This document shows positions 1 through 64,000 of a stretch of DNA of 64,000 bases, in pieces. The translations under genes and the position numbers were made by a program. Position 1 is the first letter of the stretch. Every line of letters begins with the position of its first letter. This stretch comes from Streptomyces flavofungini (GTDB taxonomy: Bacteria > Actinomycetota > Actinomycetes > Streptomycetales > Streptomycetaceae): the NCBI RefSeq assembly GCF_030388665.1, contig NZ_CP128846.1, positions 8,280,001-8,344,000 of the forward strand. The letters run 5' to 3'. A model generated the notes under the pieces. The model had not been told where the DNA came from. It did no database searches and saw nothing but the letters and a program-made list of their open reading frames with translations.

Positions 1-2502
1 AACCGCGCCACGATCGGCGGCATGATCGGCAACAACTCGGCGGGCAGCGGCTCGCTGCGGTACGGCATGACCATCGACCACGTCCGCGCCCTCGACGTGG
101 TGCTCTCCGACGCGAGCACCGCCCACCTCGCGCCCCTCACCGCGCACGAGCACGCCGACCGGGCCCGTGGCACCGGCCTGGACGGCCGCGTCCACCGCGA
201 ACTGCCCGCGCTCCTCGCGTCGAACGCCGACGCCATCGCAGCCGGTTTCCCCGGCCACTGGCGGCGGGCCGGCGGCTACCGCCTCGACCGGCTGGCCCGC
301 GAGGACACCCCGTTCGACCTGGCGAAGTTCGTCGTCGGCTCGGAGGGCACGCTCGCCATCGGCATCCGCGCCCTGGTCGACCTCGTGCCGAAACCGACGC
401 GCACCGCGTTCGCCGTCGGCCACTTCACCTCCGTGGCCGGTGCCATCGAGGCCACCCAGGACGCCCTCGCCTGCGACCCGGCCGCCGTCGAGCTGATGGA
501 CCGCACCATCCTCGACCTGTCCCGCCAGAAGATCGAGTACGCCTCGTTGGCCACCGTCCTCGAAGGCGACCCGGACGCCCTCCTCTTCGTGTCGTTCACC
601 GGCGACGACGAACGCGAACTCCTCGCGAGCGTCCAGCGGTTGACGAAGCTGTGGCGGCGGCACGGGCACGGCTACCACACGCTCGCGGCCGTCACCCCCG
701 CCGACCAGGCCGCCCTGCTCAAGGTCCGCAAGTCCAGCCTCGGCCTGCTGATGGCGGCGAGCGAGGGCACCCGCAGGCCGCTGGCGTTCATCGAGGACAC
801 CGCCGTCGACCCCGTCCACCTGTCCGCGTACACCGCGAGGCTGAAGAAGGTCCTCGACCGGCACGGCCTCACCGCCGGGTTCTACGGCCACTGCTCCGTG
901 GGCTGTCTGCACATCCGCCCGTTCCTCGACGTGGCCGACCCCGCGCAGCGGCAGACCATGCGCGCGGTGGCCGAGGAGATCAAGGACCTGGTCACCGAGT
1001 ACGGTGGCGTCAACTCCAGCGAGCACGGCGACGGCCTCGCCCGCAGCGAGTTCAACCGCGCGCTCTTCGGCGACGACCTGTACGAGGCGATGCGCGCGGT
1101 CAAGGGACTCTTCGACCCGGACAACCGGCTGAACCCCGGCAAGATCGTCGACGCGCCCGCGATGACCGACCACCTGCGCGACGCCGCGCTGCCGCCCGCG
1201 CCCGGACTGCGCACCCGGCTCGACTTCGAGGTCGCGGGCGGCATGCGGGCCGCGGCCGACCGCTGCATGAACATCGGGCTGTGCCGCAAGAGCGACGTCG
1301 GCGCGATGTGTCCCTCGTACATGGCCACGCGCAACGAGGAGGACTCCACCCGCGGCCGCGCGGGCGCCCTCGTCAAGGCCCTGTCCGCCCCCGACCCGCA
1401 CCGGGCGCTCGGCGACGAACGCCTGCACGAGGTCCTCGACCTGTGCCTGATGTGCAAGGCCTGCAAGAGCGAGTGCCCCCTGGGCGTCGACATGGCGTCC
1501 TTGAAGGCGGAGGCCCTCGCTCACCACCACGACGAGCACGGGACCCCGCTGCGCTCCCGGATCTTCGGCGCCATCCGGCTGCTCAACCGCCTCGGCTCGG
1601 CCACCGCCCCCGTGTCCAACCTGCCCGGCCGCATCCCCCTGCTGCGCCGCCTGCTGCACCGCACGGTCGGGATCACCCCGCACCGACCGCTGCCCCGCTA
1701 CACCCGCCGCAACCTGGTGCGCTGGTTCACCCGCCGCCCTGCCGCCGTCGCCTCGGCACCCCGGGGCCCGGTCGTCGTGCTCGCCGACTCCTTCACCACG
1801 TACACCGAACCGGAGATCGGCCGGGCCGCCGTCGAACTCCTCGAACACGCGGGCTGGGCCGTGCAGTTGGAGAGCGGTGGCTGCTGCGGCCGCGCCGCCC
1901 TGTCCAAGGGGCTCCTGGACGAGGCGAGCGACAGGGCCTGCCGGCTCGTCCACCGCATCACGGAGACCACGCCCCCCGAGGCGCCCGTCACCGGCTGCGA
2001 GCCGTCCTGCCTGATGACGCTGCGCGACGAGCACAAGGCCCTGCTGCCGCTCGACCCGGCGCGCGAGGCCGTGACCGGCCGCGTCCGCCAGCTGGAGGAA
2101 CTCCTCACCGAGGCCATCGACGACGGCGGCCTCCCCCTGCGCGAGGACTCCTGGCTCAGCGGCCGCACCCTGCTCTTCCACGGCCACTGCCACCAGAAGG
2201 CGGAGGTCGGCACGGCGGCGACCGTCGCCCTGCTGCGCCGCATCCCCGGCGTCGAGGTCACCGAGCTCGACGCGGGCTGCTGCGGCATGGCCGGTTCCTT
2301 CGGCTTCGAGTCCGAGCACTACGACGTGTCGATGACCGTGGGGGAGGACCGGCTGTTCCCCGCGGTGCGGGCCGCGTCGCAGGACACCGTGGTGGTCGCC
2401 ACGGGCGCCTCGTGCCGCCAGCAGATCTTCCACGGCACGGAACGGAACGCGTGGCATCCGGTGCAGTTGGTGCGGGAGGCGCTGGTGGCTGACGGGGGCT
2501 GA
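1..2502 (+). CDS. FAD-binding and Fe-S oxidoreductase, D-lactate dehydrogenase-like (5' partial)
   Basis: The reading frame is open from base 1, so the N-terminus lies outside the window; 833 residues are visible. The order of parts is that of the long YdiJ/DLD family: an FAD-linked oxidase domain (it begins inside the FAD-binding fold at GGMIGNNSAGS), an FAD oxidase C-terminal domain ending near 'DNRLNPGKI', a two-cluster ferredoxin-like segment (C-x5-C..C at about 1264-1310 and CLMCKACKSECP near 1441-1476), then two CCG cysteine-rich repeats (CCGRAA, CCGMAGSFGFE). Such enzymes oxidise 2-hydroxy acids such as D-lactate and pass electrons on through Fe-S centres, usually at the membrane. The family is about 950-1000 residues long. 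The exact substrate cannot be read from the sequence. Confidence 0.9.
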   Translation, partial: NRATIGGMIGNNSAGSGSLRYGMTIDHVRALDVVLSDASTAHLAPLTAHEHADRARGTGLDGRVHRELPALLASNADAIAAGFPGHWRRAGGYRLDRLAREDTPFDLAKFVVGSEGTLAIGIRALVDLVPKPTRTAFAVGHFTSVAGAIEATQDALACDPAAVELMDRTILDLSRQKIEYASLATVLEGDPDALLFVSFTGDDERELLASVQRLTKLWRRHGHGYHTLAAVTPADQAALLKVRKSSLGLLMAASEGTRRPLAFIEDTAVDPVHLSAYTARLKKVLDRHGLTAGFYGHCSVGCLHIRPFLDVADPAQRQTMRAVAEEIKDLVTEYGGVNSSEHGDGLARSEFNRALFGDDLYEAMRAVKGLFDPDNRLNPGKIVDAPAMTDHLRDAALPPAPGLRTRLDFEVAGGMRAAADRCMNIGLCRKSDVGAMCPSYMATRNEEDSTRGRAGALVKALSAPDPHRALGDERLHEVLDLCLMCKACKSECPLGVDMASLKAEALAHHHDEHGTPLRSRIFGAIRLLNRLGSATAPVSNLPGRIPLLRRLLHRTVGITPHRPLPRYTRRNLVRWFTRRPAAVASAPRGPVVVLADSFTTYTEPEIGRAAVELLEHAGWAVQLESGGCCGRAALSKGLLDEASDRACRLVHRITETTPPEAPVTGCEPSCLMTLRDEHKALLPLDPAREAVTGRVRQLEELLTEAIDDGGLPLREDSWLSGRTLLFHGHCHQKAEVGTAATVALLRRIPGVEVTELDAGCCGMAGSFGFESEHYDVSMTVGEDRLFPAVRAASQDTVVVATGASCRQQIFHGTERNAWHPVQLVREALVADGG

Positions 2503-2564
2503 GGGGGACTGACGGGGGGTGAGGGGGATGAGGGGAACTGAGGGGGCTGAGAGGGGCTGAGGCC

Positions 2565-2614
2565 GACGTTCACGGCTGTCCGACGTTCACGGCTTCCGAC
2601 CTTCACGGCTGTCC
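2565..2614. repeat. 16-17 bp direct repeat, three copies
   Basis: Three near-identical units at 2565-2581, 2582-2597 and 2598-2614 share the core TTCACGGCT. They cover the stop codon and last codons of the marR gene on the minus strand. The stretch before them (2503-2564) is a loose G-rich repeat around GGGGCTGA. Together they fill the gap between two convergent genes. Confidence 0.75.
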
Positions 2615-3286
2615 GACGTGGCCGATCCAGTCCTCGCCGAGCCGTCGCTGCACGTCGCTGAGCAGGCCCTCCAGGAGGTCCGTGAGCTGGGCCTGTTGAT
2701 CGGGCGTGAGGCCCGCGATCAACTCGGCGTCGCGGTGTAGGACCTGGTCGACGGTCGCCTCGACCAGGTCGTGTCCGGCCCGGGTCAGGGCGACGAGGAC
2801 CGTGCGGGAGCGGCCGCGGGCGGGGCTCCGGGTCACCAGGCCCTCCTGCTCCGCGCGGGCCACCCGCTGCGACACGGCCCCCGCGGTGACCAGCGAACGC
2901 TGCCCCAGCTCACGGGTGCTGAGCGTGTACGGGGGCCCGCTGCGCCGCAGCACGCTGAGCAGGTCCAGGGTCGCGGCGTCCACGCCCGCGCGGGCCAGGA
3001 CCCGGCGCCGGTCGTCGCCGAACAGCTTCGCCAACTGCCAGATGGGCGTGAGGATCCGGATCGAGGAGACCGGCGTACCGGGCCGCTCGCGCTCCCAGGC
3101 CTCGGCGATGCCCTGGGCGGTGTGCGCCCTCGCGGTGTCGTCCGGCGCGCGAGCCCCGCCGTCCGCGCGAGCCCCGCCGTCCGCGCCACCTTTGCCGTCC
3201 GCGCGGGCAGCGTCGTCCGCGCCATCCCCGCCGTCCGCGTCGCCCGCGGTATCGGGGGCCCGTCCCGCCTGTTGATCCCTTGCCAT
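2603..3286 (-). CDS. MarR family transcriptional regulator
   Basis: 227 residues. The C-terminal 140 form a MarR-type winged helix: 'LLSVLRRSGPPYTLSTRELG', then a recognition helix in 'TAGAVSQRVARAEQEGLV' and a wing 'RSPARGRSRTVLVALT', followed by a long dimerisation helix. The first 70 residues are an Ala/Asp/Gly-rich low-complexity tail built of 'ADGGARAD' repeats, not typical of the family. The ATG at 3286 was chosen because it lies just inside the intergenic gap; the open frame goes on upstream to 4693 but that part is antisense to the SDR gene and then a hydrolase relic. It is divergent from the SDR gene with an imperfect palindrome between them, so it probably represses itself and the SDR. 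Confidence 0.85.
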   Translation of the reverse strand: MARDQQAGRAPDTAGDADGGDGADDAARADGKGGADGGARADGGARAPDDTARAHTAQGIAEAWERERPGTPVSSIRILTPIWQLAKLFGDDRRRVLARAGVDAATLDLLSVLRRSGPPYTLSTRELGQRSLVTAGAVSQRVARAEQEGLVTRSPARGRSRTVLVALTRAGHDLVEATVDQVLHRDAELIAGLTPDQQAQLTDLLEGLLSDVQRRLGEDWIGHVGQP

Positions 3287-3311
3287 CGTGTCACTCCCCG
3301 GTGCTATGTTG

Positions 3312-3329
3312 AGGCCTATATTTAGACCT
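3312..3329. promoter_or_regulatory. Probable MarR operator
   Basis: AGGCCTATATTTAGACCT is an imperfect inverted repeat (7-bp arms AGGCCTA and TAGACCT, one mismatch, 4-bp centre). It is strikingly AT-rich for this genome and sits between the divergent marR and SDR starts, 26 bases upstream of each, where a MarR dimer would cover both promoters. This is inference from position and symmetry. Confidence 0.65.
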
Positions 3330-3355
3330 ATACGAGATCGATCGGAGCTCAGCAT

Positions 3356-4075
3356 ATGGCACGCACCATCCTGGTCACCGGAGGCGGCACGGGCATCGGC
3401 CGGGCGATCGCGCTGCACTTCGCGGCGGCGGGCGACGACGTCACCGTCACCGGGCGCCGCCCCGGCCCGCTCGCGGAGCTCGCGGCCGAGGCCGAAGTCC
3501 AGAGCGCGGTCTGCGACCACACCGATCCCGCCGCGCTCACCCGCCTCCTCGACGAGCTGCCCGAGCGGATCGACGTCCTGGTGAACAACGCGGGCGGCAA
3601 CACCACGCTCGACGCCGACGGCAAGGAGGACCTCGCCTCGTACGCCCGTGACTTCCGCGCCAACCTCGACGCCAACCTGGTCGGCGCGGCCCTCACCACG
3701 AAGGCCCTGGAGGACCGGCTCGCGGACGGCGGAGCCGTCGTGCACATCGGCTCGATCGCCGCCGAGCAGGCGGCCGGTTCCTACGGCGCGGCCAAGGCGG
3801 GCCTGGCGAACTGGAACATCGACCTGGCGCAGCGGCTCGGCCGCCGCGGTGTCACGGCCAACGTCGTCTCGCCCGGCTACATCGCCGACACCGAGTTCTT
3901 CCGCGACAAGCTCTCGGACGAGCGGCGCGAGCAACTGGTGGCGGCCACCGCGACCGGCCGCGCCGGGGTGCCCGCCGACATCGCGGGCACCGTCGCCTTC
4001 CTCGCGTCCCCCGCGGCCCGCCACATCACGGGCCAGGTGCTGCACGTCAACGGCGGTGCGCGCGCCACGCGTTGA
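3356..4075 (+). CDS. SDR family NAD(P)-dependent oxidoreductase
   Basis: 239 residues, the usual length of a classical short-chain dehydrogenase. The cofactor motif TGGGTGIG is at residues 8-15, NNAG at 77-80, and the catalytic set is Ser133, Tyr143 and Lys147 (YGAAK). GRR at 33-35 after the second strand suggests NADP(H) preference. The C-terminus 'GQVLHVNGG' is typical of 3-oxoacyl-ACP-reductase-like members. The substrate is unknown. The adjacent divergent MarR regulator suggests induction by a small aromatic or oxidant ligand. Confidence 0.88.
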   Translation: MARTILVTGGGTGIGRAIALHFAAAGDDVTVTGRRPGPLAELAAEAEVQSAVCDHTDPAALTRLLDELPERIDVLVNNAGGNTTLDADGKEDLASYARDFRANLDANLVGAALTTKALEDRLADGGAVVHIGSIAAEQAAGSYGAAKAGLANWNIDLAQRLGRRGVTANVVSPGYIADTEFFRDKLSDERREQLVAATATGRAGVPADIAGTVAFLASPAARHITGQVLHVNGGARATR

Positions 4076-4149
4076 GGCACGGGTCCGCCCGCCCTCCGAC
4101 GGCGGCCGTAGGGGCGCGACACCACACCGAACCCGCGCCACGGCGTCGC

Positions 4150-4693
4150 GGGGGTCCGTGCCCAACCCCGGGCGGGGGCCAGGGCCGTCCGGCGATTCGG
4201 CCGGTGTGGCCACGAGGGCGTCGATGAACACGGGCCGGGCCTCGGGGCTGGAGCGGCTGTATGCGCTCTCGCCGGTCGAGGACATCATCGACGTGAGGGT
4301 CTGTACCGGTTCCGGGCAGGAGGGGGCCATCGTCCGGGCGATCATCCCGCCCATCGAGGCGCCGGCCACGTGGGCGCGTTCGACGCCGAGCGCCGTGAGC
4401 AGGCCGAAGCCGTCGTCGGTCATGTCGGCAGGCCGGCAGGGGGCCATCGCGAGGGCGGCGGGACGGTCGCCCGAGCTGACCGCGGCGATGAACTTCCCCA
4501 TGTCGACGGGGTGGTCGTCGCACTTCGTGGAGAGCCCGCAGTCGCGGTTGCCGTACCGGATCACGTACCGGCCGCGGTCCGCCGGCGCCCGGCAGAAGTC
4601 CTCGTACCAGGCGAGCAGCTGTGCGCCGAAGCCCGTCACGAGCAGGACGGCGGGGTCATCGGGGGAGCCGAAGCTCTCGTGGGCGAGAGGCAC
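4150..4693 (-). pseudogene. Alpha/beta hydrolase relic
   Basis: The frame starting at ATG 4693 reads as an alpha/beta hydrolase for about 150 residues: 'HESFGSPDDPAVLLVTGFGA' (oxyanion region), 'IRYGNRDCGLST', and an intact nucleophile elbow GASMGG. After 'MMSSTGESAYSRSSPEARPVF' the similarity stops, and no cap or catalytic Asp/His region follows. The frame then runs, without a stop, antisense through the SDR gene into marR. Several unlikely residues (Cys and Pro in core helices) also suggest decay. I read it as a 3'-truncated remnant of a roughly 280-residue enzyme. Confidence 0.7.
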
Positions 4694-4754
4694 CTCAGGG
4701 GACCTGCGCTTGCCTCGGCCTTCGCGTGATCAGCCGGGCGGGACAAGGAGCCTC

Positions 4755-5450
4755 CTAGGCGGTCCCGCCCGGTGCCGGGTCCGGCAGCAGCTCCCGCAGC
4801 AGTTCCTCGAACGCGTCCGCCGTGGTCGGCTCGTCGTCGAGCAGGGCCTGGAGGAGCAGCCCGTCGTAGGCGTGCGTGAACAACTTGACGCGCAGCGGAT
4901 CGTCCGTGCACGCGCGGGCGAAGGCGGCCAGGGCCTCCTTCCAGCGGCGGGTCGCGGCACGCTGCTCCGGGCGGCGCACCGCGAGCAGGCACAGCTCGAA
5001 CTCGGCGAGCAGATGCCCTGGCGGCTCCAGGGTCCGCGCCATCAGCAGCGCCAGGGACCGACGCTTGTCCACGCCGTCGTCCGGCGCCCCGACCAGCGCC
5101 TCGATGCGCGCGGAGTCCTCCTCCATGCACTGGGTCAGCGCGGCGGTGAGGAGCGCGTCGATGCTGCTGAAGTAGTACGTCGTCGCGGTCGTCGGCAGCC
5201 CCGCCTCACGGGCCACCGTGCGATGCGTGACCCCGGCGGCTCCGTCGCGCGCGATGACGCGCACGGTCGCCTCGATCAGCGCCCGCCGACGGCGCTCGCC
5301 CTTGGCGCGGCGGCCGTCCGTGACGACCGCCCCTTGCGCCCGCTTGAGGTCCGGCGCGGCCGTCGTTCCTGTACCGGTGTCGGTGCCCGTCTTGTTCAGG
5401 GTGTCTCTCCACTGCTCACAGATGCCGCTGCGCGGATGTCGCTCGCGCAC
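4755..5450 (-). CDS. TetR/AcrR family transcriptional regulator
   Basis: 231 residues from GTG 5450, the only in-frame start before the DNA-binding domain. Residues about 50-98 form the TetR helix-turn-helix: 'RRALIEATVRVIARDGAAG', 'HRTVAREAGLPTTATTYYF', 'SIDALLTAAL'. The rest is a helical ligand-binding domain. The 45-residue leader before the HTH is polar and probably disordered. It ends 60 bases from the hydrolase relic, which may once have been its target. Ligand and target are unknown. Confidence 0.85.
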   Translation of the reverse strand: MRERHPRSGICEQWRDTLNKTGTDTGTGTTAAPDLKRAQGAVVTDGRRAKGERRRRALIEATVRVIARDGAAGVTHRTVAREAGLPTTATTYYFSSIDALLTAALTQCMEEDSARIEALVGAPDDGVDKRRSLALLMARTLEPPGHLLAEFELCLLAVRRPEQRAATRRWKEALAAFARACTDDPLRVKLFTHAYDGLLLQALLDDEPTTADAFEELLRELLPDPAPGGTA

Positions 5451-5789
5451 GAGTCGTTCCCGTCGACGTTACCCGTAGCTCACCGGGCCGCGCCCGTCCG
5501 GGCCGCGCCCGGCCTGCGGGCGTCGTCGCGCACGGCGCGGGTGAGGTCCGCCGTGTCCGGGAGCGGCGTCGGATCCGGGGCAAGCAGGCCGACGATGGTC
5601 CAGGCTCGTCGTGTCGTGGCCGGCCCAGGCACAGCACGTCAGCTGGAAGAAGGCCCGGCCGGCCGCCCTGCGGCCCGTCCTCTTCTTCTCCTTCGTCCCC
5701 TTCGTCTGCGCACCGGGCCCCGTTGCCGCTCGCCGCACCGACGATCTACGCTCCGGTGCATTCTTGACGCCGAGTCAGTGGGGTGCGCG
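5451..5789. other. Intergenic stretch without a recognised gene
   Basis: 339 bases between the divergent TetR gene and the amidase. Codon-position bias is irregular in all frames and no product could be recognised. It should hold the promoters of both neighbours, but no clear palindrome or consensus promoter was seen. Confidence 0.5.
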
Positions 5790-7271
5790 GTGGATTACCG
5801 GGACTACGCGACGTACGACGCAGTGGGGCTCGCCGAGTTGGTGGCGCGGGGCGACGTGTCACCTGCCGAACTCCTCGAAACGGCTCTCGCGCGGGCCGAG
5901 GCCGTGAACGGGAAGATCAACGCGATCGTGCGCCCGATGCAGGTCGTCGCGCGCGAGCGCGCCGCGGGTCCGCTGTCCGGGCCCTTCGCCGGAGTGCCTT
6001 TCCTGATCAAGGACTTGATGCAGGACTACGCGGGCCGCCCGACGGGCCGCGGCTCGCGTGCCGCGCAAGGGCTCGTCGCGGCGCGGCACAGTGAGCCCGT
6101 CAAGCGGTGGCTGGACGCCGGGCTCGTCGTCTTCGGGCAGACGAACACGCCCGAGTTCGGCATCAAGAGCATCACCGAGCCCGAGGCCGGCGGCGCGACC
6201 CGCAACCCGTGGAACCTCGGCCACACGCCCGGCGGTTCGTCCGGCGGCTCCGCGGCCGCCGTCGCCGCGGGCATCGTCCCGGCCGCGGGCGCCAACGACG
6301 GCGGCGGCTCGATCCGCATACCCGCGGCCTGCTGCGGCCTCTTCGGCCTCAAGCCTGGCCGGGGCCTGGTGCCCGCGGGCCCCGCGTACGGGGAACTCCT
6401 CGCGGGCGCCGCCACCGACGGCGTCGTCTCCCGCACCGTACGCGACAGCGCGGCCCTGCTCGACGTCCTCACCGCGCGCCCCGACCCCGGCGCCCCGTTC
6501 CTCGCGGCACGCCCCGACGAGCCGTACGCCGAACTCGCCCGCCGCACCCCGCCGAAGCTGCGCGTCGGCGTCAGCACCCGCTCGCCGATCGGCACCCCGG
6601 TGTCCCGCGAGGCCGTCGAAGCCGTCGACACGGCCGTGAAGCTCCTCGTCGGCCTCGGCCACGAGGTGGAGGAGGCCGAACCCCACATCGACGGGCTGCG
6701 CATGGCCGACGACTTCATGGCCATGTACGCCGCCGAGAACGCCGCGACCCTCGCGGAGCTGAAGCACAGGACCGGCGCCGACGACGAGCAGTTCGAGCTC
6801 GACACCCGCCTCCTCGCCGCCGCGGGCCGCGCCATCGGCGCGGTCGAGCACACCGTCCGGCACACGCGCTGGAACACCTACACCCGGCAGCTGGCCGCGT
6901 TCCACGAAACGTACGACATCCTGCTCACGCCGACCCTCGCCCGGCCGCCCGTGCGGATCGGCGAGCTCGCCACGCCCTGGCCGACCCGGCAGGTCGGCAA
7001 GGCGCTGCTCAAGGCGGGCCTGGCGGGCCGCTTCAGCCGGACCAAGCTGTGGCAGCGGTCCGTGGTCCAGAACCTCGCCCCCAACCCGTTCACGCAGCTC
7101 GCCAACATCACCGGCCGCCCCGCCATGTCCGTCCCGCTGTACCGCACCCCCGAAGGCCTGCCCCTGGGCGTGCAGTTCGGCGGCCCGCTCGGTGGCGAGG
7201 GCATGCTGCTCGCCCTCGCCACGCAGCTGGAGTCGGCCGCGCCCTGGGGCCGGGAGCGGCCGGACCTGTAG
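5790..7271 (+). CDS. Amidase (amidase-signature family)
   Basis: 493 residues from GTG 5790; a GTG at 5778 is also possible and neither has a strong ribosome site. The amidase-signature triad is visible: Lys74 in FLIKD, cis-Ser150 in GGSSGGS, and nucleophile Ser174 in GGGSIRIPA. The family hydrolyses carboxamides, and members act on many substrates (fatty amides, aryl amides, nylon oligomers). No signal peptide, so cytoplasmic. It is followed after 75 bases by a MerR regulator gene on the same strand with its own operator-like repeat, so the two are probably separate transcripts. Confidence 0.9.
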   Translation: MDYRDYATYDAVGLAELVARGDVSPAELLETALARAEAVNGKINAIVRPMQVVARERAAGPLSGPFAGVPFLIKDLMQDYAGRPTGRGSRAAQGLVAARHSEPVKRWLDAGLVVFGQTNTPEFGIKSITEPEAGGATRNPWNLGHTPGGSSGGSAAAVAAGIVPAAGANDGGGSIRIPAACCGLFGLKPGRGLVPAGPAYGELLAGAATDGVVSRTVRDSAALLDVLTARPDPGAPFLAARPDEPYAELARRTPPKLRVGVSTRSPIGTPVSREAVEAVDTAVKLLVGLGHEVEEAEPHIDGLRMADDFMAMYAAENAATLAELKHRTGADDEQFELDTRLLAAAGRAIGAVEHTVRHTRWNTYTRQLAAFHETYDILLTPTLARPPVRIGELATPWPTRQVGKALLKAGLAGRFSRTKLWQRSVVQNLAPNPFTQLANITGRPAMSVPLYRTPEGLPLGVQFGGPLGGEGMLLALATQLESAAPWGRERPDL

Positions 7272-7309
7272 CGTCCGGCACCGGTCCGAAGGGGGCCCGT
7301 CGGCGAGGC

Positions 7310-7336
7310 TGGACTCTCCCACGAGGGGAGAGTCCA
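7310..7336 (+). promoter_or_regulatory. MerR-type operator/promoter spacer
   Basis: A perfect 11-bp inverted repeat (arms 7310-7320 and 7326-7336, TGGACTCTCCC and its complement) with a 5-base centre lies just before the MerR gene. MerR activators bind such dyads in a 19-bp spacer. TGGACT at 7310-7315 could be the -35 and CACCAT at 7335-7340 a weak -10, exactly 19 bp apart. Transcription would then begin at or next to the GTG at 7347. Confidence 0.6.
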
Positions 7337-7346
7337 CCATGAAGGC

Positions 7347-8153
7347 GTGCGAGACGAACTCCTCACCATCGGGCGCTTCGCCCGCCTGTGCCGCCTCAGC
7401 GTCAAGCAGCTGCGGCACTACGACGAGACGGGCCTCCTGACCCCGGTCCGCGTGGACGTCGGCTCCGGATACCGCTACTACGCACCTGAACAGGCGCGCG
7501 CGGCCCTGACCATCGCGCTCCTGCGCGACATGGACGTGCCGCTCGCCGTGATCGCCGAGGCGCTGGCCGCCGGGCCCGAGTCCCGGGCCCGGATCCTGCA
7601 CGCCGAACGGGCCCGGCTCGCCGAGCGGATCAGCAGGGACCAGGCACGCCTGAAGGTGCTCGAACGCCTCGCGGAGGGCGGGCCGCCCGGCCAGGACGTG
7701 ACGACGGGCCGCGAGCCGGAGCGCGTCCTCGCCGTGGTGCGAGCGCACTGCGCCCCCGCGGAGATCGGGGCGAAGGTCGAGGAGTGCGTGGGCCGACTGC
7801 TGCCCGCGCTCGGCGGAGCGGGGATCGCCTGGAAGCCGCCGCTGTGGGGCCTGTACCCGCTGGACCTGGAGGCACGGATGGAGATCGCCGTCGGCGTCCC
7901 GGTCGGGCGGGGCGCGGCGACACCGGGCCTGGAGGTCGAGGTGCTGCCCGGCGGGCCCGTCGTCGAGACCGTGCACATCGGGCCCTACGTCCAGTTGCCG
8001 CTGGCCTACAACGCCCTCTTCGCGGCCGTCCACGAGCGCGGCCTTCGCCCGCGGGCGCCCGCGCGCGAGGTGTACCTGGCCGGTCCGGCCGACGTTCCCC
8101 AGGACGAGCTGAGAACCAGGCTGATCATCGAGGTCGAGGAGACCACGGCATGA
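7347..8153 (+). CDS. MerR family regulator with GyrI-like effector domain
   Basis: 268 residues. Residues 1-70 are a MerR winged helix ('LLTIGRFARLCRLSVKQLRH', 'YDETGLLTPVRVD', 'YRYYAPEQ'), followed by a dimerising coiled coil (about 75-110) and a GyrI-like small-molecule-binding domain (about 120-268), as in BmrR/BltR-type multidrug sensors. GTG 7347 is the start that fits the domain; an ATG at 7339 is out of frame. The stop overlaps the next start (ATGA), so it is translationally coupled to the BtrH-like gene, its likely functional partner. Confidence 0.88.
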   Translation: MRDELLTIGRFARLCRLSVKQLRHYDETGLLTPVRVDVGSGYRYYAPEQARAALTIALLRDMDVPLAVIAEALAAGPESRARILHAERARLAERISRDQARLKVLERLAEGGPPGQDVTTGREPERVLAVVRAHCAPAEIGAKVEECVGRLLPALGGAGIAWKPPLWGLYPLDLEARMEIAVGVPVGRGAATPGLEVEVLPGGPVVETVHIGPYVQLPLAYNALFAAVHERGLRPRAPAREVYLAGPADVPQDELRTRLIIEVEETTA

Positions 8154-9139
8154 CCACAGTGACAGGCATCGACGCCCGCGGCATGCGGCACTGCGAGACG
8201 ACGGCCCTCGGGGTGCTGCTGCGGCACCAGGGGCTCGACCTGTCCGAGCCCATGCTCTTCGGCCTCGGCTCCGGTCTGTCCTTCGTCTACTGGGACAGCA
8301 AGAACCTGGGGTTCCCCTTCCTCGGGGGCCGGGTCAAACCCTTCGAGCTCACGAGGAACCTGGCCGCCGGACTCGGCCTGGAGCTGGTGGTCCAGGAGAC
8401 CACCTCGCCCCGCAAGGCCTGGGAGAACGTGACGGCCCCCCTCCGGGCGGGCCGGCCCGTGGGACTGCAGCTCGACAGCTACCACTTGGAGTACTTCGGC
8501 GCGAGGGTGCACTTCGGCGGTCATGTCGTCGCCCTGTACGGCCACGACGACCGCGTCGCGTACCTGGTGGACACCGACCAGCAGGGCGGCGCGGTGACCA
8601 CGAGCCTGACCAGCCTCGCCGAGGCCAGGGCCGCGCGCGGCCCGATGACCGCCAGACACCGCTCCTTCACCCTCACCGTCCCGGCGAACCCGCCCGCCCC
8701 GCGGGACCGGATCATCCCGGCGATCACCGCCTGCGCGGCCGCCTTCCTCGACCCGCCCATCGCCAACCTCGGCCACCGCGGCATCGAGAAGGCGAGCAAG
8801 CTGGTCCGCACCTGGCTGGAGCGCTCCGACGCACCGGAGCGCGACCTGCCGCAGGCCGCCCGCCTAATGGAGCGGGCCGGAACCGGCGGCGCCCTGTTCC
8901 GCAACCTCTACCGCGACTTCCTGGCGGAATGCGCCCAACTGCTCGACAGCGGCCATCTGCGCACCGGCCTCGGCCTGTACGCGGAGGCAGCCGACCAGTG
9001 GACCGAGGTCGCGGAACTCATCAAGAAGGCCGGTGAGTCGGGCGCCGCGGAGCACCTCGCCCAGGCGGGCGACCTCCTGCGCGACCTCTCGCGAACCGAG
9101 CGCGAGGCCATGCGGGCGCTGAGCCGCCTGGGGGAGTGA
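8150..9139 (+). CDS. BtrH N-terminal domain protein (BtrH_N/DUF4872 type)
   Basis: 329 residues. The N-terminal half has the BtrH-like cysteine-peptidase fold layout: 'MRHCETTALGVLL' with Cys15 as candidate nucleophile, and 'GGHVVALYGHDD' with a candidate catalytic His; the second half is an all-helical DUF4872-like domain. BtrH is an acyl transferase that moves a side chain from a carrier protein to an aminoglycoside in butirosin synthesis, but stand-alone actinobacterial members have no known role and no carrier protein or aminoglycoside genes are nearby. It is coupled by a 4-base overlap to a multidrug-sensor-type MerR gene and followed by a strong terminator. Confidence 0.75.
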   Translation: MTTVTGIDARGMRHCETTALGVLLRHQGLDLSEPMLFGLGSGLSFVYWDSKNLGFPFLGGRVKPFELTRNLAAGLGLELVVQETTSPRKAWENVTAPLRAGRPVGLQLDSYHLEYFGARVHFGGHVVALYGHDDRVAYLVDTDQQGGAVTTSLTSLAEARAARGPMTARHRSFTLTVPANPPAPRDRIIPAITACAAAFLDPPIANLGHRGIEKASKLVRTWLERSDAPERDLPQAARLMERAGTGGALFRNLYRDFLAECAQLLDSGHLRTGLGLYAEAADQWTEVAELIKKAGESGAAEHLAQAGDLLRDLSRTEREAMRALSRLGE

Positions 9140-9153
9140 GGAGCCGCGCGCAC

Positions 9154-9189
9154 CGAGGCGCGGGGCGCCGCCCGGCGCCCCGCGCCTCG
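9154..9189 (+). terminator. Strong hairpin terminator
   Basis: A 16-bp GC-rich stem (9154-9169 with 9174-9189) and 4-base loop begin 14 bases after the BtrH-like stop codon. Streptomyces terminators often lack a U-run, so this is a likely end of the MerR-BtrH transcript. Confidence 0.75.
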
Positions 9190-9231
9190 TCCGACGGCTC
9201 CGCATCCGTCGCCGCCCGGTGTCACAGGCCC

Positions 9232-9590
9232 CCGCGGTACCGGGCGGCGACCGAGGAGACGCAGGCCATCCCGACGCCGACGATCCGCACCAGGCGCGGC
9301 ACCCAGGTGCCGTCGGCCGAGCCGTGCAGGGCGCGCCGCAGGCCCGGCCGCGGCGGCGACGAACAGGGCTCCGACGACAAGGAAGTTGGTGATCTGGATC
9401 CAGCCGACCGAGCCGTTGGCCAGCATGCTGATGGGGTGCCGGGTCAGGTCGAAGGCGTCCCGGGTGAGGGCCTGGGCCGCCGCGACCACGGTCCACAGCG
9501 GGGTGGCGACGGCGCCTGCGGTGAGCAGCGCGCGGGCGGGGCCCGAGGCGCGGGCGACGGTGCTCGTGGCGGTGTCGCGGGCGGTGAGCG
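9232..9590 (-). pseudogene. DUF998 membrane protein relic
   Basis: On the minus strand the frame 'LTRDAFDLTRHPISMLANGS' followed by 'VGWIQITNFLVVGALFVAAA' is a clear DUF998 N-terminus. Near 9341-9347 the frame must shift by one base to continue as 'LRRALHGSADGTWVPRLVR' and 'IVGVGMACVSS', and it then ends at TGA 9232-9234. The family normally has about 200 residues and six helices, so more than half is missing. Both a frameshift and a truncation are visible. Confidence 0.7.
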
Positions 9591-9592
9591 GG

Positions 9593-10192
9593 GTGGCCAA
9601 GGACGCGCTGGTCGCCGCGCTCGAACAGTGGCCCACCGCGGGGGTCCCCGACAACCCCGGTGCCTGGCTCCTCGCCATCGCCAAGCGCCGGGCCGTCGAC
9701 CACGTCCGGCGCTCCCAGCGGCAGGAGCGCAAACAGGAGCAGCTCGCCCACCCCATCGACCGGCGGCCCGGAGCCGACGGCGAACCCGAGCAGGACGACG
9801 TCCTGTTCTGCCGCACCGAACTGCCCCTGCGCGAGCGGACCTTGTGGTGGCTCCTGCACGAGTCGGGAGCCGGGGCGACGGCCGTCCTGTCCCTCGACGT
9901 CGAACACCTCGACGTGGACGACCGCCGCGCCCGTACGGGACGCACCTGGGTGTCCTGGCGCTCCGGCACCGCACGTCTGCTCCTCACTCTGCTGTCCGGC
10001 CGCACCCGCGGCCCCCTCTTCCTCTCCGACCGCCGCCCCGCCCCCGCCCGGATGCCTGCGGCGGCCGACCTGCGCCTGGAAACCGGCCGCCGCGGGCTCT
10101 CCTACGAACGGGCGGAGCACCTCTTCAAACAGGCCACCAAGTCCCTGGACCCGTCCGCCGACGGCTGCACGCTCAGTCAGCTCAAGCCCTAG
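9593..10192 (+). pseudogene. Chimeric relic: ECF sigma fragment joined to tyrosine recombinase fragment
   Basis: One open frame contains two unrelated pieces. 9593-9805 encodes part of the region 2 of an ECF sigma factor: 'EQWPTAGVPDNPGAWLLAIA' then 'KRRAVDHVRRSQRQERKQEQ'. From about 9806 it changes without a stop into a tyrosine recombinase catalytic domain: 'LPLRERTLWWLLHESG', 'VLSLDVEHLDVDDRRAR', 'GTARLLLTLLSGRTRGPLFL', ending 'GCTLSQLKP'. The catalytic Arg of box I is missing (AGATAV where AARAxEV is usual) and the frame ends just where the HxLRH box should come. Neither half can be active. The ATG at 9386 gives a longer frame, but its first part is antisense to the DUF998 relic. Confidence 0.7.
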
Positions 10193-10229
10193 CCGCGCGG
10201 TGGTGGGGGCGACGGGCCCCGAGCCACGG

Positions 10230-11732
10230 CTACGCGGGCCGGGCGACCAGCCGGTAGCCGACGCCGCGTACGAGCTCGATCAGGCGGGGGTCGGGCAACT
10301 TGCTGCGCAGGGAAGCGACGTGCACCTCCAGGGTGCGTGCGGTCGCCTGCCGGTTGTCGGGCCAGAGTTGGCCGACGATCAGCTCACGGCGGACGACCAC
10401 GCCGGGGCGCCGGGCGAGCAGGGCGAGCAGGTCGAACTCCTTGCGGGTCAGGTGGACGGCCGAACCGTCCACGCTCATCTGCCGGTCGGCCAGATCGATG
10501 TGCAGGGGGCCGAGGCGCAGGACCGTCTCGGCGGCGGAGCGGTTGCCGTCGGGGCCCTGCGCCCGCAGGATGCCGAGCACCTTGCCCGCGTGCCCGTATC
10601 CCGAGGGGGGCGGGGGAGTGTCGGGCACCGGGGGGCTGTTCGGTGTTGTCGGGCCCGGGGCCTGGTAGAAGTAGCCGACGCCTCGGGCCGACACGATCGA
10701 CGCGCTGCCGACGGCGGTCGTGTCGAGTTTTCCGCGCAGACGGGAGATGGCGAACTTGACCTTCTCGGTGTCCCGCCCGGTGGGGTCGTCCCACGCCCTC
10801 GCGAGCAGTTTGCGGAAGGGCTGGACGACTCCCGCGTTGCGCACCAGGAGGTCGAGTACGCGGAACTCCGTGCGCGTCAGCCGCAGCGGCGCGTCGGCCA
10901 CGGCGGCCTCGAAGGCCTGGGAGTCGAGCCGCAGCAGGCCGTCGTCGTAGACGTCCTGGGGCCGCTGCTCCCGTGACGTGCGGTGCAGCACGCGCTCCAT
11001 GCGGGCGAGGAGTTCCGCGGAGGCGTACGGCTTCACGACGTAGTCGTCCGCGCCCAGGTTGAGTCCGTGCAGCCGGGACCGGTCGTCGCCGCGCGCCGTG
11101 ACGACGATGACGGGTACGTCGCTGACGGTCCGCAGCTTGGCCAGGGCCTCGTAGCCGTCGATGTCGGGGAGCCCGAGGTCCAGGAGCACCAGGTCGGGCC
11201 GTCCGGCGTACGCCGCGCGGAGGCCCCCGGATCCGGACAGCTCGTGGACGACCGAGTAGCGGTGCTGGGCCAGCATCGCGGACAGCGCCGCGGCGACGTG
11301 CGGATCGTCCTCGATGAGGAGCACGCGTGCCCGGCGGGCAGGGGTGGGCGGTGGCGGAGGGGGCGTCGGTGCCCGCTCGTCCCGGCCCTGTTTCTCCGCC
11401 TCTCTTGGGAGCAGGCGTGACTCGACCTCGGACTGGGGCACGCCGTTCTTGATGAGGAACGACAGTGCCATGTCGTAGCAGTCGGCGCAGACCTGGCTCT
11501 CGGCGCCCTTCACGATCAAGGTGTGCCGTGCGTCCCGGTCGCAGCGGCGGCCGGCGATGTCCGTCGAGCACTGGCGGAAAGCGGTGGAGTCCTCGTGCTT
11601 CCGTCGTCGGTCACGGGACCGCCGGGCCGCCGATCGGCAGGCGTCCGAGCAGTAGCGGCGCGGCCGGCCCGTGCCGGAGGCGGGTGGCAACGACCCACCG
11701 CACTCCTGGCACTCGCCGTCTGCCGTCCCCAT
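10230..11732 (-). CDS. Response regulator with Cys-rich N-terminus and two winged-helix domains
   Basis: 500 residues from ATG 11732, which has GGAGAAAGG upstream. Residues 8-32 hold CQEC...YCSDAC and 55-85 hold a second set (Cys55, Cys64, Cys82, Cys85), both plausible zinc sites. A Pro-rich linker (122-131) leads to a receiver domain (about 135-250) with acidic pocket Glu141/Asp142/Asp143, phospho-acceptor Asp185 (LLDLGLPD), Thr212 and Lys234. Two OmpR/PhoB-type winged helices follow: about 262-365 ('LRLTRTEFRVLDLLVRNAG' to 'ARGVGYFY') and about 405-500 ('VHLTRKEFDLLALLARRPG' to 'VRGVGYRLV'). Normal OmpR regulators are about 230 residues with one such domain. No histidine kinase gene is adjacent, so the input is unknown. 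Confidence 0.85.
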   Translation of the reverse strand: MGTADGECQECGGSLPPASGTGRPRRYCSDACRSAARRSRDRRRKHEDSTAFRQCSTDIAGRRCDRDARHTLIVKGAESQVCADCYDMALSFLIKNGVPQSEVESRLLPREAEKQGRDERAPTPPPPPPTPARRARVLLIEDDPHVAAALSAMLAQHRYSVVHELSGSGGLRAAYAGRPDLVLLDLGLPDIDGYEALAKLRTVSDVPVIVVTARGDDRSRLHGLNLGADDYVVKPYASAELLARMERVLHRTSREQRPQDVYDDGLLRLDSQAFEAAVADAPLRLTRTEFRVLDLLVRNAGVVQPFRKLLARAWDDPTGRDTEKVKFAISRLRGKLDTTAVGSASIVSARGVGYFYQAPGPTTPNSPPVPDTPPPPSGYGHAGKVLGILRAQGPDGNRSAAETVLRLGPLHIDLADRQMSVDGSAVHLTRKEFDLLALLARRPGVVVRRELIVGQLWPDNRQATARTLEVHVASLRSKLPDPRLIELVRGVGYRLVARPA

Positions 11733-11858
11733 GTCGCGGCCCTTTCTCCCCACGGATCGCGAGCATGACACGAAACCCGTTTTTGTGACGGGCCATCGGG
11801 TGCAAGAGGGAGAGCGCCCTTGGCCGGGACCGACGGTCCATGTTCTCCTGGATGCAGA

Positions 11859-11888
11859 GGGCCTGACCGCCTCTCGACGATCAGGCCC
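11859..11888 (-). terminator. Hairpin after small minus-strand reading frame
   Basis: An 8-bp stem (11859-11866 with 11881-11888, GGGCCTGA) with a 14-base loop lies six bases beyond the stop codon of the small frame ending at 11895. Its place supports transcription on the minus strand through that frame. Confidence 0.5.
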
Positions 11889-11894
11889 CCGGTT

Positions 11895-12153
11895 TCATGA
11901 CCGCTCGTGCTTGCCGGCGTCGACGATCATGTCACCGACCGCGATGAGGACCCTTGCCCCTTGGGCAAGGGCCTCGTGCTGTTTCAGGGCCGCCACCGTG
12001 TCCACGACGAGCAGCACGGCCCGCAGCCCCGTCCAGCACGAGTTCACTCGCTGCGGCTGCCACCTCCTGGGCGTTCCGGGGCCCGTCGCGAGGGGCTCGT
12101 CGCCCTCCGTCTGCGGACCCGGTTCGTCCGGTGTCGAGGTTCGGCACATCCGT
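11895..12153 (-). pseudogene. Small gene of unknown function, probably frameshifted
   Basis: A ribosome site (GAGAGGAAGG) precedes GTG 12153, which starts 'MTDVPNLDTG'. Codon bias then favours a second frame ('PGPQTEGDEPLATGPG'), returns to the first ('NAQEVAAAASELVLDG'), and finally needs the second again for 'LLVVDTVAALKQHEALAQGA' and 'RVLIAVGDMIVDAGKHERS', stop at 11895. Joined, these would give one protein of about 85 residues, so I suspect compensating small indels. The family is not recognised. A longer alternative start in the last frame (12149) gives an 84-residue protein and may be the annotated version. Confidence 0.4.
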
Positions 12154-12168
12154 CACCTTCCTCTCGAC

Positions 12169-12528
12169 AGCGACCGCGGCCATCGCGGGCTGTCGCGACA
12201 CGCACGCGGTGGATCCACGAGTCGCCGGTGCGTCGTGCGAGAGGGAGTGGAGAGATGCCTGAGTCCCCGTCACCTGAAGTGGTCGGCCCACCGTCCCCCG
12301 GAACGCGCCCACCCGGCAAGCAAGCGCAATCAACGTAGCGCCGCGGCCAGTTGGTGAAGGACTGCCCCGCGTCCGTGGGCTCGCGGCCGAGAGTGCCGGT
12401 GGGCGGGGAGTGCCGCGCGTGATAGAAAGTGGAACGATAGTCCCGGAAGTTGCCCGAGCGGGCACGCGCACCGGTCGACCGCGCGTGCCCGCACGGGCCG
12501 AGGGCCGATTCCACCGACAGGACACCCG
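12169..12528. other. Intergenic region with 11-bp inverted repeat
   Basis: No convincing gene was found in these 360 bases. At 12459-12469 and 12481-12491 an exact 11-bp inverted repeat (CGGGCACGCGC and its complement) with an 11-base centre ACCGGTCGACC ends 37 bases before the MFS gene. It could be an operator or a leader hairpin for that gene. Confidence 0.45.
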
Positions 12529-13788
12529 ATGGCAAACGCGTACCGCGAGATCTTCACCGCCCCCGGCGCGAAGGCGTTCAGCTCCGCCGGTCTGCTGGCC
12601 CGCCTTCCGCTGCCCCTGACCCACATGGGCATCCTGACGATGCTGTCCGAGACGACCGGCGAGTACGCCCTGGCCGGTCTGGTCGCGGGCACCTTCACCT
12701 TCTCCATGGCCTTCCTCGGCCCGCAGGTGTCCAAGGCCGTCGACCGGCGCGGGCAGAGCCGCGTCCTGCCGCTCGCCACCGGCGTCAGCGTGCTCGGCCT
12801 CGCGGCGCTCCTCCTCTGCGCCACCGCCGGCGCGCCGAGTTGGACCCTGTTCCTCTTCGCCCTGCTGTCCGGGCTGATGCCGAGCATGAGCGCGATGGTC
12901 CGCGCCCGCTGGACGGAGATCTACCGTGGCACCCCGCGGCTCACCACCGCGTACTCCATGGAGTCCGTGGTCGACGAGCTGACCTACGTCATCAGCCCGG
13001 CGCTCGCCGTGGTCCTGTCCACGGCGCTGTTCCCGCAGGCCGCGCCCCTGTTCGCGGGCGTTCTCCTGGTCGTGGGCGTCGCCCTGTTCGTACCGCAGAA
13101 GCGCACCGAACCGCCCGTCAGGGCGCGCGTCACGAGCGGTGGCGACCGGTCCGTGATCCGCTCGGCGCCGGTGCTGCTGCTCGCGCTCGTGCTGCTCTGC
13201 GGCGGGGCGATCCCCGGCATGGTCGACACGATGGGTCTGGCGTTCGCCGAGGAGCAGGGCAACAAGTCGCTCGGCGGCCTCGTCTTCACCGTGTACGCGA
13301 TCGGCTCGGGCCTCGCGGGACTGCTCTTCGGAGCCCGTGAGTGGAGCGTGCCGCTGCCCCGGCTGCTGCTCCTCGGCGTCGCGGGAACGGCCCTGACCAC
13401 ACTGCCGTTCCTGCTCGTCGACGGGGTGGCGGGGATGTGCGCGGCGGTGTTCCTTGCCGGGGTGTTCTTCGCGCCGACCATGGTGGTGATCATGGGCATC
13501 GTGGAGCGCGTCACCCCGGAGCACCAGCTCACCGAGGCGATGACCTGGATGATCGCGGGCCTGCAGAGCGGAGTGGCGATCGGCGCGGCCGTCACCGGTG
13601 TCGTCTACGACCGCTTCGGCGCCACCGCCGGAGTGTCGGTGGCGCTCGTCGCGGGCGCCGCCGCGCTCGTCCTGGCGCTGTGCGCCCTGCCGTTGCTGCG
13701 GACGCGACTCACGCGCACGGAGACCGGGGCGGCGGTGCCGGAGGTGTCGGCGCGGACGTCGAGGGCGGTGTGCTGCCCGAACGGCTGA
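12529..13788 (+). CDS. MFS transporter
   Basis: 419 residues with about 12 hydrophobic segments in two halves, separated by a charged loop near residues 185-205 ('PQKRTEPPVRARVTSGGDRS'). The loop between segments 2 and 3 carries 'KAVDRRGQSRVLP', a form of the MFS G-x3-D-R-x-G-R-R signature. The C-terminal 30 residues are polar. This layout suits a proton-driven drug or sugar exporter; the substrate is unknown. It ends in a strong two-way terminator shared with the AIM24 gene. Confidence 0.88.
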   Translation: MANAYREIFTAPGAKAFSSAGLLARLPLPLTHMGILTMLSETTGEYALAGLVAGTFTFSMAFLGPQVSKAVDRRGQSRVLPLATGVSVLGLAALLLCATAGAPSWTLFLFALLSGLMPSMSAMVRARWTEIYRGTPRLTTAYSMESVVDELTYVISPALAVVLSTALFPQAAPLFAGVLLVVGVALFVPQKRTEPPVRARVTSGGDRSVIRSAPVLLLALVLLCGGAIPGMVDTMGLAFAEEQGNKSLGGLVFTVYAIGSGLAGLLFGAREWSVPLPRLLLLGVAGTALTTLPFLLVDGVAGMCAAVFLAGVFFAPTMVVIMGIVERVTPEHQLTEAMTWMIAGLQSGVAIGAAVTGVVYDRFGATAGVSVALVAGAAALVLALCALPLLRTRLTRTETGAAVPEVSARTSRAVCCPNG

Positions 13789-13829
13789 GGCCGCGCGGGG
13801 CCATCGCGAGGCGGCGGCCCCGCGCGGCC
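13789..13829. terminator. Bidirectional terminator
   Basis: A perfect 14-bp stem (13789-13802 with 13816-13829) with a 13-base loop begins at the first base after the MFS stop and lies 35 bases from the convergent AIM24 stop. Confidence 0.8.
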
Positions 13830-13864
13830 GACCGCCTTCCTCCCCCTGATCACCGCGCGACGGG

Positions 13865-14536
13865 CTACTGCGGCTTGTGCGGCGTGGCCTCGCTCGGCCG
13901 TACGACGACCATGCCCTCGCCCTCCAGCTTCAGCTGCACCGCCTCACCGGAGCCGCCGCGGATCATCGAGCCGATCGACTGCGAGCGGTGCAGCGACGTG
14001 TGCAGGCTCGTGGTCCAGCCCACGACGGCGTCGGTGTCCACGAACACCGGCGCCTGCGGCGACACGGGAATCACCAGCGGCTCGCCCTCGCACATCAGGC
14101 CCAGCTGCCCGTGCCCCGTGAACACGCTGTTGAAGAGCCCGCCGCCGGAGATCCCCGAGCCCTTCACGGTCTTGATCTCGTACGAGAGGGACGCGTCGAA
14201 GCAGAGGATGTTGCGGCCGTTGACGGTGAGCGAGTCGCCCTGCTCGATGTCGACGACGAAGCAGCTCTGCGCCTCGTGCGCGAACCACGCCTCGCCCTGG
14301 CCCTTCACGGCCATGAGCGGCAGTCCCTCGCCGGTGACCGCGCGCTTCAGCATGCCGCCGACGCCCTGGCCCTTCCGCTCGAACTGCAGGTTGCCGCGGT
14401 AGGCGACCATCGCGCCCTGGCGCGCCATCATCTCGCCGTTCACGGCGTACCGGATGGACTTCGAGTTGTGCAGGCTCATGCCGGGTGCCGTCGCGGGCTG
14501 CGCCACGTGGTCCTTGGAGAAAAGGTCGCTCTTCAT
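13865..14536 (-). CDS. AIM24 family protein
   Basis: 223 residues from ATG 14536. The protein is mostly beta strands with the AIM24 signature features: 'YAVNGEMMARQGAMVAYRG', 'RAVTGEGLPLMAVKGQGEAW', 'DIEQGDSLTVNGRNILCFD', and a Gly-rich 'GSGISGGGLFNSVFTGHG'. Bacterial AIM24 proteins have a TRAP-like double-jelly-roll fold related to a yeast mitochondrial inner-membrane assembly factor; the bacterial role is not settled. Streptomyces often carry several copies in tandem, but only one is seen here. Confidence 0.88.
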   Translation of the reverse strand: MKSDLFSKDHVAQPATAPGMSLHNSKSIRYAVNGEMMARQGAMVAYRGNLQFERKGQGVGGMLKRAVTGEGLPLMAVKGQGEAWFAHEAQSCFVVDIEQGDSLTVNGRNILCFDASLSYEIKTVKGSGISGGGLFNSVFTGHGQLGLMCEGEPLVIPVSPQAPVFVDTDAVVGWTTSLHTSLHRSQSIGSMIRGGSGEAVQLKLEGEGMVVVRPSEATPHKPQ

Positions 14537-14725
14537 GCGGGCATCGTGCCCCGCTCGGGGGCGCCGCGCCAAGCCTCCGGGGGCGCATGTCCAGCAGACC
14601 GTGGGCGCGCTCGCGCGCCCCCGGCCGCGACTTTCGGCCAGGGGCGCTTCGACTTGGGGCGATGCCCCGCCGCCGGGCCGGGGCGGGGCGCTCGTCGCGG
14701 GTCGGCCGGTCGGCCGGTCTGTCGG

Positions 14726-15580
14726 TCAGCCGGTCGTGACGCGGACGTAGTCGACGGTCAGCGTCTGCGGGAAGGTCGTGCTGCCGTCCGGGTCGCCGGG
14801 CCAGTAGCCGCCGACGGCCAGGTTGAGGATGAGGAAGAAGGGCTTGTTGAACACCCACTGCTTGCCGCCGAGATCGGCCGGGGTGCGGGTCTGGTAGACG
14901 TGACCGTCGACCGACCAGGTCACCTTGTTCGGGGACCAGTCCACGGCGAAGGTGTGGAACTTGTCCGCGAAGGCCTCGCCGTTCGGCAGGGAGTACGCGG
15001 CGCCGATGCCGCCCGAACCGGAGTAGCCGGGGCCGTGCAGCGTGCCGTGGACGGTGTTCGGCTCCTTGCCGATGTTCTCCATCACGTCGATCTCGCCGCA
15101 GTTCGGCCAGCCCACGCTGCCGATGTCGGCGCCGAGCATCCAGAACGCGGGCCACATGCCCTGGCCGCGCGGCACCTTCAGGCGCGACTCGACCCGGCCG
15201 TACGTCGAGGTGAACTTGCCCGCGGTGTTGAGCCGGGACGAGGTGTACTCACAACGGCCGTACCAGCACTGGTAGTTCTCGGGGTTCTCCTTGCGGGCCG
15301 TGATGACCAGGTTGCCCTGGCCGTCGAGCTTCGCGTTCTTGTTGCCCGACGTGTAGTACTGGCGCTCGTGGTTGTTGACGTTGTCGCCGGTCTCGACCTG
15401 CCACTTGGCGCCGTCCACGGCGGATCCGGCGGGGCCGTTGAAGTCGTCGGAGAAGGCGAGGGCCTTCTCGCGCTCGGGCGCGGCGGCGGCGCTGGGAGCG
15501 GCGGTCGCGGCGGTGGCGCAGCAGACCAGGGAGAGTGCGCAGAGCGCCGCGCGGCGGCGCCAGGAGAGGGACACAGTCAT
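14726..15580 (-). CDS. Secreted glycoside hydrolase family 16 beta-glucanase
   Basis: 284 residues from ATG 15580. A Sec signal peptide ('MTVSLSWRRRAALCALSLVC', then 'ATAAPSAAAAPE') precedes a single GH16 domain. The catalytic ExDxxE motif is in GEIDVMENIG; 'WPAFWMLG' and 'FHTFAVDW' are also typical. The arrangement fits an endo-1,3-beta-glucanase (laminarinase-like) acting outside the cell on fungal or plant glucans. No carbohydrate-binding module is attached. The start was chosen over one at 15655 because it opens the signal peptide. Confidence 0.92.
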   Translation of the reverse strand: MTVSLSWRRRAALCALSLVCCATAATAAPSAAAAPEREKALAFSDDFNGPAGSAVDGAKWQVETGDNVNNHERQYYTSGNKNAKLDGQGNLVITARKENPENYQCWYGRCEYTSSRLNTAGKFTSTYGRVESRLKVPRGQGMWPAFWMLGADIGSVGWPNCGEIDVMENIGKEPNTVHGTLHGPGYSGSGGIGAAYSLPNGEAFADKFHTFAVDWSPNKVTWSVDGHVYQTRTPADLGGKQWVFNKPFFLILNLAVGGYWPGDPDGSTTFPQTLTVDYVRVTTG

Positions 15581-15891
15581 CACATCGCTTCGAGTGGGGG
15601 GCGGGCACGCATGCCGTGGGGGCATGAAGGTGGTGCGCAATTCAGTCGCGTGCATGACAAGGTCACGTCGAGAGTTGAACGCGGTACGCGATCCTCCGCG
15701 ACGGTTTCTTCACTGCTTGATTTAAGGCAGGTGCGCAGGGGGCGTCAAGGCATGGGTGCGGACCAACTGCGAAGGGGCCGACGGCACTCGATGCCGCCGA
15801 CCCCTTCGCCGCGTCCGGCACGACCGCTGCCCCGGCCGTGCCGCCCGCGCTCCGCGCGCACCCCCGCTCTCCCCGCGAGGGCGCGCGGTCG

Positions 15892-17388
15892 TCACTCGTC
15901 GACGGCCGCCCCGAACGCCGCGTCCCGCGCGGGCGCGCCGAGCGATCCGGCGCCGTACGTCCACGAACCGGCGGCCGTGACCCCGCCCGCGCCCGCCGAA
16001 AGGACCCACACCACGCCGTCGCCGGTGTTCTCGCCCGGCGCCGACGCGAGCAGCCCGAAGCGGCCGTCGCGGTTGGGGTCGGTCAGGCGCACCTGGGCGC
16101 CCCACTTGTCGCCCTTCTCGGCGGTGCCCGGGATGTCGTCCGAGTTCTGGTCCCACGACTTGGCGCCGGTCCCGGTGAGCCCGGCGGCCGTGCCGCGGAG
16201 CACCCACACGGCGCCCGCGTCCGCGACCGTGCCGATGTCCTCGCCGGGCGCGCCGATCGCCACGTCCGCGTAGCCGTCCTTGTCCGTGTCGGCGACGGAC
16301 AGGTCGGCGCCCCAGCCGTCCCCGCGCTCGGCGGTGCCGGGCACGCCCGCGGTGTCCTGGGTCCACCACTTCACGTCGTCGGAGATCCCCTCGGCGGAGC
16401 CGTAGCGCACGCCGACCAGGCCGCCGGTCGTCGTCTCGCCGCCGTCGTCGGGGGAGTGGGGCTCGCCCGTGACCAGGTCGTCGTAGCCGTCGCCGTCGAT
16501 GTCGCCGGACGCGGCGGCCGGGCCCCCGCGCAGGTCGCCCTGGTGGGTGAGGGCGTCGGCGCCGCCCTTGAAGTAGGCGGACCAGCCGTGTCCCGGCTCC
16601 TCGTCGCCGACGGTCACGCCGGACACCACGAGGTCGGCGTAGCCGTCGTCGTCGTAGTCGCCGGTGGTCAGGGACTTGGGCAGGATGTGGCGCTCCTCGG
16701 CGCGCGCCGACGCGCGTCCCGAAGCCAGGTGCTCGGTCGCGAGGCGCTTCAGGGGCGCCGCGGCGCGGGCCTGCGGCACGGCGTCGTACACGAAGAGTTC
16801 GAGGTCGTCGCGGTCGAGCACGGCGAGGACGTCGCCGGGGGTGTCGCCGGTGAGCCGCGCGGCGGTCACCGCGGACCCGAACTTCTCGCCCTTGGTGGGC
16901 TCCTGGGTCTGCAGCCAGTCGCTCGCCGCCCCCTTCAGGCCCTCCTTGGAGCCCCAGAGGATCGCGACACCACCGGCGTCGGCGACCGTGCCGATGTCCT
17001 CGCCGGGGATGCCGATGACCGCGTCGTCGTAGCCGTCGGCGTCGAGGTCTCCGGTGGCGACGGCCGAGCCGAAGCCGTCGGCGGCCTCGGCAGCACCCGC
17101 GACACCGGCCGTGGACTGGCTGAACCGCGCCACGTCGCTGGTGCCGATGCCTCTGGACGAGCCGTACTGCACGGTGACGAGGCCGGCGCCCTTCTTGCCG
17201 CTGACCGTCGCTCCGGGCGCGCCGACCAGGACGTCCTCGTATCCGTCGCCGTCGAAGTCGCTGTTGCGGTCGTTCGCGTGCGTCCCTCCGGGGGTGCCCG
17301 CCACGGCGGCGGGGGCGGCGGCGACGGCCGCGCCCGACAGGAGAAGGAATGAGGCCGCGGCGACGGCGGCCGAACGGTTCTTGCGCAT
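15892..17388 (-). CDS. Secreted FG-GAP/VCBS repeat protein
   Basis: 498 residues. The signal peptide is 'MRKNRSAAVAAASFLLLSG' followed by 'AAPAAVAG'. At least six repeats of the integrin-alpha type follow, each with a calcium loop DxDxDGYxD (for example 'DFDGDGYEDVLVGAPG', 'DLDADGYDDAVIGIPGED', 'DTDKDGYADVAIGAPGED'), expected to form a seven-bladed propeller. The fourth blade is degenerate ('RLTGDTPGDVLAVLDRDD'). Proteins of this type are abundant in Streptomyces and mostly uncharacterised; adhesion or ligand binding at the cell surface is plausible. No catalytic domain or cell-wall anchor is seen. Confidence 0.88.
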   Translation of the reverse strand: MRKNRSAAVAAASFLLLSGAAVAAAPAAVAGTPGGTHANDRNSDFDGDGYEDVLVGAPGATVSGKKGAGLVTVQYGSSRGIGTSDVARFSQSTAGVAGAAEAADGFGSAVATGDLDADGYDDAVIGIPGEDIGTVADAGGVAILWGSKEGLKGAASDWLQTQEPTKGEKFGSAVTAARLTGDTPGDVLAVLDRDDLELFVYDAVPQARAAAPLKRLATEHLASGRASARAEERHILPKSLTTGDYDDDGYADLVVSGVTVGDEEPGHGWSAYFKGGADALTHQGDLRGGPAAASGDIDGDGYDDLVTGEPHSPDDGGETTTGGLVGVRYGSAEGISDDVKWWTQDTAGVPGTAERGDGWGADLSVADTDKDGYADVAIGAPGEDIGTVADAGAVWVLRGTAAGLTGTGAKSWDQNSDDIPGTAEKGDKWGAQVRLTDPNRDGRFGLLASAPGENTGDGVVWVLSAGAGGVTAAGSWTYGAGSLGAPARDAAFGAAVDE

Positions 17389-17799
17389 GAGCGACTCCAG
17401 TGCGGGAAGGCGGCCGGGCGGGCGCGGGGGTGTCCGGAAAGGGCCCGTTCCTCGTCCGGCGCCCTGTTCGACCCCGGTCGGTGCGGAAGGGTTGTACGGG
17501 ACGTCGCCGCGGGTTCACCGGGCCGCCGCCGCCCGCAAGTCCGGCCGGGGGTTCGGGACTTGAGGGCCGGGGGGGCAGGGTCCGCCTCAGGGCGCGTCGG
17601 GCCGCTCGGGAGGGGCAGCACGAACACGGAACCACCGGGGTCGGGGGCCTCCCGGCCGCCTTCATGGCCGCCGGGACCTCGTCCTTCCTCGACTTCCTCG
17701 CCGAGCGGGCGCCGGACGGGCCGCGGGCCGCGGTGCTCCAGGGGGCATGCGGGCGGGCGGGGGCTCTCCACCGTGCCTGCCGGGCCAGGGGGCGCGCAC
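17389..17799. other. Stretch without an intact gene
   Basis: About 410 bases between the FG-GAP start and the last recognisable MerR codons. Frames are open because of high GC but none shows a recognisable product. It contains the FG-GAP promoter region and probably eroded 3' sequence of the MerR gene. Confidence 0.4.
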
Positions 17800-18199
17800 G
17801 CCGGTCCACGCGTTGCCTGCGCGGCGCCCGCGGACGCCGCTTCGATGACCTCGTCGAGTACCTCGCGCGAGCGCAGCAGATCGTTGATCATGCGGTCGAT
17901 GCGGTCGATGCGGTCCCGCTCCACGCCGAGTTCGGCGACCAGGTGCGGGGTCGCGATGTCGCGATCGCGGAAGGGTCGCCGTCCGTGTCCCGCATGCGCG
18001 GAAGGAGCCGGACGATCTTCGAGCCGCACAGTCCGGCCGCGAACAGCTCCTGGGCGCGGACGACCCGGTCGACCGCGCCTTCGGCGTAGTCGCGATGGCC
18101 GCCCGGGGTGCGCTCGGCGGTCAGGAGTCCCTGCTTCTCGTAGCAGCGCAAGGAGCGTTCGCTCACTCCGGTGCGCCGGGCCAGTTCGCCGATCCGCAT
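17800..18199 (-). pseudogene. MerR family regulator broken by an 8-bp tandem duplication
   Basis: From ATG 18199 the frame gives a clean MerR domain ('MRIGELARRTGVSERSLRCY', 'EKQGLLTAERTPGGHRDY', 'ELFAAGLCGSKIVRLLPRM') to 'DTDGDPSAI', then leaves the family. The right sequence resumes in another frame as 'ATPHLVAELGVERDRIDRI' and 'DRMINDLLRSREVLDEVI'. At the switch the plus strand has GTCGCGAT twice in a row (17950-17957, 17958-17965). Removing one copy restores one frame exactly. Downstream of 'DEVIEAAS' no stop occurs soon, so the 3' end may also be altered. Confidence 0.8.
17950..17965. repeat. 8-bp tandem duplication GTCGCGAT x2
   Basis: Two adjoining perfect copies at 17950-17957 and 17958-17965 cause the frameshift in the MerR gene. 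The shift is +8, that is two bases out of phase. Confidence 0.85.
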
Positions 18200-18392
18200 G
18201 GTCTGTCTCGTCGAGCGGCTGCGCACGGGCGCCCCCGTCAACCCGGTGCGGGACCACGGACTCATGTACGTGGGCGGGGAGAAGGGGCACACGGACTGCC
18301 CGGCCCTGGAGGACCCCGCCGATGACCTGGCCGGCCCCGCTGTTCCCTCCGTGACGCGTTGACTCCCCCCCCGCGCCCCGAAGTCCCGCGCG

Positions 18393-19667
18393 CTACCGCC
18401 CCGTCACGTGCTGGTTGCGGGCGGCCCCCAGGCCGACCGCGACCTGCGGCAGGAGCAGGACCAGCAGGAGGACGACCGGCAGCGTCCAGTCGTGGGAGGC
18501 GTCGTGGACGGCGCCGAGGACGGCCGGTCCCGTGGCGGCGAGGATGTAGCCGAAGCACTGGGCCATGCTGGAGAGCGGCGCGACGTGCCGGGCGTCCGGC
18601 GCGCGCTGCACGATGAAGAGGAGCGCGAGGCTGATGGCCGCGCCCTGGCCGAGCCCGAGCAGGCTCATCCAGAGGTACACGGCGCCGACGGGGGCGGTGA
18701 GTAGCCCGGCGTAGGCGATCGCGCACAGCGCCGCGCCGAGGACGGCGAGCGTGCCGGAGCGCACCCGCCTGCCGACGATCACGGGGGCCACGAACGAGCC
18801 CGCGATCCCGAGCAGCGACGAGTACGACAGCATCCAGCCCGCGTCGCCCGCGCTCATCCCGGCGTCCTTGAGGAGCGTCGGCAGCCAGGCCGCCGCGGCG
18901 TAGTAGTTGAGGGACTGCAGGCCCATGTACCCGGTGACCTGCCAGGCCAGCGGCGAGCGCCACAGGCCGCGCACCGGACGCGCCGCCCACCGCGCGGCAG
19001 CCGCGCCGTCCCGTGCCCGCGTGCGCAGCTGCGGCAGCCACACCACGAGCGCCACCACCGCGAGGGCACCCCAACAGGCCAGCGTCGTCCGCCAGTTCAT
19101 GCCGGACGCCTCCTGTACCGGCAGCGTGACGCCTGCCGCGAGAGCGGCGCCGCCGAACAGCGACATCGAGTAGAGGCCCGTCATCAGACCGGCCCGCCCG
19201 GGGAAGTCCCGCTTGATCAGGCCCGGGAGCAGCACGTTGGCGACGGCGATGCCCGCGCCGATGACGACGGTGCCCGCGAACAGCGCGACCACCGCGTCCA
19301 GCATGCGCAGTGCCGTGCCCGCGCAGATCAGCGCCATCGTGGCGAGCAGCGTCCGCTCGGTGCCGAAGCGGCGGCCGAGGCGCGGGGCGACGGGTGCGAG
19401 CAGCCCGAAGCACAGCAGCGGAAGCGCGGTGAGCAGGCTGGTGGCCGCCGCCGACATGCCGCTGTCGTCGCGGATGGTGTCGGCGAGCGGGGAGACCGCG
19501 ACCAGGGCGGGGCGCAGGTTGAGGGCGAGCAGGACGACACCCAGGCCGAGCCAGAGGGCGTGCCGTCCGGTGCCGCCGGGTGGCGCGGCCGGGGGCAGGT
19601 CGGCCACCGCGGGACCGGTGTCCGTCCGCGCCACGGTGTCCGTGGTGGCGGGCCCTTGGCTGTGCAT
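18393..19667 (-). CDS. MFS transporter, CynX/NimT type
   Basis: 424 residues with 12 predicted membrane segments after a 37-residue polar N-terminus. 'LALNLRPALVAVSPL' in the first helix and 'SGMSAAATSLLTALPLLCFG' in the second are characteristic of the CynX/NimT group (cyanate, 2-nitroimidazole and related organic anion transporters). ATG 19667 is preceded by GGGAGAG. A FadR-type regulator gene lies 135 bases upstream on the same strand and probably controls it. Confidence 0.88.
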   Translation of the reverse strand: MHSQGPATTDTVARTDTGPAVADLPPAAPPGGTGRHALWLGLGVVLLALNLRPALVAVSPLADTIRDDSGMSAAATSLLTALPLLCFGLLAPVAPRLGRRFGTERTLLATMALICAGTALRMLDAVVALFAGTVVIGAGIAVANVLLPGLIKRDFPGRAGLMTGLYSMSLFGGAALAAGVTLPVQEASGMNWRTTLACWGALAVVALVVWLPQLRTRARDGAAAARWAARPVRGLWRSPLAWQVTGYMGLQSLNYYAAAAWLPTLLKDAGMSAGDAGWMLSYSSLLGIAGSFVAPVIVGRRVRSGTLAVLGAALCAIAYAGLLTAPVGAVYLWMSLLGLGQGAAISLALLFIVQRAPDARHVAPLSSMAQCFGYILAATGPAVLGAVHDASHDWTLPVVLLLVLLLPQVAVGLGAARNQHVTGR

Positions 19668-19802
19668 GAGGTCTCTCCCGGGGGTCGTGCTTCGGTGGTA
19701 CGGGTTCGGGGCCGAGCCCGGTGGGGCGGGGCAGGCCCGCAGGGCGGACCGGTCGGTCGGGGCCGGTCGGTCGGGCGGGGCCTGGCGCGTGCCGCCGCGG
19801 TC

Positions 19803-20504
19803 TCAGTCGGCCGCGGGCTGCTCGCGCAACGCCGCCATGCCCTCGGCGAGATGGGCGAGCACCACGGCCTCGGCGGCCGCCGGGTCCCGCGCCTCGATGG
19901 CGTCGACGATCGCGCTGTGGGCGTCGATCTGGTGCCGCACGGAGTCGGGGACGGCCGCGCCGATCACGGCCTTGACCGTGGTGCGCATGGCGTCGCTGAG
20001 GTGTCCGTACAGCTCGGCGAGCACGGCGTTGTGGGCCGCGGCGGCGACGGTGCGGTGGAAGTCCATGTCCGCGTCGACGAACGCCTCGGTGTCGCCGCTC
20101 TCCCAGGCCCTGCCGCGCTCGTCGAGCGCGGCGCGCAGCGCGGCCAGGTCCTCCGGCGTGCGGCGCTCGGCCGCGTAGCGGGCCGCGTCGCGCTCCAGCG
20201 AGGCGCGCACCTCGTACGCCTCCAGGAGGCCCGCCTTGCGCACCCGCCGCTGGACGGCAGCCCCGAAGTCGCTGCTGGCCCGCACGTACGTGCCGTCGCC
20301 CTGGCGCGGCTCCAGCATGCCGGTGTGCACCAGGGCGCGAACCGCCTCCCGCACGGTGTTGCGGCCGACGGCGAGCTGCTCCACGAGCAGCGGCTCGGCC
20401 GGGATCTTGGTGCCGACGGGCCACTCGCCGTCCGAGATCAGGCTCTCCATCTGGGCGATGACGAGGTCGACGAGGTTGGTCCGTGCGGTGCTGCGCAGCG
20501 GCAT
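19803..20504 (-). CDS. FadR/GntR family transcriptional regulator
   Basis: 233 residues from ATG 20504 (AGAGGG ten bases upstream). An in-frame ATG at 20552 would add 16 residues, but that start lies inside a palindrome and lacks a ribosome site. Residues about 10-75 form the GntR winged helix ('PLLVEQLAVGRNTVREAVRA', 'GMLEPRQGDGTYV'), followed by an all-helical FCD domain with metal-ligand candidates in 'DMDFHRTVAAAAHN' and 'HSAIVDAIEARD'. FCD regulators bind carboxylates. It probably represses itself and the downstream CynX/NimT-type transporter. Confidence 0.88.
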   Translation of the reverse strand: MPLRSTARTNLVDLVIAQMESLISDGEWPVGTKIPAEPLLVEQLAVGRNTVREAVRALVHTGMLEPRQGDGTYVRASSDFGAAVQRRVRKAGLLEAYEVRASLERDAARYAAERRTPEDLAALRAALDERGRAWESGDTEAFVDADMDFHRTVAAAAHNAVLAELYGHLSDAMRTTVKAVIGAAVPDSVRHQIDAHSAIVDAIEARDPAAAEAVVLAHLAEGMAALREQPAAD

Positions 20505-20549
20505 CGGTGAGGTGCCCTCTCTGCCTGGGCGGACGGGATCGTGGACAGA

Positions 20550-20566
20550 CATGGGAACATCCCATG
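20550..20566. promoter_or_regulatory. Probable FadR-type operator
   Basis: CATGGGAACATCCCATG is a perfect inverted repeat (7-bp arms, 3-bp centre), 46 bases upstream of the chosen regulator start. The symmetry and spacing fit a GntR/FadR dimer site. Confidence 0.65.
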
Positions 20567-20767
20567 TTTGAAGGTGTCAATCGGCCGGGTCGATCGACGC
20601 CCCCTGGGGGGGGCGGAGTGCCGAGTCGGGCCCGTGAAGTGATCTATGGGGCGCCGTTACGTGATCTCGGGAAATCCGTAATGACGGGCGAATAGGTTGA
20701 TTCAGCACTCGCCGGAAGGCCGAGGGCATATCGACTCATCCGTACCGTGAAGGGGAACATCGCCACC

Positions 20768-21430
20768 ATGCGTCACACCACCCACCGCCGCAGCGCCCTT
20801 CGTACCGCCACCGTTTCCGTCGCCGTCGGTGCGGCGCTCCTGGCCCCGGCTGCGGCCGCCCTCGCGAGCACCCCGGCCCCGCAGCACGCCGCCGCGCGGA
20901 CCGTCGCCGCCCCCAAGCCGGTGAAGATCGACATCGGCGCCGGTGTCACCCTCCAGGTCAAGGGCGGCAAGCCGTACTACAACGGCAAGGCCCTGAAGCC
21001 CGGTCAGACCGTCCAGGACGGCATCTACCTGCACCTCAGCGCCGACGGCAAGAAGCTCTACAGCAAGACGCAGGGCGGCGGCACGCCGTACGCGATCTGG
21101 GACGTCAAGACCGGCAAGAGCCTCGGCACCCAGAAGAACAGCCCGACCGCCAAGGCGAAGGCCGCGCTCACCGCGAAGCCGTCCGCGACCTCCGTGAAGG
21201 CCTGGCAGGAGCTGCGCGTCAGCGGCAAGGCGACCGGCATCAAGGCCGGCGCCAAGGTGGGCCTCCAGCAGAAGCAGCGCGGCACGTGGAAGACGCTCCC
21301 CGCGTCCACCACCGTCAACAAGTCCGGCGCCTACACGCTGCGCGTCAAGCTCGGCCTGAAGGGCAAGAACGAGCTGCGCATGAAGAGCGGCGCCACGCTG
21401 TCCCCGGTGTTCACGGTCACCGTGCGCTGA
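20768..21430 (+). CDS. Secreted protein of unknown function
   Basis: 220 residues from ATG 20768, preceded by AGGGGAA; GTG 20747 is a weaker choice. A Sec signal peptide ('RRSALRTATVSVAVGAALLA', 'PAAAALAS') is followed by a Lys-rich, beta-strand-rich mature protein. The C-terminal 85 residues ('LTAKPSATSVKAWQELRVSG', 'KVGLQQKQRGTWKTLPAST', 'YTLRVKLGLKGKNELRMKS') look like an immunoglobulin-like fold common in actinobacterial surface proteins. The N-terminal part is not recognised. It stands alone between divergent and relic genes. Confidence 0.75.
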   Translation: MRHTTHRRSALRTATVSVAVGAALLAPAAAALASTPAPQHAAARTVAAPKPVKIDIGAGVTLQVKGGKPYYNGKALKPGQTVQDGIYLHLSADGKKLYSKTQGGGTPYAIWDVKTGKSLGTQKNSPTAKAKAALTAKPSATSVKAWQELRVSGKATGIKAGAKVGLQQKQRGTWKTLPASTTVNKSGAYTLRVKLGLKGKNELRMKSGATLSPVFTVTVR

Positions 21431-21621
21431 CGCCGTCACCTCCCCCCCACGGATTCGGGCCTCCGGTCCTTCCATGCGCGGATCGTCCCCGCGCACGGAG
21501 GGTCGGGGGCCCTTGGCGTGTACGGGAGGGCCGGGGACCCTTGGCCTGTGCGGACAGGGGATGCCCCTGGCGTGCGCGGAGGGCCGGGGCATGGCCGGTG
21601 GAGGGGCGTGAGCCCCTGGCG

Positions 21622-22195
21622 TCACGGCACGCCCGGCCAGTCGGTCGCGGCGGCCACCGCGACCGCGACGTCCGCGACCTCCACGACCTCCACGACCTCC
21701 GCGACCTCCGCGACCTCCGCGACCCTCGCGCCGTCCGTGCCGACGTGCGGCCCGCCGATCCGGGCTCGCTCCGACTCCCCTGCGGCCACCGCCGCTTGCC
21801 CGGCGACCCGCAGTGGCTCCGCGGTCGGCCGCCCCCGCAGCGGATCACCCGGCTGCGCCCAGCCGAGCCCCTGCCCGCACCGCAGGATCCGGCGCGTCAA
21901 CTCCTCGCGCCCGGCGTGCAGTCGGCAGACCGTGACGGGTGTTCCGGCGATGGCCTCCGTGTACGTCCGCACGGTGGCCTCGTCCGCCGCGGGGCCCACG
22001 ATCGTGAGGCGCCGCGCCCCGCCCGCACGGTGGTTGCGCCACAGGTCAGCCAGGACGCGCGCCTTGGTCCGGTGGTGGCCGGGGTCGGAGGCCGGGTCGG
22101 GGTGGCAGATCCCCAGCTGGTCGACGTCGACGTACCCGACGGGGACACCTTCGGCCACGAGCCGGGAGCGGACCTCCCGGCCGACGGTCGTCTAC
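21622..22195 (-). pseudogene. P-loop nucleotide kinase-like relic, N-terminus lost
   Basis: The frame 'TTVGREVRSRLVAEGVPVG', 'YVDVDQLGICHPDPASDPG', 'LTIVGPAADEATVRTYTEA' resembles actinobacterial AAA/adenylyl-sulfate-kinase-like proteins that begin with a GxxGxGKT loop. Here the GK is gone: a TAG codon sits directly before TTVGRE and the sequence upstream belongs to another relic. A GTG at 22158 could start a 178-residue fragment. Its C-terminus is a repetitive Val/Glu/Ala tail made by the 9-bp repeats at 21667-21729. Probably inactive. Confidence 0.6.
21667..21729. repeat. 9-bp tandem repeat, about seven units
   Basis: Units are variants of GACCTCCGC or GACCTCCAC; five consecutive ones differ only at one base and the outer ones have single changes. 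On the minus strand they encode repeated Val-Ala-Glu/Val-Val-Glu tripeptides at the end of the kinase-like relic. Such a repeat is prone to slippage. Confidence 0.8.
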
Positions 22196-22336
22196 GGCGG
22201 ACTCGTGGAGCATCTTCCAGCACGTCTTTTCCCGTAGGGATACGTCCATCTCGTCCGCCCGCGCCGCCGTCAGCTCGGCCAGAACCTCCGGCAGCGGCGG
22301 ATCGTCGATCGCGGCGACGGGGAAGACGGGCGGCAT
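22196..22336 (-). pseudogene. Second tyrosine recombinase fragment
   Basis: About 47 residues from ATG 22336 carry 'ADEMDVSLREKTCWKMLHES', matching the segment '(L/S)LRE(R/K)TLWRMLYE(T/S)AARA' before catalytic Arg I of Streptomyces site-specific integrases, then jump to 'VDDRR', a later piece, and run into the kinase-like relic. The core of the enzyme is absent. It parallels the recombinase fragment at 9806-10192. Confidence 0.5.
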
Positions 22337-22397
22337 AGCGCCCCGGCGGGCGGGGTCGGTAGGAGCCGATTCGTCCGCGAGTGCCCATCCTCACGTC

Positions 22398-22667
22398 GTG
22401 AGCGGGATCCGGTGGATCCGTGCGGAGGACTTCGCGATGCCTGCGCCGGTGAGGTACCGCTCAGTCGTCGCGGTGTACGACGAGGGCCGCGCGGACGGGG
22501 ATACGGCCCGCGCGCGGCGGGCCTTGCGATCGATCGTCTTCGCGGAGCCTCACGTCGCGCAAAGGTACGACCTCGGACTTTCCCGTACGGGTGACACCCC
22601 CGCAAGATCACCACCGTCCGCGGGTCATGACGGCGTTCTTACCGGCCCCCGAATCCCCGGCGGGTGA
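22398..22667 (+). CDS. Small hypothetical reading frame
   Basis: 89 residues from GTG 22398. The middle ('PVRYRSVVAVYDEGRADGD', 'RARRALRSIVFAEPHVAQRY') looks protein-like, with biased third positions, but the ends do not and no ribosome site is clear. It may be a relic like its neighbours. The family is not recognised. Confidence 0.3.
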   Translation: MSGIRWIRAEDFAMPAPVRYRSVVAVYDEGRADGDTARARRALRSIVFAEPHVAQRYDLGLSRTGDTPARSPPSAGHDGVLTGPRIPGG

Positions 22668-22789
22668 TCCCGGCCCGCCGACGAGGCCTGGAATTTTAGT
22701 CCAACGCGTGTACATTGTGTCCAGGTGGTCGTGGCGCAGTGCCGGGCCCACGGTCACGACCGGTCGAGACGGGGAGCGCGAGGACCTGC

Positions 22790-23521
22790 ATGAGCGCCGT
22801 GAACAGCCCGACAGGGGCCGAATCCTCACGGGAGCAGGAGCGGAACGCGATCCTCGCGGCGCTCGTCCCCGTCGCCGACGGCATCGCCGCCACCTTCGGC
22901 TCGCTGTGCGAAGTGGTCGTCCACGACTACCGGCGGCCGGAGGAGTCCGTCGTGTCGATCGCCGGGGCCGTGACCGGGCGCAGCGTCGGCGGCGCGATGA
23001 GCGCGATCGGGATGGGCATGCTCGCCCGCGGCGACGAGGCGGGCGACGAGCTGAACTACCTGACCCGCACGCAGGACGGCAAGCTGGTCAAGTCGTCCAC
23101 GATGCTGCTGCGCGACAGCGACGGCGCGGTGTTCGGCGCGCTGTGCGTCAACCTCGACATCACGGCCGTCCAGCAGGTGGGTTCGCTCATCGGCGAACTC
23201 GCCGGGGTGGTGGCCCCGACGGAGGTCCCGACGACCACTTTCGGGGACTCCGCCGAAGTCGTCGACGCCGTGGTGGGCTCCTTCGTCGACGCCTATCAGC
23301 TCAAGCGCAGCCGCCCGTGGGACGAGCTCGACCGCGCCGAACGCGTCGAGCTGTTCCGGGGGCTCGACGAGCGCGGTGTCTTCGCGGTCCGGCGCGCGGT
23401 GCCGCAGGTGGCGGAGCGCCTCGGGATCTCCCGCGCCTCCGCGTACAGCTACCTCGCCAAGGCCCGGGCCCAGGAGCCCCCGAAGGGCGGGCCCGACACC
23501 GCAGCGGGGGCATCCGCATGA
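22790..23521 (+). CDS. YheO-type PAS/HTH transcriptional regulator
   Basis: 243 residues from ATG 22790 (GAGG nine bases upstream). The N-terminal 130 residues are a YheO-like PAS domain ('LVPVADGIAATFGSLCEVVV', 'HDYRRPEESVVSIAG', 'YLTRTQDGKLVKSSTMLLRD', 'FGALCVNLDIT'), and the C-terminus is a helix-turn-helix ('FAVRRAVPQVAERLGISRAS', 'AYSYLAKAR'). It lies 19 bases before a PLP ammonia-lyase gene and so is very likely in one operon with it, acting as its regulator. The ligand is probably an amino acid or derivative; this is inference from context. Confidence 0.85.
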   Translation: MSAVNSPTGAESSREQERNAILAALVPVADGIAATFGSLCEVVVHDYRRPEESVVSIAGAVTGRSVGGAMSAIGMGMLARGDEAGDELNYLTRTQDGKLVKSSTMLLRDSDGAVFGALCVNLDITAVQQVGSLIGELAGVVAPTEVPTTTFGDSAEVVDAVVGSFVDAYQLKRSRPWDELDRAERVELFRGLDERGVFAVRRAVPQVAERLGISRASAYSYLAKARAQEPPKGGPDTAAGASA

Positions 23522-23540
23522 CGAGACAGGGAGCAACCGC

Positions 23541-24509
23541 ATGACCAGCACATCCCCGGTCACCCTTGACGACGTCCGCGACGCGGCGGCCCGGCTCAAG
23601 GGCGTCGCGCACCGCACGCCCGTGCTGCGCTCGCGCACTCTCGACGCCCGCGTCGGCGCCGAGGTGTTCCTCAAGTGCGAGAACCAACAGCGCGTCGGCG
23701 CCTTCAAGTTCCGCGGCGCCTACAACGCCGTGTCCCGCCTTGCTCCGGAGCAACTGGCCAAGGGCATCGCGTCGTTCTCCTCCGGCAACCACGCCCAGGC
23801 CGTCGCCCTCGCCGCCCGTGAGCTCGGCAGCAGCGCCGTCATTGTCATGCCCGAGGACACCCCGGCCTCCAAGCGCGCGGCGGCCGAGGGGTACGGCGCG
23901 GAGATCGTCACGTACGACCGCTACACCGGCGACCGGGAGGCCATCGGCGCCGCCCTGGCCGCCGAGCGCGGCCTCGCCCTGATCCCGCCGTACGAGCATC
24001 CGCACATCATCGCGGGACAGGGCACGGCCGCCCTGGAACTCATGGAGCAGGTCGGCGAGTTGGACCTGCTCCTCGTGCCGGTCGGCGGCGGTGGGCTCAT
24101 CGCGGGCAGCGCCACCGCCGTGAAGGGCCTCAGCCGCGACGTCCGCGTCGTCGGCGTCGAGCCGGAGGCGGGCGACGACACCAGGCGTTCGCTCGCGGCC
24201 GGGCACCGGGTGAGGATCCCCGTGCCGCGCACCATCGCCGACGGCCAGGCCATCGAGATCCCCGGCGAGTTGACGTTCTCCGTCAACCGGCGGCTCGTCG
24301 ACGACATCGCGCTCGTCTCCGACGACGACATCCGCGACGCCATGCGGTTCGCCTTCGAACGCCTGAAGACCGTCGTCGAGCCGAGCGGTGCCACGGCCCT
24401 CGCCGCCGCCCTCAGCGGCCGCGTCGACCGCGTACCGCCCCGCGTCGGCGTCATCCTCTCCGGCGGCAACGTCGACGCCCGCCGCTTCGCGGAGATCTGC
24501 GGCACCTGA
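23541..24509 (+). CDS. PLP-dependent threonine/serine dehydratase-like ammonia-lyase
   Basis: 322 residues from ATG 23541 with AGGGAG upstream. Fold type II PLP enzyme: Schiff-base Lys56 in 'RVGAFKFRGAYNA', substrate-binding 'SSGNHAQ' at 80-86, phosphate-binding 'VGGGGLIAG', and 'SGGNVD' near the end. Length and the lack of a C-terminal regulatory (ACT) domain match serine racemase, catabolic threonine dehydratase or hydroxyaspartate ammonia-lyase rather than biosynthetic IlvA. It deaminates a hydroxy-amino acid to a keto acid in the cytoplasm. It is co-directional with and close to the YheO-type regulator. Confidence 0.9.
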   Translation: MTSTSPVTLDDVRDAAARLKGVAHRTPVLRSRTLDARVGAEVFLKCENQQRVGAFKFRGAYNAVSRLAPEQLAKGIASFSSGNHAQAVALAARELGSSAVIVMPEDTPASKRAAAEGYGAEIVTYDRYTGDREAIGAALAAERGLALIPPYEHPHIIAGQGTAALELMEQVGELDLLLVPVGGGGLIAGSATAVKGLSRDVRVVGVEPEAGDDTRRSLAAGHRVRIPVPRTIADGQAIEIPGELTFSVNRRLVDDIALVSDDDIRDAMRFAFERLKTVVEPSGATALAAALSGRVDRVPPRVGVILSGGNVDARRFAEICGT

Positions 24510-24525
24510 CCCCGACCTGACCGGG

Positions 24526-24574
24526 CCGGGCGCGGTGACCGGACCCGGTCCCGGGCGCGGCGACCGGACCCGGT
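24526..24574. repeat. 24-bp direct repeat, two copies
   Basis: Two copies (24526-24549 and 24551-24574) with one mismatch follow the ammonia-lyase gene. They lie between convergent genes and encode nothing recognisable. Confidence 0.75.
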
Positions 24575-24585
24575 ACAGGAGCCCC

Positions 24586-24602
24586 GCGCCCCGGCCGGGC
24601 GC
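24586..24602. terminator. Hairpin between convergent genes
   Basis: A 6-bp stem GCGCCC/GGGCGC (24586-24591, 24597-24602) with a CGGCC loop abuts the stop codon of the GGCT-like gene. It is short, so only moderately convincing. Confidence 0.45.
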
Positions 24603-25289
24603 TCACGAGCGCAGCAGCTCCGCGACCCGCTCGGCCGTCCACCGCCCCGCCGCCCCGGGGCACGCCGCGAGATACCCGGCCACGGCGGCCTCGTCCCACG
24701 CGTCCGCCTCCAGGAGCCCGGCGGCCAGCTGCCGCAGATAGCCCTCGGAGGGGGCGTTGAGGGGCACGTCCCCCAGCGCCCACGGCGCCGTGAACGTGAG
24801 CACCGGAAGGCCGTCGAGCGTCCCCGGGCACACCAGCGTCTCGTAGCGCCCCTCACCGAGCCGGGCCCGGCCGTGCCGCAGCGTCGGCGCCAGGTCGGGG
24901 CCCGTCCCCGGCGCGCGGTACATCTCCTGTGCCGCGATGTCGCGGAACTGCGCCGCGGTCACCAGATGGGCGCGTGCGTACACCCGCCCCCGGGCGTCGG
25001 GGTCGTAGAAGGCCCGGCCGCCCGACCACAGCGCGGACTCGGTCGCGAAGTACACGACGCCCCGCAGCTCCACCGGCACCGACGCCCGCGGCGGTCGCGG
25101 GTCCCGGCAGCCGGGCGAGGCCAGGGCGGCGCCGGGAGGCCGACCGCCCTCGATGTAGTGCAGCAGGCGGGCCCGCCGCGTGTTGGAGCCGTAGGCCGCG
25201 TACCAGACCAGCTCCGGCACGACCGCCGCCGACGGCTCCCCGCCGTCCCGCCCCCTCGCACCTGCCCGGATCGTCCGTACGCGGCTCAC
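24603..25289 (-). CDS. Gamma-glutamylcyclotransferase-like (GGCT-like) protein
   Basis: 228 residues from GTG 25289, whose GTGA overlaps the TetR stop; this coupling decides the start. The N-terminus 'VWYAAYGSNTRRARLLHYI' has the YGSN loop that binds the gamma-glutamyl group in GGCT-fold proteins, and 'GRVYARAHLVTAAQFRDIAA' follows as in the family. Relatives in actinobacteria are sometimes mislabelled histone deacetylase. The catalytic Glu could not be placed with confidence. The role is unknown; coupling to the TetR gene suggests a shared regulon. Confidence 0.75.
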   Translation of the reverse strand: MSRVRTIRAGARGRDGGEPSAAVVPELVWYAAYGSNTRRARLLHYIEGGRPPGAALASPGCRDPRPPRASVPVELRGVVYFATESALWSGGRAFYDPDARGRVYARAHLVTAAQFRDIAAQEMYRAPGTGPDLAPTLRHGRARLGEGRYETLVCPGTLDGLPVLTFTAPWALGDVPLNAPSEGYLRQLAAGLLEADAWDEAAVAGYLAACPGAAGRWTAERVAELLRS

Positions 25290-25909
25290 GTCCCAAACGA
25301 CCCCTCGGGCGGCTCGGCGCCCGGCGGGACGCCGCACGTCCAGTCCAGGTCGTACCGCTGGAAGAGCTCGGCCCGCAGCACGTCGAAGGGCATCGGTGCC
25401 CCTGGGATGAGCAGCGCGAACACCGCGCCCATCAGCAGGGCGCGCAGCATCCGGTAGTCCGTCTCGGCCTCCGGCGACCCGTGCCGGGAGACCGCCTCAC
25501 GCAGCAGGGAGGCGAGGCGCTGCTGCTCGGGGCACTGCACGAAACCCTCGGCCTGGAGGATGCCCGCCATGTGCGTGCGCATCAGCATCGGCTGGTCGCG
25601 GGCGAGGCCGAGGATCGCGTCGATGGCGCGGGCGAGCAGCTCGTCGCCGTCCTCCGTGCGCGGCTCCCGCTCCAGCGCGGCCTGCAGCGTCAGGTGCATC
25701 AGGCGGTGCACGGCCGACTGCAGGAGCTGCCGCTTGCCCGGGAAGTAGTAGGACACCAGGCCGCGTGCGGAACCGGCCCGGTCGGCTATGTCGCCGAGGG
25801 TCGTGGCCTCGTACCCCCGCTCGCTGACCAGCTCCACCGTCGCCTGCAGAAGCCGCTCGCGGGAACGTCGCCGCAACTCTTCATTGACCGATGGGCTACG
25901 CGGGGACAT
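25286..25909 (-). CDS. TetR/AcrR family transcriptional regulator
   Basis: 207 residues. HTH at about 15-62: 'RERLLQATVELVSERGYEAT', 'LGDIADRAGSARGLVSYYFP', 'KRQLLQSAVHRL'. The remaining helices form the ligand pocket. A palindrome lies between a plausible -10 (TATATT on the minus strand) and the ribosome site, which suggests autorepression. The stop overlaps the start of the GGCT-like gene by four bases. Confidence 0.88.
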   Translation of the reverse strand: MSPRSPSVNEELRRRSRERLLQATVELVSERGYEATTLGDIADRAGSARGLVSYYFPGKRQLLQSAVHRLMHLTLQAALEREPRTEDGDELLARAIDAILGLARDQPMLMRTHMAGILQAEGFVQCPEQQRLASLLREAVSRHGSPEAETDYRMLRALLMGAVFALLIPGAPMPFDVLRAELFQRYDLDWTCGVPPGAEPPEGSFGT

Positions 25910-25929
25910 CCTGTAACTCCTGCGTTGAC

Positions 25930-25942
25930 TGGCTCAGAGCCA
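25930..25942. promoter_or_regulatory. Probable TetR operator
   Basis: TGGCTCAGAGCCA is a perfect 6-1-6 inverted repeat 21 bases upstream of the TetR start. On the minus strand it directly follows a TATATT -10 candidate at about 25943-25948, so a bound repressor would block transcription initiation. Confidence 0.65.
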
Positions 25943-26130
25943 ATATACTCAGGACGACCCGGCCCTGGCCGTCATGGGCCGGTGCGGCCTGGGGCAGGCA
26001 ACACCGCGGGGGAGTGTTGCCTGCCCTTGGGCAGCCGGGACCCGGTCCTTCGCGCGTCCGTCCGCGCTCTTCTCGCGGATCCGGCTCCGCCTCCTTACAG
26101 TGGGCGCGGGGGCTGAGGAGGCGCTTGGAC

Positions 26131-26376
26131 ATGGACCAACAGCAGATTCTGGCGCGCATCAGCGAGATGGTCGACGCCGAGAAGACCCTGCGGGAATCGC
26201 TCGCTTCCGGAGCGATCGACGAGACGACGGAGCGGGCCCGCCTCGGCGTCCTGGAACGCGAACTCGACCAGTGCTGGGACCTGCTGCGCAGGCGGCGGGC
26301 CAAGGAGGAGTTCGGCGGCGATCCCGACACGGTGCGGGCGCGGCCGGTGGCGCAGGTGGAGAACTACCAGTCCTGA
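26131..26376 (+). CDS. DUF2630 family protein
   Basis: 81 residues from ATG 26131 (GAGGAGG upstream). The sequence 'MDQQQILARISEMVDAEKTL' and 'GVLERELDQCWDLLRRRRAK' matches the small, highly conserved, helical DUF2630 family of actinobacteria. Probably a coiled-coil dimer; function unknown. It has its own promoter region and ends 26 bases from the convergent HAD gene. Confidence 0.88.
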   Translation: MDQQQILARISEMVDAEKTLRESLASGAIDETTERARLGVLERELDQCWDLLRRRRAKEEFGGDPDTVRARPVAQVENYQS

Positions 26377-26402
26377 CGGCGGGGGCGGGCTCAGGCCCGG
26401 CC

Positions 26403-27114
26403 TCAGCGCGCGCCCGCGTTCTCGACGAGCCCGAGGACGGGCCGCAGCCCGTCGGGCCGCCGAGCCACCGGCAGATGCTCCACGAAGTGCACCGCGCAGC
26501 CCAGCGCGGCCGCGCCCCCCGTCCGCGTGCCGGTCGTCGCCCACCATCAGCGTGTCCTCCGGCGCCACCCCGAGCCCGGCGCAGGCCTGCGCGAAGAGCC
26601 GCGCGTCCGGCTTCTGCACGGAGTGCTCGTACGACAGGACGTACACGTCGACGTACGGGTCGAGGCCGTGCGCCCGGAAGACGGGCCGCAGGTCCCACCC
26701 GATGTTGCTGACGACACCCACGCGCACGCCCAGCGCCCGCAGCCCCCGCAGGACCTCCAGCGAGTCGTCGTAGGGCCGCCACGCCACCGGCGTCCGGTGC
26801 CGCTCGTACAGCGCGTCGTACAGCGCGGGATCGGGCAGCTCCACGGTGCGGGCGATGCCCGTGTACGCCGCCCGGTGCAGCTCCGCGCTCTGGTCGCGCC
26901 GGAGCCACAGGTCCGCGAGGTGCTCCGGTACGTCGACTGTCGGTGAGCCGCCCGGAAGGGCGCCCGCGCGGTCGAGCGCCGCCGCGAGCCGCGTCACCTC
27001 GTCCTCCGGCAGCGTCAGCCGGCTCGCGGCCAGGGCGCCGCGCAGCCAGGAAGCCGTGGACTCGATGCGGAACAGCGTCCCGGAGAAGTCGAAGAGCACG
27101 CCCTTGATCGCCAT
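26403..27114 (-). pseudogene. HAD-superfamily phosphatase with a single-base frameshift
   Basis: From ATG 27114 the sequence is a good HAD hydrolase: motif I 'VLFDFSGTLF' (the second Asp is replaced by Ser), motif II in 'VGVVSNIG', Lys in 'SVQKPDARLF', motif IV 'LMVGDDRHADGG'. Right after this a run of six C on the plus strand (26515-26520) shifts the frame; with five, the protein would continue 'AAALGCAVHFVEHLPVARRP' and 'DGLRPVLGLVENAGAR', stop at 26403-26405, giving a normal length of about 236 residues. The shifted frame runs on to 26095 with unrelated sequence. Either a real inactivating indel or a sequencing error in a homopolymer. Confidence 0.8.
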
Positions 27115-27172
27115 GGGAGCGATCCTCCGGGAACGGGCGAACGAGGGTCAAGGACGCACCGCTCCGCAGCCG

Positions 27173-27865
27173 TCACGGACGCGGGACGCGGTCCGGGCGC
27201 TGCTCCCCGGGCACGAAGCGCTCGTACGCCATCACGGCCACCGCCACCGTGAGACCCCCGAGCAGCATCCCCTCGACGACGTCCGAGGCCCAGTGGACAC
27301 CGAGCCACACGCGCGTGAAGCCCACCCCCACCACGGACACCACGGCGACGACGAGCCCCGCGCACCACACCAGGGCCCCGGCGCCGTACAGCCGCAGCAG
27401 CCACAGCATCAGGAGGCACACCACGGTCGCGGTCATCGCGTGCCCCGAGGGGAACGCCGCGAAGTGCGCGGAGTCCACCGGGTCCGGCCACTCGGGCCGC
27501 TCCCGCCCCACCGCGGCCTTCATGCCCTGCTGCACCAGCGTGCCCACCAGGGTGGTGGCCGCGAGCCAGCCCGCGAGCCACCACGCGCGCCGCGTCACGA
27601 GCCACAGCACGACGACGGTGACAAGGGCGCGCATCGTCCACGGGTCCCACACCCAGTCCGTCAGGACGCGCGCGGTCCGCGTCAGTCCCGCGTGCCCGAC
27701 CGCCCAGCGGTGGGTGGTCCGCGCGATGTCGTCGTCCAGGCCCACCAGCGGGCGCCACTCGGCGGCGACGAGGACGAGCAGCAGCACGGAAGGGACGGCG
27801 AGGAACAGGGCGGCGCGCGGGGCACGGGTGGCGCGCCGGGTCGCCGCGGGCGGTGCGGAAGGCAT
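27173..27865 (-). CDS. PAP2 family membrane phosphatase
   Basis: 230 residues from ATG 27865 (AGGATCGAGG upstream). Six membrane segments and the three phosphatase motifs: KxxxxxxRP at Lys116-Arg123-Pro124, PSGH at 139-142, and an Arg185...His191...Asp195 motif (TRVWLGVHWASD, Thr in place of the common Ser). Such enzymes remove phosphate from lipid phosphates (phosphatidic acid, undecaprenyl diphosphate) on the outer side of the membrane. Which lipid is used cannot be told. Confidence 0.88.
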   Translation of the reverse strand: MPSAPPAATRRATRAPRAALFLAVPSVLLLVLVAAEWRPLVGLDDDIARTTHRWAVGHAGLTRTARVLTDWVWDPWTMRALVTVVVLWLVTRRAWWLAGWLAATTLVGTLVQQGMKAAVGRERPEWPDPVDSAHFAAFPSGHAMTATVVCLLMLWLLRLYGAGALVWCAGLVVAVVSVVGVGFTRVWLGVHWASDVVEGMLLGGLTVAVAVMAYERFVPGEQRPDRVPRP

Positions 27866-27898
27866 GCCTCGATCCTGGCGGATGGAGGGCGGCGGCAC

Positions 27899-28831
27899 CT
27901 AACCGAGGGCGCGGAGTGCCGGGACGAAGGCCACGAGCAGGGGCACGACCGGGACGAGCGCCGCGGCCGCCGTCAGCCGCAGCCGGCGCCCCGCCGTGAG
28001 CCGGGGGCGGGCCGAGAGCAGCCGGTGCACGCGCTGCGGCACATGGGCCTGCGGGGTCGGGCAGGGCCCGAACACGCCCCGCTCCTCGTTGAGTTCGACC
28101 AGAGCGAGGGCGATGGTGAGCCGCCCGAAGCGGCGCGAGGCCACGTCGTCGGCGGCGAGCTCCACCAGGCGGTGCATCTCGTCGCGGAACGCGGCGAACA
28201 CCGGGACCTGCGGGAAGCCCGCGGCGAGCGCGCCCGAGCAGTGCAGCAGCCAGTCGTGCCTGGCCTGCGCGTGACCCTGCTCGTGGGCGAGCACCGCATC
28301 CAGCTGACGGCCCTTCAGGCGGCGCAACGCGGCCGTGGTGATGACCAGTTGGGGCGCAGCGCCGGGCAGCCACCAGGCGTCGGGGCGCTCGCCCTCGAGG
28401 ACCACGAGCCGGTCGGCGCCGGGCTCCTCGCCGGGCAACAGCGGTGCCCGCACGACGAGTTCGGCCCGCCGCTTGGCGCGCCGGGCGCGGGCCCTCGCGA
28501 TCTCCCGGGTGAGCATCGCGGCGGTCCACACGCCGCCGCACGCGAGCGCCACCGCCGTCACGGCCGCCCACGGGGTCGCTCCGAGCGCGTACGCCTCCAC
28601 GACGCCGCGCGGCGCGGGCGCGAACAGGTGCCCGCGCACCGCCTGCCAGGCGGAGGCGGCGCTGAACGTCATCGAAAGGGCGCAGCACAGCAGGACACCC
28701 GCCACCACGCACTGCCAAGCCCACAGCGCGACCACCGGTTCGCGCTCCACCCAGTCGGCCCTCGCGAGCAGTCTGGGGGCGACGACGGCGGTCAGCGCGG
28801 CAAGGAGCAACAGCGCGACGGGGACCATCAT
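27899..28831 (-). CDS. M56 family membrane metallopeptidase (BlaR1-like)
   Basis: 310 residues, four or five membrane segments. The zinc motif HEQGH is at 183-187 with a downstream 'ELAADDVASRRFG' that can give the third ligand. There is no extracellular penicillin-binding sensor domain, so it is the short M56 type. In Streptomyces such genes normally follow a BlaI-family repressor gene and respond to cell-wall stress; here no blaI is adjacent, and the neighbour is a DUF5134 gene. Confidence 0.88.
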   Translation of the reverse strand: MMVPVALLLLAALTAVVAPRLLARADWVEREPVVALWAWQCVVAGVLLCCALSMTFSAASAWQAVRGHLFAPAPRGVVEAYALGATPWAAVTAVALACGGVWTAAMLTREIARARARRAKRRAELVVRAPLLPGEEPGADRLVVLEGERPDAWWLPGAAPQLVITTAALRRLKGRQLDAVLAHEQGHAQARHDWLLHCSGALAAGFPQVPVFAAFRDEMHRLVELAADDVASRRFGRLTIALALVELNEERGVFGPCPTPQAHVPQRVHRLLSARPRLTAGRRLRLTAAAALVPVVPLLVAFVPALRALG

Positions 28832-28978
28832 GGGTCAACCCTATGAGGGGCGCGCCACGCGGGGGTATGGGCAGCCACCGCAAGTGACGTACGCCACGAC
28901 GGAATCAGGTGCCCCGCGCCACCGCGGAGCCCGGCGTCCCGGGCCCCGCGGCACGGCCCGTCCTGCCCGGGGCGCCCC

Positions 28979-29569
28979 TCACGACATCAGCACCAGCATC
29001 GCCAGCATCCCCATGCTCATCGCGAGGCGGCACACCCGCACCAGCTCCGGTCGGTCGGCCCACCCCCCGGGCCCGCCGCCCCCGCCCGCGACTCCCTCGC
29101 CCGCGGCCCCCTCGCCCACGGCCACCACCGCCCCCGTCGGCGCGAGGCGCGCGCCCGAGAGCAGGACGTGCCCGGCGAAGTACAGGAGCAGCGCGCCCGT
29201 CACCACCGGCACGCCCGTGCCGCCGTGACCGGCGTGGCCGCCCGGCGCCGCCACCATCGCCGCCGACATGTACACCATGGCCAGCGCGCCCACGACGTGG
29301 TGCAGATGCCGCGGCGCACGCAGCGCGGGCCACGCCATCCACAGGCCTGCGGCGGCGAACACCGCCGCGTACCCGAGCCACACGCCGCGCGGCGGCTGCA
29401 CCACCGTGGCGGGCAGCGCCATCACCGCCATGCCGAATCCCATCAGCGCCTCGCCGCCCGCGGTGCGCCGCTGTTCCTCGACGCGGCTGCGCATCCGCAG
29501 CAGGCAGTAGGCGCCGCTCCCCGCGCAGAGCGTCACGAGCAGCCAGCTCGCCGACCCCGGTCCGTGCAC
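28979..29569 (-). CDS. DUF5134 family membrane protein
   Basis: 196 residues from GTG 29569, preceded by GGAGG at the right distance. About five to six membrane helices, and His-rich segments 'PRHLHHVVGALAMVYM' and 'APGGHAGHGGTG' typical of DUF5134, which suggest metal (copper) binding. A Gly-rich loop precedes the last helix. It is transcribed toward the M56 peptidase gene with a 147-base gap, so they may be cotranscribed. Confidence 0.78.
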   Translation of the reverse strand: MHGPGSASWLLVTLCAGSGAYCLLRMRSRVEEQRRTAGGEALMGFGMAVMALPATVVQPPRGVWLGYAAVFAAAGLWMAWPALRAPRHLHHVVGALAMVYMSAAMVAAPGGHAGHGGTGVPVVTGALLLYFAGHVLLSGARLAPTGAVVAVGEGAAGEGVAGGGGGPGGWADRPELVRVCRLAMSMGMLAMLVLMS

Positions 29570-29736
29570 CTGAGCACCTCCTCGATCGACGTCACGCCGT
29601 CGTCGGGTCGATGCCCGGCCCCGGGTCGGCGTACGGGAGCGCACAGAGGTACGGCGGGAGCACAACGTGGGCGCGCGTCGCCGCCGGGCGTGCTCGCGGG
29701 CGCGCGGGACGGGAGACGGTGGTGGGGCGGGTGTCC

Positions 29737-30123
29737 TCAGGGGCGGTAGCGCAGCGGATGGTCCTCCGGGATCTCCACGACGGCGATCCGGGTGCCGTCC
29801 GGGTCCGCGATCCACATCTCGATCAGGCCCCACGGCTCCCGCACCGGCGGCCGCAGGACCTCCACGCCGCGCGCCGAGAGCTCCTCGTGGGCGGCCGCCA
29901 CGTCCGCGACCTGGAGCCACAGCCGGACGGCGGGGGACGGGGGCGCGTCGGAACGGCCGGACAGTTCGAGGAAGCCACCGCCGAGGAAGTAGACCGTGCC
30001 GCGCCCGGAGCCCGTGCTGAACTCGCGGTACACCGCAAGGCCCAGATCACGGCCGTAGAACGCCCGGGAGCGCTCGATGTCGGTGGGCGCCAGGAGGATC
30101 CTGCTGCTGAGTACGTGCACCAT
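29737..30123 (-). CDS. VOC family protein (glyoxalase/bleomycin-resistance fold)
   Basis: 128 residues, one VOC module pair: 'SSRILLAPTDIERSRAFYGR' and 'EFSTGSGRGTVYFLGGGFLE', then 'EEPWGLIEMWIADPDGTRI' type second half. The typical first His ligand is replaced (SRILL), while Glu in 'GLIEMWIADPDG' is present. Members include glyoxalases, dioxygenases and antibiotic-binding proteins. Function unassigned. It is divergent from a GNAT gene with a 136-base gap. Confidence 0.82.
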   Translation of the reverse strand: MVHVLSSRILLAPTDIERSRAFYGRDLGLAVYREFSTGSGRGTVYFLGGGFLELSGRSDAPPSPAVRLWLQVADVAAAHEELSARGVEVLRPPVREPWGLIEMWIADPDGTRIAVVEIPEDHPLRYRP

Positions 30124-30259
30124 GGGGCGGCACGTTAGCGCCGGGTTACCCTCGGCGGTGCGCGCGGTGGTGCGGGAGTGGCGCCGCCGCCGTACGGAAA
30201 CCCGCCGCAGCCGGGGCCCGGCACGTGCCGCGGCCTCCGGAGATCGGAGACACGCGTCC

Positions 30260-30814
30260 ATGCACACCGCACCGCGCCACAGGACCCACGGCGACCCGAC
30301 GTTCCGGGACGCCACCGCGGACGACGTCGACGCGCTGGTCGCGCTCATCGAGTCGGCGTACCGCGGGGACGACAGCCGGGCCGGGTGGACGACGGAGGCG
30401 GACATCCTCGAAGGGCAGCGCACCGACCCCGAGGGCGTCGTCGCGGTCATCGAGAAGCCCGGCAGCAAACTGCTCGCCGTCGAGCTCGACGGCCGTGTGG
30501 TCGCCTGCTGCCAGCTGGAACACCGGGGCGAGCACGCCTACTTCGGGATGTTCGCGGTCAGTCCGGCGCTCCAGGGCGCGGGCCTCGGCAAGGTGATCAT
30601 GGCGGAGGCGGAGCGGATCGCGCGCGAGGCGTGGGGAGCGCGCGAGATGCACATGACCGTGATCTCGGTGCGCGACGAACTCATCGCCTGGTACGAGCGG
30701 CGCGGCTACCGCCGTACGGGAAAGATGAGCCCCTTCCCGTACGGCGACGAGCGCTTCGGCATCCCGCAACGCGACGACCTGCAGTTCGAGCTGTTGGTGA
30801 AGGAGATCGGCTGA
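30260..30814 (+). CDS. GNAT family N-acetyltransferase
   Basis: 184 residues from ATG 30260 with GGAG upstream. The acetyl-CoA loop is seen in 'FAVSPALQGAGLGKVIMAEA' (QxxGxG/A), and the fold continues with 'MTVISVRDELIAWYERRGYR', where Tyr is the usual general acid. The substrate is unknown. Confidence 0.87.
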   Translation: MHTAPRHRTHGDPTFRDATADDVDALVALIESAYRGDDSRAGWTTEADILEGQRTDPEGVVAVIEKPGSKLLAVELDGRVVACCQLEHRGEHAYFGMFAVSPALQGAGLGKVIMAEAERIAREAWGAREMHMTVISVRDELIAWYERRGYRRTGKMSPFPYGDERFGIPQRDDLQFELLVKEIG

Positions 30815-30853
30815 GCGGGGCCCCGGGGAGCGGGGGCGGGCGCGCGCGGGGCG

Positions 30854-31537
30854 TCAGGCGGTGAAGCGGCCCGTGCGCTTGATCTCCGGGTAGTCCGTCG
30901 TGGCGCCGTCCAGTTGCAGGGCGCGCACCAGGCGCAGATCGTCCTGGGTGTTCACGACCCAGCCGATGATCCGCAGGTCGGCCTTGCGCGCGTGCTCCAC
31001 GATCTCCAGCGTCAGGCGCCGGATGTTCAGGACGAGGGTGGTGGCACCCACCGCGGTGGCGCGCTCCACGACGTCCGTGCCGTAGCGGCTGGCCACGAGC
31101 GCGGTCCGCACACCGGGGACGAGCCGGGCGATCTCGGCGATGGCCTCGTCGTGGAAGGAGAGCACCTCCACCCGGCCGGTCAGATCGCGCGCGTGCATGA
31201 CGTCGGCGAGCGCGCGGGCCGCCGCGACATCCTTGATCTCGGCCTGCAGCGGCGCCTTCACGGCGTCGAGGACCTCTTCGAAGACGGGGATCCGCTCGCC
31301 CTTGCCCGCGTCCAGGTCGCGGAGCTCGGCCAGGGTCTTGTCGGCGATGGCGCCCCTGCCGTCGGTCGTGCGGCCCACGTCCGCGTCGTGCATGACGACG
31401 AGGGCGCCGTCCTTGCTGAGGTGCAGGTCGAGTTCGATGATGTCGAGGCCCGCGGCTTGGGCGGCGACGAACGAACGCAGGGTGTTCTCGGGTTCGACCC
31501 CCATGACACCGCGATGACCGATGGTGAGGAAGTTCAA
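30854..31537 (-). CDS. Glycerophosphodiester phosphodiesterase
   Basis: 227 residues from a TTG start at 31537. GDPD hallmarks: HRG at 8-10, Glu17-Asn18, Glu35-x-Asp37, and His50 as second catalytic His. No signal peptide, so a cytoplasmic enzyme that splits glycerophosphodiesters into glycerol 3-phosphate and alcohol. It is convergent with the GNAT gene. Confidence 0.9.
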   Translation of the reverse strand: MNFLTIGHRGVMGVEPENTLRSFVAAQAAGLDIIELDLHLSKDGALVVMHDADVGRTTDGRGAIADKTLAELRDLDAGKGERIPVFEEVLDAVKAPLQAEIKDVAAARALADVMHARDLTGRVEVLSFHDEAIAEIARLVPGVRTALVASRYGTDVVERATAVGATTLVLNIRRLTLEIVEHARKADLRIIGWVVNTQDDLRLVRALQLDGATTDYPEIKRTGRFTA

Positions 31538-31612
31538 GGTTCACTCGCTTCCGTCGACGGCGGCTCGGCTCCGCGCGGCTCGGCGGCTCATGACCACGCG
31601 GCAAGGCGCAGC

Positions 31613-31819
31613 CTAATGGCCCGCCTCCGCGATGGGACCGTCCCTGCGCGGCGGAGTGGAGTCGTCCGGTCTGGTTCCGACGATGCCCAGGATGAGTCCG
31701 GTGATGAGGGCGGCGACAAGTACGGCGCGGGTGCTCAAGGGTTCGCGGCCTCTCTCGGGCGGAGTCGGCTGACCCGGCCGTCCTACCGCCGCGGAGGCCC
31801 CGATCGCGAGCGGTCTCAC
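31613..31819 (-). CDS. Small single-span membrane protein
   Basis: 68 residues from GTG 31819, whose GTGA overlaps the stop of the PadR gene, so translation is probably coupled. One hydrophobic helix 'STRAVLVAALITGLILGIVG' is flanked by a Pro/Arg-rich N-terminus and a polar C-terminus. A shorter form could start at a TTG near 31735 with GAGAGAGG upstream. The family is not recognised. Confidence 0.5.
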   Translation of the reverse strand: MRPLAIGASAAVGRPGQPTPPERGREPLSTRAVLVAALITGLILGIVGTRPDDSTPPRRDGPIAEAGH

Positions 31820-32451
31820 CCGTGGGTGGGCGCGTCGCCCGGGCGTTGACCCGGGCCTTTTGTGAGGGCCCCCGGGATGCCGTCGAGGTCGGTGAGCAGC
31901 GCCTCGGCCAGCTCCAGTTCGCCCTCCAGATGGCGGGCGCTCCAGCGCAGGGCGATCTGCGGATGGGCCCAGGCCTCGACGCCCCGGGCCCGCTCCAGGG
32001 CGTCGCGGACCTCGGCGAGCTCGTCCCGGGTGCGCGCGATGTGCTCGGCCACCATGGCCCGAAGACCGGCCGGTTCGGTGAGGTGGCCGAGCCAGACCCG
32101 CAGCAGCAGCGGATGCTTCAGGACCGGCGGCCCGGCGTCCTGCCCGCCCACCGCCCAGCCCGCGAGCGCCGCCCGGCCCGCGTCCGTGATGGCGTACGCC
32201 CGTCTCGCGCGCGGTTCCTCAGGACCTGAGCGGCGCGAGGAGGCGTACCCCAGCGCCTCCAGACGGCGCAGCTCGGCGTAGATCTGGCTGATGGCCGGCG
32301 ACCAGTAGAAGAAGCGCAGCGAGGAGTCGGCCCACTTCTTCAGCTCGTAGCCGGTCCGCTCGCCCGGGAAGGACAGCAGCCCGAGCACGGCCCAGGCGGT
32401 CGGCGGCAGCGGGACGGGCGGGGGCGACGGGGTCGGGAGCGGGGCTGCCAT
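31816..32451 (-). CDS. PadR family transcriptional regulator
   Basis: 211 residues from ATG 32451. Winged helix at about 15-95 ('TAWAVLGLLSFPGERTGYEL', 'SPAISQIYAELRRLEALGYA', 'RRAYAITDAGRAALAGW'), then the helical C-terminal domain with a coiled-coil dimer helix ('HIARTRDELAEVRDALERAR') of the larger (Vir_act_alpha_C) subgroup. PadR proteins repress detoxification or phenolic-acid genes. The only coupled gene is the small membrane protein downstream. Confidence 0.85.
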   Translation of the reverse strand: MAAPLPTPSPPPVPLPPTAWAVLGLLSFPGERTGYELKKWADSSLRFFYWSPAISQIYAELRRLEALGYASSRRSGPEEPRARRAYAITDAGRAALAGWAVGGQDAGPPVLKHPLLLRVWLGHLTEPAGLRAMVAEHIARTRDELAEVRDALERARGVEAWAHPQIALRWSARHLEGELELAEALLTDLDGIPGALTKGPGQRPGDAPTHG

Positions 32452-32483
32452 GAGCCGCATTGAAGTGAACGGCCGGTGCCCGC

Positions 32484-32534
32484 GCAAGGGTCAGCCCGCG
32501 TGCTCGGCTGCAAGGGTCAGCCCGCGTGCTCGGC
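32484..32534. repeat. 25-bp direct repeat duplicating the end of an acyltransferase gene
   Basis: Exact copies at 32484-32508 and 32510-32534. The second holds the last codons (LAEHAG) and stop of the acyltransferase gene; the first repeats the same codons and stop outside the gene. Confidence 0.88.
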
Positions 32535-33221
32535 GAGCGCCTTCGTGCGTGCCTCCGCCTTCGCGTCCACGGCGTACTGGTCCACGTACTCCTGCCCGGA
32601 GAGCACCAGGATCGCGTACATGATCTCGTCCGTCACGGCCCGCAGCGCGGCCCGCTGGTCCTGCATGCCCGCGTAGCGGGAGAAGTCGAGCGGCTCGCCG
32701 AAGCGCAGCGTCAGGGGCACGAGGCTCGGCACCCTGCGCCCCGCGGGCTGTGCCTCGAACGTGCCGATGATCGCGCAGGGAACCACGGGCGCACCCGTCC
32801 TCAGCGCCATCGCCGCCACCCCCACCCGGCCCTTGTACAGGCGGCCGTCGTGCGAGCGCGTCCCCTCCGGGAAGATCCCGAGCAGTCCGCCGCCGCGCAG
32901 CACCGCGAGCCCCGACTCGACCCCCGCCCGCCCGGCCCCGTTCCCGGACCGGTCCACCGGGATCGCCCCGATGCCCCGGAAGAACGCGGCGGCGAGACGG
33001 CCCCTGAGCCCCCTGCCGGTGAAGTACTCCATCTTCGCGAGGAAGTTGATGCGCCGCCTCAGCGTCACCCCCAGCAGGAACTGGTCGCAGAACGACTGGT
33101 GGTTGCCCGCGATGATCGCCCCGCCCGCGGCGGGCACGTGCCCGAGCCCTTCGATCCGCGGCCGGTACAGCCACCGCAGCAGCGGGACGAGCACGACGCA
33201 CTTGAACAAGCGGTAGAACAT
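32517..33221 (-). CDS. 1-acyl-sn-glycerol-3-phosphate acyltransferase (PlsC family)
   Basis: 234 residues. The acyltransferase box HxxxxD is His41-Asp46 (NHQSFCD), and FPEGTRS is the glycerophosphate-binding motif. A hydrophobic N-terminus suggests membrane association. The reaction is transfer of an acyl chain to lysophosphatidic acid or a related lipid. A second member with a different motif is encoded at 43135-43863. Confidence 0.88.
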   Translation of the reverse strand: MFYRLFKCVVLVPLLRWLYRPRIEGLGHVPAAGGAIIAGNHQSFCDQFLLGVTLRRRINFLAKMEYFTGRGLRGRLAAAFFRGIGAIPVDRSGNGAGRAGVESGLAVLRGGGLLGIFPEGTRSHDGRLYKGRVGVAAMALRTGAPVVPCAIIGTFEAQPAGRRVPSLVPLTLRFGEPLDFSRYAGMQDQRAALRAVTDEIMYAILVLSGQEYVDQYAVDAKAEARTKALAEHAG

Positions 33222-33468
33222 GCCTGTCGATCCCCTCCTCGGCTGCCCCCGCGCCGGGGAACGCTAGTGGCCGCGCGGGGTTCGAGGGAGAACGCGTAAT
33301 CAGCCAGAAAACACGCGTCATGTGAGCAATGTCTGGCGTGAGTTGGCCCCTGCGCCCTCGCGCGGGCCGCCGGTGCCATGTCCCTTGCTTCTTCAAGATC
33401 TGACGACTAGTCATATGACTGTTTGAAACATGCGAGCGTCCCGGAGGTCCGAACTCCCAGGAGGCACC
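33222..33468. promoter_or_regulatory. Divergent promoter region with palindrome
   Basis: This 247-base gap separates the acyltransferase and luciferase-like genes. It contains the perfect 12-bp palindrome AGTCATATGACT at 33409-33420 in an AT-rich patch, about 48 bases before the luciferase-like start. A regulator of that operon may bind there, but no regulator gene is adjacent. Confidence 0.45.
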
Positions 33469-34605
33469 GTGCAGTTCTCCGTCATCTTCGAAGCACAACT
33501 CGCCGATCCGACCGTGGACCGCGAGCACCGGCTCATCCACGACTGCGTCGAACAGGCCGTACTGGCCGAGGAGATGGGGTTCGACCGCGTCTGGGCGGTC
33601 GAGCACCACTCCCTGAAGTGGTACGCGCACATGTCCGCGCCGGAGGTCTTCCTGACCTGGGTGGCCGCGCGCACCCGCACCATCCGCGTCGGGCACGGCG
33701 TCGTCTGCATGCCGTTCCGCTTCAACCACCCCGCGCGCGTGGCCGAGCGGGCCGCCATGCTCGACCTGCTCTCCGGCGGACGGCTCGACCTGGGCGCGGG
33801 CCGCGGCGGCACGGCACAGGAGACCTCGCTGTGCGGGGTCGACCCGGACCGCACGACCCAGGAGGTCGAGGAGGCGCTGCGCGTCGTCGCCGCTGCCTGG
33901 GAGCACGACGAGCTGGAACACCACGGTCCGCTGCTCGACATCGCACCGCACCCGATCCTGCCGCGCCCCGCACAGACCCCGCACCCGCCGCTGTTCCTCG
34001 CGTGCAGCAGGGCCGAGACGCTGGAGCGGGCCGCGGCGCTCGGTGTCGGCGCGCTCGTGATGGGGTTCGCGGGGCCCGAGTCCGTCGCCGGTATGCGGCG
34101 CGTGTACGACGACGCCATCGCGGCGCGCACGCCGGAGCGCTTCGTGTCGAGCGTCGTCAACGACCACTTCGCCGTGCTCTGCCCGACCGTCGTGCTCGAC
34201 GACGGCGCGGCGGCCCGGCGCGTGGGCCTGCGCGGCCAGCGGTTCTTCGCGCAGTCCATCGCGCACTGGTACGGCGGCGCGGGGCTGCCCGACGAGGCGG
34301 TGGTCGACGGCGCCGACGAGGCGGCCGCGCTGCGCACCGCGGGCGAACGGGTCGCGGCGCGCCTGAACGAACAGGACATCCCGGTGCGGCCGTCCGCCAC
34401 CGCCGTGTTCCACGCCGACCACGCGTACGGCACCGCTGCCGACGCGGTCGCCCACGTCGAGCGGCTGCGGGCGGCCGGGGCGGACGAGGTGATGTGCCTG
34501 GTCCAGATGGGGACGGTGCCGCAGGAGGCGTGCCTGGAGACGCTGCGGCAGTGGGGCGAGACGGTGATCCCGCGCTTTCGGCCCCGGCGCAGGGAGGTGG
34601 CCTGA
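33469..34605 (+). CDS. LLM class flavin-dependent oxidoreductase
   Basis: 378 residues from GTG 33469, which has a strong GGAGG eight bases upstream. Bacterial-luciferase-like TIM barrel: 'AEEMGFDRVWAVEHH', 'RTRTIRVGHGVVCMPFRFNH', 'RVAERAAMLDLLSGGRLDLG', and 'AGADEVMCLVQMGTVPQE'. These enzymes use FMNH2 or F420H2 to oxidise organic substrates. The next gene, an esterase, starts two bases after its stop, so the two probably act on one substrate pathway. Confidence 0.88.
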   Translation: MQFSVIFEAQLADPTVDREHRLIHDCVEQAVLAEEMGFDRVWAVEHHSLKWYAHMSAPEVFLTWVAARTRTIRVGHGVVCMPFRFNHPARVAERAAMLDLLSGGRLDLGAGRGGTAQETSLCGVDPDRTTQEVEEALRVVAAAWEHDELEHHGPLLDIAPHPILPRPAQTPHPPLFLACSRAETLERAAALGVGALVMGFAGPESVAGMRRVYDDAIAARTPERFVSSVVNDHFAVLCPTVVLDDGAAARRVGLRGQRFFAQSIAHWYGGAGLPDEAVVDGADEAAALRTAGERVAARLNEQDIPVRPSATAVFHADHAYGTAADAVAHVERLRAAGADEVMCLVQMGTVPQEACLETLRQWGETVIPRFRPRRREVA

Positions 34606-34606
34606 G

Positions 34607-35785
34607 ATGGCGTCCGACACGGGACATGCCGCCGCGGCGGGCGGTGACGGGGCGGCGGCCGAGCCGGACCCCGCCGCCCCCGTCCCCCTCGCCGCCGAGG
34701 CCAGGCCCCTCGTGGCCGCGCTCAGCGAGTTCTTCCCCGACATCGGCGGCACCGTCACCGACGCCGTCGAGGCGCGCCGCGTCCTGGCGGCCGCGCCCGC
34801 GTCGCCGTTCCCGCCGCCGCGCGTCGGCTCCGTCTCCGACCGGTTCGTCCCGGGGCCGCCGGGGGCGCCGGACCTCCGCGTGCGGTGCTACCTGCCCGAG
34901 GCGGCCCCTGCCGGGGGAGCGGCGGAGGGGGCGCCCGGGAGGGCGGAGGGGGCGCCGGCGAGCGGGACCGCGGCGGTCGCGCCCCGCCCCACCGTCGTCT
35001 TCTTCCACGGTGGCGGCTGGTCCCTGTGCAGCGTGGACACCCATGACGCGACCGCGCGCGGCCTGTGCCGCGCGGCCCACGCCGCCGTGGTCTCCGTGGA
35101 CTACCGCCTCGCGCCCGAGGACCCGTTCCCCGCGGCCGTCGACGACGCGTACGCCGCCCTCCGGTGGGCCGCCGCGCACCGCGCCGAACTCGGCGGCGAG
35201 GACGGTCCGTTGGTGCTCGCGGGCGACAGCGCCGGTGGCAACCTCGCGGCGGTGTCCGCGCTCACGGCCCGCGACGGGGGCGGGCCGCCGGTGGCGCAGC
35301 AGGTGCTCATCTATCCGGCGGTGGACGGCCGGGACCGCGGCCCGGTGGGCGGTCGGGACCACGGCCGGGCGGGCGGTCGGGACCGCGGCCGGGTGGACGG
35401 CCGCGACACCAGCTTCCTCACCCCCGCCCACGGCCGCTGGTTCCGCGAGCAGTACCTGGGCGCGTACCTGCGCGCGGGCGGCGACCCGGCCGACCCGCGC
35501 GTCTCGCCGCTCCTCGCCGCCGACCTCTGCGGCCTGCCGCCCGCCGTCGTGGTCACCGCGGGCCACGACCCCCTGTGCGCGCAGGGCAGGGCCTACGCGG
35601 CGCGGCTGAGGGGCGCCGGTGTCCCCGTCGTCGAGGCGCATTTTCCGGCCATGTTCCATGGGTTCTTCGGCTTCCCCGAGCTCCTCGCGGACGCCCGCGC
35701 GGCACAGGAAGCAGTGACAGAAGCGATCGCCTCGACGGCGGGTGACAGGAAAAACAGCGGCGCCACCGGGGGTGGGGCAGGATAA
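34607..35785 (+). CDS. Alpha/beta hydrolase, hormone-sensitive-lipase family
   Basis: 392 residues. HSL family marks: oxyanion motif HGGGW, 'VSVDYRLAPEDPFPAAVDDA', nucleophile elbow GDSAGG, catalytic Asp in 'AGHDPLC' and His in 'FHGFF'. Two insertions are unusual: an Ala/Gly/Glu-rich loop before the core strand, and four 8-residue repeats 'GRDRG/GRDHG' right after 'LIYPAV', encoded by 24-bp repeats. It would hydrolyse short-chain esters. It forms a tight pair with the flavin-dependent monooxygenase, for example ester hydrolysis after Baeyer-Villiger-like oxidation (inference). Confidence 0.88.
   Translation: MASDTGHAAAAGGDGAAAEPDPAAPVPLAAEARPLVAALSEFFPDIGGTVTDAVEARRVLAAAPASPFPPPRVGSVSDRFVPGPPGAPDLRVRCYLPEAAPAGGAAEGAPGRAEGAPASGTAAVAPRPTVVFFHGGGWSLCSVDTHDATARGLCRAAHAAVVSVDYRLAPEDPFPAAVDDAYAALRWAAAHRAELGGEDGPLVLAGDSAGGNLAAVSALTARDGGGPPVAQQVLIYPAVDGRDRGPVGGRDHGRAGGRDRGRVDGRDTSFLTPAHGRWFREQYLGAYLRAGGDPADPRVSPLLAADLCGLPPAVVVTAGHDPLCAQGRAYAARLRGAGVPVVEAHFPAMFHGFFGFPELLADARAAQEAVTEAIASTAGDRKNSGATGGGAG
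35321..35407. repeat. 24-bp in-frame tandem repeat within the esterase gene
   Basis: Three full units and part of a fourth, starting at 35321, 35345, 35369 and 35393, encode VDGRDRGP, VGGRDHGR, AGGRDRGR and VDGRD. The unit length keeps the frame, so copy number could vary without breaking the gene. Confidence 0.85.
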
Positions 35786-35866
35786 TTTCCGGGATCCCCT
35801 CTTGAAACGGAGAACACCGCACACATACGGTGTCCATACGCGAGGTTCTCCCGTGGAGGATGGGTC

Positions 35867-37270
35867 ATGACGGAAATTCTTGTGCACACGGCAGTGGAGG
35901 GTGGCGACGCCATCCGTGACGGACGAGTGGTGGATCACCCGGCCTGGCCGGAACTCAAGAGTGCCGTCGAAGAAATCAGGCCCTGGCAGTCCAAGGACGG
36001 GTCCATCGACTTCGAGCGCGAGGGCGCCCCGACCCGGGTCGACGCGGAGGCGGCGGTCGACCGCGTCATATCCGGCGTCGAGGCGCTCAGCCCGCTGCTC
36101 CCGCACGACAAGGCCTACCACCAGGCGCTGGTGCGCGACCTGCGCGGCTGGGTCGACGGCGGCTTCGCGGTCCCGGACTTCCTGGACTCGCTGCTCGCCT
36201 TCCACCCCGCGGCCCGCCGCGAGGACGGCCTCCAGCACCTCGTGCTCTTCCCCATGTACACGCAGAACGGCAACCCCGACCGCAACTTCGAAGCGGTCGT
36301 CCTGCGCATGGTCTGGCCCGACTGGCTCGCCGAGCTCGAGCGCACGCGCTACGACAACCCGCTGTTCTGTGGCATCACCTTCGAGGACTTCACTCCCGGG
36401 TACGACACGAACTCGGCCGTCCTCTTCCCCGAGACGATCGCCGTCCGCGAGGCCCCCGAGCGCTTCACCTGGGGCGGCATCTTCTGCGACCGCGAGGCGG
36501 CCCGCTTCCGCCGCGTCACCGAGTCCGCCGTGAACATCCTCGGCATCGAGCTGCCCGCCGACGTCCGCGCGATGCTCGACGACCAGGACCGGTGCCAGGA
36601 GGCCTTCGTCCTGTGGGACATGGTCCACGACCGCACCCACAGCCACGGCGACCTGCCGTTCGACCCCTTCATGATCAAGCAGCGGCAGCCCTTCTGGATG
36701 TACGGCCTGGAGGAGCTGCGCTGCGACCTCACGGCCTTCAAGGAGGCCGTGAAGCTGGAGGCCGACGGGGTGTCCCAGGCCCGCGACGTGCAGTACGCGG
36801 TGCTCTTCGACCGGATGTTCCGCTTCCCGGTCACCGGCGAGCGCGTACGCAACTACGACGGCCTCGGCGGCCAGCTGCTCTTCGCCTACCTGCACAAGCA
36901 CGACGTGGTCCGCTGGACCGACAACAAGCTGAAGATCGACTGGGAGCGCGCGCCCCAGGTCACCAACCAGCTCTGCGCGGAGATCGAGAAGCTGTACCGG
37001 GACGGCATCGACCGCCCCAAGCTCGTCCACTGGCTCGCGGGGTACGAGCTGGTGTCCACCTACCTCGCCCCGCACCCGGGCTCGCGCTGGGCCAAGGGCC
37101 CCGACGCCCTGGACACCTCGCTGCCGCCGCGGAAACTGGTCGACGAGGTGCTTCCGGACGAGTTTCCGCTCAGCATGTTCTATGAGGCGCTCTCCAAGAA
37201 GCTCAAGGCAGTGATCGCCTCCACCCAGGGGATCACCGCGGGCTCGGGAGCCGGGAAGGTCGCCGCGTGA
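35867..37270 (+). CDS. DUF6421 family protein
   Basis: 467 residues from ATG 35867 with GTGGAGG upstream. A soluble alpha-helical protein without a signal peptide; conserved blocks include 'VLFPMYTQNGNPDRNFEAVV', 'DYNPLF'-like 'RYDNPLFCGITFEDFTPGYD', and 'FVLWDMVHDRTHSHGDLPF', which has a His/Asp/Glu cluster that could bind a metal. The function is not known. It opens a tight operon with an SDR and a threonine aldolase (gap to the SDR 26 bases), an arrangement I recall as common in Streptomyces, which suggests work on a hydroxy-amino acid or its precursor. Confidence 0.8.
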   Translation: MTEILVHTAVEGGDAIRDGRVVDHPAWPELKSAVEEIRPWQSKDGSIDFEREGAPTRVDAEAAVDRVISGVEALSPLLPHDKAYHQALVRDLRGWVDGGFAVPDFLDSLLAFHPAARREDGLQHLVLFPMYTQNGNPDRNFEAVVLRMVWPDWLAELERTRYDNPLFCGITFEDFTPGYDTNSAVLFPETIAVREAPERFTWGGIFCDREAARFRRVTESAVNILGIELPADVRAMLDDQDRCQEAFVLWDMVHDRTHSHGDLPFDPFMIKQRQPFWMYGLEELRCDLTAFKEAVKLEADGVSQARDVQYAVLFDRMFRFPVTGERVRNYDGLGGQLLFAYLHKHDVVRWTDNKLKIDWERAPQVTNQLCAEIEKLYRDGIDRPKLVHWLAGYELVSTYLAPHPGSRWAKGPDALDTSLPPRKLVDEVLPDEFPLSMFYEALSKKLKAVIASTQGITAGSGAGKVAA

Positions 37271-37296
37271 GCGACCGCAACAAGGAGGCGAGGACC

Positions 37297-38037
37297 ATGT
37301 CCGCACTCGACGGAGCCGTAGTCGCGGTAGCCGGGGCCGCGGGCCCCGCGGGCCGAGCCACGCTGCTCAGGCTCGCTGAGGCCGGGGCCACGGTCGTCGC
37401 CTCCGACGCCGACGCCGCCCGCCTCGCGGAGGCCGTGGACGCCGCGCGGTACGCCCACGGCGGCGCCACGGTCACGGGCGACACCGTCGACCTGCTCGAC
37501 CTGGAGGCGGCCCGCGCCTGGGCCGACCGCACCGAGAAGGAGTTCGGCCGCATCGACGGCCTGGTCCACCTCGTCGGCGGCTGGCGCGGCAGCGCCTCCT
37601 TCGCCGAGACCGACCTCGGCGACTGGGACGTCCTGGAGGACCTCCTGATCCGCACCGTCCAGCACACCTCGCTCGCCTTCCAGGACGGCCTGCAGCGCAG
37701 CGGCAACGGCCGCTATCTGCTGATCAGCGCCGCCGGCGCGTCGAAGCCGACGGCGGGCAACGCGGCGTACGCCGCCGCCAAGGCCGCCGCCGAGGCCTGG
37801 ACGCTCGCACTCGGCGACGCCTTCCGCAAGGCCGGGGGCGACGAGGGGCCGCGCGCGGCGGCTGCCATCCTGGTGGTCAAGGCGCTGGTGCACGACGCGA
37901 TGCGGGCGGAGCGGCCGAGCGCGAAGTTCGCGGGCTTCACCGACGTGAAGGAGCTGGCCGAGGCCATCGCCGGAGTCTGGGAGCGGCCCGCCGAGGAAGT
38001 GAACGGAAACCGTCTGTGGCTGACCGAGAAGCCGTGA
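37297..38037 (+). CDS. SDR family oxidoreductase
   Basis: 246 residues from ATG 37297 with AAGGAGG upstream. Cofactor motif GAAGPAG at 13-19, acidic Asp37 after strand 2 (NAD preference), HLVGG in place of NNAG, Ser144, Tyr158 and Lys162 (YAAAK). The stop overlaps the threonine aldolase GTG by four bases (GTGA), so the two are translationally coupled. It probably oxidises or reduces the substrate or product of that enzyme. Confidence 0.87.
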   Translation: MSALDGAVVAVAGAAGPAGRATLLRLAEAGATVVASDADAARLAEAVDAARYAHGGATVTGDTVDLLDLEAARAWADRTEKEFGRIDGLVHLVGGWRGSASFAETDLGDWDVLEDLLIRTVQHTSLAFQDGLQRSGNGRYLLISAAGASKPTAGNAAYAAAKAAAEAWTLALGDAFRKAGGDEGPRAAAAILVVKALVHDAMRAERPSAKFAGFTDVKELAEAIAGVWERPAEEVNGNRLWLTEKP

Positions 38038-39104
38038 ACCCACCCAAGACCGACGCGCGCCGGCACCACGACCCCGACGTCCGCGGCTTCGCCAGCGACA
38101 ACTACGCCGGTGCGCACCCCGAGGTGCTCGCGGCCCTCGCCCTGGCCAACGGCGGCCATCAGATCTCCTACGGCGAGGACGCGTACACAGAAGCCCTCCA
38201 GCAGGTGATCCGCAGCCACTTCGGGGCGAGCGCGGAGGCCTTCCCGGTCTTCAACGGAACGGGCGCGAACGTCGTCGCGCTCCAAGCGGTCACCGACCGC
38301 TGGGGCGCGGTGATCTGCGCCGAGAGCGCGCACATCAACGTCGACGAGGGCGGCGCCCCCGAGAAGGTCGCGGGCATCAAGCTCCTGACCGTGCCGACAC
38401 CCGACGGCAAGCTCACCCCCGAGCTGATCGACCGTCAGGCGTTCGGCTGGGAGGACGAGCACCGCGCGATGCCGCAGGTCGTCTCGCTCGCCCAGAACAC
38501 CGAACTGGGCACCGTCTACACCCCGGACGAGATCCGCGCCATCGTCGAGCACGCCCACGGCCTCGGCATGCGGGTGCACCTCGACGGTGCGCGGATAGCC
38601 AACGCCGCCGCGTCCCTGAACGTCCCGATGCGGACGTTCACGAACGCGGTCGGCATCGACATCCTCTCGTTCGGCGGCACCAAGAACGGCGCGCTGTTCG
38701 GTGAGGCCGTGGTCGTCCTGAATCACGACGCGGTGCGGCAGATGAAGCACCTGCGCAAGCTGTCCATGCAGCTCGCCTCCAAGATGCGCTTCGTCTCCGT
38801 GCAGTTGGAGGCGCTGCTCGCCAAGGACCTGTGGCTGCGCAACGCGCGGCACGCCAACGAGATGGCACAGCGCCTGGCCGAGGGCGTCCGCGCGGTGCAC
38901 GGCGTGGAGATCCTCTACCCTGTCCAGGCCAACGCCGTCTTCGCGCGCCTGCCGCACGACGTCAGCGAACGCCTGCAGAAGCGCTTCCGGTTCTACTTCT
39001 GGGACGAGGCGGCCGGTGACGTCCGCTGGATGTGCTCCTTCGACACCACCGAGGACGACGTGGACGCCTTCGTGGCGGCGCTGAAGGAAGAGATGGCGCG
39101 CTAG
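38034..39104 (+). CDS. Threonine aldolase family (beta-eliminating lyase) PLP enzyme
   Basis: 356 residues from GTG 38034, chosen for its overlap with the SDR stop. Fold type I: 'FASDNYAGAHPEVLAAL' at the N-terminus, Asp184 in HLDGAR, Schiff-base Lys217 in FGGTKNG. L-threonine aldolases split threonine to glycine and acetaldehyde; related lyases act on other beta-hydroxy amino acids. It ends the DUF6421-SDR-aldolase operon. Confidence 0.88.
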   Translation: MNPPKTDARRHHDPDVRGFASDNYAGAHPEVLAALALANGGHQISYGEDAYTEALQQVIRSHFGASAEAFPVFNGTGANVVALQAVTDRWGAVICAESAHINVDEGGAPEKVAGIKLLTVPTPDGKLTPELIDRQAFGWEDEHRAMPQVVSLAQNTELGTVYTPDEIRAIVEHAHGLGMRVHLDGARIANAAASLNVPMRTFTNAVGIDILSFGGTKNGALFGEAVVVLNHDAVRQMKHLRKLSMQLASKMRFVSVQLEALLAKDLWLRNARHANEMAQRLAEGVRAVHGVEILYPVQANAVFARLPHDVSERLQKRFRFYFWDEAAGDVRWMCSFDTTEDDVDAFVAALKEEMAR

Positions 39105-39157
39105 GCGCTGCGCCGCAGACATCCCCGGCCCACGGCGGGCTGCATAAGTATGCGACC

Positions 39158-39200
39158 GATCGAAAAGTCATTGACTGTCGATCGGCCGCTTTCTTATGCT
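39158..39200 (+). promoter_or_regulatory. Sigma-70-like promoter overlapped by inverted repeat; leaderless start
   Basis: TTGACT (39171-39176) and TATGCT (39195-39200) are 18 bases apart, close to the housekeeping consensus. The next gene's ATG is at 39209, only eight bases past the -10, so transcription should begin at or next to the start codon; no ribosome site exists. An inverted repeat, GATCGA..AGTCA-T-TGACT.TCGATC (39158-39183), covers the -35. Confidence 0.7.
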
Positions 39201-39208
39201 CGCTCGCC

Positions 39209-39814
39209 ATGCGACTGATCCAGCGGACCCCGGACCTCTCCGCCTATCTCGCGGCGGACGAGGTCATCGACCACACGCATCCCCTGGTGCGCGGGACGGC
39301 GGCCGAGCTCGCCAAGAACGCGACCGACTCCTACTCCTACGCCTGCGCCGCCTTTGAGTTCGTACGGGACACCGTCCCGCACTCCGCGGACTCCGGCGAC
39401 CCGCGCGTCACCTGGCGCGCCTCCGACGTCCTGGAGCAGCGGACCGGCATCTGCCACGCCAAGGCCCACGCCCTCGCCGCCCTCCTGCGCGCCGAGGACA
39501 TCCCGACGGCGCTGTGCTACCAGCGCCTTCTGCACGACGACGGCAGCGGCTTCGCCGTCCACGGTCTGGTCGCCGTGCGCCTCGACGGCGCCTGGCACCG
39601 GCAGGACCCCCGTGGCAACAAGCCGGGCGTGGACGCGCAGTTCAGCCTCGACGGTGAACGGCTCGCCTGGATCCCGGACGCGGCGGGCGGCGAGGTGGAC
39701 TACCCCGAACTCCACTCGTCCCCGCACCCGTCGGTGCTCGACTGTCTGCGACAGGCCGTGGACCGGCCGCACCTGTGGGACCTGCTGCCGACGGAGCTCC
39801 CGGCCGCCCCCTAA
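39209..39814 (+). CDS. Transglutaminase-like domain protein
   Basis: 201 residues from ATG 39209. The papain-like transglutaminase triad is Cys82 (TGICHAKA), His118 (AVHGLVAV) and Asp133 (RQDPRGNK). No signal peptide or extra domains. Bacterial members are peptidases or amidases with mostly unknown substrates. It appears to be translated from a leaderless mRNA. It overlaps nothing and is probably monocistronic. Confidence 0.88.
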   Translation: MRLIQRTPDLSAYLAADEVIDHTHPLVRGTAAELAKNATDSYSYACAAFEFVRDTVPHSADSGDPRVTWRASDVLEQRTGICHAKAHALAALLRAEDIPTALCYQRLLHDDGSGFAVHGLVAVRLDGAWHRQDPRGNKPGVDAQFSLDGERLAWIPDAAGGEVDYPELHSSPHPSVLDCLRQAVDRPHLWDLLPTELPAAP

Positions 39815-40014
39815 AGGCTGCGGGGTCATTCATCGGAGGACAGGTCGAGTACGTGAAGAGGATGCACCGGCAAGTCCCCTGTGGGGCAGACCGACAGAGG
39901 ATTCATCCGACCTATTCCTGTCGGATTCCTTGACGCGTGCCCGTCCCGGCGTCGATGCTGCGTGCCGTCCGGGTTGTCGCGCACTCGCGCTGTCCTCTGT
40001 CGGAAGGCCTCGCC

Positions 40015-42258
40015 ATGTCCCCCATCTCGCGGCGCGCGTTCGTCGCAGGCACCTCCGGAGCGTTAGTGGCGGCCGGCTCGCCTGTCGCCTGGGGCAGACC
40101 CCCGGCCGCCGCGCCGGACGACGTGCACGGCACGCTCCTTCGGGACGCCGCGATGGTGTGGCGGCGCCTTCCCGGTGGCTGGCAGGAGGGCCCGTTCCTC
40201 GGCAACGGGTTCCTCGCCGCCCACCTGTACGCCAAACCCGGCGAGGGCAACGTCCTGCGCATCATGGTCAACCACTCCTACGTGCAGGACCAGCGCGGCC
40301 AGTGGGAGGCCGCGATCGGCTACTCCCGGCTCGGCGTCGGCTACCTCACGCTGACCCTCGCGGGCACGATCACCGGCGTCGACTGGCGGCTCGACCTCGA
40401 CAACGCCGAGCTGACCGGCACCATCACCACGGCGCGCGGCAGCGTGCGGTTCACCGCCCTGATCCTCAGTCAGGAAGACGTCCTGCTGGTGTCGTCGGAG
40501 CCGAGCGCGGGCGAGGAGACGGCCGCCTGGGGCTTCACCGCGCTCCCCTCGCACACCACCCGCACCACCCGCGTCCCGCCCGACTACACCGCCAACCCCG
40601 ACCCCACGACCGCCCCCGGCATCGTCGAACAGCCCCTGCGCGCGGGCGGCGGCTACACCACCGCCTGGCGCGAGGTGCGCTCCGGCACGAAAAGACTCCT
40701 CGCCGCCACCATCGCGTACGGACATCCCCGCTCGACCGGCCGCGAGGAGGCCGAGCGCACCGTGGCGCGCGCCCTCGACGGCTCGCCCGCCGCGGCCATC
40801 GCCCGGCACCGCGACTGGTGGCACGCCTTCTACCGGCGCAGCTTCGTGTCCGTGCCGGACAAGAAGGTGCAGCGCTTCTACTGGATCCAGCTCTACAAGC
40901 TGGCGTGCGCCACCCGCAGCCACGGGCCCGTCACCCCCGTCTTCGGGCCCTGGTTCCCGGAGACCGGCAACAACTGGACCAGCATCTGGTGGAACACCAA
41001 CGTCCAGGTGACGTATCCGATCGCCAACGGCTCCAACCACCGCGAACTCGACGCCGTCACCCCGGCGTTCGCGAAGTTCCACGAGAACCTGGAGTCCAAC
41101 ATCCAGCCGGGGCTCCGCGACGGCGAGACCTACGCCCTGTGCCACCCCGGCGACTGGAAGCTGCGCTCGGGGCCGCGCTACGTCGGCGTCCCCGGCACGA
41201 GCCCCAACGACCACACCGGCAACCTCACCTGGGCCCTGCACAACGCCTGGGTCACCTACCGCCACCACATGGACGACGACGTCCTGCGGCACGTCATCCG
41301 CCCCGTCCTCACCAAGGCCGTGAACTACTACGCGCGGCACCTCACCGAGGGCTCCGACGGCCGCCTCCACCTGCCCGAGACCCGCTCCCCGGAGTACGCC
41401 AACGCCGCCGACTGCACCTACGACCTCTCGCTGCTGCGCTGGGGCGTGACCACGCTCCTGGACTCGGCCCGGCGGCTGCGCGTGAGCGACCCGCACGAGA
41501 AGCGGTGGCGCGACATCCGCCACCGGCTCGTGCCGTACCACGAGAACGAGAACGGCGTCATGATCGGCGCCGGTGTCCCGCTCGCCGAGTCCCACCGCCA
41601 CTACTCGCACCTGCTGTGGCTCTACCCGCTCCAGGAGAAGCTGGACCGGCGCACCTTCGACCACTGGGCCGGCCGCCAGGACCGCTGGCACGGCTACAGC
41701 TACGCGGCCGCCGCCTCCATGGAGACGCTCTTCGGCAAGCCCGAGGAAGCCCTGCGCCACCTGCGGTTCTTCCTGGACGGCAATGTCACCGACAAGTGCG
41801 CGATGACGCCCAACACCATGTACCGCGAAGGCTCCAACTTCGCCCTGGAGAGCCCGATCAGCGCCGGGCAGTCCCTGCTCGACATGCTGACGCAGAGCCA
41901 CGGGGGAGTGCTGAAGGTCTTCCCCGCCGTGTCCCGCACCTGGGCGGACGCCAGCCTGCAACGGGTGCGCACCCAGGGCGCGTTCCTCGTCGACGCCTCC
42001 CGGCGCGGCGGACGCACCGAGTGGATCAGGGTGGAGAGCGAGGCCGGGGAGCCGCTGCGGCTGCGGCACGGCATCGCCGGCGCCGTCGACGTGCGCGACG
42101 AGCGCGGGCGCCCGCTGCCGTACGAGGGCCGGAACGTCATCAGCGTGCCGCTGCGGCGCGGGCAGGCCGCGGTGATCACTCCCAAGGGGGCGAGGCCGTC
42201 GCTGCGCCCGCGCGACGTGCGCGCGAACGGGACGGAGCCCGCCTGGGGGCTGCCGTAG
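40015..42258 (+). CDS. Tat-exported glycoside hydrolase, GH95-like
   Basis: 747 residues from ATG 40015 (GAAGG upstream). Tat signal 'SRRAFVAGTSGALVAAG'. The mature protein follows the GH95 plan: an N-terminal beta-sandwich ('GPFLGNGFLAAHLYAKPGEG', 'YSRLGVGYLTLTLAG'), a helical linker, an (alpha/alpha)6 barrel ('NNWTSIWWNTNVQVTYPIAN', 'LLWLYPLQEKLDRRTFDHWA'), and a C-terminal sandwich ('AVSRTWADASLQRVRTQGAF'). GH95 members are alpha-L-fucosidases or galactosidases, but this is a distant relative. An ATG at 39937 is rejected because it would put 26 residues before the Tat motif. Confidence 0.78.
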   Translation: MSPISRRAFVAGTSGALVAAGSPVAWGRPPAAAPDDVHGTLLRDAAMVWRRLPGGWQEGPFLGNGFLAAHLYAKPGEGNVLRIMVNHSYVQDQRGQWEAAIGYSRLGVGYLTLTLAGTITGVDWRLDLDNAELTGTITTARGSVRFTALILSQEDVLLVSSEPSAGEETAAWGFTALPSHTTRTTRVPPDYTANPDPTTAPGIVEQPLRAGGGYTTAWREVRSGTKRLLAATIAYGHPRSTGREEAERTVARALDGSPAAAIARHRDWWHAFYRRSFVSVPDKKVQRFYWIQLYKLACATRSHGPVTPVFGPWFPETGNNWTSIWWNTNVQVTYPIANGSNHRELDAVTPAFAKFHENLESNIQPGLRDGETYALCHPGDWKLRSGPRYVGVPGTSPNDHTGNLTWALHNAWVTYRHHMDDDVLRHVIRPVLTKAVNYYARHLTEGSDGRLHLPETRSPEYANAADCTYDLSLLRWGVTTLLDSARRLRVSDPHEKRWRDIRHRLVPYHENENGVMIGAGVPLAESHRHYSHLLWLYPLQEKLDRRTFDHWAGRQDRWHGYSYAAAASMETLFGKPEEALRHLRFFLDGNVTDKCAMTPNTMYREGSNFALESPISAGQSLLDMLTQSHGGVLKVFPAVSRTWADASLQRVRTQGAFLVDASRRGGRTEWIRVESEAGEPLRLRHGIAGAVDVRDERGRPLPYEGRNVISVPLRRGQAAVITPKGARPSLRPRDVRANGTEPAWGLP

Positions 42259-42301
42259 AGGTGCGGAGGGCGAGAGGGCGCGGACGCTGAGGGGGGCGAC
42301 G

Positions 42302-42336
42302 GGTCGTGGGTCGCGGGTCGCGGGTCGCGGGTCGCG
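42302..42336. repeat. 7-bp tandem repeat GGTCGCG
   Basis: Five units, four exact and the first with one change, lie between the GH95-like and B3/B4 genes, upstream of the latter's AT-rich promoter region. Confidence 0.8.
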
Positions 42337-42411
42337 AAGAAAGTTCATCGTGGTGCACTTGGTGGTGCTCTATGCTGTACTTCCGTCGATTTCCGTGACC
42401 CAAGGCAGACC

Positions 42412-43101
42412 ATGACGCTCACTCTCACCGTGTCCGACGAGGTGCGCACGCTCGCGCCCGGCTTCACCCACGTCGCCATCGAGGCGTACGACCTCGTCAA
42501 CGGCCCCAGCACCGACGCCACCTCGGCCCTGCTCGACGACGCCGCCCGCCGTCTCGCCGCGCGTCTCGAAGGCCGCGCCCCGCACGAGGACCCGCACATG
42601 GCGGCCTGGCGTGCCGCGTACACGGCCTTCGGCGCCAAGCCCTCGCGCACCCGCAACTCCGCCGAGGCGCTGGCCAAGCGGGCGCTCGCGGACGGCGGCC
42701 TGCCGCGGATCAACGCGCTCGTCGACGTCTACAACGCGATCAGCGTGGCCCGTCTGATCCCCGTCGGCGGCGAGGACATGGATCACATCAAGGGCGGCAT
42801 GCGGCTGGTCCGGGCCGCCGGGGACGAGGACTTCGTCACCATGGCGGCGGGCGAGCGCGCCGTCGAGCACCCGGAGCCGGGCGAGGTCGTCTGGCGCGAC
42901 GACGAGGGGGTCACCTGCCGGCGCTGGAACTGGCGGCAGGGCCCGCGCACCCGCCTCACGGAGGCGAGCGTGAACGCGATCTTCCTGCTCGAAGGCATGG
43001 GACCGGACGCGGGCCTGGAGGCGGCGGGCGCCGAGCTCGCCGAGCTCCTGGAGAAGGTCAGCCCAGGGGCGCGCGTCACCGTCCACGAGCCGGTGGGGTA
43101 G
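42412..43101 (+). CDS. B3/B4 domain protein (PheT-like tRNA-binding domain)
   Basis: 229 residues. The core 'MAAWRAAYTAFGAKPSRTR', 'ALADGGLPRINALVDVYNAI', 'GGEDMDHIKGGMRLVRAAGD' is the stand-alone B3/B4 domain related to the phenylalanyl-tRNA synthetase beta chain. Stand-alone forms may edit mischarged tRNA or have unrelated roles; the function is not proven. It probably has its own promoter (TATGCT near 42371). Confidence 0.87.
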   Translation: MTLTLTVSDEVRTLAPGFTHVAIEAYDLVNGPSTDATSALLDDAARRLAARLEGRAPHEDPHMAAWRAAYTAFGAKPSRTRNSAEALAKRALADGGLPRINALVDVYNAISVARLIPVGGEDMDHIKGGMRLVRAAGDEDFVTMAAGERAVEHPEPGEVVWRDDEGVTCRRWNWRQGPRTRLTEASVNAIFLLEGMGPDAGLEAAGAELAELLEKVSPGARVTVHEPVG

Positions 43102-43109
43102 CCGGTTCG

Positions 43110-43130
43110 CCGCCCGCGGGGGTCGGGCGG
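43110..43130. terminator. Hairpin between convergent genes
   Basis: CCGCCCG and CGGGCGG (43110-43116, 43124-43130) form a 7-bp stem with a 7-base loop between the convergent B3/B4 and acyltransferase stops. Confidence 0.6.
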
Positions 43131-43134
43131 TGGG

Positions 43135-43863
43135 TCAGCCCGCTTCGGCGGCGCGGACCTCGGCGGGCGTCGGGGCGGTGCCGCCGAGGTGCGCCGGCAT
43201 CCACCAGGTGTCCTCCGGGCCCTTGGGGCGCGCGGGGTAGGCGCGCTGCGCGGCTTCCAGGAGCTCCTGGCAGCGCTCGCGCAGGCGGCGCGTGATCGCG
43301 CCCGCGTACTGGTCCTTGGGGGCTTCCAGGCGCTCGCCGACGCGGATCGTGATCGGCAGGCCCTGGCGCTTGAAGTTGCGGGGGTGCCCCTTCGTCCACA
43401 GCCGCTGCGTGCCCCACAGGGCCATCGGGATCAGCGGGACTCCGGCCTCCTGGGCCATGCGCGCGGCACCCGACTTGAACGACTTCAGCGTGAACGACTG
43501 CGAGATCGTCGCCTCGGGGAAGACGCCGATGATCTCTCCGGCGCGCAGCGAGTCCAGGGCGTGGGCGTAGGCCGTCTCGCCCTGCTTGCGGTCCACCGGG
43601 ATGTGCTTCATGCCGCGCATCAGCGGCCCCGAGATCTTGTGGCGGAACACCGACTCCTTCGCCATGAAGCGCACCACGCGCTTCTGGGGCAGGGCGGCGA
43701 GGCCGTCGAAGATGAAGTCCAGGTAGCTGATGTGGTTGCTGACCAGGACTGCCCCGCCCGAGCGCGGAATGTTCTCGGAGCCCTTGCAGTCGATCTTCAG
43801 GTCGAGCGCCTTGAAGAAGGTCTTGGCGGCGCCGATGACCGGTCGGTAGACGAGTTCTGCCAT
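43135..43863 (-). CDS. 1-acyl-sn-glycerol-3-phosphate acyltransferase (PlsC family)
   Basis: 242 residues. HxxxxD is His44-Asp49 (NHISYLD); the second motif reads FPEATIS instead of the usual FPEGTRS. 'HIPVDRKQGETAYAHALDSL' and 'MALWGTQRLWTKGHP' are typical of the actinobacterial subgroup. Acyl transfer to a lysophospholipid at the membrane is expected. In the leader (about 43872-43904) GGCCC/GGGCC and CTCT/AGAG can pair around the purine-rich ribosome site. Confidence 0.88.
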   Translation of the reverse strand: MAELVYRPVIGAAKTFFKALDLKIDCKGSENIPRSGGAVLVSNHISYLDFIFDGLAALPQKRVVRFMAKESVFRHKISGPLMRGMKHIPVDRKQGETAYAHALDSLRAGEIIGVFPEATISQSFTLKSFKSGAARMAQEAGVPLIPMALWGTQRLWTKGHPRNFKRQGLPITIRVGERLEAPKDQYAGAITRRLRERCQELLEAAQRAYPARPKGPEDTWWMPAHLGGTAPTPAEVRAAEAG

Positions 43864-44051
43864 GGCTGGGGAGGGCCCTTCGTCTCTGCCAGAGGAGAGG
43901 GCCTTTGGCAGGAAGCTAAGTTACGGATCCGTAGGGTCTACGGCTTTGCCAGATCGTGCCCCAAGAACGAGCGGCTGGCCAGCCATGGTGCCCGTATCGC
44001 GCGAGATTCTCGTCACGTCGGAATCTTTCCGTACGCGCGTGCGCTGTAGGG

Positions 44052-44501
44052 ATGGACGTATGTGGAGCCCCGGTGGGGCGGATCGAGGCCCCTGGTGGGG
44101 GTGGGAAAGGCGGGGCGCCCGTGACAGGGGAGCGCGGAGGCGAGAGCGCGGGGGCGCGCGGCGCCCCACGGCTCGGTGCGGACCGGCCGGGCGCCGCTCG
44201 GCTCGGTGCGGCGGAACTCGGCGCGGAGCTGGGCGAGAGAGCCACGCTCGTGCAGTTCTCCAGCGCGTTCTGCCAGCCCTGCCGGGCCACCCGCAGGGTC
44301 CTCGCCGACGTCGCCGCCATGGTCCCGGGCGTCGCCCACGTGGAGATCGACGCGGAGGCCGAACTGGATCTCGTACGCGCGCTGGGCGTCGACAGGACCC
44401 CGACCGTGCTCGTCCTGGACGCCGACGGGCGCGAGGTCCGGCGCGCGGCGGGACAGCCGCGGAAAGCCGATGTGATCGCGGCCCTCGGGGCGGCGGTATG
44501 A
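44052..44501 (+). CDS. Thioredoxin family protein
   Basis: 149 residues if ATG 44052 is used. The last 90 residues are a thioredoxin fold: 'ATLVQFSSAFCQPCRATRRV' with active site CQPC, 'AHVEIDAEAELDLVRALGVD', cis-Pro in 'RTPTVLVLDADG'. The first 55 residues are Gly/Ala/Arg-rich and low in complexity; relatives often have a membrane helix there, which is absent. The start is uncertain (GTG 44121 also possible). The stop overlaps a following ATG by 4 bases. It is probably involved in thiol-disulfide exchange and sits upstream of a probable cysteine leader peptide and flavin reductase. Confidence 0.78.
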   Translation: MDVCGAPVGRIEAPGGGGKGGAPVTGERGGESAGARGAPRLGADRPGAARLGAAELGAELGERATLVQFSSAFCQPCRATRRVLADVAAMVPGVAHVEIDAEAELDLVRALGVDRTPTVLVLDADGREVRRAAGQPRKADVIAALGAAV

Positions 44502-44581
44502 GCGAGATGAGGCGATCCGGGCGGCCTTCGCATCCCGGAACGGGCTTGACTGCACCCGCCACCTATCGTCAGCCTGCTGCC

Positions 44582-44662
44582 ATGCCCCCGGAGCTCCTTC
44601 TCTACGAGCGTGTCCACCTGGACCTCGCGCGCCACGCCGGCGCGCGCTGTCGGTCCCGCTGA
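44582..44662 (+). CDS. Putative cysteine-responsive leader peptide
   Basis: 26 residues from ATG 44582. The end YERVHLDLARHAGARCRSR matches the pattern of the Streptomyces/mycobacterial leader-peptide group (RxHxDL-x-R-x-A...CxR) found upstream of sulfur-metabolism genes, whose terminal Cys codons sense cysteinyl-tRNA. It ends 46 bases before the flavin reductase start. A longer frame from ATG 44498, overlapping the thioredoxin stop, would add 28 residues. The role is inferred from the motif and position. Confidence 0.6.
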   Translation: MPPELLLYERVHLDLARHAGARCRSR

Positions 44663-44708
44663 GCAGCCACGGACCCGTTCGTACCTCTCGGCAGAAGGAC
44701 ACAACTCC

Positions 44709-45215
44709 ATGACGGCCACGCCCGACCTCTCCGCCCCCCAGCTCGCGACACCCGATCTGCTGCGCGCCGCCTTCCGCAGGCACGCGGCCGGAGTCGCCGT
44801 GATCACCGCCCGGGGCACCGGCCCCGTCGGCTTCACCGCCACCTCGCTCACCTCGGTCTCGGCCGAACCCCCGATGGTCTCGTTCGGCATCGGCACCGGC
44901 GCCTCCAGCTGGCCCGCGATAGCCGTGGCCGAGCACGTCGGCGTGCACATCCTCGGCGAGCACCAGCAGGAGCTCGCCGCCACCTTCGCGCGCAGCGGCG
45001 CCGACCGCTTCGGCGCGCCCACCCGCTGGTTCGACGGTCCCGAGGGCGTGCCGGTCCTCGACGGCGTACTCGCCTGGATGGTGTGCCGGATCGTGGCGCG
45101 GGTGCCCGCCGGGGACCACCGGGTGGTCCTGGCCGAGGCCGTCGCCGGGGATCCCGCGGGGGCGGGCCGCCCGCTGCTGTACCACCAGGGACGCTTCAAC
45201 GCGCTGCGTGACTGA
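44709..45215 (+). CDS. Flavin reductase family protein
   Basis: 168 residues from ATG 44709 with GAAGGA upstream. Flavin reductase-like split barrel: 'LRAAFRRHAAGVAVITARG', 'GFTATSLTSVSAEPPMVSFG', 'HVGVHILGEHQQELAATFAR', 'GRPLLYHQGRFNAL'. It supplies reduced FMN/FAD to a monooxygenase. The cysteine leader peptide before it suggests the partner works in sulfur scavenging (SsuD-like sulfonate or sulfide oxidation); this is inference. Confidence 0.88.
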   Translation: MTATPDLSAPQLATPDLLRAAFRRHAAGVAVITARGTGPVGFTATSLTSVSAEPPMVSFGIGTGASSWPAIAVAEHVGVHILGEHQQELAATFARSGADRFGAPTRWFDGPEGVPVLDGVLAWMVCRIVARVPAGDHRVVLAEAVAGDPAGAGRPLLYHQGRFNALRD

Positions 45216-45321
45216 GAGTTCCCGATGACGCGGGGTGCGCGTGATTACGGAGCGTTGCAAAGGTCACAGTTCAAAGCGCTTGCTCAGGGGGAAAGTACTG
45301 GGTGTACTCATGAGTAATATT

Positions 45322-45392
45322 CCGGTTGGAGCGGGGGCCGCCCCAACCGGGACCCGCCGCTTCAGGCGCCTATGCTGCCTGCAAGAAGGCAG
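45322..45392 (+). promoter_or_regulatory. Hairpins in the etfB leader
   Basis: Two perfect hairpins lie upstream of etfB: CCGGTTGG/CCAACCGG (45322-45329, 45343-45350) and CTGCCT/AGGCAG (45375-45380, 45387-45392). Upstream of them, ACTCATGAGT (about 45307-45316) is a 10-bp palindrome and AGTAC/GTACT form a short dyad. Some may be operator or attenuator elements; a TATGCT at 45371 may be the -10, in which case only the second lies in mRNA. Confidence 0.4.
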
Positions 45393-45446
45393 TAGCCCGC
45401 AGCCAAGGCAGCAGCCCAGTAATGACGATGCAGTAGGAGAGCCGGC

Positions 45447-46235
45447 GTGAGCTTGAGGATCGTTGTCTGTGTGAAGTACGTGCCCGACGCCACCGGCGAC
45501 CGGCACTTCGCCGAGGACCTGACCGTCGACCGCGACGACGTGGACGGCCTGCTCTCGGAGCTCGACGAGTACGCGGTCGAGCAGGCCCTGCAGATCAAGG
45601 AAGCGGCGGACGACGACGCCGAGATCACGGTCCTCACCGTCGGCCCCGAGGACGCCAAGGACGCGCTCCGCAAGGCCCTGTCGATGGGCGCCGACAAGGC
45701 CGTCCACGTCGAGGACGACGACCTGCACGGCACCGACGTCATGGGCACCTCCCTCGTCCTGGCCAAGGCCGTCGAGGAGACGGGCTACGACCTCGTCATC
45801 GCGGGCATGGCCTCCACCGACGGCACCATGGGCGTGCTGCCCGCGATCCTCGCCGAGCGCCTCGGCGTGCCGCAGGTGACGCTGCTCTCCGAGGTCTCCG
45901 TCGAGGGTGGCGTGGTGAAGGGCCGCCGTGACGGCGACACCGCCTCCGAGCAGCTCGAGGCGTCCCTGCCGGCCGTCGTGTCCGTGACGGACCAGTCGGG
46001 CGAGGCCCGCTACCCGTCCTTCAAGGGCATCATGGCCGCCAAGAAGAAGCCGGTGAAGTCGCTCGACCTGGACGACCTGGACATCGACGCCGAGACCGTC
46101 GGCCTCGAGGGCGCCTGGACGAAGGTCGACTCCGCCGCCGAGCGTCCCGCGCGCACCGCGGGCACGATCGTCAAGGACGAGGGCGAGGGCGGCAAGCAGC
46201 TGGCCGAGTTCCTCGCGGGCCAGAAGTTCATCTGA
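45447..46235 (+). CDS. etfB: Electron transfer flavoprotein subunit beta
   Basis: 262 residues from GTG 45447 with AGGAG upstream. Features of the ETF beta chain: N-terminus 'LRIVVCVKYVPDATGDRHF', AMP-binding region 'LVIAGMASTDGTMGVLPAIL', and the C-terminal 'YPSFKGIMAAKKKPVK' anchor peptide. With EtfA it accepts electrons from acyl-CoA and other dehydrogenases and hands them to the quinone pool. The gap to etfA is 57 bases, so they form an operon. Confidence 0.95.
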   Translation: MSLRIVVCVKYVPDATGDRHFAEDLTVDRDDVDGLLSELDEYAVEQALQIKEAADDDAEITVLTVGPEDAKDALRKALSMGADKAVHVEDDDLHGTDVMGTSLVLAKAVEETGYDLVIAGMASTDGTMGVLPAILAERLGVPQVTLLSEVSVEGGVVKGRRDGDTASEQLEASLPAVVSVTDQSGEARYPSFKGIMAAKKKPVKSLDLDDLDIDAETVGLEGAWTKVDSAAERPARTAGTIVKDEGEGGKQLAEFLAGQKFI

Positions 46236-46292
46236 GCTTCAGTCACCCCACCCCTCCCCAACTTCTTCGTACTCGCAGGAGATTGAAGTCCC

Positions 46293-47255
46293 ATGGCTGA
46301 AGTTCTCGTCTACGTCGACCACGTCGACGGCGCCGTCCGCAAGCCCACCCTCGAGCTGCTGACGCTGGCCCGCCGCATCGGCGAGCCCGTCGCCGTCGCG
46401 CTCGGCTCCGGCGCCGAGGCCACCGCCGCCACGCTCGCCGAGCACGGCGCGGTGAAGGTCCTCACCGCCGACGCCCCCGAGTTCGCCGACTACCTCGTCG
46501 TGCCGAAGGTGGACGCCCTCCAGGCCGCCTACGACGCCGTGTCGCCGGCCGCCGTGCTCGTGCCGTCCTCCGCCGAGGGCAAGGAGATCGCGGCCCGCCT
46601 CGCGGTCCGCATCGAGTCCGGCATCATCACCGACGCCATCGACCTGGAGGCCGGTGACGAGGGTCCGGTGGCCACGCAGTCCGTGTTCGCGGCCGCGTTC
46701 ACCACCAAGTCCCGCATCTCCAAGGGCACTCCGGTCATCACCGTCAAGCCGAACTCGGCGCCGGTCGAGGCCGCCCCGGCCGCGGGCGCCGTCGAGGCCC
46801 TGTCGGTGTCGTTCTCCGCCCAGGCCACCGGCACCAAGGTCACCGCGCGCACCCCGCGCGAGTCCACGGGCCGCCCCGAGCTGACCGAGGCCGCGATCGT
46901 CGTCTCCGGCGGCCGCGGCGTGAACGGCGCCGAGAACTTCGCGATCATCGAGGCGCTCGCCGACTCGCTCGGTGCCGCCGTCGGCGCCTCCCGCGCCGCC
47001 GTCGACGCCGGCTGGTACCCGCACTCCAACCAGGTCGGCCAGACCGGCAAGTCCGTGTCGCCGCAGCTGTACATCGCCTCCGGCATCTCCGGCGCGATCC
47101 AGCACCGCGCCGGCATGCAGACGTCGAAGACCATCGTGGCCATCAACAAGGACGCCGAGGCCCCGATCTTCGACCTGGTCGACTACGGCGTGGTCGGCGA
47201 CCTCTTCGAGGTCGTCCCGCAGCTGACCGACGAGGTCAAGTCGCGCAAGGGCTGA
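46293..47255 (+). CDS. etfA: Electron transfer flavoprotein subunit alpha
   Basis: 320 residues from ATG 46293 (CAGGAG upstream). The C-terminal FAD domain is complete: '[15 protein letters not shown]', '[20 protein letters not shown]', '[20 protein letters not shown]', 'ISKDADAPIF'-like '[15 protein letters not shown]'. It holds FAD and contacts partner dehydrogenases. A strong terminator follows. Confidence 0.95.
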
Positions 47256-47268
47256 GCCCGTCGGGCCC

Positions 47269-47294
47269 GGGAGCGCCGGGGAACCGGCGCTCCC
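47269..47294. terminator. etf operon terminator
   Basis: An 11-bp perfect stem (47269-47279 with 47284-47294) and a GGAA tetraloop begin 13 bases after etfA. It also faces the convergent endonuclease gene. Confidence 0.85.
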
Positions 47295-47362
47295 CGCGGC
47301 TCGCGGCCGAGGTCGGAGAAGGCCCCCGTTTCCGCCGTGCGCGGACGCGGGGGCCTCGCGCG

Positions 47363-48265
47363 TCACAGCGTCAGGCTCGCCTGCACCGGCAGGTGGTCGC
47401 TCGGGAACTGTCCGCCGAGCGAGAACGTGTTGATGGCCGCCGCGTGCACCCGGGCACCCGGCGACGTCAGGATCCAGTCGATGCGGTCGCCGTCCGGCAC
47501 GAGCGGCTTGTAGCCGTGGAACGTCGCGTACTGCTTGCTGCGTTCGTCCGCCGCGTCCCAGGTGTCGACGAGCCCGGCGTTCAGCATCGTCTCGTACACC
47601 GGGTTCTTGTGGGCCGCGACGTTGAAGTCGCCGGTGAGGATCAGCGGCAGCGAACGGTCGAGCGCCGTGATCCGGTCGGTGATGAGGTGCGCGGCGCGGG
47701 TGCGGGCGTACTGACTGGCGTTGTCCAGATGGGTGTTGAGGACGTACAGCTCGCCGTCCGTGCGCCGGTCCAGGAAGCGGACCCAGGTGACCATGCGGAT
47801 CGAGCCGCCGCCCCAGGTGTTGGAACCGATCACGTCCGGGGTGTCGGAGAGCCAGAAGTGGTCGTAGGCGACCGGCAGCAGCCTGCGCGTGTCGTAGAAG
47901 ACCGTCATGAACTCGTCGCGGCTGCCGCCCGCGCGGCCGGTGCCGATCCACGCGTAGTGCTGCCCCAGGTCCTCGGCGATGTCCTGCACCTGCTGGTAGA
48001 GACCTTCCTGGGTGCCGACGACGTGCGGGCGGGCACGCCGCAGCAGTTCCCGTGTGACGGGGCGGCGGACGGCCCAGGTGTTCGGCGGGGTCGTCCCGGC
48101 GTAGCGCAGGTTGAACGACATCACCTCCAGTCGGCGGCCCGGACGCTCCACGGCGCGGGCGGGCGACGCTGCCAGGGCGGTGGCGAGCAGCGGGACCGCC
48201 ACGGCCGCGGCCGCGGCCGCCGTCCGCAGGCCGGAGCGGCGGGTCACTCGGTTGTCGGTCGGCAC
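47363..48265 (-). CDS. Exported endonuclease/exonuclease/phosphatase family protein
   Basis: 300 residues from GTG 48265, which has AAGGAG seven bases upstream. A signal peptide (RRSGLRTAAAAAAVAVPLL, possibly Tat) is followed by the EEP fold: 'VMSFNLRY', 'VVGTQEG', 'LNTHLDNAS', 'LTGDFN', 'PSDHLPV'. Catalytic Asn, Glu, Asp and His are all present. Secreted EEP enzymes are nucleases or sphingomyelinase/phosphodiesterase-like. The substrate is unknown. Confidence 0.87.
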   Translation of the reverse strand: MPTDNRVTRRSGLRTAAAAAAVAVPLLATALAASPARAVERPGRRLEVMSFNLRYAGTTPPNTWAVRRPVTRELLRRARPHVVGTQEGLYQQVQDIAEDLGQHYAWIGTGRAGGSRDEFMTVFYDTRRLLPVAYDHFWLSDTPDVIGSNTWGGGSIRMVTWVRFLDRRTDGELYVLNTHLDNASQYARTRAAHLITDRITALDRSLPLILTGDFNVAAHKNPVYETMLNAGLVDTWDAADERSKQYATFHGYKPLVPDGDRIDWILTSPGARVHAAAINTFSLGGQFPSDHLPVQASLTL

Positions 48266-48539
48266 GCGTTCTCCTTCATCGGGTCGTGGTTCGGTGCGTT
48301 CGGTCGCGGTCGGGCCACGGTCAGCGTGAAGTGCGCCCACGGGAGTGTGGAAGCACCATCTGAGACACGCGTGAACATGCGGGGACCGGCACGCGAGAAG
48401 GTGTTGACCAGCGGGAAGGTGCACAGATAACTTCAGTATGCGGATGTTGGATTCCGTCAGACGGAAAGACGGTCGGTGGCGTCGTGGGTGTGAGTCACTG
48501 AGAGCCGGCGTGGGTCACTGAACAGTGGAGGGTGCACGG

Positions 48540-49877
48540 ATGGGTCAGCAGGAGAAGGTGTCCACGAGCCTCGCAGGTGCGGTCAGCGAAGGCATCAGCG
48601 CCTCGCTCGCGCCGGTCGACGCGGAGCTCGAACGCCGGTACCCGGGAGACCCCGGCACCCGTCAGCCCGTGCACACCGTGTACGTACCCGGTGAGGCCTT
48701 CGCCGCGGACACCATCCGCGACTGGGGCGGCCGCGCCCTCGCCGCCCTCGACGAGCACGCCCCCGACGCCGCGTCCTTCGCCGCCGTCCTCGGCCTCGCC
48801 GACGACCTCGCGGAGCCCGTCTACACCCGCGTGCGCGCCAAGCTGGAGCGCGAACCCGTCGAGGACCTGCGCGTCGACTTCGAGGACGGCTACGGCGGCC
48901 GCACCGACGCCGACGAGGACACCCATGCCGCCCGCGCGGCCCGTCTGATCGCCGAGGCCTACGCGAACGGAACGGCCGCTCCGTACATGGGCATCCGCAT
49001 GAAGTGCATGGAGGCGCCGGTACGCGACCGGGGCATCCGCACCCTCGACGTCTTCCTGTCCGGCCTCATGGACGCGGGCGGGCTGCCCGACGGCCTCGTC
49101 CTGACCCTGCCCAAGGTGACGTACGCCGAGCAGGTCACCGCGATGGTGCGGCTCCTGGAGGAGTTCGAGAAGGCCCGCGGCCTCACCCCGGGACGGATCG
49201 GCTTCGAGATCCAGATCGAGACCAGCCAGTCCATCCTCGCCGCCGACGGCACCGCCGCCGTCGCCCGCATGATCGACGCCGCCGAGGGCCGCGCCACCGG
49301 CCTGCACTACGGCACCTTCGACTACAGCGCCTGCCTCGGTGTCTCCGCCGCCTACCAGGCCAGCGACCACCCCGCCGCCGACCACGCCAAGGCCGTCATG
49401 CAGGTCGCCGCCGCGGGCACCGGCGTGCGCGTCTCCGACGGCTCCACGAACGTGCTGCCCGTCGGACCCACCGCGAAGGTCCACGACGCCTGGCGGCTGC
49501 ACTACGGCCTGACCCGGCGCGCCCTCGCCCGCGCCTACTACCAGGGCTGGGACATGCACCCCGGCCACATCCCCACCCGGTACGCCGCCGTCTTCGCCTT
49601 CTACCGCGAGGGCTTCGCGCAGGCCGCGGCCCGTCTCGCCGCCTACGCCAACCATCCCCAAGCTCTCAACTCCGTTCGAGCAGGGGAGACCCCAATCGGC
49701 GGCGACATCGCGGACGAGCCCGCCACCGCCAAGGCCCTCGCCGGGTACCTGCTGCGCGGCCTGGACTGCGGGGCGCTCGACACGGCCGAGGTCACCCGCC
49801 TCACCGGCCTGACGCTCGCCGGGCTCCAGGCGTACGCGGGGCCGCGCCGGGGGGACCTGACGCCGTCGGCCAAGTAG
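48540..49877 (+). CDS. DUF6986 aldolase/citrate-lyase-like enzyme with an inserted repeat
   Basis: 445 residues from ATG 48540. HpcH/HpaI-CitE-type barrel features: 'LRVDFEDGYGGRTDADEDTH', 'YMGIRMKCMEAPVRDRGIRT', 'IGFEIQIETSQSILA' and 'LHYGTFDYSACLGVSAAYQ', with acidic residues for a divalent metal. The family is thought to cleave or form C-C bonds in short keto acids. Near residue 375 the peptide PQALNSVRAGETPIG is encoded by a dispersed Streptomyces-type palindromic repeat (49655-49694) in frame; homologs should lack it. It lies divergent from the secreted EEP protein. Confidence 0.85.
   Translation: MGQQEKVSTSLAGAVSEGISASLAPVDAELERRYPGDPGTRQPVHTVYVPGEAFAADTIRDWGGRALAALDEHAPDAASFAAVLGLADDLAEPVYTRVRAKLEREPVEDLRVDFEDGYGGRTDADEDTHAARAARLIAEAYANGTAAPYMGIRMKCMEAPVRDRGIRTLDVFLSGLMDAGGLPDGLVLTLPKVTYAEQVTAMVRLLEEFEKARGLTPGRIGFEIQIETSQSILAADGTAAVARMIDAAEGRATGLHYGTFDYSACLGVSAAYQASDHPAADHAKAVMQVAAAGTGVRVSDGSTNVLPVGPTAKVHDAWRLHYGLTRRALARAYYQGWDMHPGHIPTRYAAVFAFYREGFAQAAARLAAYANHPQALNSVRAGETPIGGDIADEPATAKALAGYLLRGLDCGALDTAEVTRLTGLTLAGLQAYAGPRRGDLTPSAK
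49655..49694. repeat. Dispersed Streptomyces palindromic repeat inside a gene
   Basis: The 40-base sequence begins CCCCAAGCTCTCAACTCC and ends GAGCAGGGGAGACCCC. It closely resembles a short intergenic repeat that I recall as frequent in Streptomyces genomes (CCCCAAGCTCTCGGC... GAGCAGGGGGACCCC). Here it is within the DUF6986 reading frame. Confidence 0.65.
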
Positions 49878-50014
49878 GGCCGCGACCGGAGGCGCGGGCG
49901 TCCCGAGGTCTTCACGAGACGTCCCGCACCGCCTGTCACATCCGCCCCGTACTCTGTACGCCACACAGCACATCAGCACGACGGCGGCACAGGGATCGCA
50001 GGGACGGGGCAGCG

Positions 50015-52093
50015 GTGTCTTCGGGGGAACAGGGACAGACGGACGGGGTCGGCCGCGTCCTCGCCGGGCGGTATCGCGTGCTCGCGCAGCTCGGGCGCGG
50101 CGGCATGGGCGTCGTGTGGCGCGCCCTCGACGAGGTGCTGCACCGCGAGGTCGCGGTCAAGGAGCTGCGCACCTACACCGACACGGCCGGGCCGGAGCTC
50201 GCCGACCTGCGGCTGCGCATGCAGCGTGAGGCCCGCGCGGCGGCCCGGGTGCGCCACCCCGGAGTCGTCGCCGTGCACGACGTCGCGGAGGTCGACGGAC
50301 GGCCGCTGATCGTCATGGAGCTGGTCGACGGGCCGTCCCTGGACGACGTCCTGCGCGAGCGAGGACCGCTCGACCCGCGCGAGGCCGCGGCCATCGGCGC
50401 CAAGGTCATGGACGCCCTCGCCGCCGCCCACCGCGCGGGCGTCCTGCACCGCGACGTCAAGCCCGGCAACATCCTCCTCGGCACCGGTGGCCGCGTCGTC
50501 CTCACCGACTTCGGCATCGCCACCATGGAGGACCCCGGCGACGGCTCGGCCACCCACCTCACCCGCAGCGGCGAACTCGTCGGCTCCCTGGACTACTTGG
50601 CGCCCGAGCGGGCCCAGGGCCAGGAGCCCGGCCCCGCGTCCGACGTCTGGGCGCTCGGCGCCACGCTGTACGCGGCCGTCGAGGGCGCGTCCCCGTTCCG
50701 CCGCACGTCCACGTGGTCCACGCTCACCGCGATCGTCGTCGAGCCCCTGCCCGTGCCGCTGCGCGCGGGCATGCTCATGCCGGTCCTGCGGCTCCTCATG
50801 GACAAGGACCCGCAGGCACGGCCGGACGCGGAGGGCGCGCGGCGGCTGCTTGAGCAGGTGGCTGCGGGGGAGTCGATCTCGTCGGGGGCGTTGGGGGCGT
50901 TGGGGGCGTCAGGGGCGCCGGGGGCGTCGGAGGCAGGGCGTGCGGCTGGGGCTGGTGGGGTTGGTGAGTTCGGTGGGGCTGTGGGGGCTGGTGGGTCCGC
51001 CGGGGCTGTTGGTGCCGCCGGTGCCGTGGGAGCCATGGGGCCTCTGGGGTCTGGTGGCCCTGTCGGGTCGACCGGACGCGGCGGCGTGACCGGGCCCCTC
51101 GGACACGCGGAGTCGCCGTCCCCGGGCGCAGGGAGCGGGGAGCGCGAGCCCACGGTGCGCCATGTGCCGACAGCGCCGCCGCCCGGATTCGGTCCGCCTC
51201 CCGGTGCGGCAGGAGCGGCCGGTGTGCCCGGGGAGGCTCCTGGGCACGGTGGGGCGGGGGCGCCCGGCGAGCTCGCGGCGTTCGGTGTGCCGGGTCTCGG
51301 CACGGCCGGACAGCCCGCGGGGTCCATACCGGCGTCCGCTGCGGAACCCTCCGGCCGTCGTGCCGCCCGGGCGGGTCGGCCGCGCCGGGGCAAGGCCCTG
51401 CTCGCCGCCGCGGCCGTCGTGGTCGTCCTCGCGGCGACGGGCGTGACCGTGGCGGTGCTCTCCGGCGGGGACGACAAGAAGGACCAGGCACGGGACGCGC
51501 GCGACGCGCAGGAGGCCGGGGGCACGGTCGAACCGGGCTCGGACGCGAGCCGGGGCGCCCTCGACCCGGACGGTTCGAAGCCTTCGAAGCAGGGCGACAA
51601 GAAGACGAAGCCCTCCAAGGGCGCCGACCGCCCCGACAAGGCGGGCAAGGACGACCGGGACGGCGACGGCGAGGACGGCGCGAAGGGCGACGGGGCGGCG
51701 GACGACGACTCCGGTTCCGGTTCCGGCGACAAGTCCGACGCACGCCCCAAGGAGTCGTCGAAGCCGCCCAGGAGCGGCACGTCCGGCGGTTCCTCCGGCG
51801 GCGACGAGGAGCCCGCGTGCCACCCCGCGGGCGGCGGCAAGTACAACTGCTCGGTGTGGCAGACCGCCAAGTCGTACCAGGCGTCGGGCGCCGAGGCGGG
51901 CATCCTCAACGCGGGCACCAACTACTTCTACTGCCAGCAGAACCTGGGCCGCCGCGAGACGCACGGCCAGTGGACCAACGTCTGGTGGGCGAAGACCGAC
52001 GACGACAGCGGCAACACGAATGTGTTCGTGAGCGACGTGTACATCCGGGGCGGCGACAACGACAAGCCGCTTCCGGGTCTGCCGACCTGCTGA
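50015..52093 (+). CDS. Membrane serine/threonine protein kinase
   Basis: 692 residues from GTG 50015. Kinase domain at about 15-275: Gly loop GRGGMG (27-32), Lys49, HRDVKPGN (145-152), DFG (165-167), 'GSLDYLAPERAQGQEPGPAS'. A low-complexity Gly/Ala linker (about 290-460) is followed by one membrane helix ('ALLAAAAVVVVLAATGVTVA'), a charged Lys/Asp-rich spacer, and an extracellular C-terminal domain with four Cys ('EEPACHPAGGGKYNCSVW', 'YFYCQQ', 'GLPTC') that may form disulfides. It is a PknB-type sensor; the ligand is unknown. The longer open frame from 49004 is an artefact. Confidence 0.93.
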   Translation: MSSGEQGQTDGVGRVLAGRYRVLAQLGRGGMGVVWRALDEVLHREVAVKELRTYTDTAGPELADLRLRMQREARAAARVRHPGVVAVHDVAEVDGRPLIVMELVDGPSLDDVLRERGPLDPREAAAIGAKVMDALAAAHRAGVLHRDVKPGNILLGTGGRVVLTDFGIATMEDPGDGSATHLTRSGELVGSLDYLAPERAQGQEPGPASDVWALGATLYAAVEGASPFRRTSTWSTLTAIVVEPLPVPLRAGMLMPVLRLLMDKDPQARPDAEGARRLLEQVAAGESISSGALGALGASGAPGASEAGRAAGAGGVGEFGGAVGAGGSAGAVGAAGAVGAMGPLGSGGPVGSTGRGGVTGPLGHAESPSPGAGSGEREPTVRHVPTAPPPGFGPPPGAAGAAGVPGEAPGHGGAGAPGELAAFGVPGLGTAGQPAGSIPASAAEPSGRRAARAGRPRRGKALLAAAAVVVVLAATGVTVAVLSGGDDKKDQARDARDAQEAGGTVEPGSDASRGALDPDGSKPSKQGDKKTKPSKGADRPDKAGKDDRDGDGEDGAKGDGAADDDSGSGSGDKSDARPKESSKPPRSGTSGGSSGGDEEPACHPAGGGKYNCSVWQTAKSYQASGAEAGILNAGTNYFYCQQNLGRRETHGQWTNVWWAKTDDDSGNTNVFVSDVYIRGGDNDKPLPGLPTC

Positions 52094-52097
52094 CGGT

Positions 52098-52113
52098 GGG
52101 GCCGCCCGGCCCC
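52098..52113 (+). terminator. Hairpin after the kinase gene
   Basis: GGGGCC/GGCCCC (52098-52103, 52108-52113) with a GCCC loop starts four bases after the stop codon. The stem is only 6 bp. Confidence 0.5.
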
Positions 52114-52284
52114 TGAGGGGTGCCCCGGGCGCGCCGCGTGCGCGGGGCAGGGAACACCGGGGCGCGTCGGGCCCGCCGTGAACATTCCGGCTGCGCGGCT
52201 CCCGCGACGGCGCGGACCCTTGCCGGATGGACGAGTTGACGCCCACGAAAGCCCTGATCGGCCCGGAGGCCTCGGCCGACGGGG

Positions 52285-52637
52285 ACCGACCTCATCGTGC
52301 GCGCCGCGACTCCCGAGGACGCGGCCGAGATCTGCCGCATGCTCAACACCGTCGACCTCCTGGAGCTCGGGCACGCGGAGACCGACCTGGGCATCGTCGA
52401 GGTCGACCTGGTCCACACGACATGCCGGGCTACGAGACCGTCTACGGGCGCGCCGTCGAACCCGCCGCGACGGTACGCATCACCTGGGCCGACGGAGCGC
52501 GGCGCACGGTCCGCCCGAACCCCGACGGCACGTTCCTGACGTTCGCCCGCAGGCGGCCCGGGACGGAGCGGGAGCACCGCACGATCGACGCGCCGGACCG
52601 GCGGGGGAAGGTCGGCACGAGCGACCCTCACGGGTAG
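52285..52637 (+). pseudogene. Chimeric relic: GNAT N-terminus joined to unrelated C-terminal fragment
   Basis: 52285-52420 encodes 'DLIVRAATPEDAAEICRMLN' and 'TVDLLELGHAETDLGIVEVD', the first strand and helices of a GNAT acetyltransferase, then loses similarity before the acetyl-CoA site. In a second frame, 52422-52637 encodes 71 residues ('GYETVYGRAVEPAATVRITW', 'ADGARRTVRPNPDGTFLTFA') resembling the end of an unrelated beta-rich protein. An ATG at 52227 with 18 in-frame codons precedes the first piece in another frame. Neither piece is likely functional. Confidence 0.55.
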
Positions 52638-52726
52638 GGCGACCCGCACGGGCCACAGCGCGGGCGCCTTGGGCAGCTCGCCCGGCGCGGGACGGCCGCC
52701 CTGGTCGGCCCGCGCCGGGCAGCCCC

Positions 52727-53815
52727 TCACGCGGAGGGCGGCAGCTCCCCCGACCCCCGCGTGATCAACCGCGTCGGCAGTTCGATGCGCTCCGGCGTGT
52801 CCGAGGCGCCGTCGAGCTGGCGGAACAGCCGCTCCGCCGCCGTGCGCCCCAGCTGGGCCGCGTCCTGGGCGACCACCGTCACGCCGGGGCTCAGCAGGTC
52901 GGCCAGCTCGATGTCGTCGAAGCCGACGAGGGCCACGGGGCGGGCCAGGCCCGCGAGGACGCGCACGACCGTGACCGTCACGCGGTTGTTGCCCGCGAAG
53001 ACGGCGGTGACGGGGGAGGGGCCCGACAGCATCGACTCGGCCGCGTGCCGGACCCGGTCGGGGTCCGTGGGGCCGAGCGACACCCAGGACTCGTCGACCT
53101 CGATGTCCGCCTCCGCCATCGCCGCGCGGTAGCCGCGCAGCCGTTCTATCGCGGTGTGGATGCGCGGCTGGTCACCGATGAAGCCGATCCGGCGATGACC
53201 GTGGGCGACCAGGTGCGCCACGCCGTCGCGCGCGCCCCCGAAGCTGTCGGAGAGCACCACGTCCGCGTCGATCCGCCCCGGCGGCCGGTCCACGAACACC
53301 GTCGCGACACCGGCGGCGATCTCCGGCTCCAGATAGCGGTGGTCGTCGCCCGCCGGAATCACCACGAGCCCGTCCACCCGGCGGGCGCACAGGGCGAGCA
53401 CCAACTCCTGCTCGCGGTCCGGGTCCTCGGCGCTCGAGCCGTTGATCAGCAGCGCCCCGTGCGCGCGGGCGACCTCCTCCACGGCTCGGCTGAGCGGCCC
53501 GTAGAACGGGTCGGCCAGGTCCTCAAGGACCAGGCCGATGCTCGCCGTACGGCCCTTGCGCAGCACCCGCGCGCTGTCGTTGCGCCGGAAGCCCAGCGCC
53601 TCGATGGCCTCCTGGACACGGCGTTCGGTGTCGGGCGTGACACCGGGCTCGCCGTTCACGACGCGCGACACCGTCTTCAGGCCCACACCCGCGCGCGCGG
53701 CGACGTCCTTCATGGTCGGCCGGTTGCCGTAACGGCTCTTGGAGTCCGCGGTGCCGTCCGGAGTCCTCCCGTCCGTACGGAGCCGGGAGACGGGGGTGCG
53801 GGCGGTCTCTGCCAC
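52727..53815 (-). CDS. LacI family transcriptional regulator
   Basis: 362 residues. LacI HTH at about 35-55 ('MKDVAARAGVGLKTVSRVVN'), hinge helix 'RRNDSARVLRKGRT', and a periplasmic-binding-like sugar domain ('IGLVLEDLADPFYGPLSRAV', 'VAHLVAHGHRRIGFIGD', 'VALVGFDDIELADLLSPGVT'). A 34-residue tail precedes the HTH; a later start is possible. It is divergent from a ROK kinase, with a classical LacI palindrome between them, so it likely controls the kinase gene in response to a sugar. Confidence 0.9.
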   Translation of the reverse strand: MAETARTPVSRLRTDGRTPDGTADSKSRYGNRPTMKDVAARAGVGLKTVSRVVNGEPGVTPDTERRVQEAIEALGFRRNDSARVLRKGRTASIGLVLEDLADPFYGPLSRAVEEVARAHGALLINGSSAEDPDREQELVLALCARRVDGLVVIPAGDDHRYLEPEIAAGVATVFVDRPPGRIDADVVLSDSFGGARDGVAHLVAHGHRRIGFIGDQPRIHTAIERLRGYRAAMAEADIEVDESWVSLGPTDPDRVRHAAESMLSGPSPVTAVFAGNNRVTVTVVRVLAGLARPVALVGFDDIELADLLSPGVTVVAQDAAQLGRTAAERLFRQLDGASDTPERIELPTRLITRGSGELPPSA

Positions 53816-54151
53816 GGTGCGCTGTCCTGTCTGTCGTCCACTGGTGCGGATCTCAGTGTGCGTAACGTCGGTGCTTCACGTGAGGAAGTTCAGACTTCCA
53901 CCTCTGCGCTTCCCCCTCTGTACGGCGACGTCCGTACTGCGACGTCCACTATCCATCGGGGGTCGTACGTCCCCGTCCACCGGGGTCCGCATCCGTCGCG
54001 CCCGGGGACCGCCCGGGGCGGCGCGCGCCCGGTCGAATGCGTGTGCCGCGCATGTGGCGTCGAGCATAGGACCTGGACAACGTTGTCAGATGCGCGAGAG
54101 ACTAGGCACCGCACTCTCCGGCCTGCCCTTTCACCAGGAGATCTCACACTG
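53816..54151. promoter_or_regulatory. LacI-ROK divergent control region
   Basis: 336 bases without a gene. The notable element is the operator-like palindrome at 54076-54087. Short tracts with lower GC around 53880-53960 may hold the LacI promoter. Nothing else was recognised. Confidence 0.5.
54076..54087. promoter_or_regulatory. Probable LacI-type operator
   Basis: GACAACGTTGTC is a perfect 12-bp palindrome with the central CG and AACGTT core typical of LacI-family sites. It lies 64 bases before the ROK kinase start. Confidence 0.75.
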
Positions 54152-55123
54152 ATGCCCACGGACCTCGTCGCCGCACTCGACATCGGCGGCACCAAGATCG
54201 CCGGAGCCCTCGTGGACGGCCGGGGCCGGATCCTGCTGCGTGTCCAGCGGCCGACGCCCGCGCGCGAGGACGGCGACACCGTGATGCGCGCGGTCGAGGA
54301 GGTGCTCGGCGAGCTGACGGCCGGTGAGCCGTGGGGCCTCGTCCGCGCGGTCGGCATCGGCAGCGCGGGTCCGGTCGACGCCGGCGCGGGCACGGTCAGC
54401 CCGGTCAACGTCCCCGGCTGGCGGGGCTATCCCCTGGTCGAGCGCGTGCGCGCCGCAGCCGGTGGCCGACCGGTCGAGCTGGTGGGCGACGGCGTCGCGA
54501 TGGCGGCAGCCGAGCACTGGCAGGGCGCGGCCCGCGGCCACGACAACGCCCTGTGCATGGTGGTGTCCACCGGCGTCGGGGGCGGCCTGATCCTGGGCGG
54601 CTCCCTGCACCCCGGCCCCACCGGCAACGCGGGCCACATCGGGCACATCAGCGTGGACCTCGACGGCGACCCGTGCCCGTGCGGCGGGCGCGGCTGCGTC
54701 GAGCGGATCGCGAGCGGCCCGAACATCGCCCGGCGCGCCCTGGCGAACGGCTGGCTCCCCGGACCCGACGGCGACACCTCCGCCGCCGCCGTGGCCCGCG
54801 CGGCCCGCGCGGGCGACCCGGTCGCCGTCGCCTCCTTCGACCGTGCGGCGAAGGCCCTCGCCGCGGGCATCGCCGCCACGGCCACGCTCGTCGAGATCGA
54901 CATCGCGGTGATCGGCGGGGGCGTGGCGATGGCCGGCGACCTCCTGTTCGCACCCCTGCGCCGTGCCCTGCGCGAGTACGCCACCCTGTCGTTCGTCGGC
55001 GGCCTCACCGTCGCCCCCGCCCTGATGGGCACCGACGCGGGCCTCGTGGGCGCGGCCGCGGCGGCGCTGCGGGCGTTCCCCGACGCGACGGTCGGACAGC
55101 TGCGCCCGGTGGCCAATCGCTGA
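54152..55123 (+). CDS. ROK family sugar kinase
   Basis: 323 residues from ATG 54152 with AGGAG upstream. ROK signature: 'ALDIGGTKIAGALVDG' (phosphate loop), 'VSTGVGGGLILGGSLHPGPT', and the zinc motif 'GNAGHIGH...CPCGGRGCVE'. It phosphorylates a hexose (glucose, N-acetylmannosamine or another); Streptomyces glucokinase is of this type but the substrate here is not certain. The divergent LacI gene points to inducible sugar catabolism. Confidence 0.9.
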   Translation: MPTDLVAALDIGGTKIAGALVDGRGRILLRVQRPTPAREDGDTVMRAVEEVLGELTAGEPWGLVRAVGIGSAGPVDAGAGTVSPVNVPGWRGYPLVERVRAAAGGRPVELVGDGVAMAAAEHWQGAARGHDNALCMVVSTGVGGGLILGGSLHPGPTGNAGHIGHISVDLDGDPCPCGGRGCVERIASGPNIARRALANGWLPGPDGDTSAAAVARAARAGDPVAVASFDRAAKALAAGIAATATLVEIDIAVIGGGVAMAGDLLFAPLRRALREYATLSFVGGLTVAPALMGTDAGLVGAAAAALRAFPDATVGQLRPVANR

Positions 55124-55268
55124 GCCCGGTCGCGGCGACGTCCAGCGGCTCCAGGAGGTCGCCGCTCGTTGGGACTTGCCGAATCCCGTCGATGCCGGGT
55201 GAACGGCCAGCGGCTTGCGCCCAGTTGCGGCACGAGGCTGCAAACGGGGGGAGCGTCAGGCGATCACG

Positions 55269-55851
55269 ATGGCAGCGCAGAAGGATCGGAGCCGGAGAAG
55301 AGGCACAGTGCCTCGGGCGGTCGCCTGGACGATTGGTGTCGCGCTCGTCGCTGTGCTGCTCACCTCATGTGAGGGTCGGCACTCTCGTGGGCGTCAAGCT
55401 GCACTGCAGCGGGGCGGGCGTCACCTGCACGGCACTCTCCTCCGAGCGGCAGAACGTGCTCACGCCTGACGACAAGGCGAAATGGCGGTGGATGGTCAAG
55501 CCATCCGCAACGGGCACCATGACTCTCGCCCTCACGGTCACGGCGTACTACCGCGACACGAACAACGTCCTTTTCGAGAAGCCGCCCTTCATGCGGAGAG
55601 CGCGCGTCGACGCGACGGCGGCGAACACGGCTCGGCGCGCCAAGGACGATGCGGTCGCGGTGCTGGCGGTCCTGGGCGCGGTGTTCGGTCTGGGCGTCGC
55701 CTGGGTGACGATCCACGAGTTCTGGCAGCGTCGCTCCGGCAGAAAGACCGAAGCCGAGGCCACGAAGAAGACTCTGCCACGGAGGGTACGCGGGGTACGC
55801 AGGGTGAGGCACCGCGACGGCCCCCGCGTGCGTCGTCGCAACCGGACATGA
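55269..55851 (+). pseudogene. Membrane protein of unknown function, frameshifted
   Basis: From ATG 55269, 'VPRAVAWTIGVALVAVLLTS' is a first membrane helix, after which the frame degenerates. About base 55355-55372 a different frame takes over with good codon bias: 'VRVGTLVGVKLHCSGAGVTC', 'WMVKPSATGTMTLALTVTAY', 'DAVAVLAVLGAVFGLGVAWV', a second membrane helix, to 55851. One indel would join them into about 190 residues. GTG 55369 could start the second part alone, without the first helix. The family is not recognised. Confidence 0.5.
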
Positions 55852-56021
55852 CCTTTGGCCCGGCGCCAAAAGACCTTGTCGACCGCGTCCGGCTTGCCGG
55901 CCTGGCGGCCAGGCGGCTGTCGGCTGGCGACCTGGCGGCCGGCGGCCTTCGTCATTCGCGGATCGGGCCGGGCAGTCGACCCCCGTGCCGCGGAGGAGTG
56001 CCGGGATGCGAAGATCGGGCA

Positions 56022-56720
56022 GTGACCAGTGATGCCGCCGTGCTCGACCATCCCGTGGCCCAGTCGCTGCTTGGGCAGCACGCGGAGCTGGCTCGGCGCT
56101 GCGGGCAGGCGGCCACGTACCTGCCGGGTGTCGCGACCTTCTGCGCGGTGCCGGCCGAGCCCGACGCGACGGACTGGGCCGATCTGGCGCGACTGCTCGG
56201 CAGCGGCGGTTTCGCCGACATGTTCAGCAGCCCGGCGCTCCCGCCGTCGGACTGGGAGCCGGTCTTCGAGTTGGAGGGGCGGCAGATGCTGTGGCCCGGC
56301 CGCCCAGCCGGTGCTCCACGTCCTGCCGCCGATGTCGCGGTCCTGGAGCTGGGGCCGCAGGACGTGCCGGACATGCTCGACCTCGTCGCGCGGGCCGAAC
56401 CGGGGCCGTTCTGGCCCCGTACCTGTGAGCTCGGCACCTATCTCGGGATCCGCGCGCAAGGACGCCTGGTGGCGATGGCGGGCGAGCGGCTACGGCCTCC
56501 GGGGTGGACCGAGATCAGCGCCGTGTGCACGGCCCCCGAGGCACGCGGCCAGGGCCACGCGGCCCGGCTGGTGCTCGCGCTGGTCGAGCGCGTACTCGCC
56601 CGGGGAGAGCGGCCGTTCCTGCACGTGGCCGAGGCGAACACCGGTGCCATCGCCCTGTATGAGCGGCTCGGGTTCGAGAACCGCAGGTCAGTGACCTTCC
56701 GCGGCTTCCGCACCCCCTGA
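56022..56720 (+). CDS. GNAT family acetyltransferase (FR47-like)
   Basis: 232 residues from GTG 56022. The N-terminal half ('LDHPVAQSLLGQHAELARRC', 'LLGSGGFADMFSSPALPPSD') is the extension typical of the FR47 subgroup; the C-terminal half holds 'ISAVCTAPEARGQGHAARLV' with the acetyl-CoA loop RGQGHA, and 'ANTGAIALYERLGF'. The substrate is unknown. The frame is open upstream to 55482, but there it overlaps the frameshifted membrane gene. Confidence 0.85.
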   Translation: MTSDAAVLDHPVAQSLLGQHAELARRCGQAATYLPGVATFCAVPAEPDATDWADLARLLGSGGFADMFSSPALPPSDWEPVFELEGRQMLWPGRPAGAPRPAADVAVLELGPQDVPDMLDLVARAEPGPFWPRTCELGTYLGIRAQGRLVAMAGERLRPPGWTEISAVCTAPEARGQGHAARLVLALVERVLARGERPFLHVAEANTGAIALYERLGFENRRSVTFRGFRTP

Positions 56721-56730
56721 CGCGCCGGGT

Positions 56731-56765
56731 GGGCCCGGCCCTGTCGTCGAGACGGGGCCGGGCCC
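56731..56765. terminator. Terminator hairpin 1 between convergent genes
   Basis: An 11-bp perfect stem (56731-56741 with 56755-56765) with a 13-base loop starts ten bases after the GNAT stop. Confidence 0.8.
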
Positions 56766-56793
56766 CACGCGCGCTCGGGCCCGAGCGCGCGTG
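56766..56793. terminator. 28-bp perfect palindrome, terminator hairpin 2
   Basis: All 14 base pairs match with no loop spacer (centre GGGCCC at 56777-56782). It directly adjoins the first hairpin and lies 12 bases from the GH27 stop, so the pair acts as a strong two-way terminator or supports supercoil-driven cruciform formation. Confidence 0.8.
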
Positions 56794-56805
56794 AACTCAG
56801 CGGTC

Positions 56806-58899
56806 TCAGCAGTTCAGCACCGGCTCCGCCCAGTCCGCGTGGTCCGAGTCGATGCCGTCGCCGCCGTCCGTGACGACGAGGCGGATCACTTCGGCGCCGC
56901 GCACGTCGGCCGAGACCGTCTCGGCGGGGTCGGCGGTGGTGAGGACGCCGGTGGCGGCGGCGAGTCTGCCGTCGGCCCAGATCTGGAAGGCGACGGTGCC
57001 CTTGTCCGGCTTCTCGTCGTCGACGCCGACCTGGGCGGTCAGCTTCTTGCACGTGCCGCCCGCGTAGTACTCGACGGTGCTCTGCGCGTGCACACCGAGC
57101 CCCTTGGCGTACACCTTCCCGCCGATGGTGAGCGGCCTGCCGTCGCCTGCCGCGCTCTCGCCGTTGCTGGTGTCCTTCTCGACGGGACCCCAGCCGTTGG
57201 TGGTGGACAGCCAGGGCAGGCCGCTGAGCGCGGTGTCGCCGGTGGGCGGGGCCACCACGACCCGTGCCGTCAGGGGCAGTTCGAGCTGGACGCGGCCGCC
57301 GCCGGGTGCGCGGTGGCTCGCCTTCAGGCCGAGGGCGTACGCTCCGGGCTTGGCGTCCCGCGGTGCCGTCACCTGCCAGGACGTGCCGAGAACCTCGCCC
57401 GTGCGGAGGGTGGACGCGCGGGTCGGGGAGGTCGCCTTGAGGCGCCAGCCGGAGGGGCCGGTGAGGGAGACGCGGACGTCGCGCGCGTCGGTGCTGCCGC
57501 GATTGGCGACCTTGGTGAGGACCTTCTCGGCCTTGCCCGCCTCCACCAGCGGGTCGGTGGCGGTGCCGAGGTCGACGGCGGGCGGCTTGTGGTGCCACTG
57601 GTCGTCGGCCGAGACCCGCACGAGGACCGTGCCGTGCGCGGGCACGGTCGCGGAGATGGTGCCCGCGACGTTGTAGCTCTCGTGCTTCCACAGGTCGCGC
57701 AGGGAGTAGCCGTCGGCGGCGGGCAGGCCCACGGCCTTCGCGGTCGTGGTGATGGTCTTCGGGCTGCCGGTCTCGTTGAACAGCGCGACGGCGCGGCTGC
57801 CGTCCTTCATCTCCTTGGCGACGACCCAGCGCCCGCCCTCGGACGAGACGACGTGGCCCTGCTTGCCCAGCGGGTCCTGGTCGACGGCGATGACTTCCTT
57901 GTTGCCGAGGATGTCGAAGGTCTCGGGGGAGACCTTGCGCAGGTCGGAGCCGATGAGCAGCGGCGCGGCCATGATCGACCACATGGAGAAGTGGCTGCGG
58001 TACTCGGTGGCCGTCATGCCCCCGTTGCCGACCTCCAGCATGTCGGGGTCGTTCCAGCGGCCGGGGCCCGCGTGCTGCGCGAGCGGCAGGTTCTTCTTCA
58101 TGATGGAGAGCATCGAGCCCCAGTTGTCGCTGATGTCGCCCGTGGTGCGCCACAGGTGACCGACGTCGGCGGCCCACTCCCAGGGCTTGTTCTCGCCCCA
58201 CTCGCAGATGCTGTAGACGATCGGGCGGCCCGTCGTCTCCGACGCCGCCTTCAGGGCGTCCCGCATGGCGATGTAGCGCTTCTTGGCGTCCACGCCCTGG
58301 TTATTGCAGTTGTCGTACTTGAGGTAGTCGACGCCCCAGTCGGCGAACTGCTGGGCGTCGCTGCGCTCGTGGCCGAGCGCGCCGGGGAAGCCCGCGGAAT
58401 TGCAGGTCTTCGTGCCCGCGCTGGTGTAGATGCCGAGCTTGAGCCCCTTGGAGTGGACGTAGTCGGCGACCGCCTTGATGCCGTTCGGGAACCGCTTGGG
58501 GTCGGGCACCAGCTTGCCGTCGGCGTCGCGCTGCGGCAGCGCCCAGCAGTCGTCGAGGTTGACGTACTCGTACCCCGCGTCCTTGAGGCCCTTCTCGACG
58601 AAGATGTCGGCGATCCCTTTGACCATCGACTCATCGAAGTCGGCGCGGCAGTGCGTGGCGTTCCAGTTGTTGAAGCCCATCGGAGGGGTGAGTGCGAGGC
58701 CGTCCGGCAGCCGGGGGCCCTCGCTTCCCCGGGCCTGCTCCCGGGGCTGGGCACCGTCCGCTCCGGGCGGCTGGGCGGAGTCCGTGGTCCGGGTGTCGCG
58801 GGCGACGGCGGGCGCCGCGAGCCCGGCCGCGCAGAGCAGCGCCGCGGCGAGCGACCCGACCACTCTTCGGCGGATGGTGCGGCGGGAAAGGTGACGCAT
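56806..58899 (-). CDS. Secreted GH27 alpha-galactosidase with NEW3 and NPCBM domains
   Basis: 697 residues. Signal peptide (RRTIRRRVVGSLAAALLCAA), then a GH27 barrel from about residue 68 ('LALTPPMGFNNWNATHC'): nucleophile Asp in YLKYDNCN, acid/base Asp in RWNDPDML, 'LNLDDCW'-like 'VNLDDCWA'. A beta-sandwich follows, then a NEW3 domain ('VANRGSTDARDVRVSLTGPS') and a C-terminal NPCBM carbohydrate-binding module ('TIGGKVYAKGLGVHAQST'). It removes terminal alpha-galactose (or beta-arabinopyranose) outside the cell. It is divergent from a sugar ABC importer, which likely takes up the product. Confidence 0.93.
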   Translation of the reverse strand: MRHLSRRTIRRRVVGSLAAALLCAAGLAAPAVARDTRTTDSAQPPGADGAQPREQARGSEGPRLPDGLALTPPMGFNNWNATHCRADFDESMVKGIADIFVEKGLKDAGYEYVNLDDCWALPQRDADGKLVPDPKRFPNGIKAVADYVHSKGLKLGIYTSAGTKTCNSAGFPGALGHERSDAQQFADWGVDYLKYDNCNNQGVDAKKRYIAMRDALKAASETTGRPIVYSICEWGENKPWEWAADVGHLWRTTGDISDNWGSMLSIMKKNLPLAQHAGPGRWNDPDMLEVGNGGMTATEYRSHFSMWSIMAAPLLIGSDLRKVSPETFDILGNKEVIAVDQDPLGKQGHVVSSEGGRWVVAKEMKDGSRAVALFNETGSPKTITTTAKAVGLPAADGYSLRDLWKHESYNVAGTISATVPAHGTVLVRVSADDQWHHKPPAVDLGTATDPLVEAGKAEKVLTKVANRGSTDARDVRVSLTGPSGWRLKATSPTRASTLRTGEVLGTSWQVTAPRDAKPGAYALGLKASHRAPGGGRVQLELPLTARVVVAPPTGDTALSGLPWLSTTNGWGPVEKDTSNGESAAGDGRPLTIGGKVYAKGLGVHAQSTVEYYAGGTCKKLTAQVGVDDEKPDKGTVAFQIWADGRLAAATGVLTTADPAETVSADVRGAEVIRLVVTDGGDGIDSDHADWAEPVLNC

Positions 58900-59020
58900 C
58901 GTGACGTTCCTCCGTACTCGCGGAAGATGGGATGTCTTCGTGTACGTGTCACTCGTGCGCGCTTACGGTAGGGCGTGTTGAACTCTGTTGGAAGAGGAGC
59001 GGTAACGGTTCGGGCCGTCC

Positions 59021-59039
59021 CCGTCAAAACCCTTGACGG
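59021..59039. promoter_or_regulatory. Inverted repeat between GH27 and ABC importer genes
   Basis: CCGTCAA and TTGACGG (59021-59027, 59033-59039) form a perfect 7-bp dyad with a 5-base centre. Its right arm contains a TTGACG -35 candidate for the ABC operon, 70 bases before the start codon. It is a likely operator for the shared control region. Confidence 0.55.
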
Positions 59040-59108
59040 CAGGGACTGGTGGGAGTGAGATCCAATCCTCGCGTTCGGTTGTGTTCGGTTGCACCCCGAG
59101 GAGGGGAC

Positions 59109-60425
59109 ATGACGCAGTCATCGTTCACCGGTCCACCGACCCCGCGTGGTGGCGTGGGACATCCGATGTCCCGGCGGAATCTTCTGCGCGGTGCGGCCGT
59201 CGGCGCCGGGGCGGTCACGCTCCCCGCGCTGCTCACCGGCTGCGGTGACGGACCCGGCGGCAACAAGAACGAGGTGACGGTGGGCTCCAACGCCTCGGAC
59301 GCCGTGCCGAAGAAGGCGTTCGCCGCGGCCTTCGACGCGTACGAGAAGCAGAGCGACAAGAAGGTCAAGGTCAACACCACGGAGCACAACGAATTCCAGC
59401 AGAACATCACGCGCTATCTCCAGGGTTCACCGGACAACGTCTTCATGTGGTTCGCCGGCTACCGCATGCAGTACTTCGCCGAAAAGGGCCTGCTCATCGA
59501 GATCAGCGATGTCTGGGAGGACTTCAAGGGGTTCTCGCCCGCCCTGAAGGAACAGTCGACCCACGAGGGCAAGCAGTACTTCGTGCCGTACTACTACTAC
59601 CCCTGGGCCGTCTTCCACCGGAAGAGCCTCTTCGAGAAGCAGGGATACGAACAGGCCAAGAACTGGGACCAGTTCATCGCCCTCGCCAAGAAGATGCACA
59701 AGGACGGCACCCCGGTCGCCTTCTGCGACAAGGACGGCTGGCCCGCGATGGGCACCTTCGACTACATCAACATGCGCCTGAACGGATACGACTTCCACAA
59801 GAGCCTGATGGCGGGCGAGGAGGCGTGGACCGACCAGAAGGTGAAGAAGGTCTTCGACCTGTGGCGCGAGCTCATGCCGTACTACCAGAAAGGCGCGCTC
59901 GGCCGGACCTGGGAGGAGGCCGGGCAGGGCCTCCAGCAGCGCAGGACCGGCATGGCCGTCTTCGGCATGCCGCACCCCGGCTCCCAGTTCCCGGTGGACG
60001 AGCGCGACGACATCGACTTCTTCGCGTTCCCCGAGATCGACCCGCAGTTCGGCCAGGACGCGGTGGAGGCGCCCATCGACGGATTCCTCATCGCCAAGAA
60101 GTCCAGGAACGTGGAAGGCGCCAAGGACCTGCTTGCCTGGCTCGGCACCGCAGAGGCCGAGGACGTCTATCTGAAGGGCGACCCCAACAACGTCGCGGTC
60201 AACGACGGCGCCGACACCGCGAAGTACTCCCCGCTGCAGAAGAAGTCCGCCGAACTCGTCTCCAAGGCCAAGCACATCTCGCAGTTCCTGGACCGCGACA
60301 CCCGCCCCGATTTCGCGCAGACCGTGATGATCAAGGCGCTGCAGGACTTCATCAGCAACCCGAAGGACGTAGACGGGCTCGTCAACAGCATCGAACGGCA
60401 GAAGAAGGACATCTTCTCCACCTGA
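59109..60425 (+). CDS. Sugar ABC transporter substrate-binding lipoprotein
   Basis: 438 residues from ATG 59109 with GAGGAGG upstream. A Tat-type lipoprotein signal (SRRNLLRGAAVG ... lipobox LLTGC) is followed by an extracellular solute-binding protein family 1 fold: 'FFDAY'-like 'AFAAAFDAYEKQSDKKVKVN', 'YFVPYYYYPWAVFHRKSLFE', 'GMAVFGMPHPGSQFPV'. It would capture an oligosaccharide, probably an alpha-galactoside given the neighbouring GH27 enzyme. It opens a three-gene operon with two permeases. Confidence 0.92.
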   Translation: MTQSSFTGPPTPRGGVGHPMSRRNLLRGAAVGAGAVTLPALLTGCGDGPGGNKNEVTVGSNASDAVPKKAFAAAFDAYEKQSDKKVKVNTTEHNEFQQNITRYLQGSPDNVFMWFAGYRMQYFAEKGLLIEISDVWEDFKGFSPALKEQSTHEGKQYFVPYYYYPWAVFHRKSLFEKQGYEQAKNWDQFIALAKKMHKDGTPVAFCDKDGWPAMGTFDYINMRLNGYDFHKSLMAGEEAWTDQKVKKVFDLWRELMPYYQKGALGRTWEEAGQGLQQRRTGMAVFGMPHPGSQFPVDERDDIDFFAFPEIDPQFGQDAVEAPIDGFLIAKKSRNVEGAKDLLAWLGTAEAEDVYLKGDPNNVAVNDGADTAKYSPLQKKSAELVSKAKHISQFLDRDTRPDFAQTVMIKALQDFISNPKDVDGLVNSIERQKKDIFST

Positions 60426-60568
60426 GACGCCACCCGGGAATTCCCCTGGAGCTCGACCCGGGACGCCCCCTGCGACGCCCCCGGAACTCCACCCCGGGCT
60501 CCACCCCAGAACTCCACCGAGAAGAACCGTGAGTTGATTCGTGAGCTGATTCGAGAGGACCGCACTCC

Positions 60569-61486
60569 GTGCCGCAGAAAACCGCGCGGCGCGCCGGTCG
60601 GCGGGCGACGGCACGGCGCTTCACGCGCCGTGACATCGCCGTGCTCGGCGTGCTCCTTGGCATCCCCGTGCTCCTTGACATCGTCATCGTCTGGGGCCCG
60701 GCCCTGGCCTCCGTCGGCCTGTCCTTCACGTCCTGGGACGGCATCGGCGACATCCACTGGGTGGGCGGGGACAACTACGAGAACCTGGTCGAGGACTACC
60801 CCGCGTTCTGGCCCGCCGTCCGCCACAACCTGTTGTGGATCGCCTTCCTCGGCCTGGTGGCGACGCCGTTCGGGCTCTTCCTCGCCGTCCTCATCGACCG
60901 CGGCGTCCGCTTCAGCCGCTTCTACCAGTCCGTGCTGTACATGCCCGTCGTGCTGTCCCTCGCCGTCGTCGGCTTCATGGCGCAGCTGCTCCTCGGCACC
61001 GACCAGGGCGTCGTCAACACGATCCTGGACAACCGCAACGACCCGGTCGATTGGCTCGGCGACTCCAGCATCAACCTGTGGATGATGATGCTGGCCGCGA
61101 GCTGGCGGCACACCGGCTACGTCATGATCCTCTACCTGGCCGGACTCAAGTCCGTCGACCCCGCGCTCAAGGAGGCGGCGGCCATCGACGGCGCGAACGA
61201 ACGCCAGACCTTCTTCCGCGTCACCCTGCCGACGCTGCGCCCCGTGAACGTCATCGTCGGCGTCATCACCGTCATCGAGGCTCTGCGCGCCTTCGACATC
61301 GTCTACGCGGTCAACAAGGGCCGCAACGGGCTCGAACTGCTCTCGGTGCTCATCACCGACAACATCATCGGCGAGGCCAGCCGCATCGGGTTCGGCTCGG
61401 CCATCGCGGTCTTCCTGCTCGCGGTGTCCCTGGGATTCATCGTGACGTTCCTGGTCCAGGAGCTGAGAGGAGCGCGCGAGAAATGA
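60569..61486 (+). CDS. Sugar ABC transporter permease (MalF type)
   Basis: 305 residues from GTG 60569 with GAGAGGA upstream. Six membrane segments and the EAA loop 'EAAAIDGANERQTFFRVTLP' that contacts the ATPase. It is separated from the binding-protein gene by a 143-base gap with short repeats (GTGAGCTGATTC and a variant near 60530-60553) and overlaps the next permease by four bases. Confidence 0.92.
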   Translation: MPQKTARRAGRRATARRFTRRDIAVLGVLLGIPVLLDIVIVWGPALASVGLSFTSWDGIGDIHWVGGDNYENLVEDYPAFWPAVRHNLLWIAFLGLVATPFGLFLAVLIDRGVRFSRFYQSVLYMPVVLSLAVVGFMAQLLLGTDQGVVNTILDNRNDPVDWLGDSSINLWMMMLAASWRHTGYVMILYLAGLKSVDPALKEAAAIDGANERQTFFRVTLPTLRPVNVIVGVITVIEALRAFDIVYAVNKGRNGLELLSVLITDNIIGEASRIGFGSAIAVFLLAVSLGFIVTFLVQELRGAREK

Positions 61487-62412
61487 CAGCGGACATCCGT
61501 GCCACGGCCCGCACCACCGAACCCGCGCCACCCGCACGCGAGTTCCGCCCCGCGCGGCCGCCCCGCCGCGGTCGCTTCGGCGTGCACATCTTCCTGTCCG
61601 CGGTGTCCCTGCTGTTCCTGGCGCCGCTGCTGCTCGCCGTCTACGCCAGCCTGCGCCCGTACGAGGAGACGGCCCAGCACGGCTACTTCTCGTTCCCGAA
61701 GAAGCTGTCCTTCGACTACTACCGCGAGGCCTACACCGAATCCGGTATGGGCAAGTACTTCATGAACACGCTGATCATCGCAGTGCCCGCGGTGATCATC
61801 ACGCTCTTCCTCGCCGCGTTCGTCGCGTTCGCCGTCGCCCGCATCAACATCCGCGGCAGCCTGGCCCTGCTGATGTTCTTCACCGCGGGCAACCTGCTGC
61901 CGCCACAGGTCCTCGTCACACCGCTCTACGTTCTCTTCCTGAAGATCGACCTGCCTTGGTGGATGTCGGACTCGATGAGCCTCTACGACTCGTACTGGGC
62001 CGTCATCCTCGTCAACATCGGCTTCCAGGTGGGCTTCTGCGTCTTCGTCCTGGCCAATTTCATGCGCACCCTGCCCAAGGAGATCCTGGAGGCGGCGATC
62101 GTCGACGGCGCCGGGGTGTGGACCCAGTTCTGGCGCATCACCCTGCCCCTGTGCCGCCCCGCGATCGCGGCCCTCGCCACGCTCGAGTTCACCTGGATCT
62201 ACAACGACTTCCTCTGGGCCCTGATCTTCATCTCCAACCCCGACAAGCTCCCCATCACCTCGTCGCTGAACAACCTGCGCGGCCAGTTCTTCACCGACTA
62301 CAACCTGCTCGCGGCGGGATCGGTCCTGGTGGCCCTGCCGACGATCCTTGTCTTCCTGCTGCTGCAACGGCACTTCATCGCGGGGTTGACGCTGGGGTCG
62401 AGCAAGGGCTGA
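61483..62412 (+). CDS. Sugar ABC transporter permease (MalG type)
   Basis: 309 residues from ATG 61483, which overlaps the previous stop (ATGA). Six membrane segments, EAA loop 'EAAIVDGAGVWTQFWRITLP'. With the MalF-type partner it forms the membrane channel. No ATPase gene follows; in Streptomyces a shared ATPase (MsiK) serves many such importers. Its stop lies one base from the convergent response regulator stop. Confidence 0.92.
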   Translation: MTADIRATARTTEPAPPAREFRPARPPRRGRFGVHIFLSAVSLLFLAPLLLAVYASLRPYEETAQHGYFSFPKKLSFDYYREAYTESGMGKYFMNTLIIAVPAVIITLFLAAFVAFAVARINIRGSLALLMFFTAGNLLPPQVLVTPLYVLFLKIDLPWWMSDSMSLYDSYWAVILVNIGFQVGFCVFVLANFMRTLPKEILEAAIVDGAGVWTQFWRITLPLCRPAIAALATLEFTWIYNDFLWALIFISNPDKLPITSSLNNLRGQFFTDYNLLAAGSVLVALPTILVFLLLQRHFIAGLTLGSSKG

Positions 62413-62413
62413 G

Positions 62414-63091
62414 TCAGTTCTCCGCGTCGCGGACCAAAAGCGCGATCTGCACCCGGTTCTCGACCTGCAGCTTGGCGAACAGGTTGGTCGTGTGCGCCTT
62501 GACGGTGGCGACTCTGATGCGGAGCCGTCGGGCGATCTCCGGGTTGCCCAGGCCGTCCGCGATGGCCCGGGCGGTCTCGCGTTCCCGCTCGGTCAGGGTG
62601 GACAGCTGTTTCCGCGCGGCTTCGCGGGACGGGTCGCGGGCGTGCGCGGACTGCGGTCCGGTGGCCGCGGCGATCACTCGCGCCGTGGCCGCGGGCGACA
62701 GGACGGGGTTGCCGCCCGCGACGGTCCGTACCGCGTCGAGGATCTGCGAGGGCTGGGTGTCCTTGAGTACGAAGCCGAGTGCTCCGGCGCGCAGCGCGCC
62801 GAGCACCAGATCGTCGGAGTCGAAGGTGGTCAGCATGAGCACCCGCGGCGCGGGCCGCCGGGTGAGGAGTTCCCGGGTCGCGCTGAGACCGTCACGGCCG
62901 GGCATGCGCACGTCCATCAGGACGACGTCCGGCCGCTGTTCGTCCACGGCGGTGAGCGCGGCGTTCCCGTCGGCCGCCTCCGCGACGACGGTCAGGTCCG
63001 GTTCACCGTCGATGATGAGGCGCAGCGCCATGCGCACCAGTTGTTCGTCGTCGACGATGGCGACACGGACCTTCGTCTGTTCGGTGTCCAC
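62414..63091 (-). CDS. NarL/FixJ-type response regulator
   Basis: 225 residues from GTG 63091, immediately after the kinase stop codon (TGAGTG, no gap). Receiver domain with phospho-acceptor Asp60 (VVLMDVRMPG), acidic Asp14/Asp15, and Lys in 'GFVLKD'; LuxR-type HTH at about 160-225 ('LSTLTERERETARAIADGLG', 'NPEIARRLRIRVATVKAHTT'). It is phosphorylated by the adjacent kinase and controls unknown genes. Whether it controls the sugar operon is open. Confidence 0.93.
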   Translation of the reverse strand: MDTEQTKVRVAIVDDEQLVRMALRLIIDGEPDLTVVAEAADGNAALTAVDEQRPDVVLMDVRMPGRDGLSATRELLTRRPAPRVLMLTTFDSDDLVLGALRAGALGFVLKDTQPSQILDAVRTVAGGNPVLSPAATARVIAAATGPQSAHARDPSREAARKQLSTLTERERETARAIADGLGNPEIARRLRIRVATVKAHTTNLFAKLQVENRVQIALLVRDAEN

Positions 63092-64000
63092 TCAGGTTCT
63101 CTCTTCGAGCACGGGGCCCGGCCAGGGCAGGGCGGCTGTCAGGAGGTAGCCGTCGCCGGGGGTGGGGCGGTGGTCGAGCCTGCCGCCGACGAGGTCGACC
63201 CGCTCGCTGAGGCCGAGCAGCCCGAATCCCGACGTCGGCGGTCGCGCCGTCGTGGCGGTGGTCGCCGAGTTGCGGACGCTGACGGTGAGATGGCCGCCCG
63301 CGGTTCCCGCGAGAGTGACGTGCACGCGGGCGCCCGGGGCGTGCTTGGCGGCGTTGGTGAGTCCTTCCTGGACGATCCGGTAGCAGGTGCGGGCGACGAC
63401 GTCGGACGGTCTTCCCGTCACGGTGGTGCTGAGCGTGACGTCGAGGCCGGACCCGCGTGCCTCCTCGACCAGGCCAGGGATGTGGCCGAGGTCGGGCTGG
63501 GGCGGTTCGGGGCGGCCGGGTTCCGCCCGGAGCACGCCGAGGACGTCCCGTAGTTCCTCCAGGGCCTGGTGGGAGCCCTCGGCGATGCCGCGGACCAGGA
63601 CGCGGTTCTCCTCGGCGCTGAGGTCGCCGCGGTGGTCGAGGACTCCGGCCTGCAGGGCGACCAGGGAGATCCGGTGCGCGAGCACGTCGTGCATCTCGCG
63701 GGCGATCCGGTTGCGCTCCAGGGTGCGGGCCCGCTCCGCTCGCGCGGTCTGCTCGCGTTCCGCGCTCTCTGCCCGCTCCCGCAAGGACCGCACCTCGACT
63801 CGGCGTGCGCCGACGGCCATGCCCACGGCCACCGCGATGCCCGCGGCCAGTGCCGGGAGCGCGAACCGGAACCACGTCGAGCCGGGCGCGTCCTGCGTGG
63901 GGTAGGGCGAGGGGATCTGGGACGCGGCCAGGTAGACCAGCGCGACGCTCCCGATCTCCATCGGACGGCGACGGGTGGCGACCGAGCTCAGCGCGAGCAG
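63092..64000 (-). CDS. Sensor histidine kinase, HPK7 type (5' partial)
   Basis: The frame is open to the window edge (13 codons beyond ATG 63961), so the membrane N-terminus is cut. Visible: two hydrophobic segments ('VALVYLAASQIP', 'FALPALAAGIAVAVGMAVG'), a coiled coil, the H-box 'RNRIAREMHDVLAHRISLVA', and the HATPase domain ('CYRIVQEGLTNAAKHAPGAR', 'GFGLLGLSERVDLVGG'). The order kinase-regulator is normal for Streptomyces. Signal unknown. Confidence 0.92.
   Translation of the reverse strand: MLALSSVATRRRPMEIGSVALVYLAASQIPSPYPTQDAPGSTWFRFALPALAAGIAVAVGMAVGARRVEVRSLRERAESAEREQTARAERARTLERNRIAREMHDVLAHRISLVALQAGVLDHRGDLSAEENRVLVRGIAEGSHQALEELRDVLGVLRAEPGRPEPPQPDLGHIPGLVEEARGSGLDVTLSTTVTGRPSDVVARTCYRIVQEGLTNAAKHAPGARVHVTLAGTAGGHLTVSVRNSATTATTARPPTSGFGLLGLSERVDLVGGRLDHRPTPGDGYLLTAALPWPGPVLEERT

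Follow-up and report, generated by a model that had tools for sequence, protein, structure and literature searches.

The window analysed here, a stretch of 64,000 nucleotides from Streptomyces flavofungini, carries on its minus strand a regulator gene that is preceded by a long predicted leader containing a conserved small ORF. The features discussed below are, in window coordinates:

10230..11732, minus strand: regulator gene of 500 amino acids, composed of Cys8 domain, receiver, winged helix 1, GYGHA segment and winged helix 2
10248..10463, minus strand: winged helix 2, nearest to ordinary response regulators (PF00486, 83.3 bits; tree)
10557..10601, minus strand: GYGHA..L.IL segment, a linker here and the C-terminal tail in relatives with a single winged helix (alignment)
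10668..10889, minus strand: winged helix 1, common to the single-winged-helix relatives (PF00486, 58.3 bits; tree)
10998..11324, minus strand: receiver domain, residues 137-245 (Pfam)
11478..11711, minus strand: Cys8 N-terminal domain, residues 8-85, its cysteines near-invariant in aligned relatives
11769..11787, minus strand: inverted repeat H_E, CACGAAA/TTTCGTG in most aligned relatives, just 5' of the ribosome-binding site of the regulator
11841..11975, minus strand: predicted structured RNA core (model R1, 131.7 bits)
11860..11887, minus strand: stem H_D, a strong G+C hairpin directly past the stop of the small ORF, without a T run
11891..11936, minus strand: stem H_C, whose 3' arm holds the stop codon of the small ORF (covariation; stop position)
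11949..11973, minus strand: stem H_B, within the small ORF (covariation)
11895..12149, minus strand: conserved small ORF of 84 amino acids plus stop, its 3' part within the RNA fold
12150..12210, minus strand: Element A, GTCGCGACAG..CGCGA..CGCGGTCGCTGTCG, together with the ribosome-binding site of the small ORF (highly conserved)
12326..12338, minus strand: box P, CTACGTTGATTGC, promoter-like or operator-like (conservation)

The regulator ORF starts with ATG. Pfam assigns residues 137-245 to Response_reg (86.5 bits) and finds Trans_reg_C in two stretches, both above the cut-off and summing to 133.7 bits, and each winged helix closes with RGVGY. Among the PDB chains nearest to the protein are PrrA, RegX3, PhoP and KdpE, and by its sequence the regulator clearly belongs to the OmpR family. 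The receiver residues D185, T212 and K234 are present. In an alignment of 68 sequences (the query, its 66 best phmmer matches and P0092, many rows being cut at the N-terminus) D142, D185 and K234 are kept in all 68, and the T212 position is Thr in 60 and Ser in 8. The original prediction, which had described a complete receiver with Asp185, Thr212 and Lys234 and two OmpR-type winged helices each ending in RGVGY, is borne out residue by residue, with Pfam returning Response_reg once and Trans_reg_C twice. Its placement of two cysteine clusters (residues 8, 11, 28 and 32, and 55, 64, 82 and 85) is likewise exact, no other cysteine occurring in the protein, and the absence of an adjacent kinase gene holds for all eight neighbouring genes scanned.

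Several observations concern the surroundings. The gene adjoining the regulator (9389-10192, plus strand) appears to be broken; it has a weak match to Sigma70_r2 (E 4e-5, below the cut-off), and by eye its remainder looks like the final part of a tyrosine integrase (the integrase, SPFH and TetR-like labels were all assigned in this way). A 663-aa ORF of S. alboflavus (L015) matches it at 83%. In addition, 7347-9139 (plus strand) encodes a MerR-GyrI-like regulator followed by a BtrH_N/DUF4872 protein, and 13868-17388 (minus strand) contains consecutive AIM24, GH16 glucanase-like and FG-GAP repeat genes with 96-97% identity in S. alboflavus. In Actinocrispum wychmicini, a Group II intron match lies directly downstream of the regulator (L016:11515-11605, minus strand). 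A search for plasmid copies gave no match.

The phmmer search, in which 8000 candidates were scored, returned 1285 matches at E 0.001 or better, and the best 120 were examined. Many of the nearest relatives (from Streptomyces, Amycolatopsis, Actinosynnema, Crossiella and others) are proteins of 350-400 amino acids composed of Cys8, receiver, one winged helix and the GYGHA tail. Counting the query and the best 120 of the 1285 matches, 13 of 121 proteins contain a pair of winged helices and the other 108 a single one; twelve of the 13 have the same arrangement as the query, and P0064 begins at the receiver. Moreover, the regulator is the only ORF with two PF00486 matches in its own genome, where 49 such matches were counted. 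The double winged helix is thus as unusual as originally proposed; it is real, but a variant inside a small family.

In a winged-helix tree (a single FastTree run with long branches), winged helix 1 clusters with the Cys8 family and winged helix 2 falls among ordinary response regulators, nearest to the own-genome paralogue G000:C1:2464275-2464958, while P0009 and P0012/P0034 have their second helices placed elsewhere. This one tree indicates that winged helix 2 is a C-terminal add-on gained by fusion, and suggests that a second winged helix was gained more than once. Three relatives (P0023, P0054 and P0092) possess HisKA_3 and HATPase_c where winged helix 2 sits in the query, and no other Pfam sensor domain was found in these kinase-fused proteins at E 0.001. 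Because second helices and kinase modules both occur at the same place, the C-terminus of the regulator looks like a site of repeated fusion. The outputs behind Cys8 vary more widely still among relatives, from response regulator to sigma-factor-like, SARP-NB-ARC and GerE-NB-ARC-TPR.

The Cys8 domain has the spacing Cx2C-x16-Cx3C, then C-x8-C-x17-Cx2C. Its cysteines are conserved, in order, in 45/45, 45/45, 46/47, 47/48, 52/53, 53/53, 60/62 and 61/62 of the relatives aligned (P0064, in the same 68-sequence alignment, has no Cys domain), and since all eight are nearly invariant the pattern is not due to chance. No Pfam family exceeds the cut-off over the domain and no PDB chain is better than E 0.5; a DUF2116 treble clef match was found in one relative, below the cut-off. 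The two conserved Cys4 sets have zinc-type spacing, a metal-type pattern in agreement with the metal sensing considered in the original prediction, and Cys8 is probably a two-zinc domain. Within the genus such an N-terminus is rare, being found in 6 of 295 genomes at E 1e-8, the match in one of these six (G246) being confined to the first cluster.

GRPRRYCSxxCR, the first of the two clusters, is very basic, with a median net charge of +6 (range 2 to 11, n = 44), and its motif is also found in proteins that resemble TetR-type and other regulators by eye. Because of this charge and recurrence, nucleic-acid binding by the first cluster appears as likely as sensing. The zinc-type motif was observed, again by eye, at the head of TetR-like and other proteins in several Actinomycetes (L061, L063, L064, L066 and L067).

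The small ORF and RNA leader were absent from the original prediction and are the larger finding of this analysis. The small ORF stops 162 nt before the regulator start, and its final 26 codons and stop are built into a three-stem RNA. Among the matches listed, it is the only compared gene of the window that recurs beside the regulator beyond S. alboflavus, and it does so in the same direction. It was detected upstream by tblastn in L010-L013 and L015-L024 (L010 and L018 being one locus); L034 gave a weak match and L025 a fragment. An SD-like sequence precedes the small-ORF starts, and the encoded peptide has the core W..GLR.VL...A.L...EALA..ARALI.VGD.IVDAG.H.RS; the 52 database proteins that match it are hypothetical or uncharacterized wherever named. 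The reading frame is open as far as the stop in H_C in 14 of the first 15 loci, L023 stopping at codon 6. In all 16 new loci it is open into the RNA core, within which it ends; the stop falls at RNA position 79 for 13 loci and at 70 for three (a script placed the starts far upstream for L113 and L119). The stop also lies in the 3' arm of H_C in all six divergent or new loci that were folded (L034, L109 and L121-L124). At L034:2563-2799 the peptide core is recognisable though the regulator is otherwise unrelated, and the stop is again within H_C.

Counted as sums over sequence pairs, in which events are not independent and which carry no significance value, synonymous single-base changes in the 22 codons 5' of the stems number 354 against 228 expected in the first set; before the stems in 13 independent loci they number 331 against 223 in the right frame, the other two frames falling below expectation. 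Counted in the same way, changes inside the stems give 198 against 108 and 214 against 130 in the first set, 249 against 203 in the second (other frames 233/226 and 241/213), and the variable N-terminal part of the ORF has no coding signal (137 against 154). Between the window and L015, differences in the small ORF are distributed over codon positions as 9/8/9. From the open frames and these counts we conclude that the small ORF is probably translated and that the RNA constrains its 3' end. A chance ORF is disfavoured because the signal before the stems recurs in independent loci and in the right frame only, and a role as protein alone is weakened by the compensatory changes in the stems.

These stems were first proposed by RNAalifold from 13 loci. 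Over 15 loci, 94.6% of cells are paired and two-sided changes occur in 13 of 37 pairs (31 cells), compared with 2-5 pairs and 3-7 cells in slid controls. For four of the five measures of this structure, none of 500 shuffles is as high; pair types are the exception, their number being reached by 126 and 154 of 500 shuffles in two alignments. In a de novo alignment of 13 other loci and the window (A11, unfitted, as opposed to A10, which was fitted to the model and has one antisense row from L121), 96.5% of cells are paired and two-sided changes occur in 10 pairs and 19 cells (slid controls: 0-2 pairs, 0-4 cells). Folding z-scores range from -2.7 to -7.2 in the eight loci tried. The best match at the leader in Rfam release 15 is asX1 (24.6 bits against a gathering score of 70, E 0.3), and the leaders of six related loci gave nothing in Rfam. 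Neither a T run nor a terminator pattern was found at H_D; terminators of Streptomyces may lack a T run. A conserved rival antiterminator pairing was not seen by eye. The predicted anatomy of the leader, a small ORF merging into an RNA fold, is well supported by these comparisons.

The DNA around the small ORF is also strongly conserved, in box P, Element A and H_E. Box P is present at two or fewer mismatches in 14 of 15 loci (missing in L020) and in 4 of 17 later loci, where Element A is found in 11 (at four or fewer mismatches). The 13 bases of box P have a single site in the whole genome at one or fewer mismatches, which disfavours a general promoter. Its CGTTGA presumably resembles the -10 of sigma-BldN, and no -35 matching such a -10 was seen by eye. 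For the 20-base pattern of Element A there is no second genome site with 0-1 mismatch, and a regulon operator was rejected on this basis; a loose Element A regulon may nevertheless exist, because 20 genome sites are found at two mismatches versus 6 for the reversed control pattern. The pattern occurs in 7 of 392 genomes of the genus, among which the match in G344 was taken as chance after inspection of L043. A hairpin in Element A shows hardly any covariation (one pair, below the shuffle mean).

A covariance model of the leader (R1), searched alone, scores 131.7 bits at the locus and 22 bits at the next-best site of the same genome, and gives one match in each of five genomes of known loci. 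It also found a leader outside its training set, that of L034 in Actinokineospora terrae (38.7 bits; the sole match in that genome at E 0.01), before a gene that encodes the same Cys8 domain with a different output, GerE, NB-ARC and TPR. Scanning 390 genomes of the family of A. terrae with R1 only (E 1e-4) yielded 22 matches in 21 genomes, 17 of them at newly fetched loci and five already known. A Cys8 gene follows 21 of the 22 (20 complete; in L117 the frame breaks past the first cluster) and, outside the training set, 17 of 18. In the 13 strong new matches (103-127 bits) the Cys8 frame begins about 210-265 nt past the RNA start, with Thr in place of an aromatic residue in L120 and L121; the Pfam scan among these loci covered L112, L120 and L121. 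Weaker matches precede Cys8 proteins of other kinds, with GerE and sigma-70 region 4 in L122 (55.5 bits), with GerE, sigma-70 region 4 and, below the cut-off, region 2 in L124 (45.6 bits), and as a SARP with BTAD, NB-ARC and TPR in L123 (46.9 bits). No Cys8 frame lies behind the match at L125 (40.1 bits), which was taken as chance.

One genome of the scan, G1047, has two leader RNAs: L110 (127.4 bits) precedes a response regulator and L123 (46.9 bits) a SARP-NB-ARC protein. Across 296 genomes sampled from the class, no match but that of the window itself is strong; the remaining, unrelated ones score 34 bits or less, close to the 38.7 bits of L034. At ten loci from a class-wide profile search (L061-L070), mostly with the first Cys cluster only, no RNA exceeds 17 bits within flanks of about 1.5 kb. 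The relatives show leader and Cys8 domain as the conserved and seemingly portable part, behind which the output is exchangeable.

Our preferred explanation, held with a probability of about one half, is a self-contained regulatory unit: translating the small ORF would, by way of the RNA stems, set the level of a phosphorylatable OmpR-type factor. One long transcript would carry small ORF, stems and regulator, and ribosomes on the small ORF would open or block H_B, H_C and H_D as in uORF attenuators, since an SD-led ORF with its stop in a stem, followed by a strong hairpin and then the regulator, resembles that kind of control. The receiver residues are intact, and the regulator would act on phosphorylation by a kinase presumably encoded elsewhere, with winged helix 1 and the fused winged helix 2 possibly binding DNA jointly.

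Alternatively, the product of the small ORF might be a functional small protein that assists or antagonises the Cys8 regulator, with the stems serving mRNA stability or spacing only. Conservation of the peptide core outside the stems too, codon-level selection there and the 52 matching database proteins would suit this rather unlikely explanation. However, in the second set the stems leave third codon positions no freer, and it is there that the compensatory changes occur; moreover, the stop stays within H_C even in distant relatives, a constraint unnecessary for a plain cistron.

It is also conceivable, if doubtful, that autoregulation arises from binding of the Cys8 domain to its leader (as RNA) or to Element A (as DNA), which would explain why leader and domain are retained together while the output changes. 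Consistent with such binding, Cys8 and the RNA precede at least four kinds of output, the RNA is absent (17 bits or less) at the ten loci mostly with the first cluster only, that cluster is strongly basic, and box P and Element A each lack a second genome site at 0-1 mismatch. Nevertheless, co-occurrence does not prove contact, and the flanks of the ten RNA-less loci are short.

The original prediction proposed that the Cys clusters may sense metal or redox state in place of a kinase, and that the paired winged helices could allow a repeat to be bound by a single chain or sites to be bridged. Eight near-invariant cysteines of zinc-type spacing, and kinase-fused relatives in which Pfam finds no additional sensor domain, fit such a sensor. 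The replacement of a kinase is unsupported, however: the phosphorylation residues of the receiver are conserved, three relatives have a HisKA_3 kinase in the same chain, and the very basic first cluster recurs in TetR-type-looking regulators. One winged helix is found in most of the best 120 of 1285 relatives, and this explanation as a whole seems improbable.

Conserved C-terminal sequence behind a variable N-terminus, as in the small-ORF peptide, recalls arrest peptides. A more speculative proposal, to which we attach a low probability, is that of a new actinobacterial module in which a dual-coded leader, a ribosome-arrest peptide and a Cys8 zinc domain recognising its own leader were moved as a cassette onto unrelated outputs, namely response regulators (whether they have a single winged helix, a pair, or a fused kinase), proteins of sigma-factor-like type, SARPs and GerE-type STAND regulators. 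Structured leaders are usually tied to gene function or to a ligand, rather than to an N-terminal domain with changing outputs. Should the two parts form one input cassette, they would clearly exemplify the joint inheritance of RNA and protein as a swappable sensor, and the leader would represent a new RNA family without a match in Rfam release 15. The outputs also form a natural series for output gain by a regulator, running from a single winged helix through the double form and the fused kinase to sigma-like, SARP and STAND.

An ordinary orphan response regulator with an added domain, its upstream conservation reflecting shared ancestry, accords with the clear OmpR membership and the many Streptomyces regulators (49 PF00486 matches here), but is very improbable in view of the compensatory changes and of an RNA-only search that recovers Cys8 genes even before unrelated outputs.

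Returning to the self-contained unit that we favour, no title or abstract among the open-access papers that the searches brought up describes this Cys8 family or its leader; the new part, as judged from comparative sequence data, is the leader RNA with its small ORF, tied to Cys8 across different outputs. BldM and WhiI differ in output type from the regulator described here. They are likewise orphan and atypical regulators of Streptomyces (PMC4125116), and a Cys domain or RNA leader is not named for them in the portion of that source consulted. RitR-type redox-sensing regulators are likewise of response-regulator descent and sense through cysteine, as the Cys8 regulator may do; RitR uses one linker cysteine (PMC5965902), compared with eight N-terminal ones in two metal-type clusters in our case. 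Actinobacterial proteins with the motif CxxC..GRPRRYCSxxCR, TetR-like and others by eye, have the first Cys4 cluster and the Arg-rich run in common with Cys8; unlike Cys8 loci, the ten such loci examined showed neither the second Cys4 cluster nor the RNA leader.

OmpR/PhoB-type response regulators have the same receiver with conserved Asp, Thr and Lys and a PF00486 winged helix. The regulator described here differs from them by the Cys8 domain in front, by a second winged helix behind in place of a single DNA-binding domain, by its long leader with a small ORF, and by the lack of a kinase among the eight neighbours scanned. The uORF attenuators of actinomycetes, lmrC and whiB7, have, as here, a long leader in which a strong hairpin is overlapped by an upstream ORF. 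In lmrC of S. lincolnensis, uORF2 partly overlaps the terminator and matters for control, as does its start codon (PMC8546547). At our locus an SD-led upstream ORF likewise overlaps a hairpin, with the stop codon in H_C. In contrast to attenuators of this type, no T-run terminator was seen (H_D has none), the upstream ORF is long (about 65-95 amino acids) with a conserved core, and what the leader accompanies is a protein domain instead of a resistance gene.
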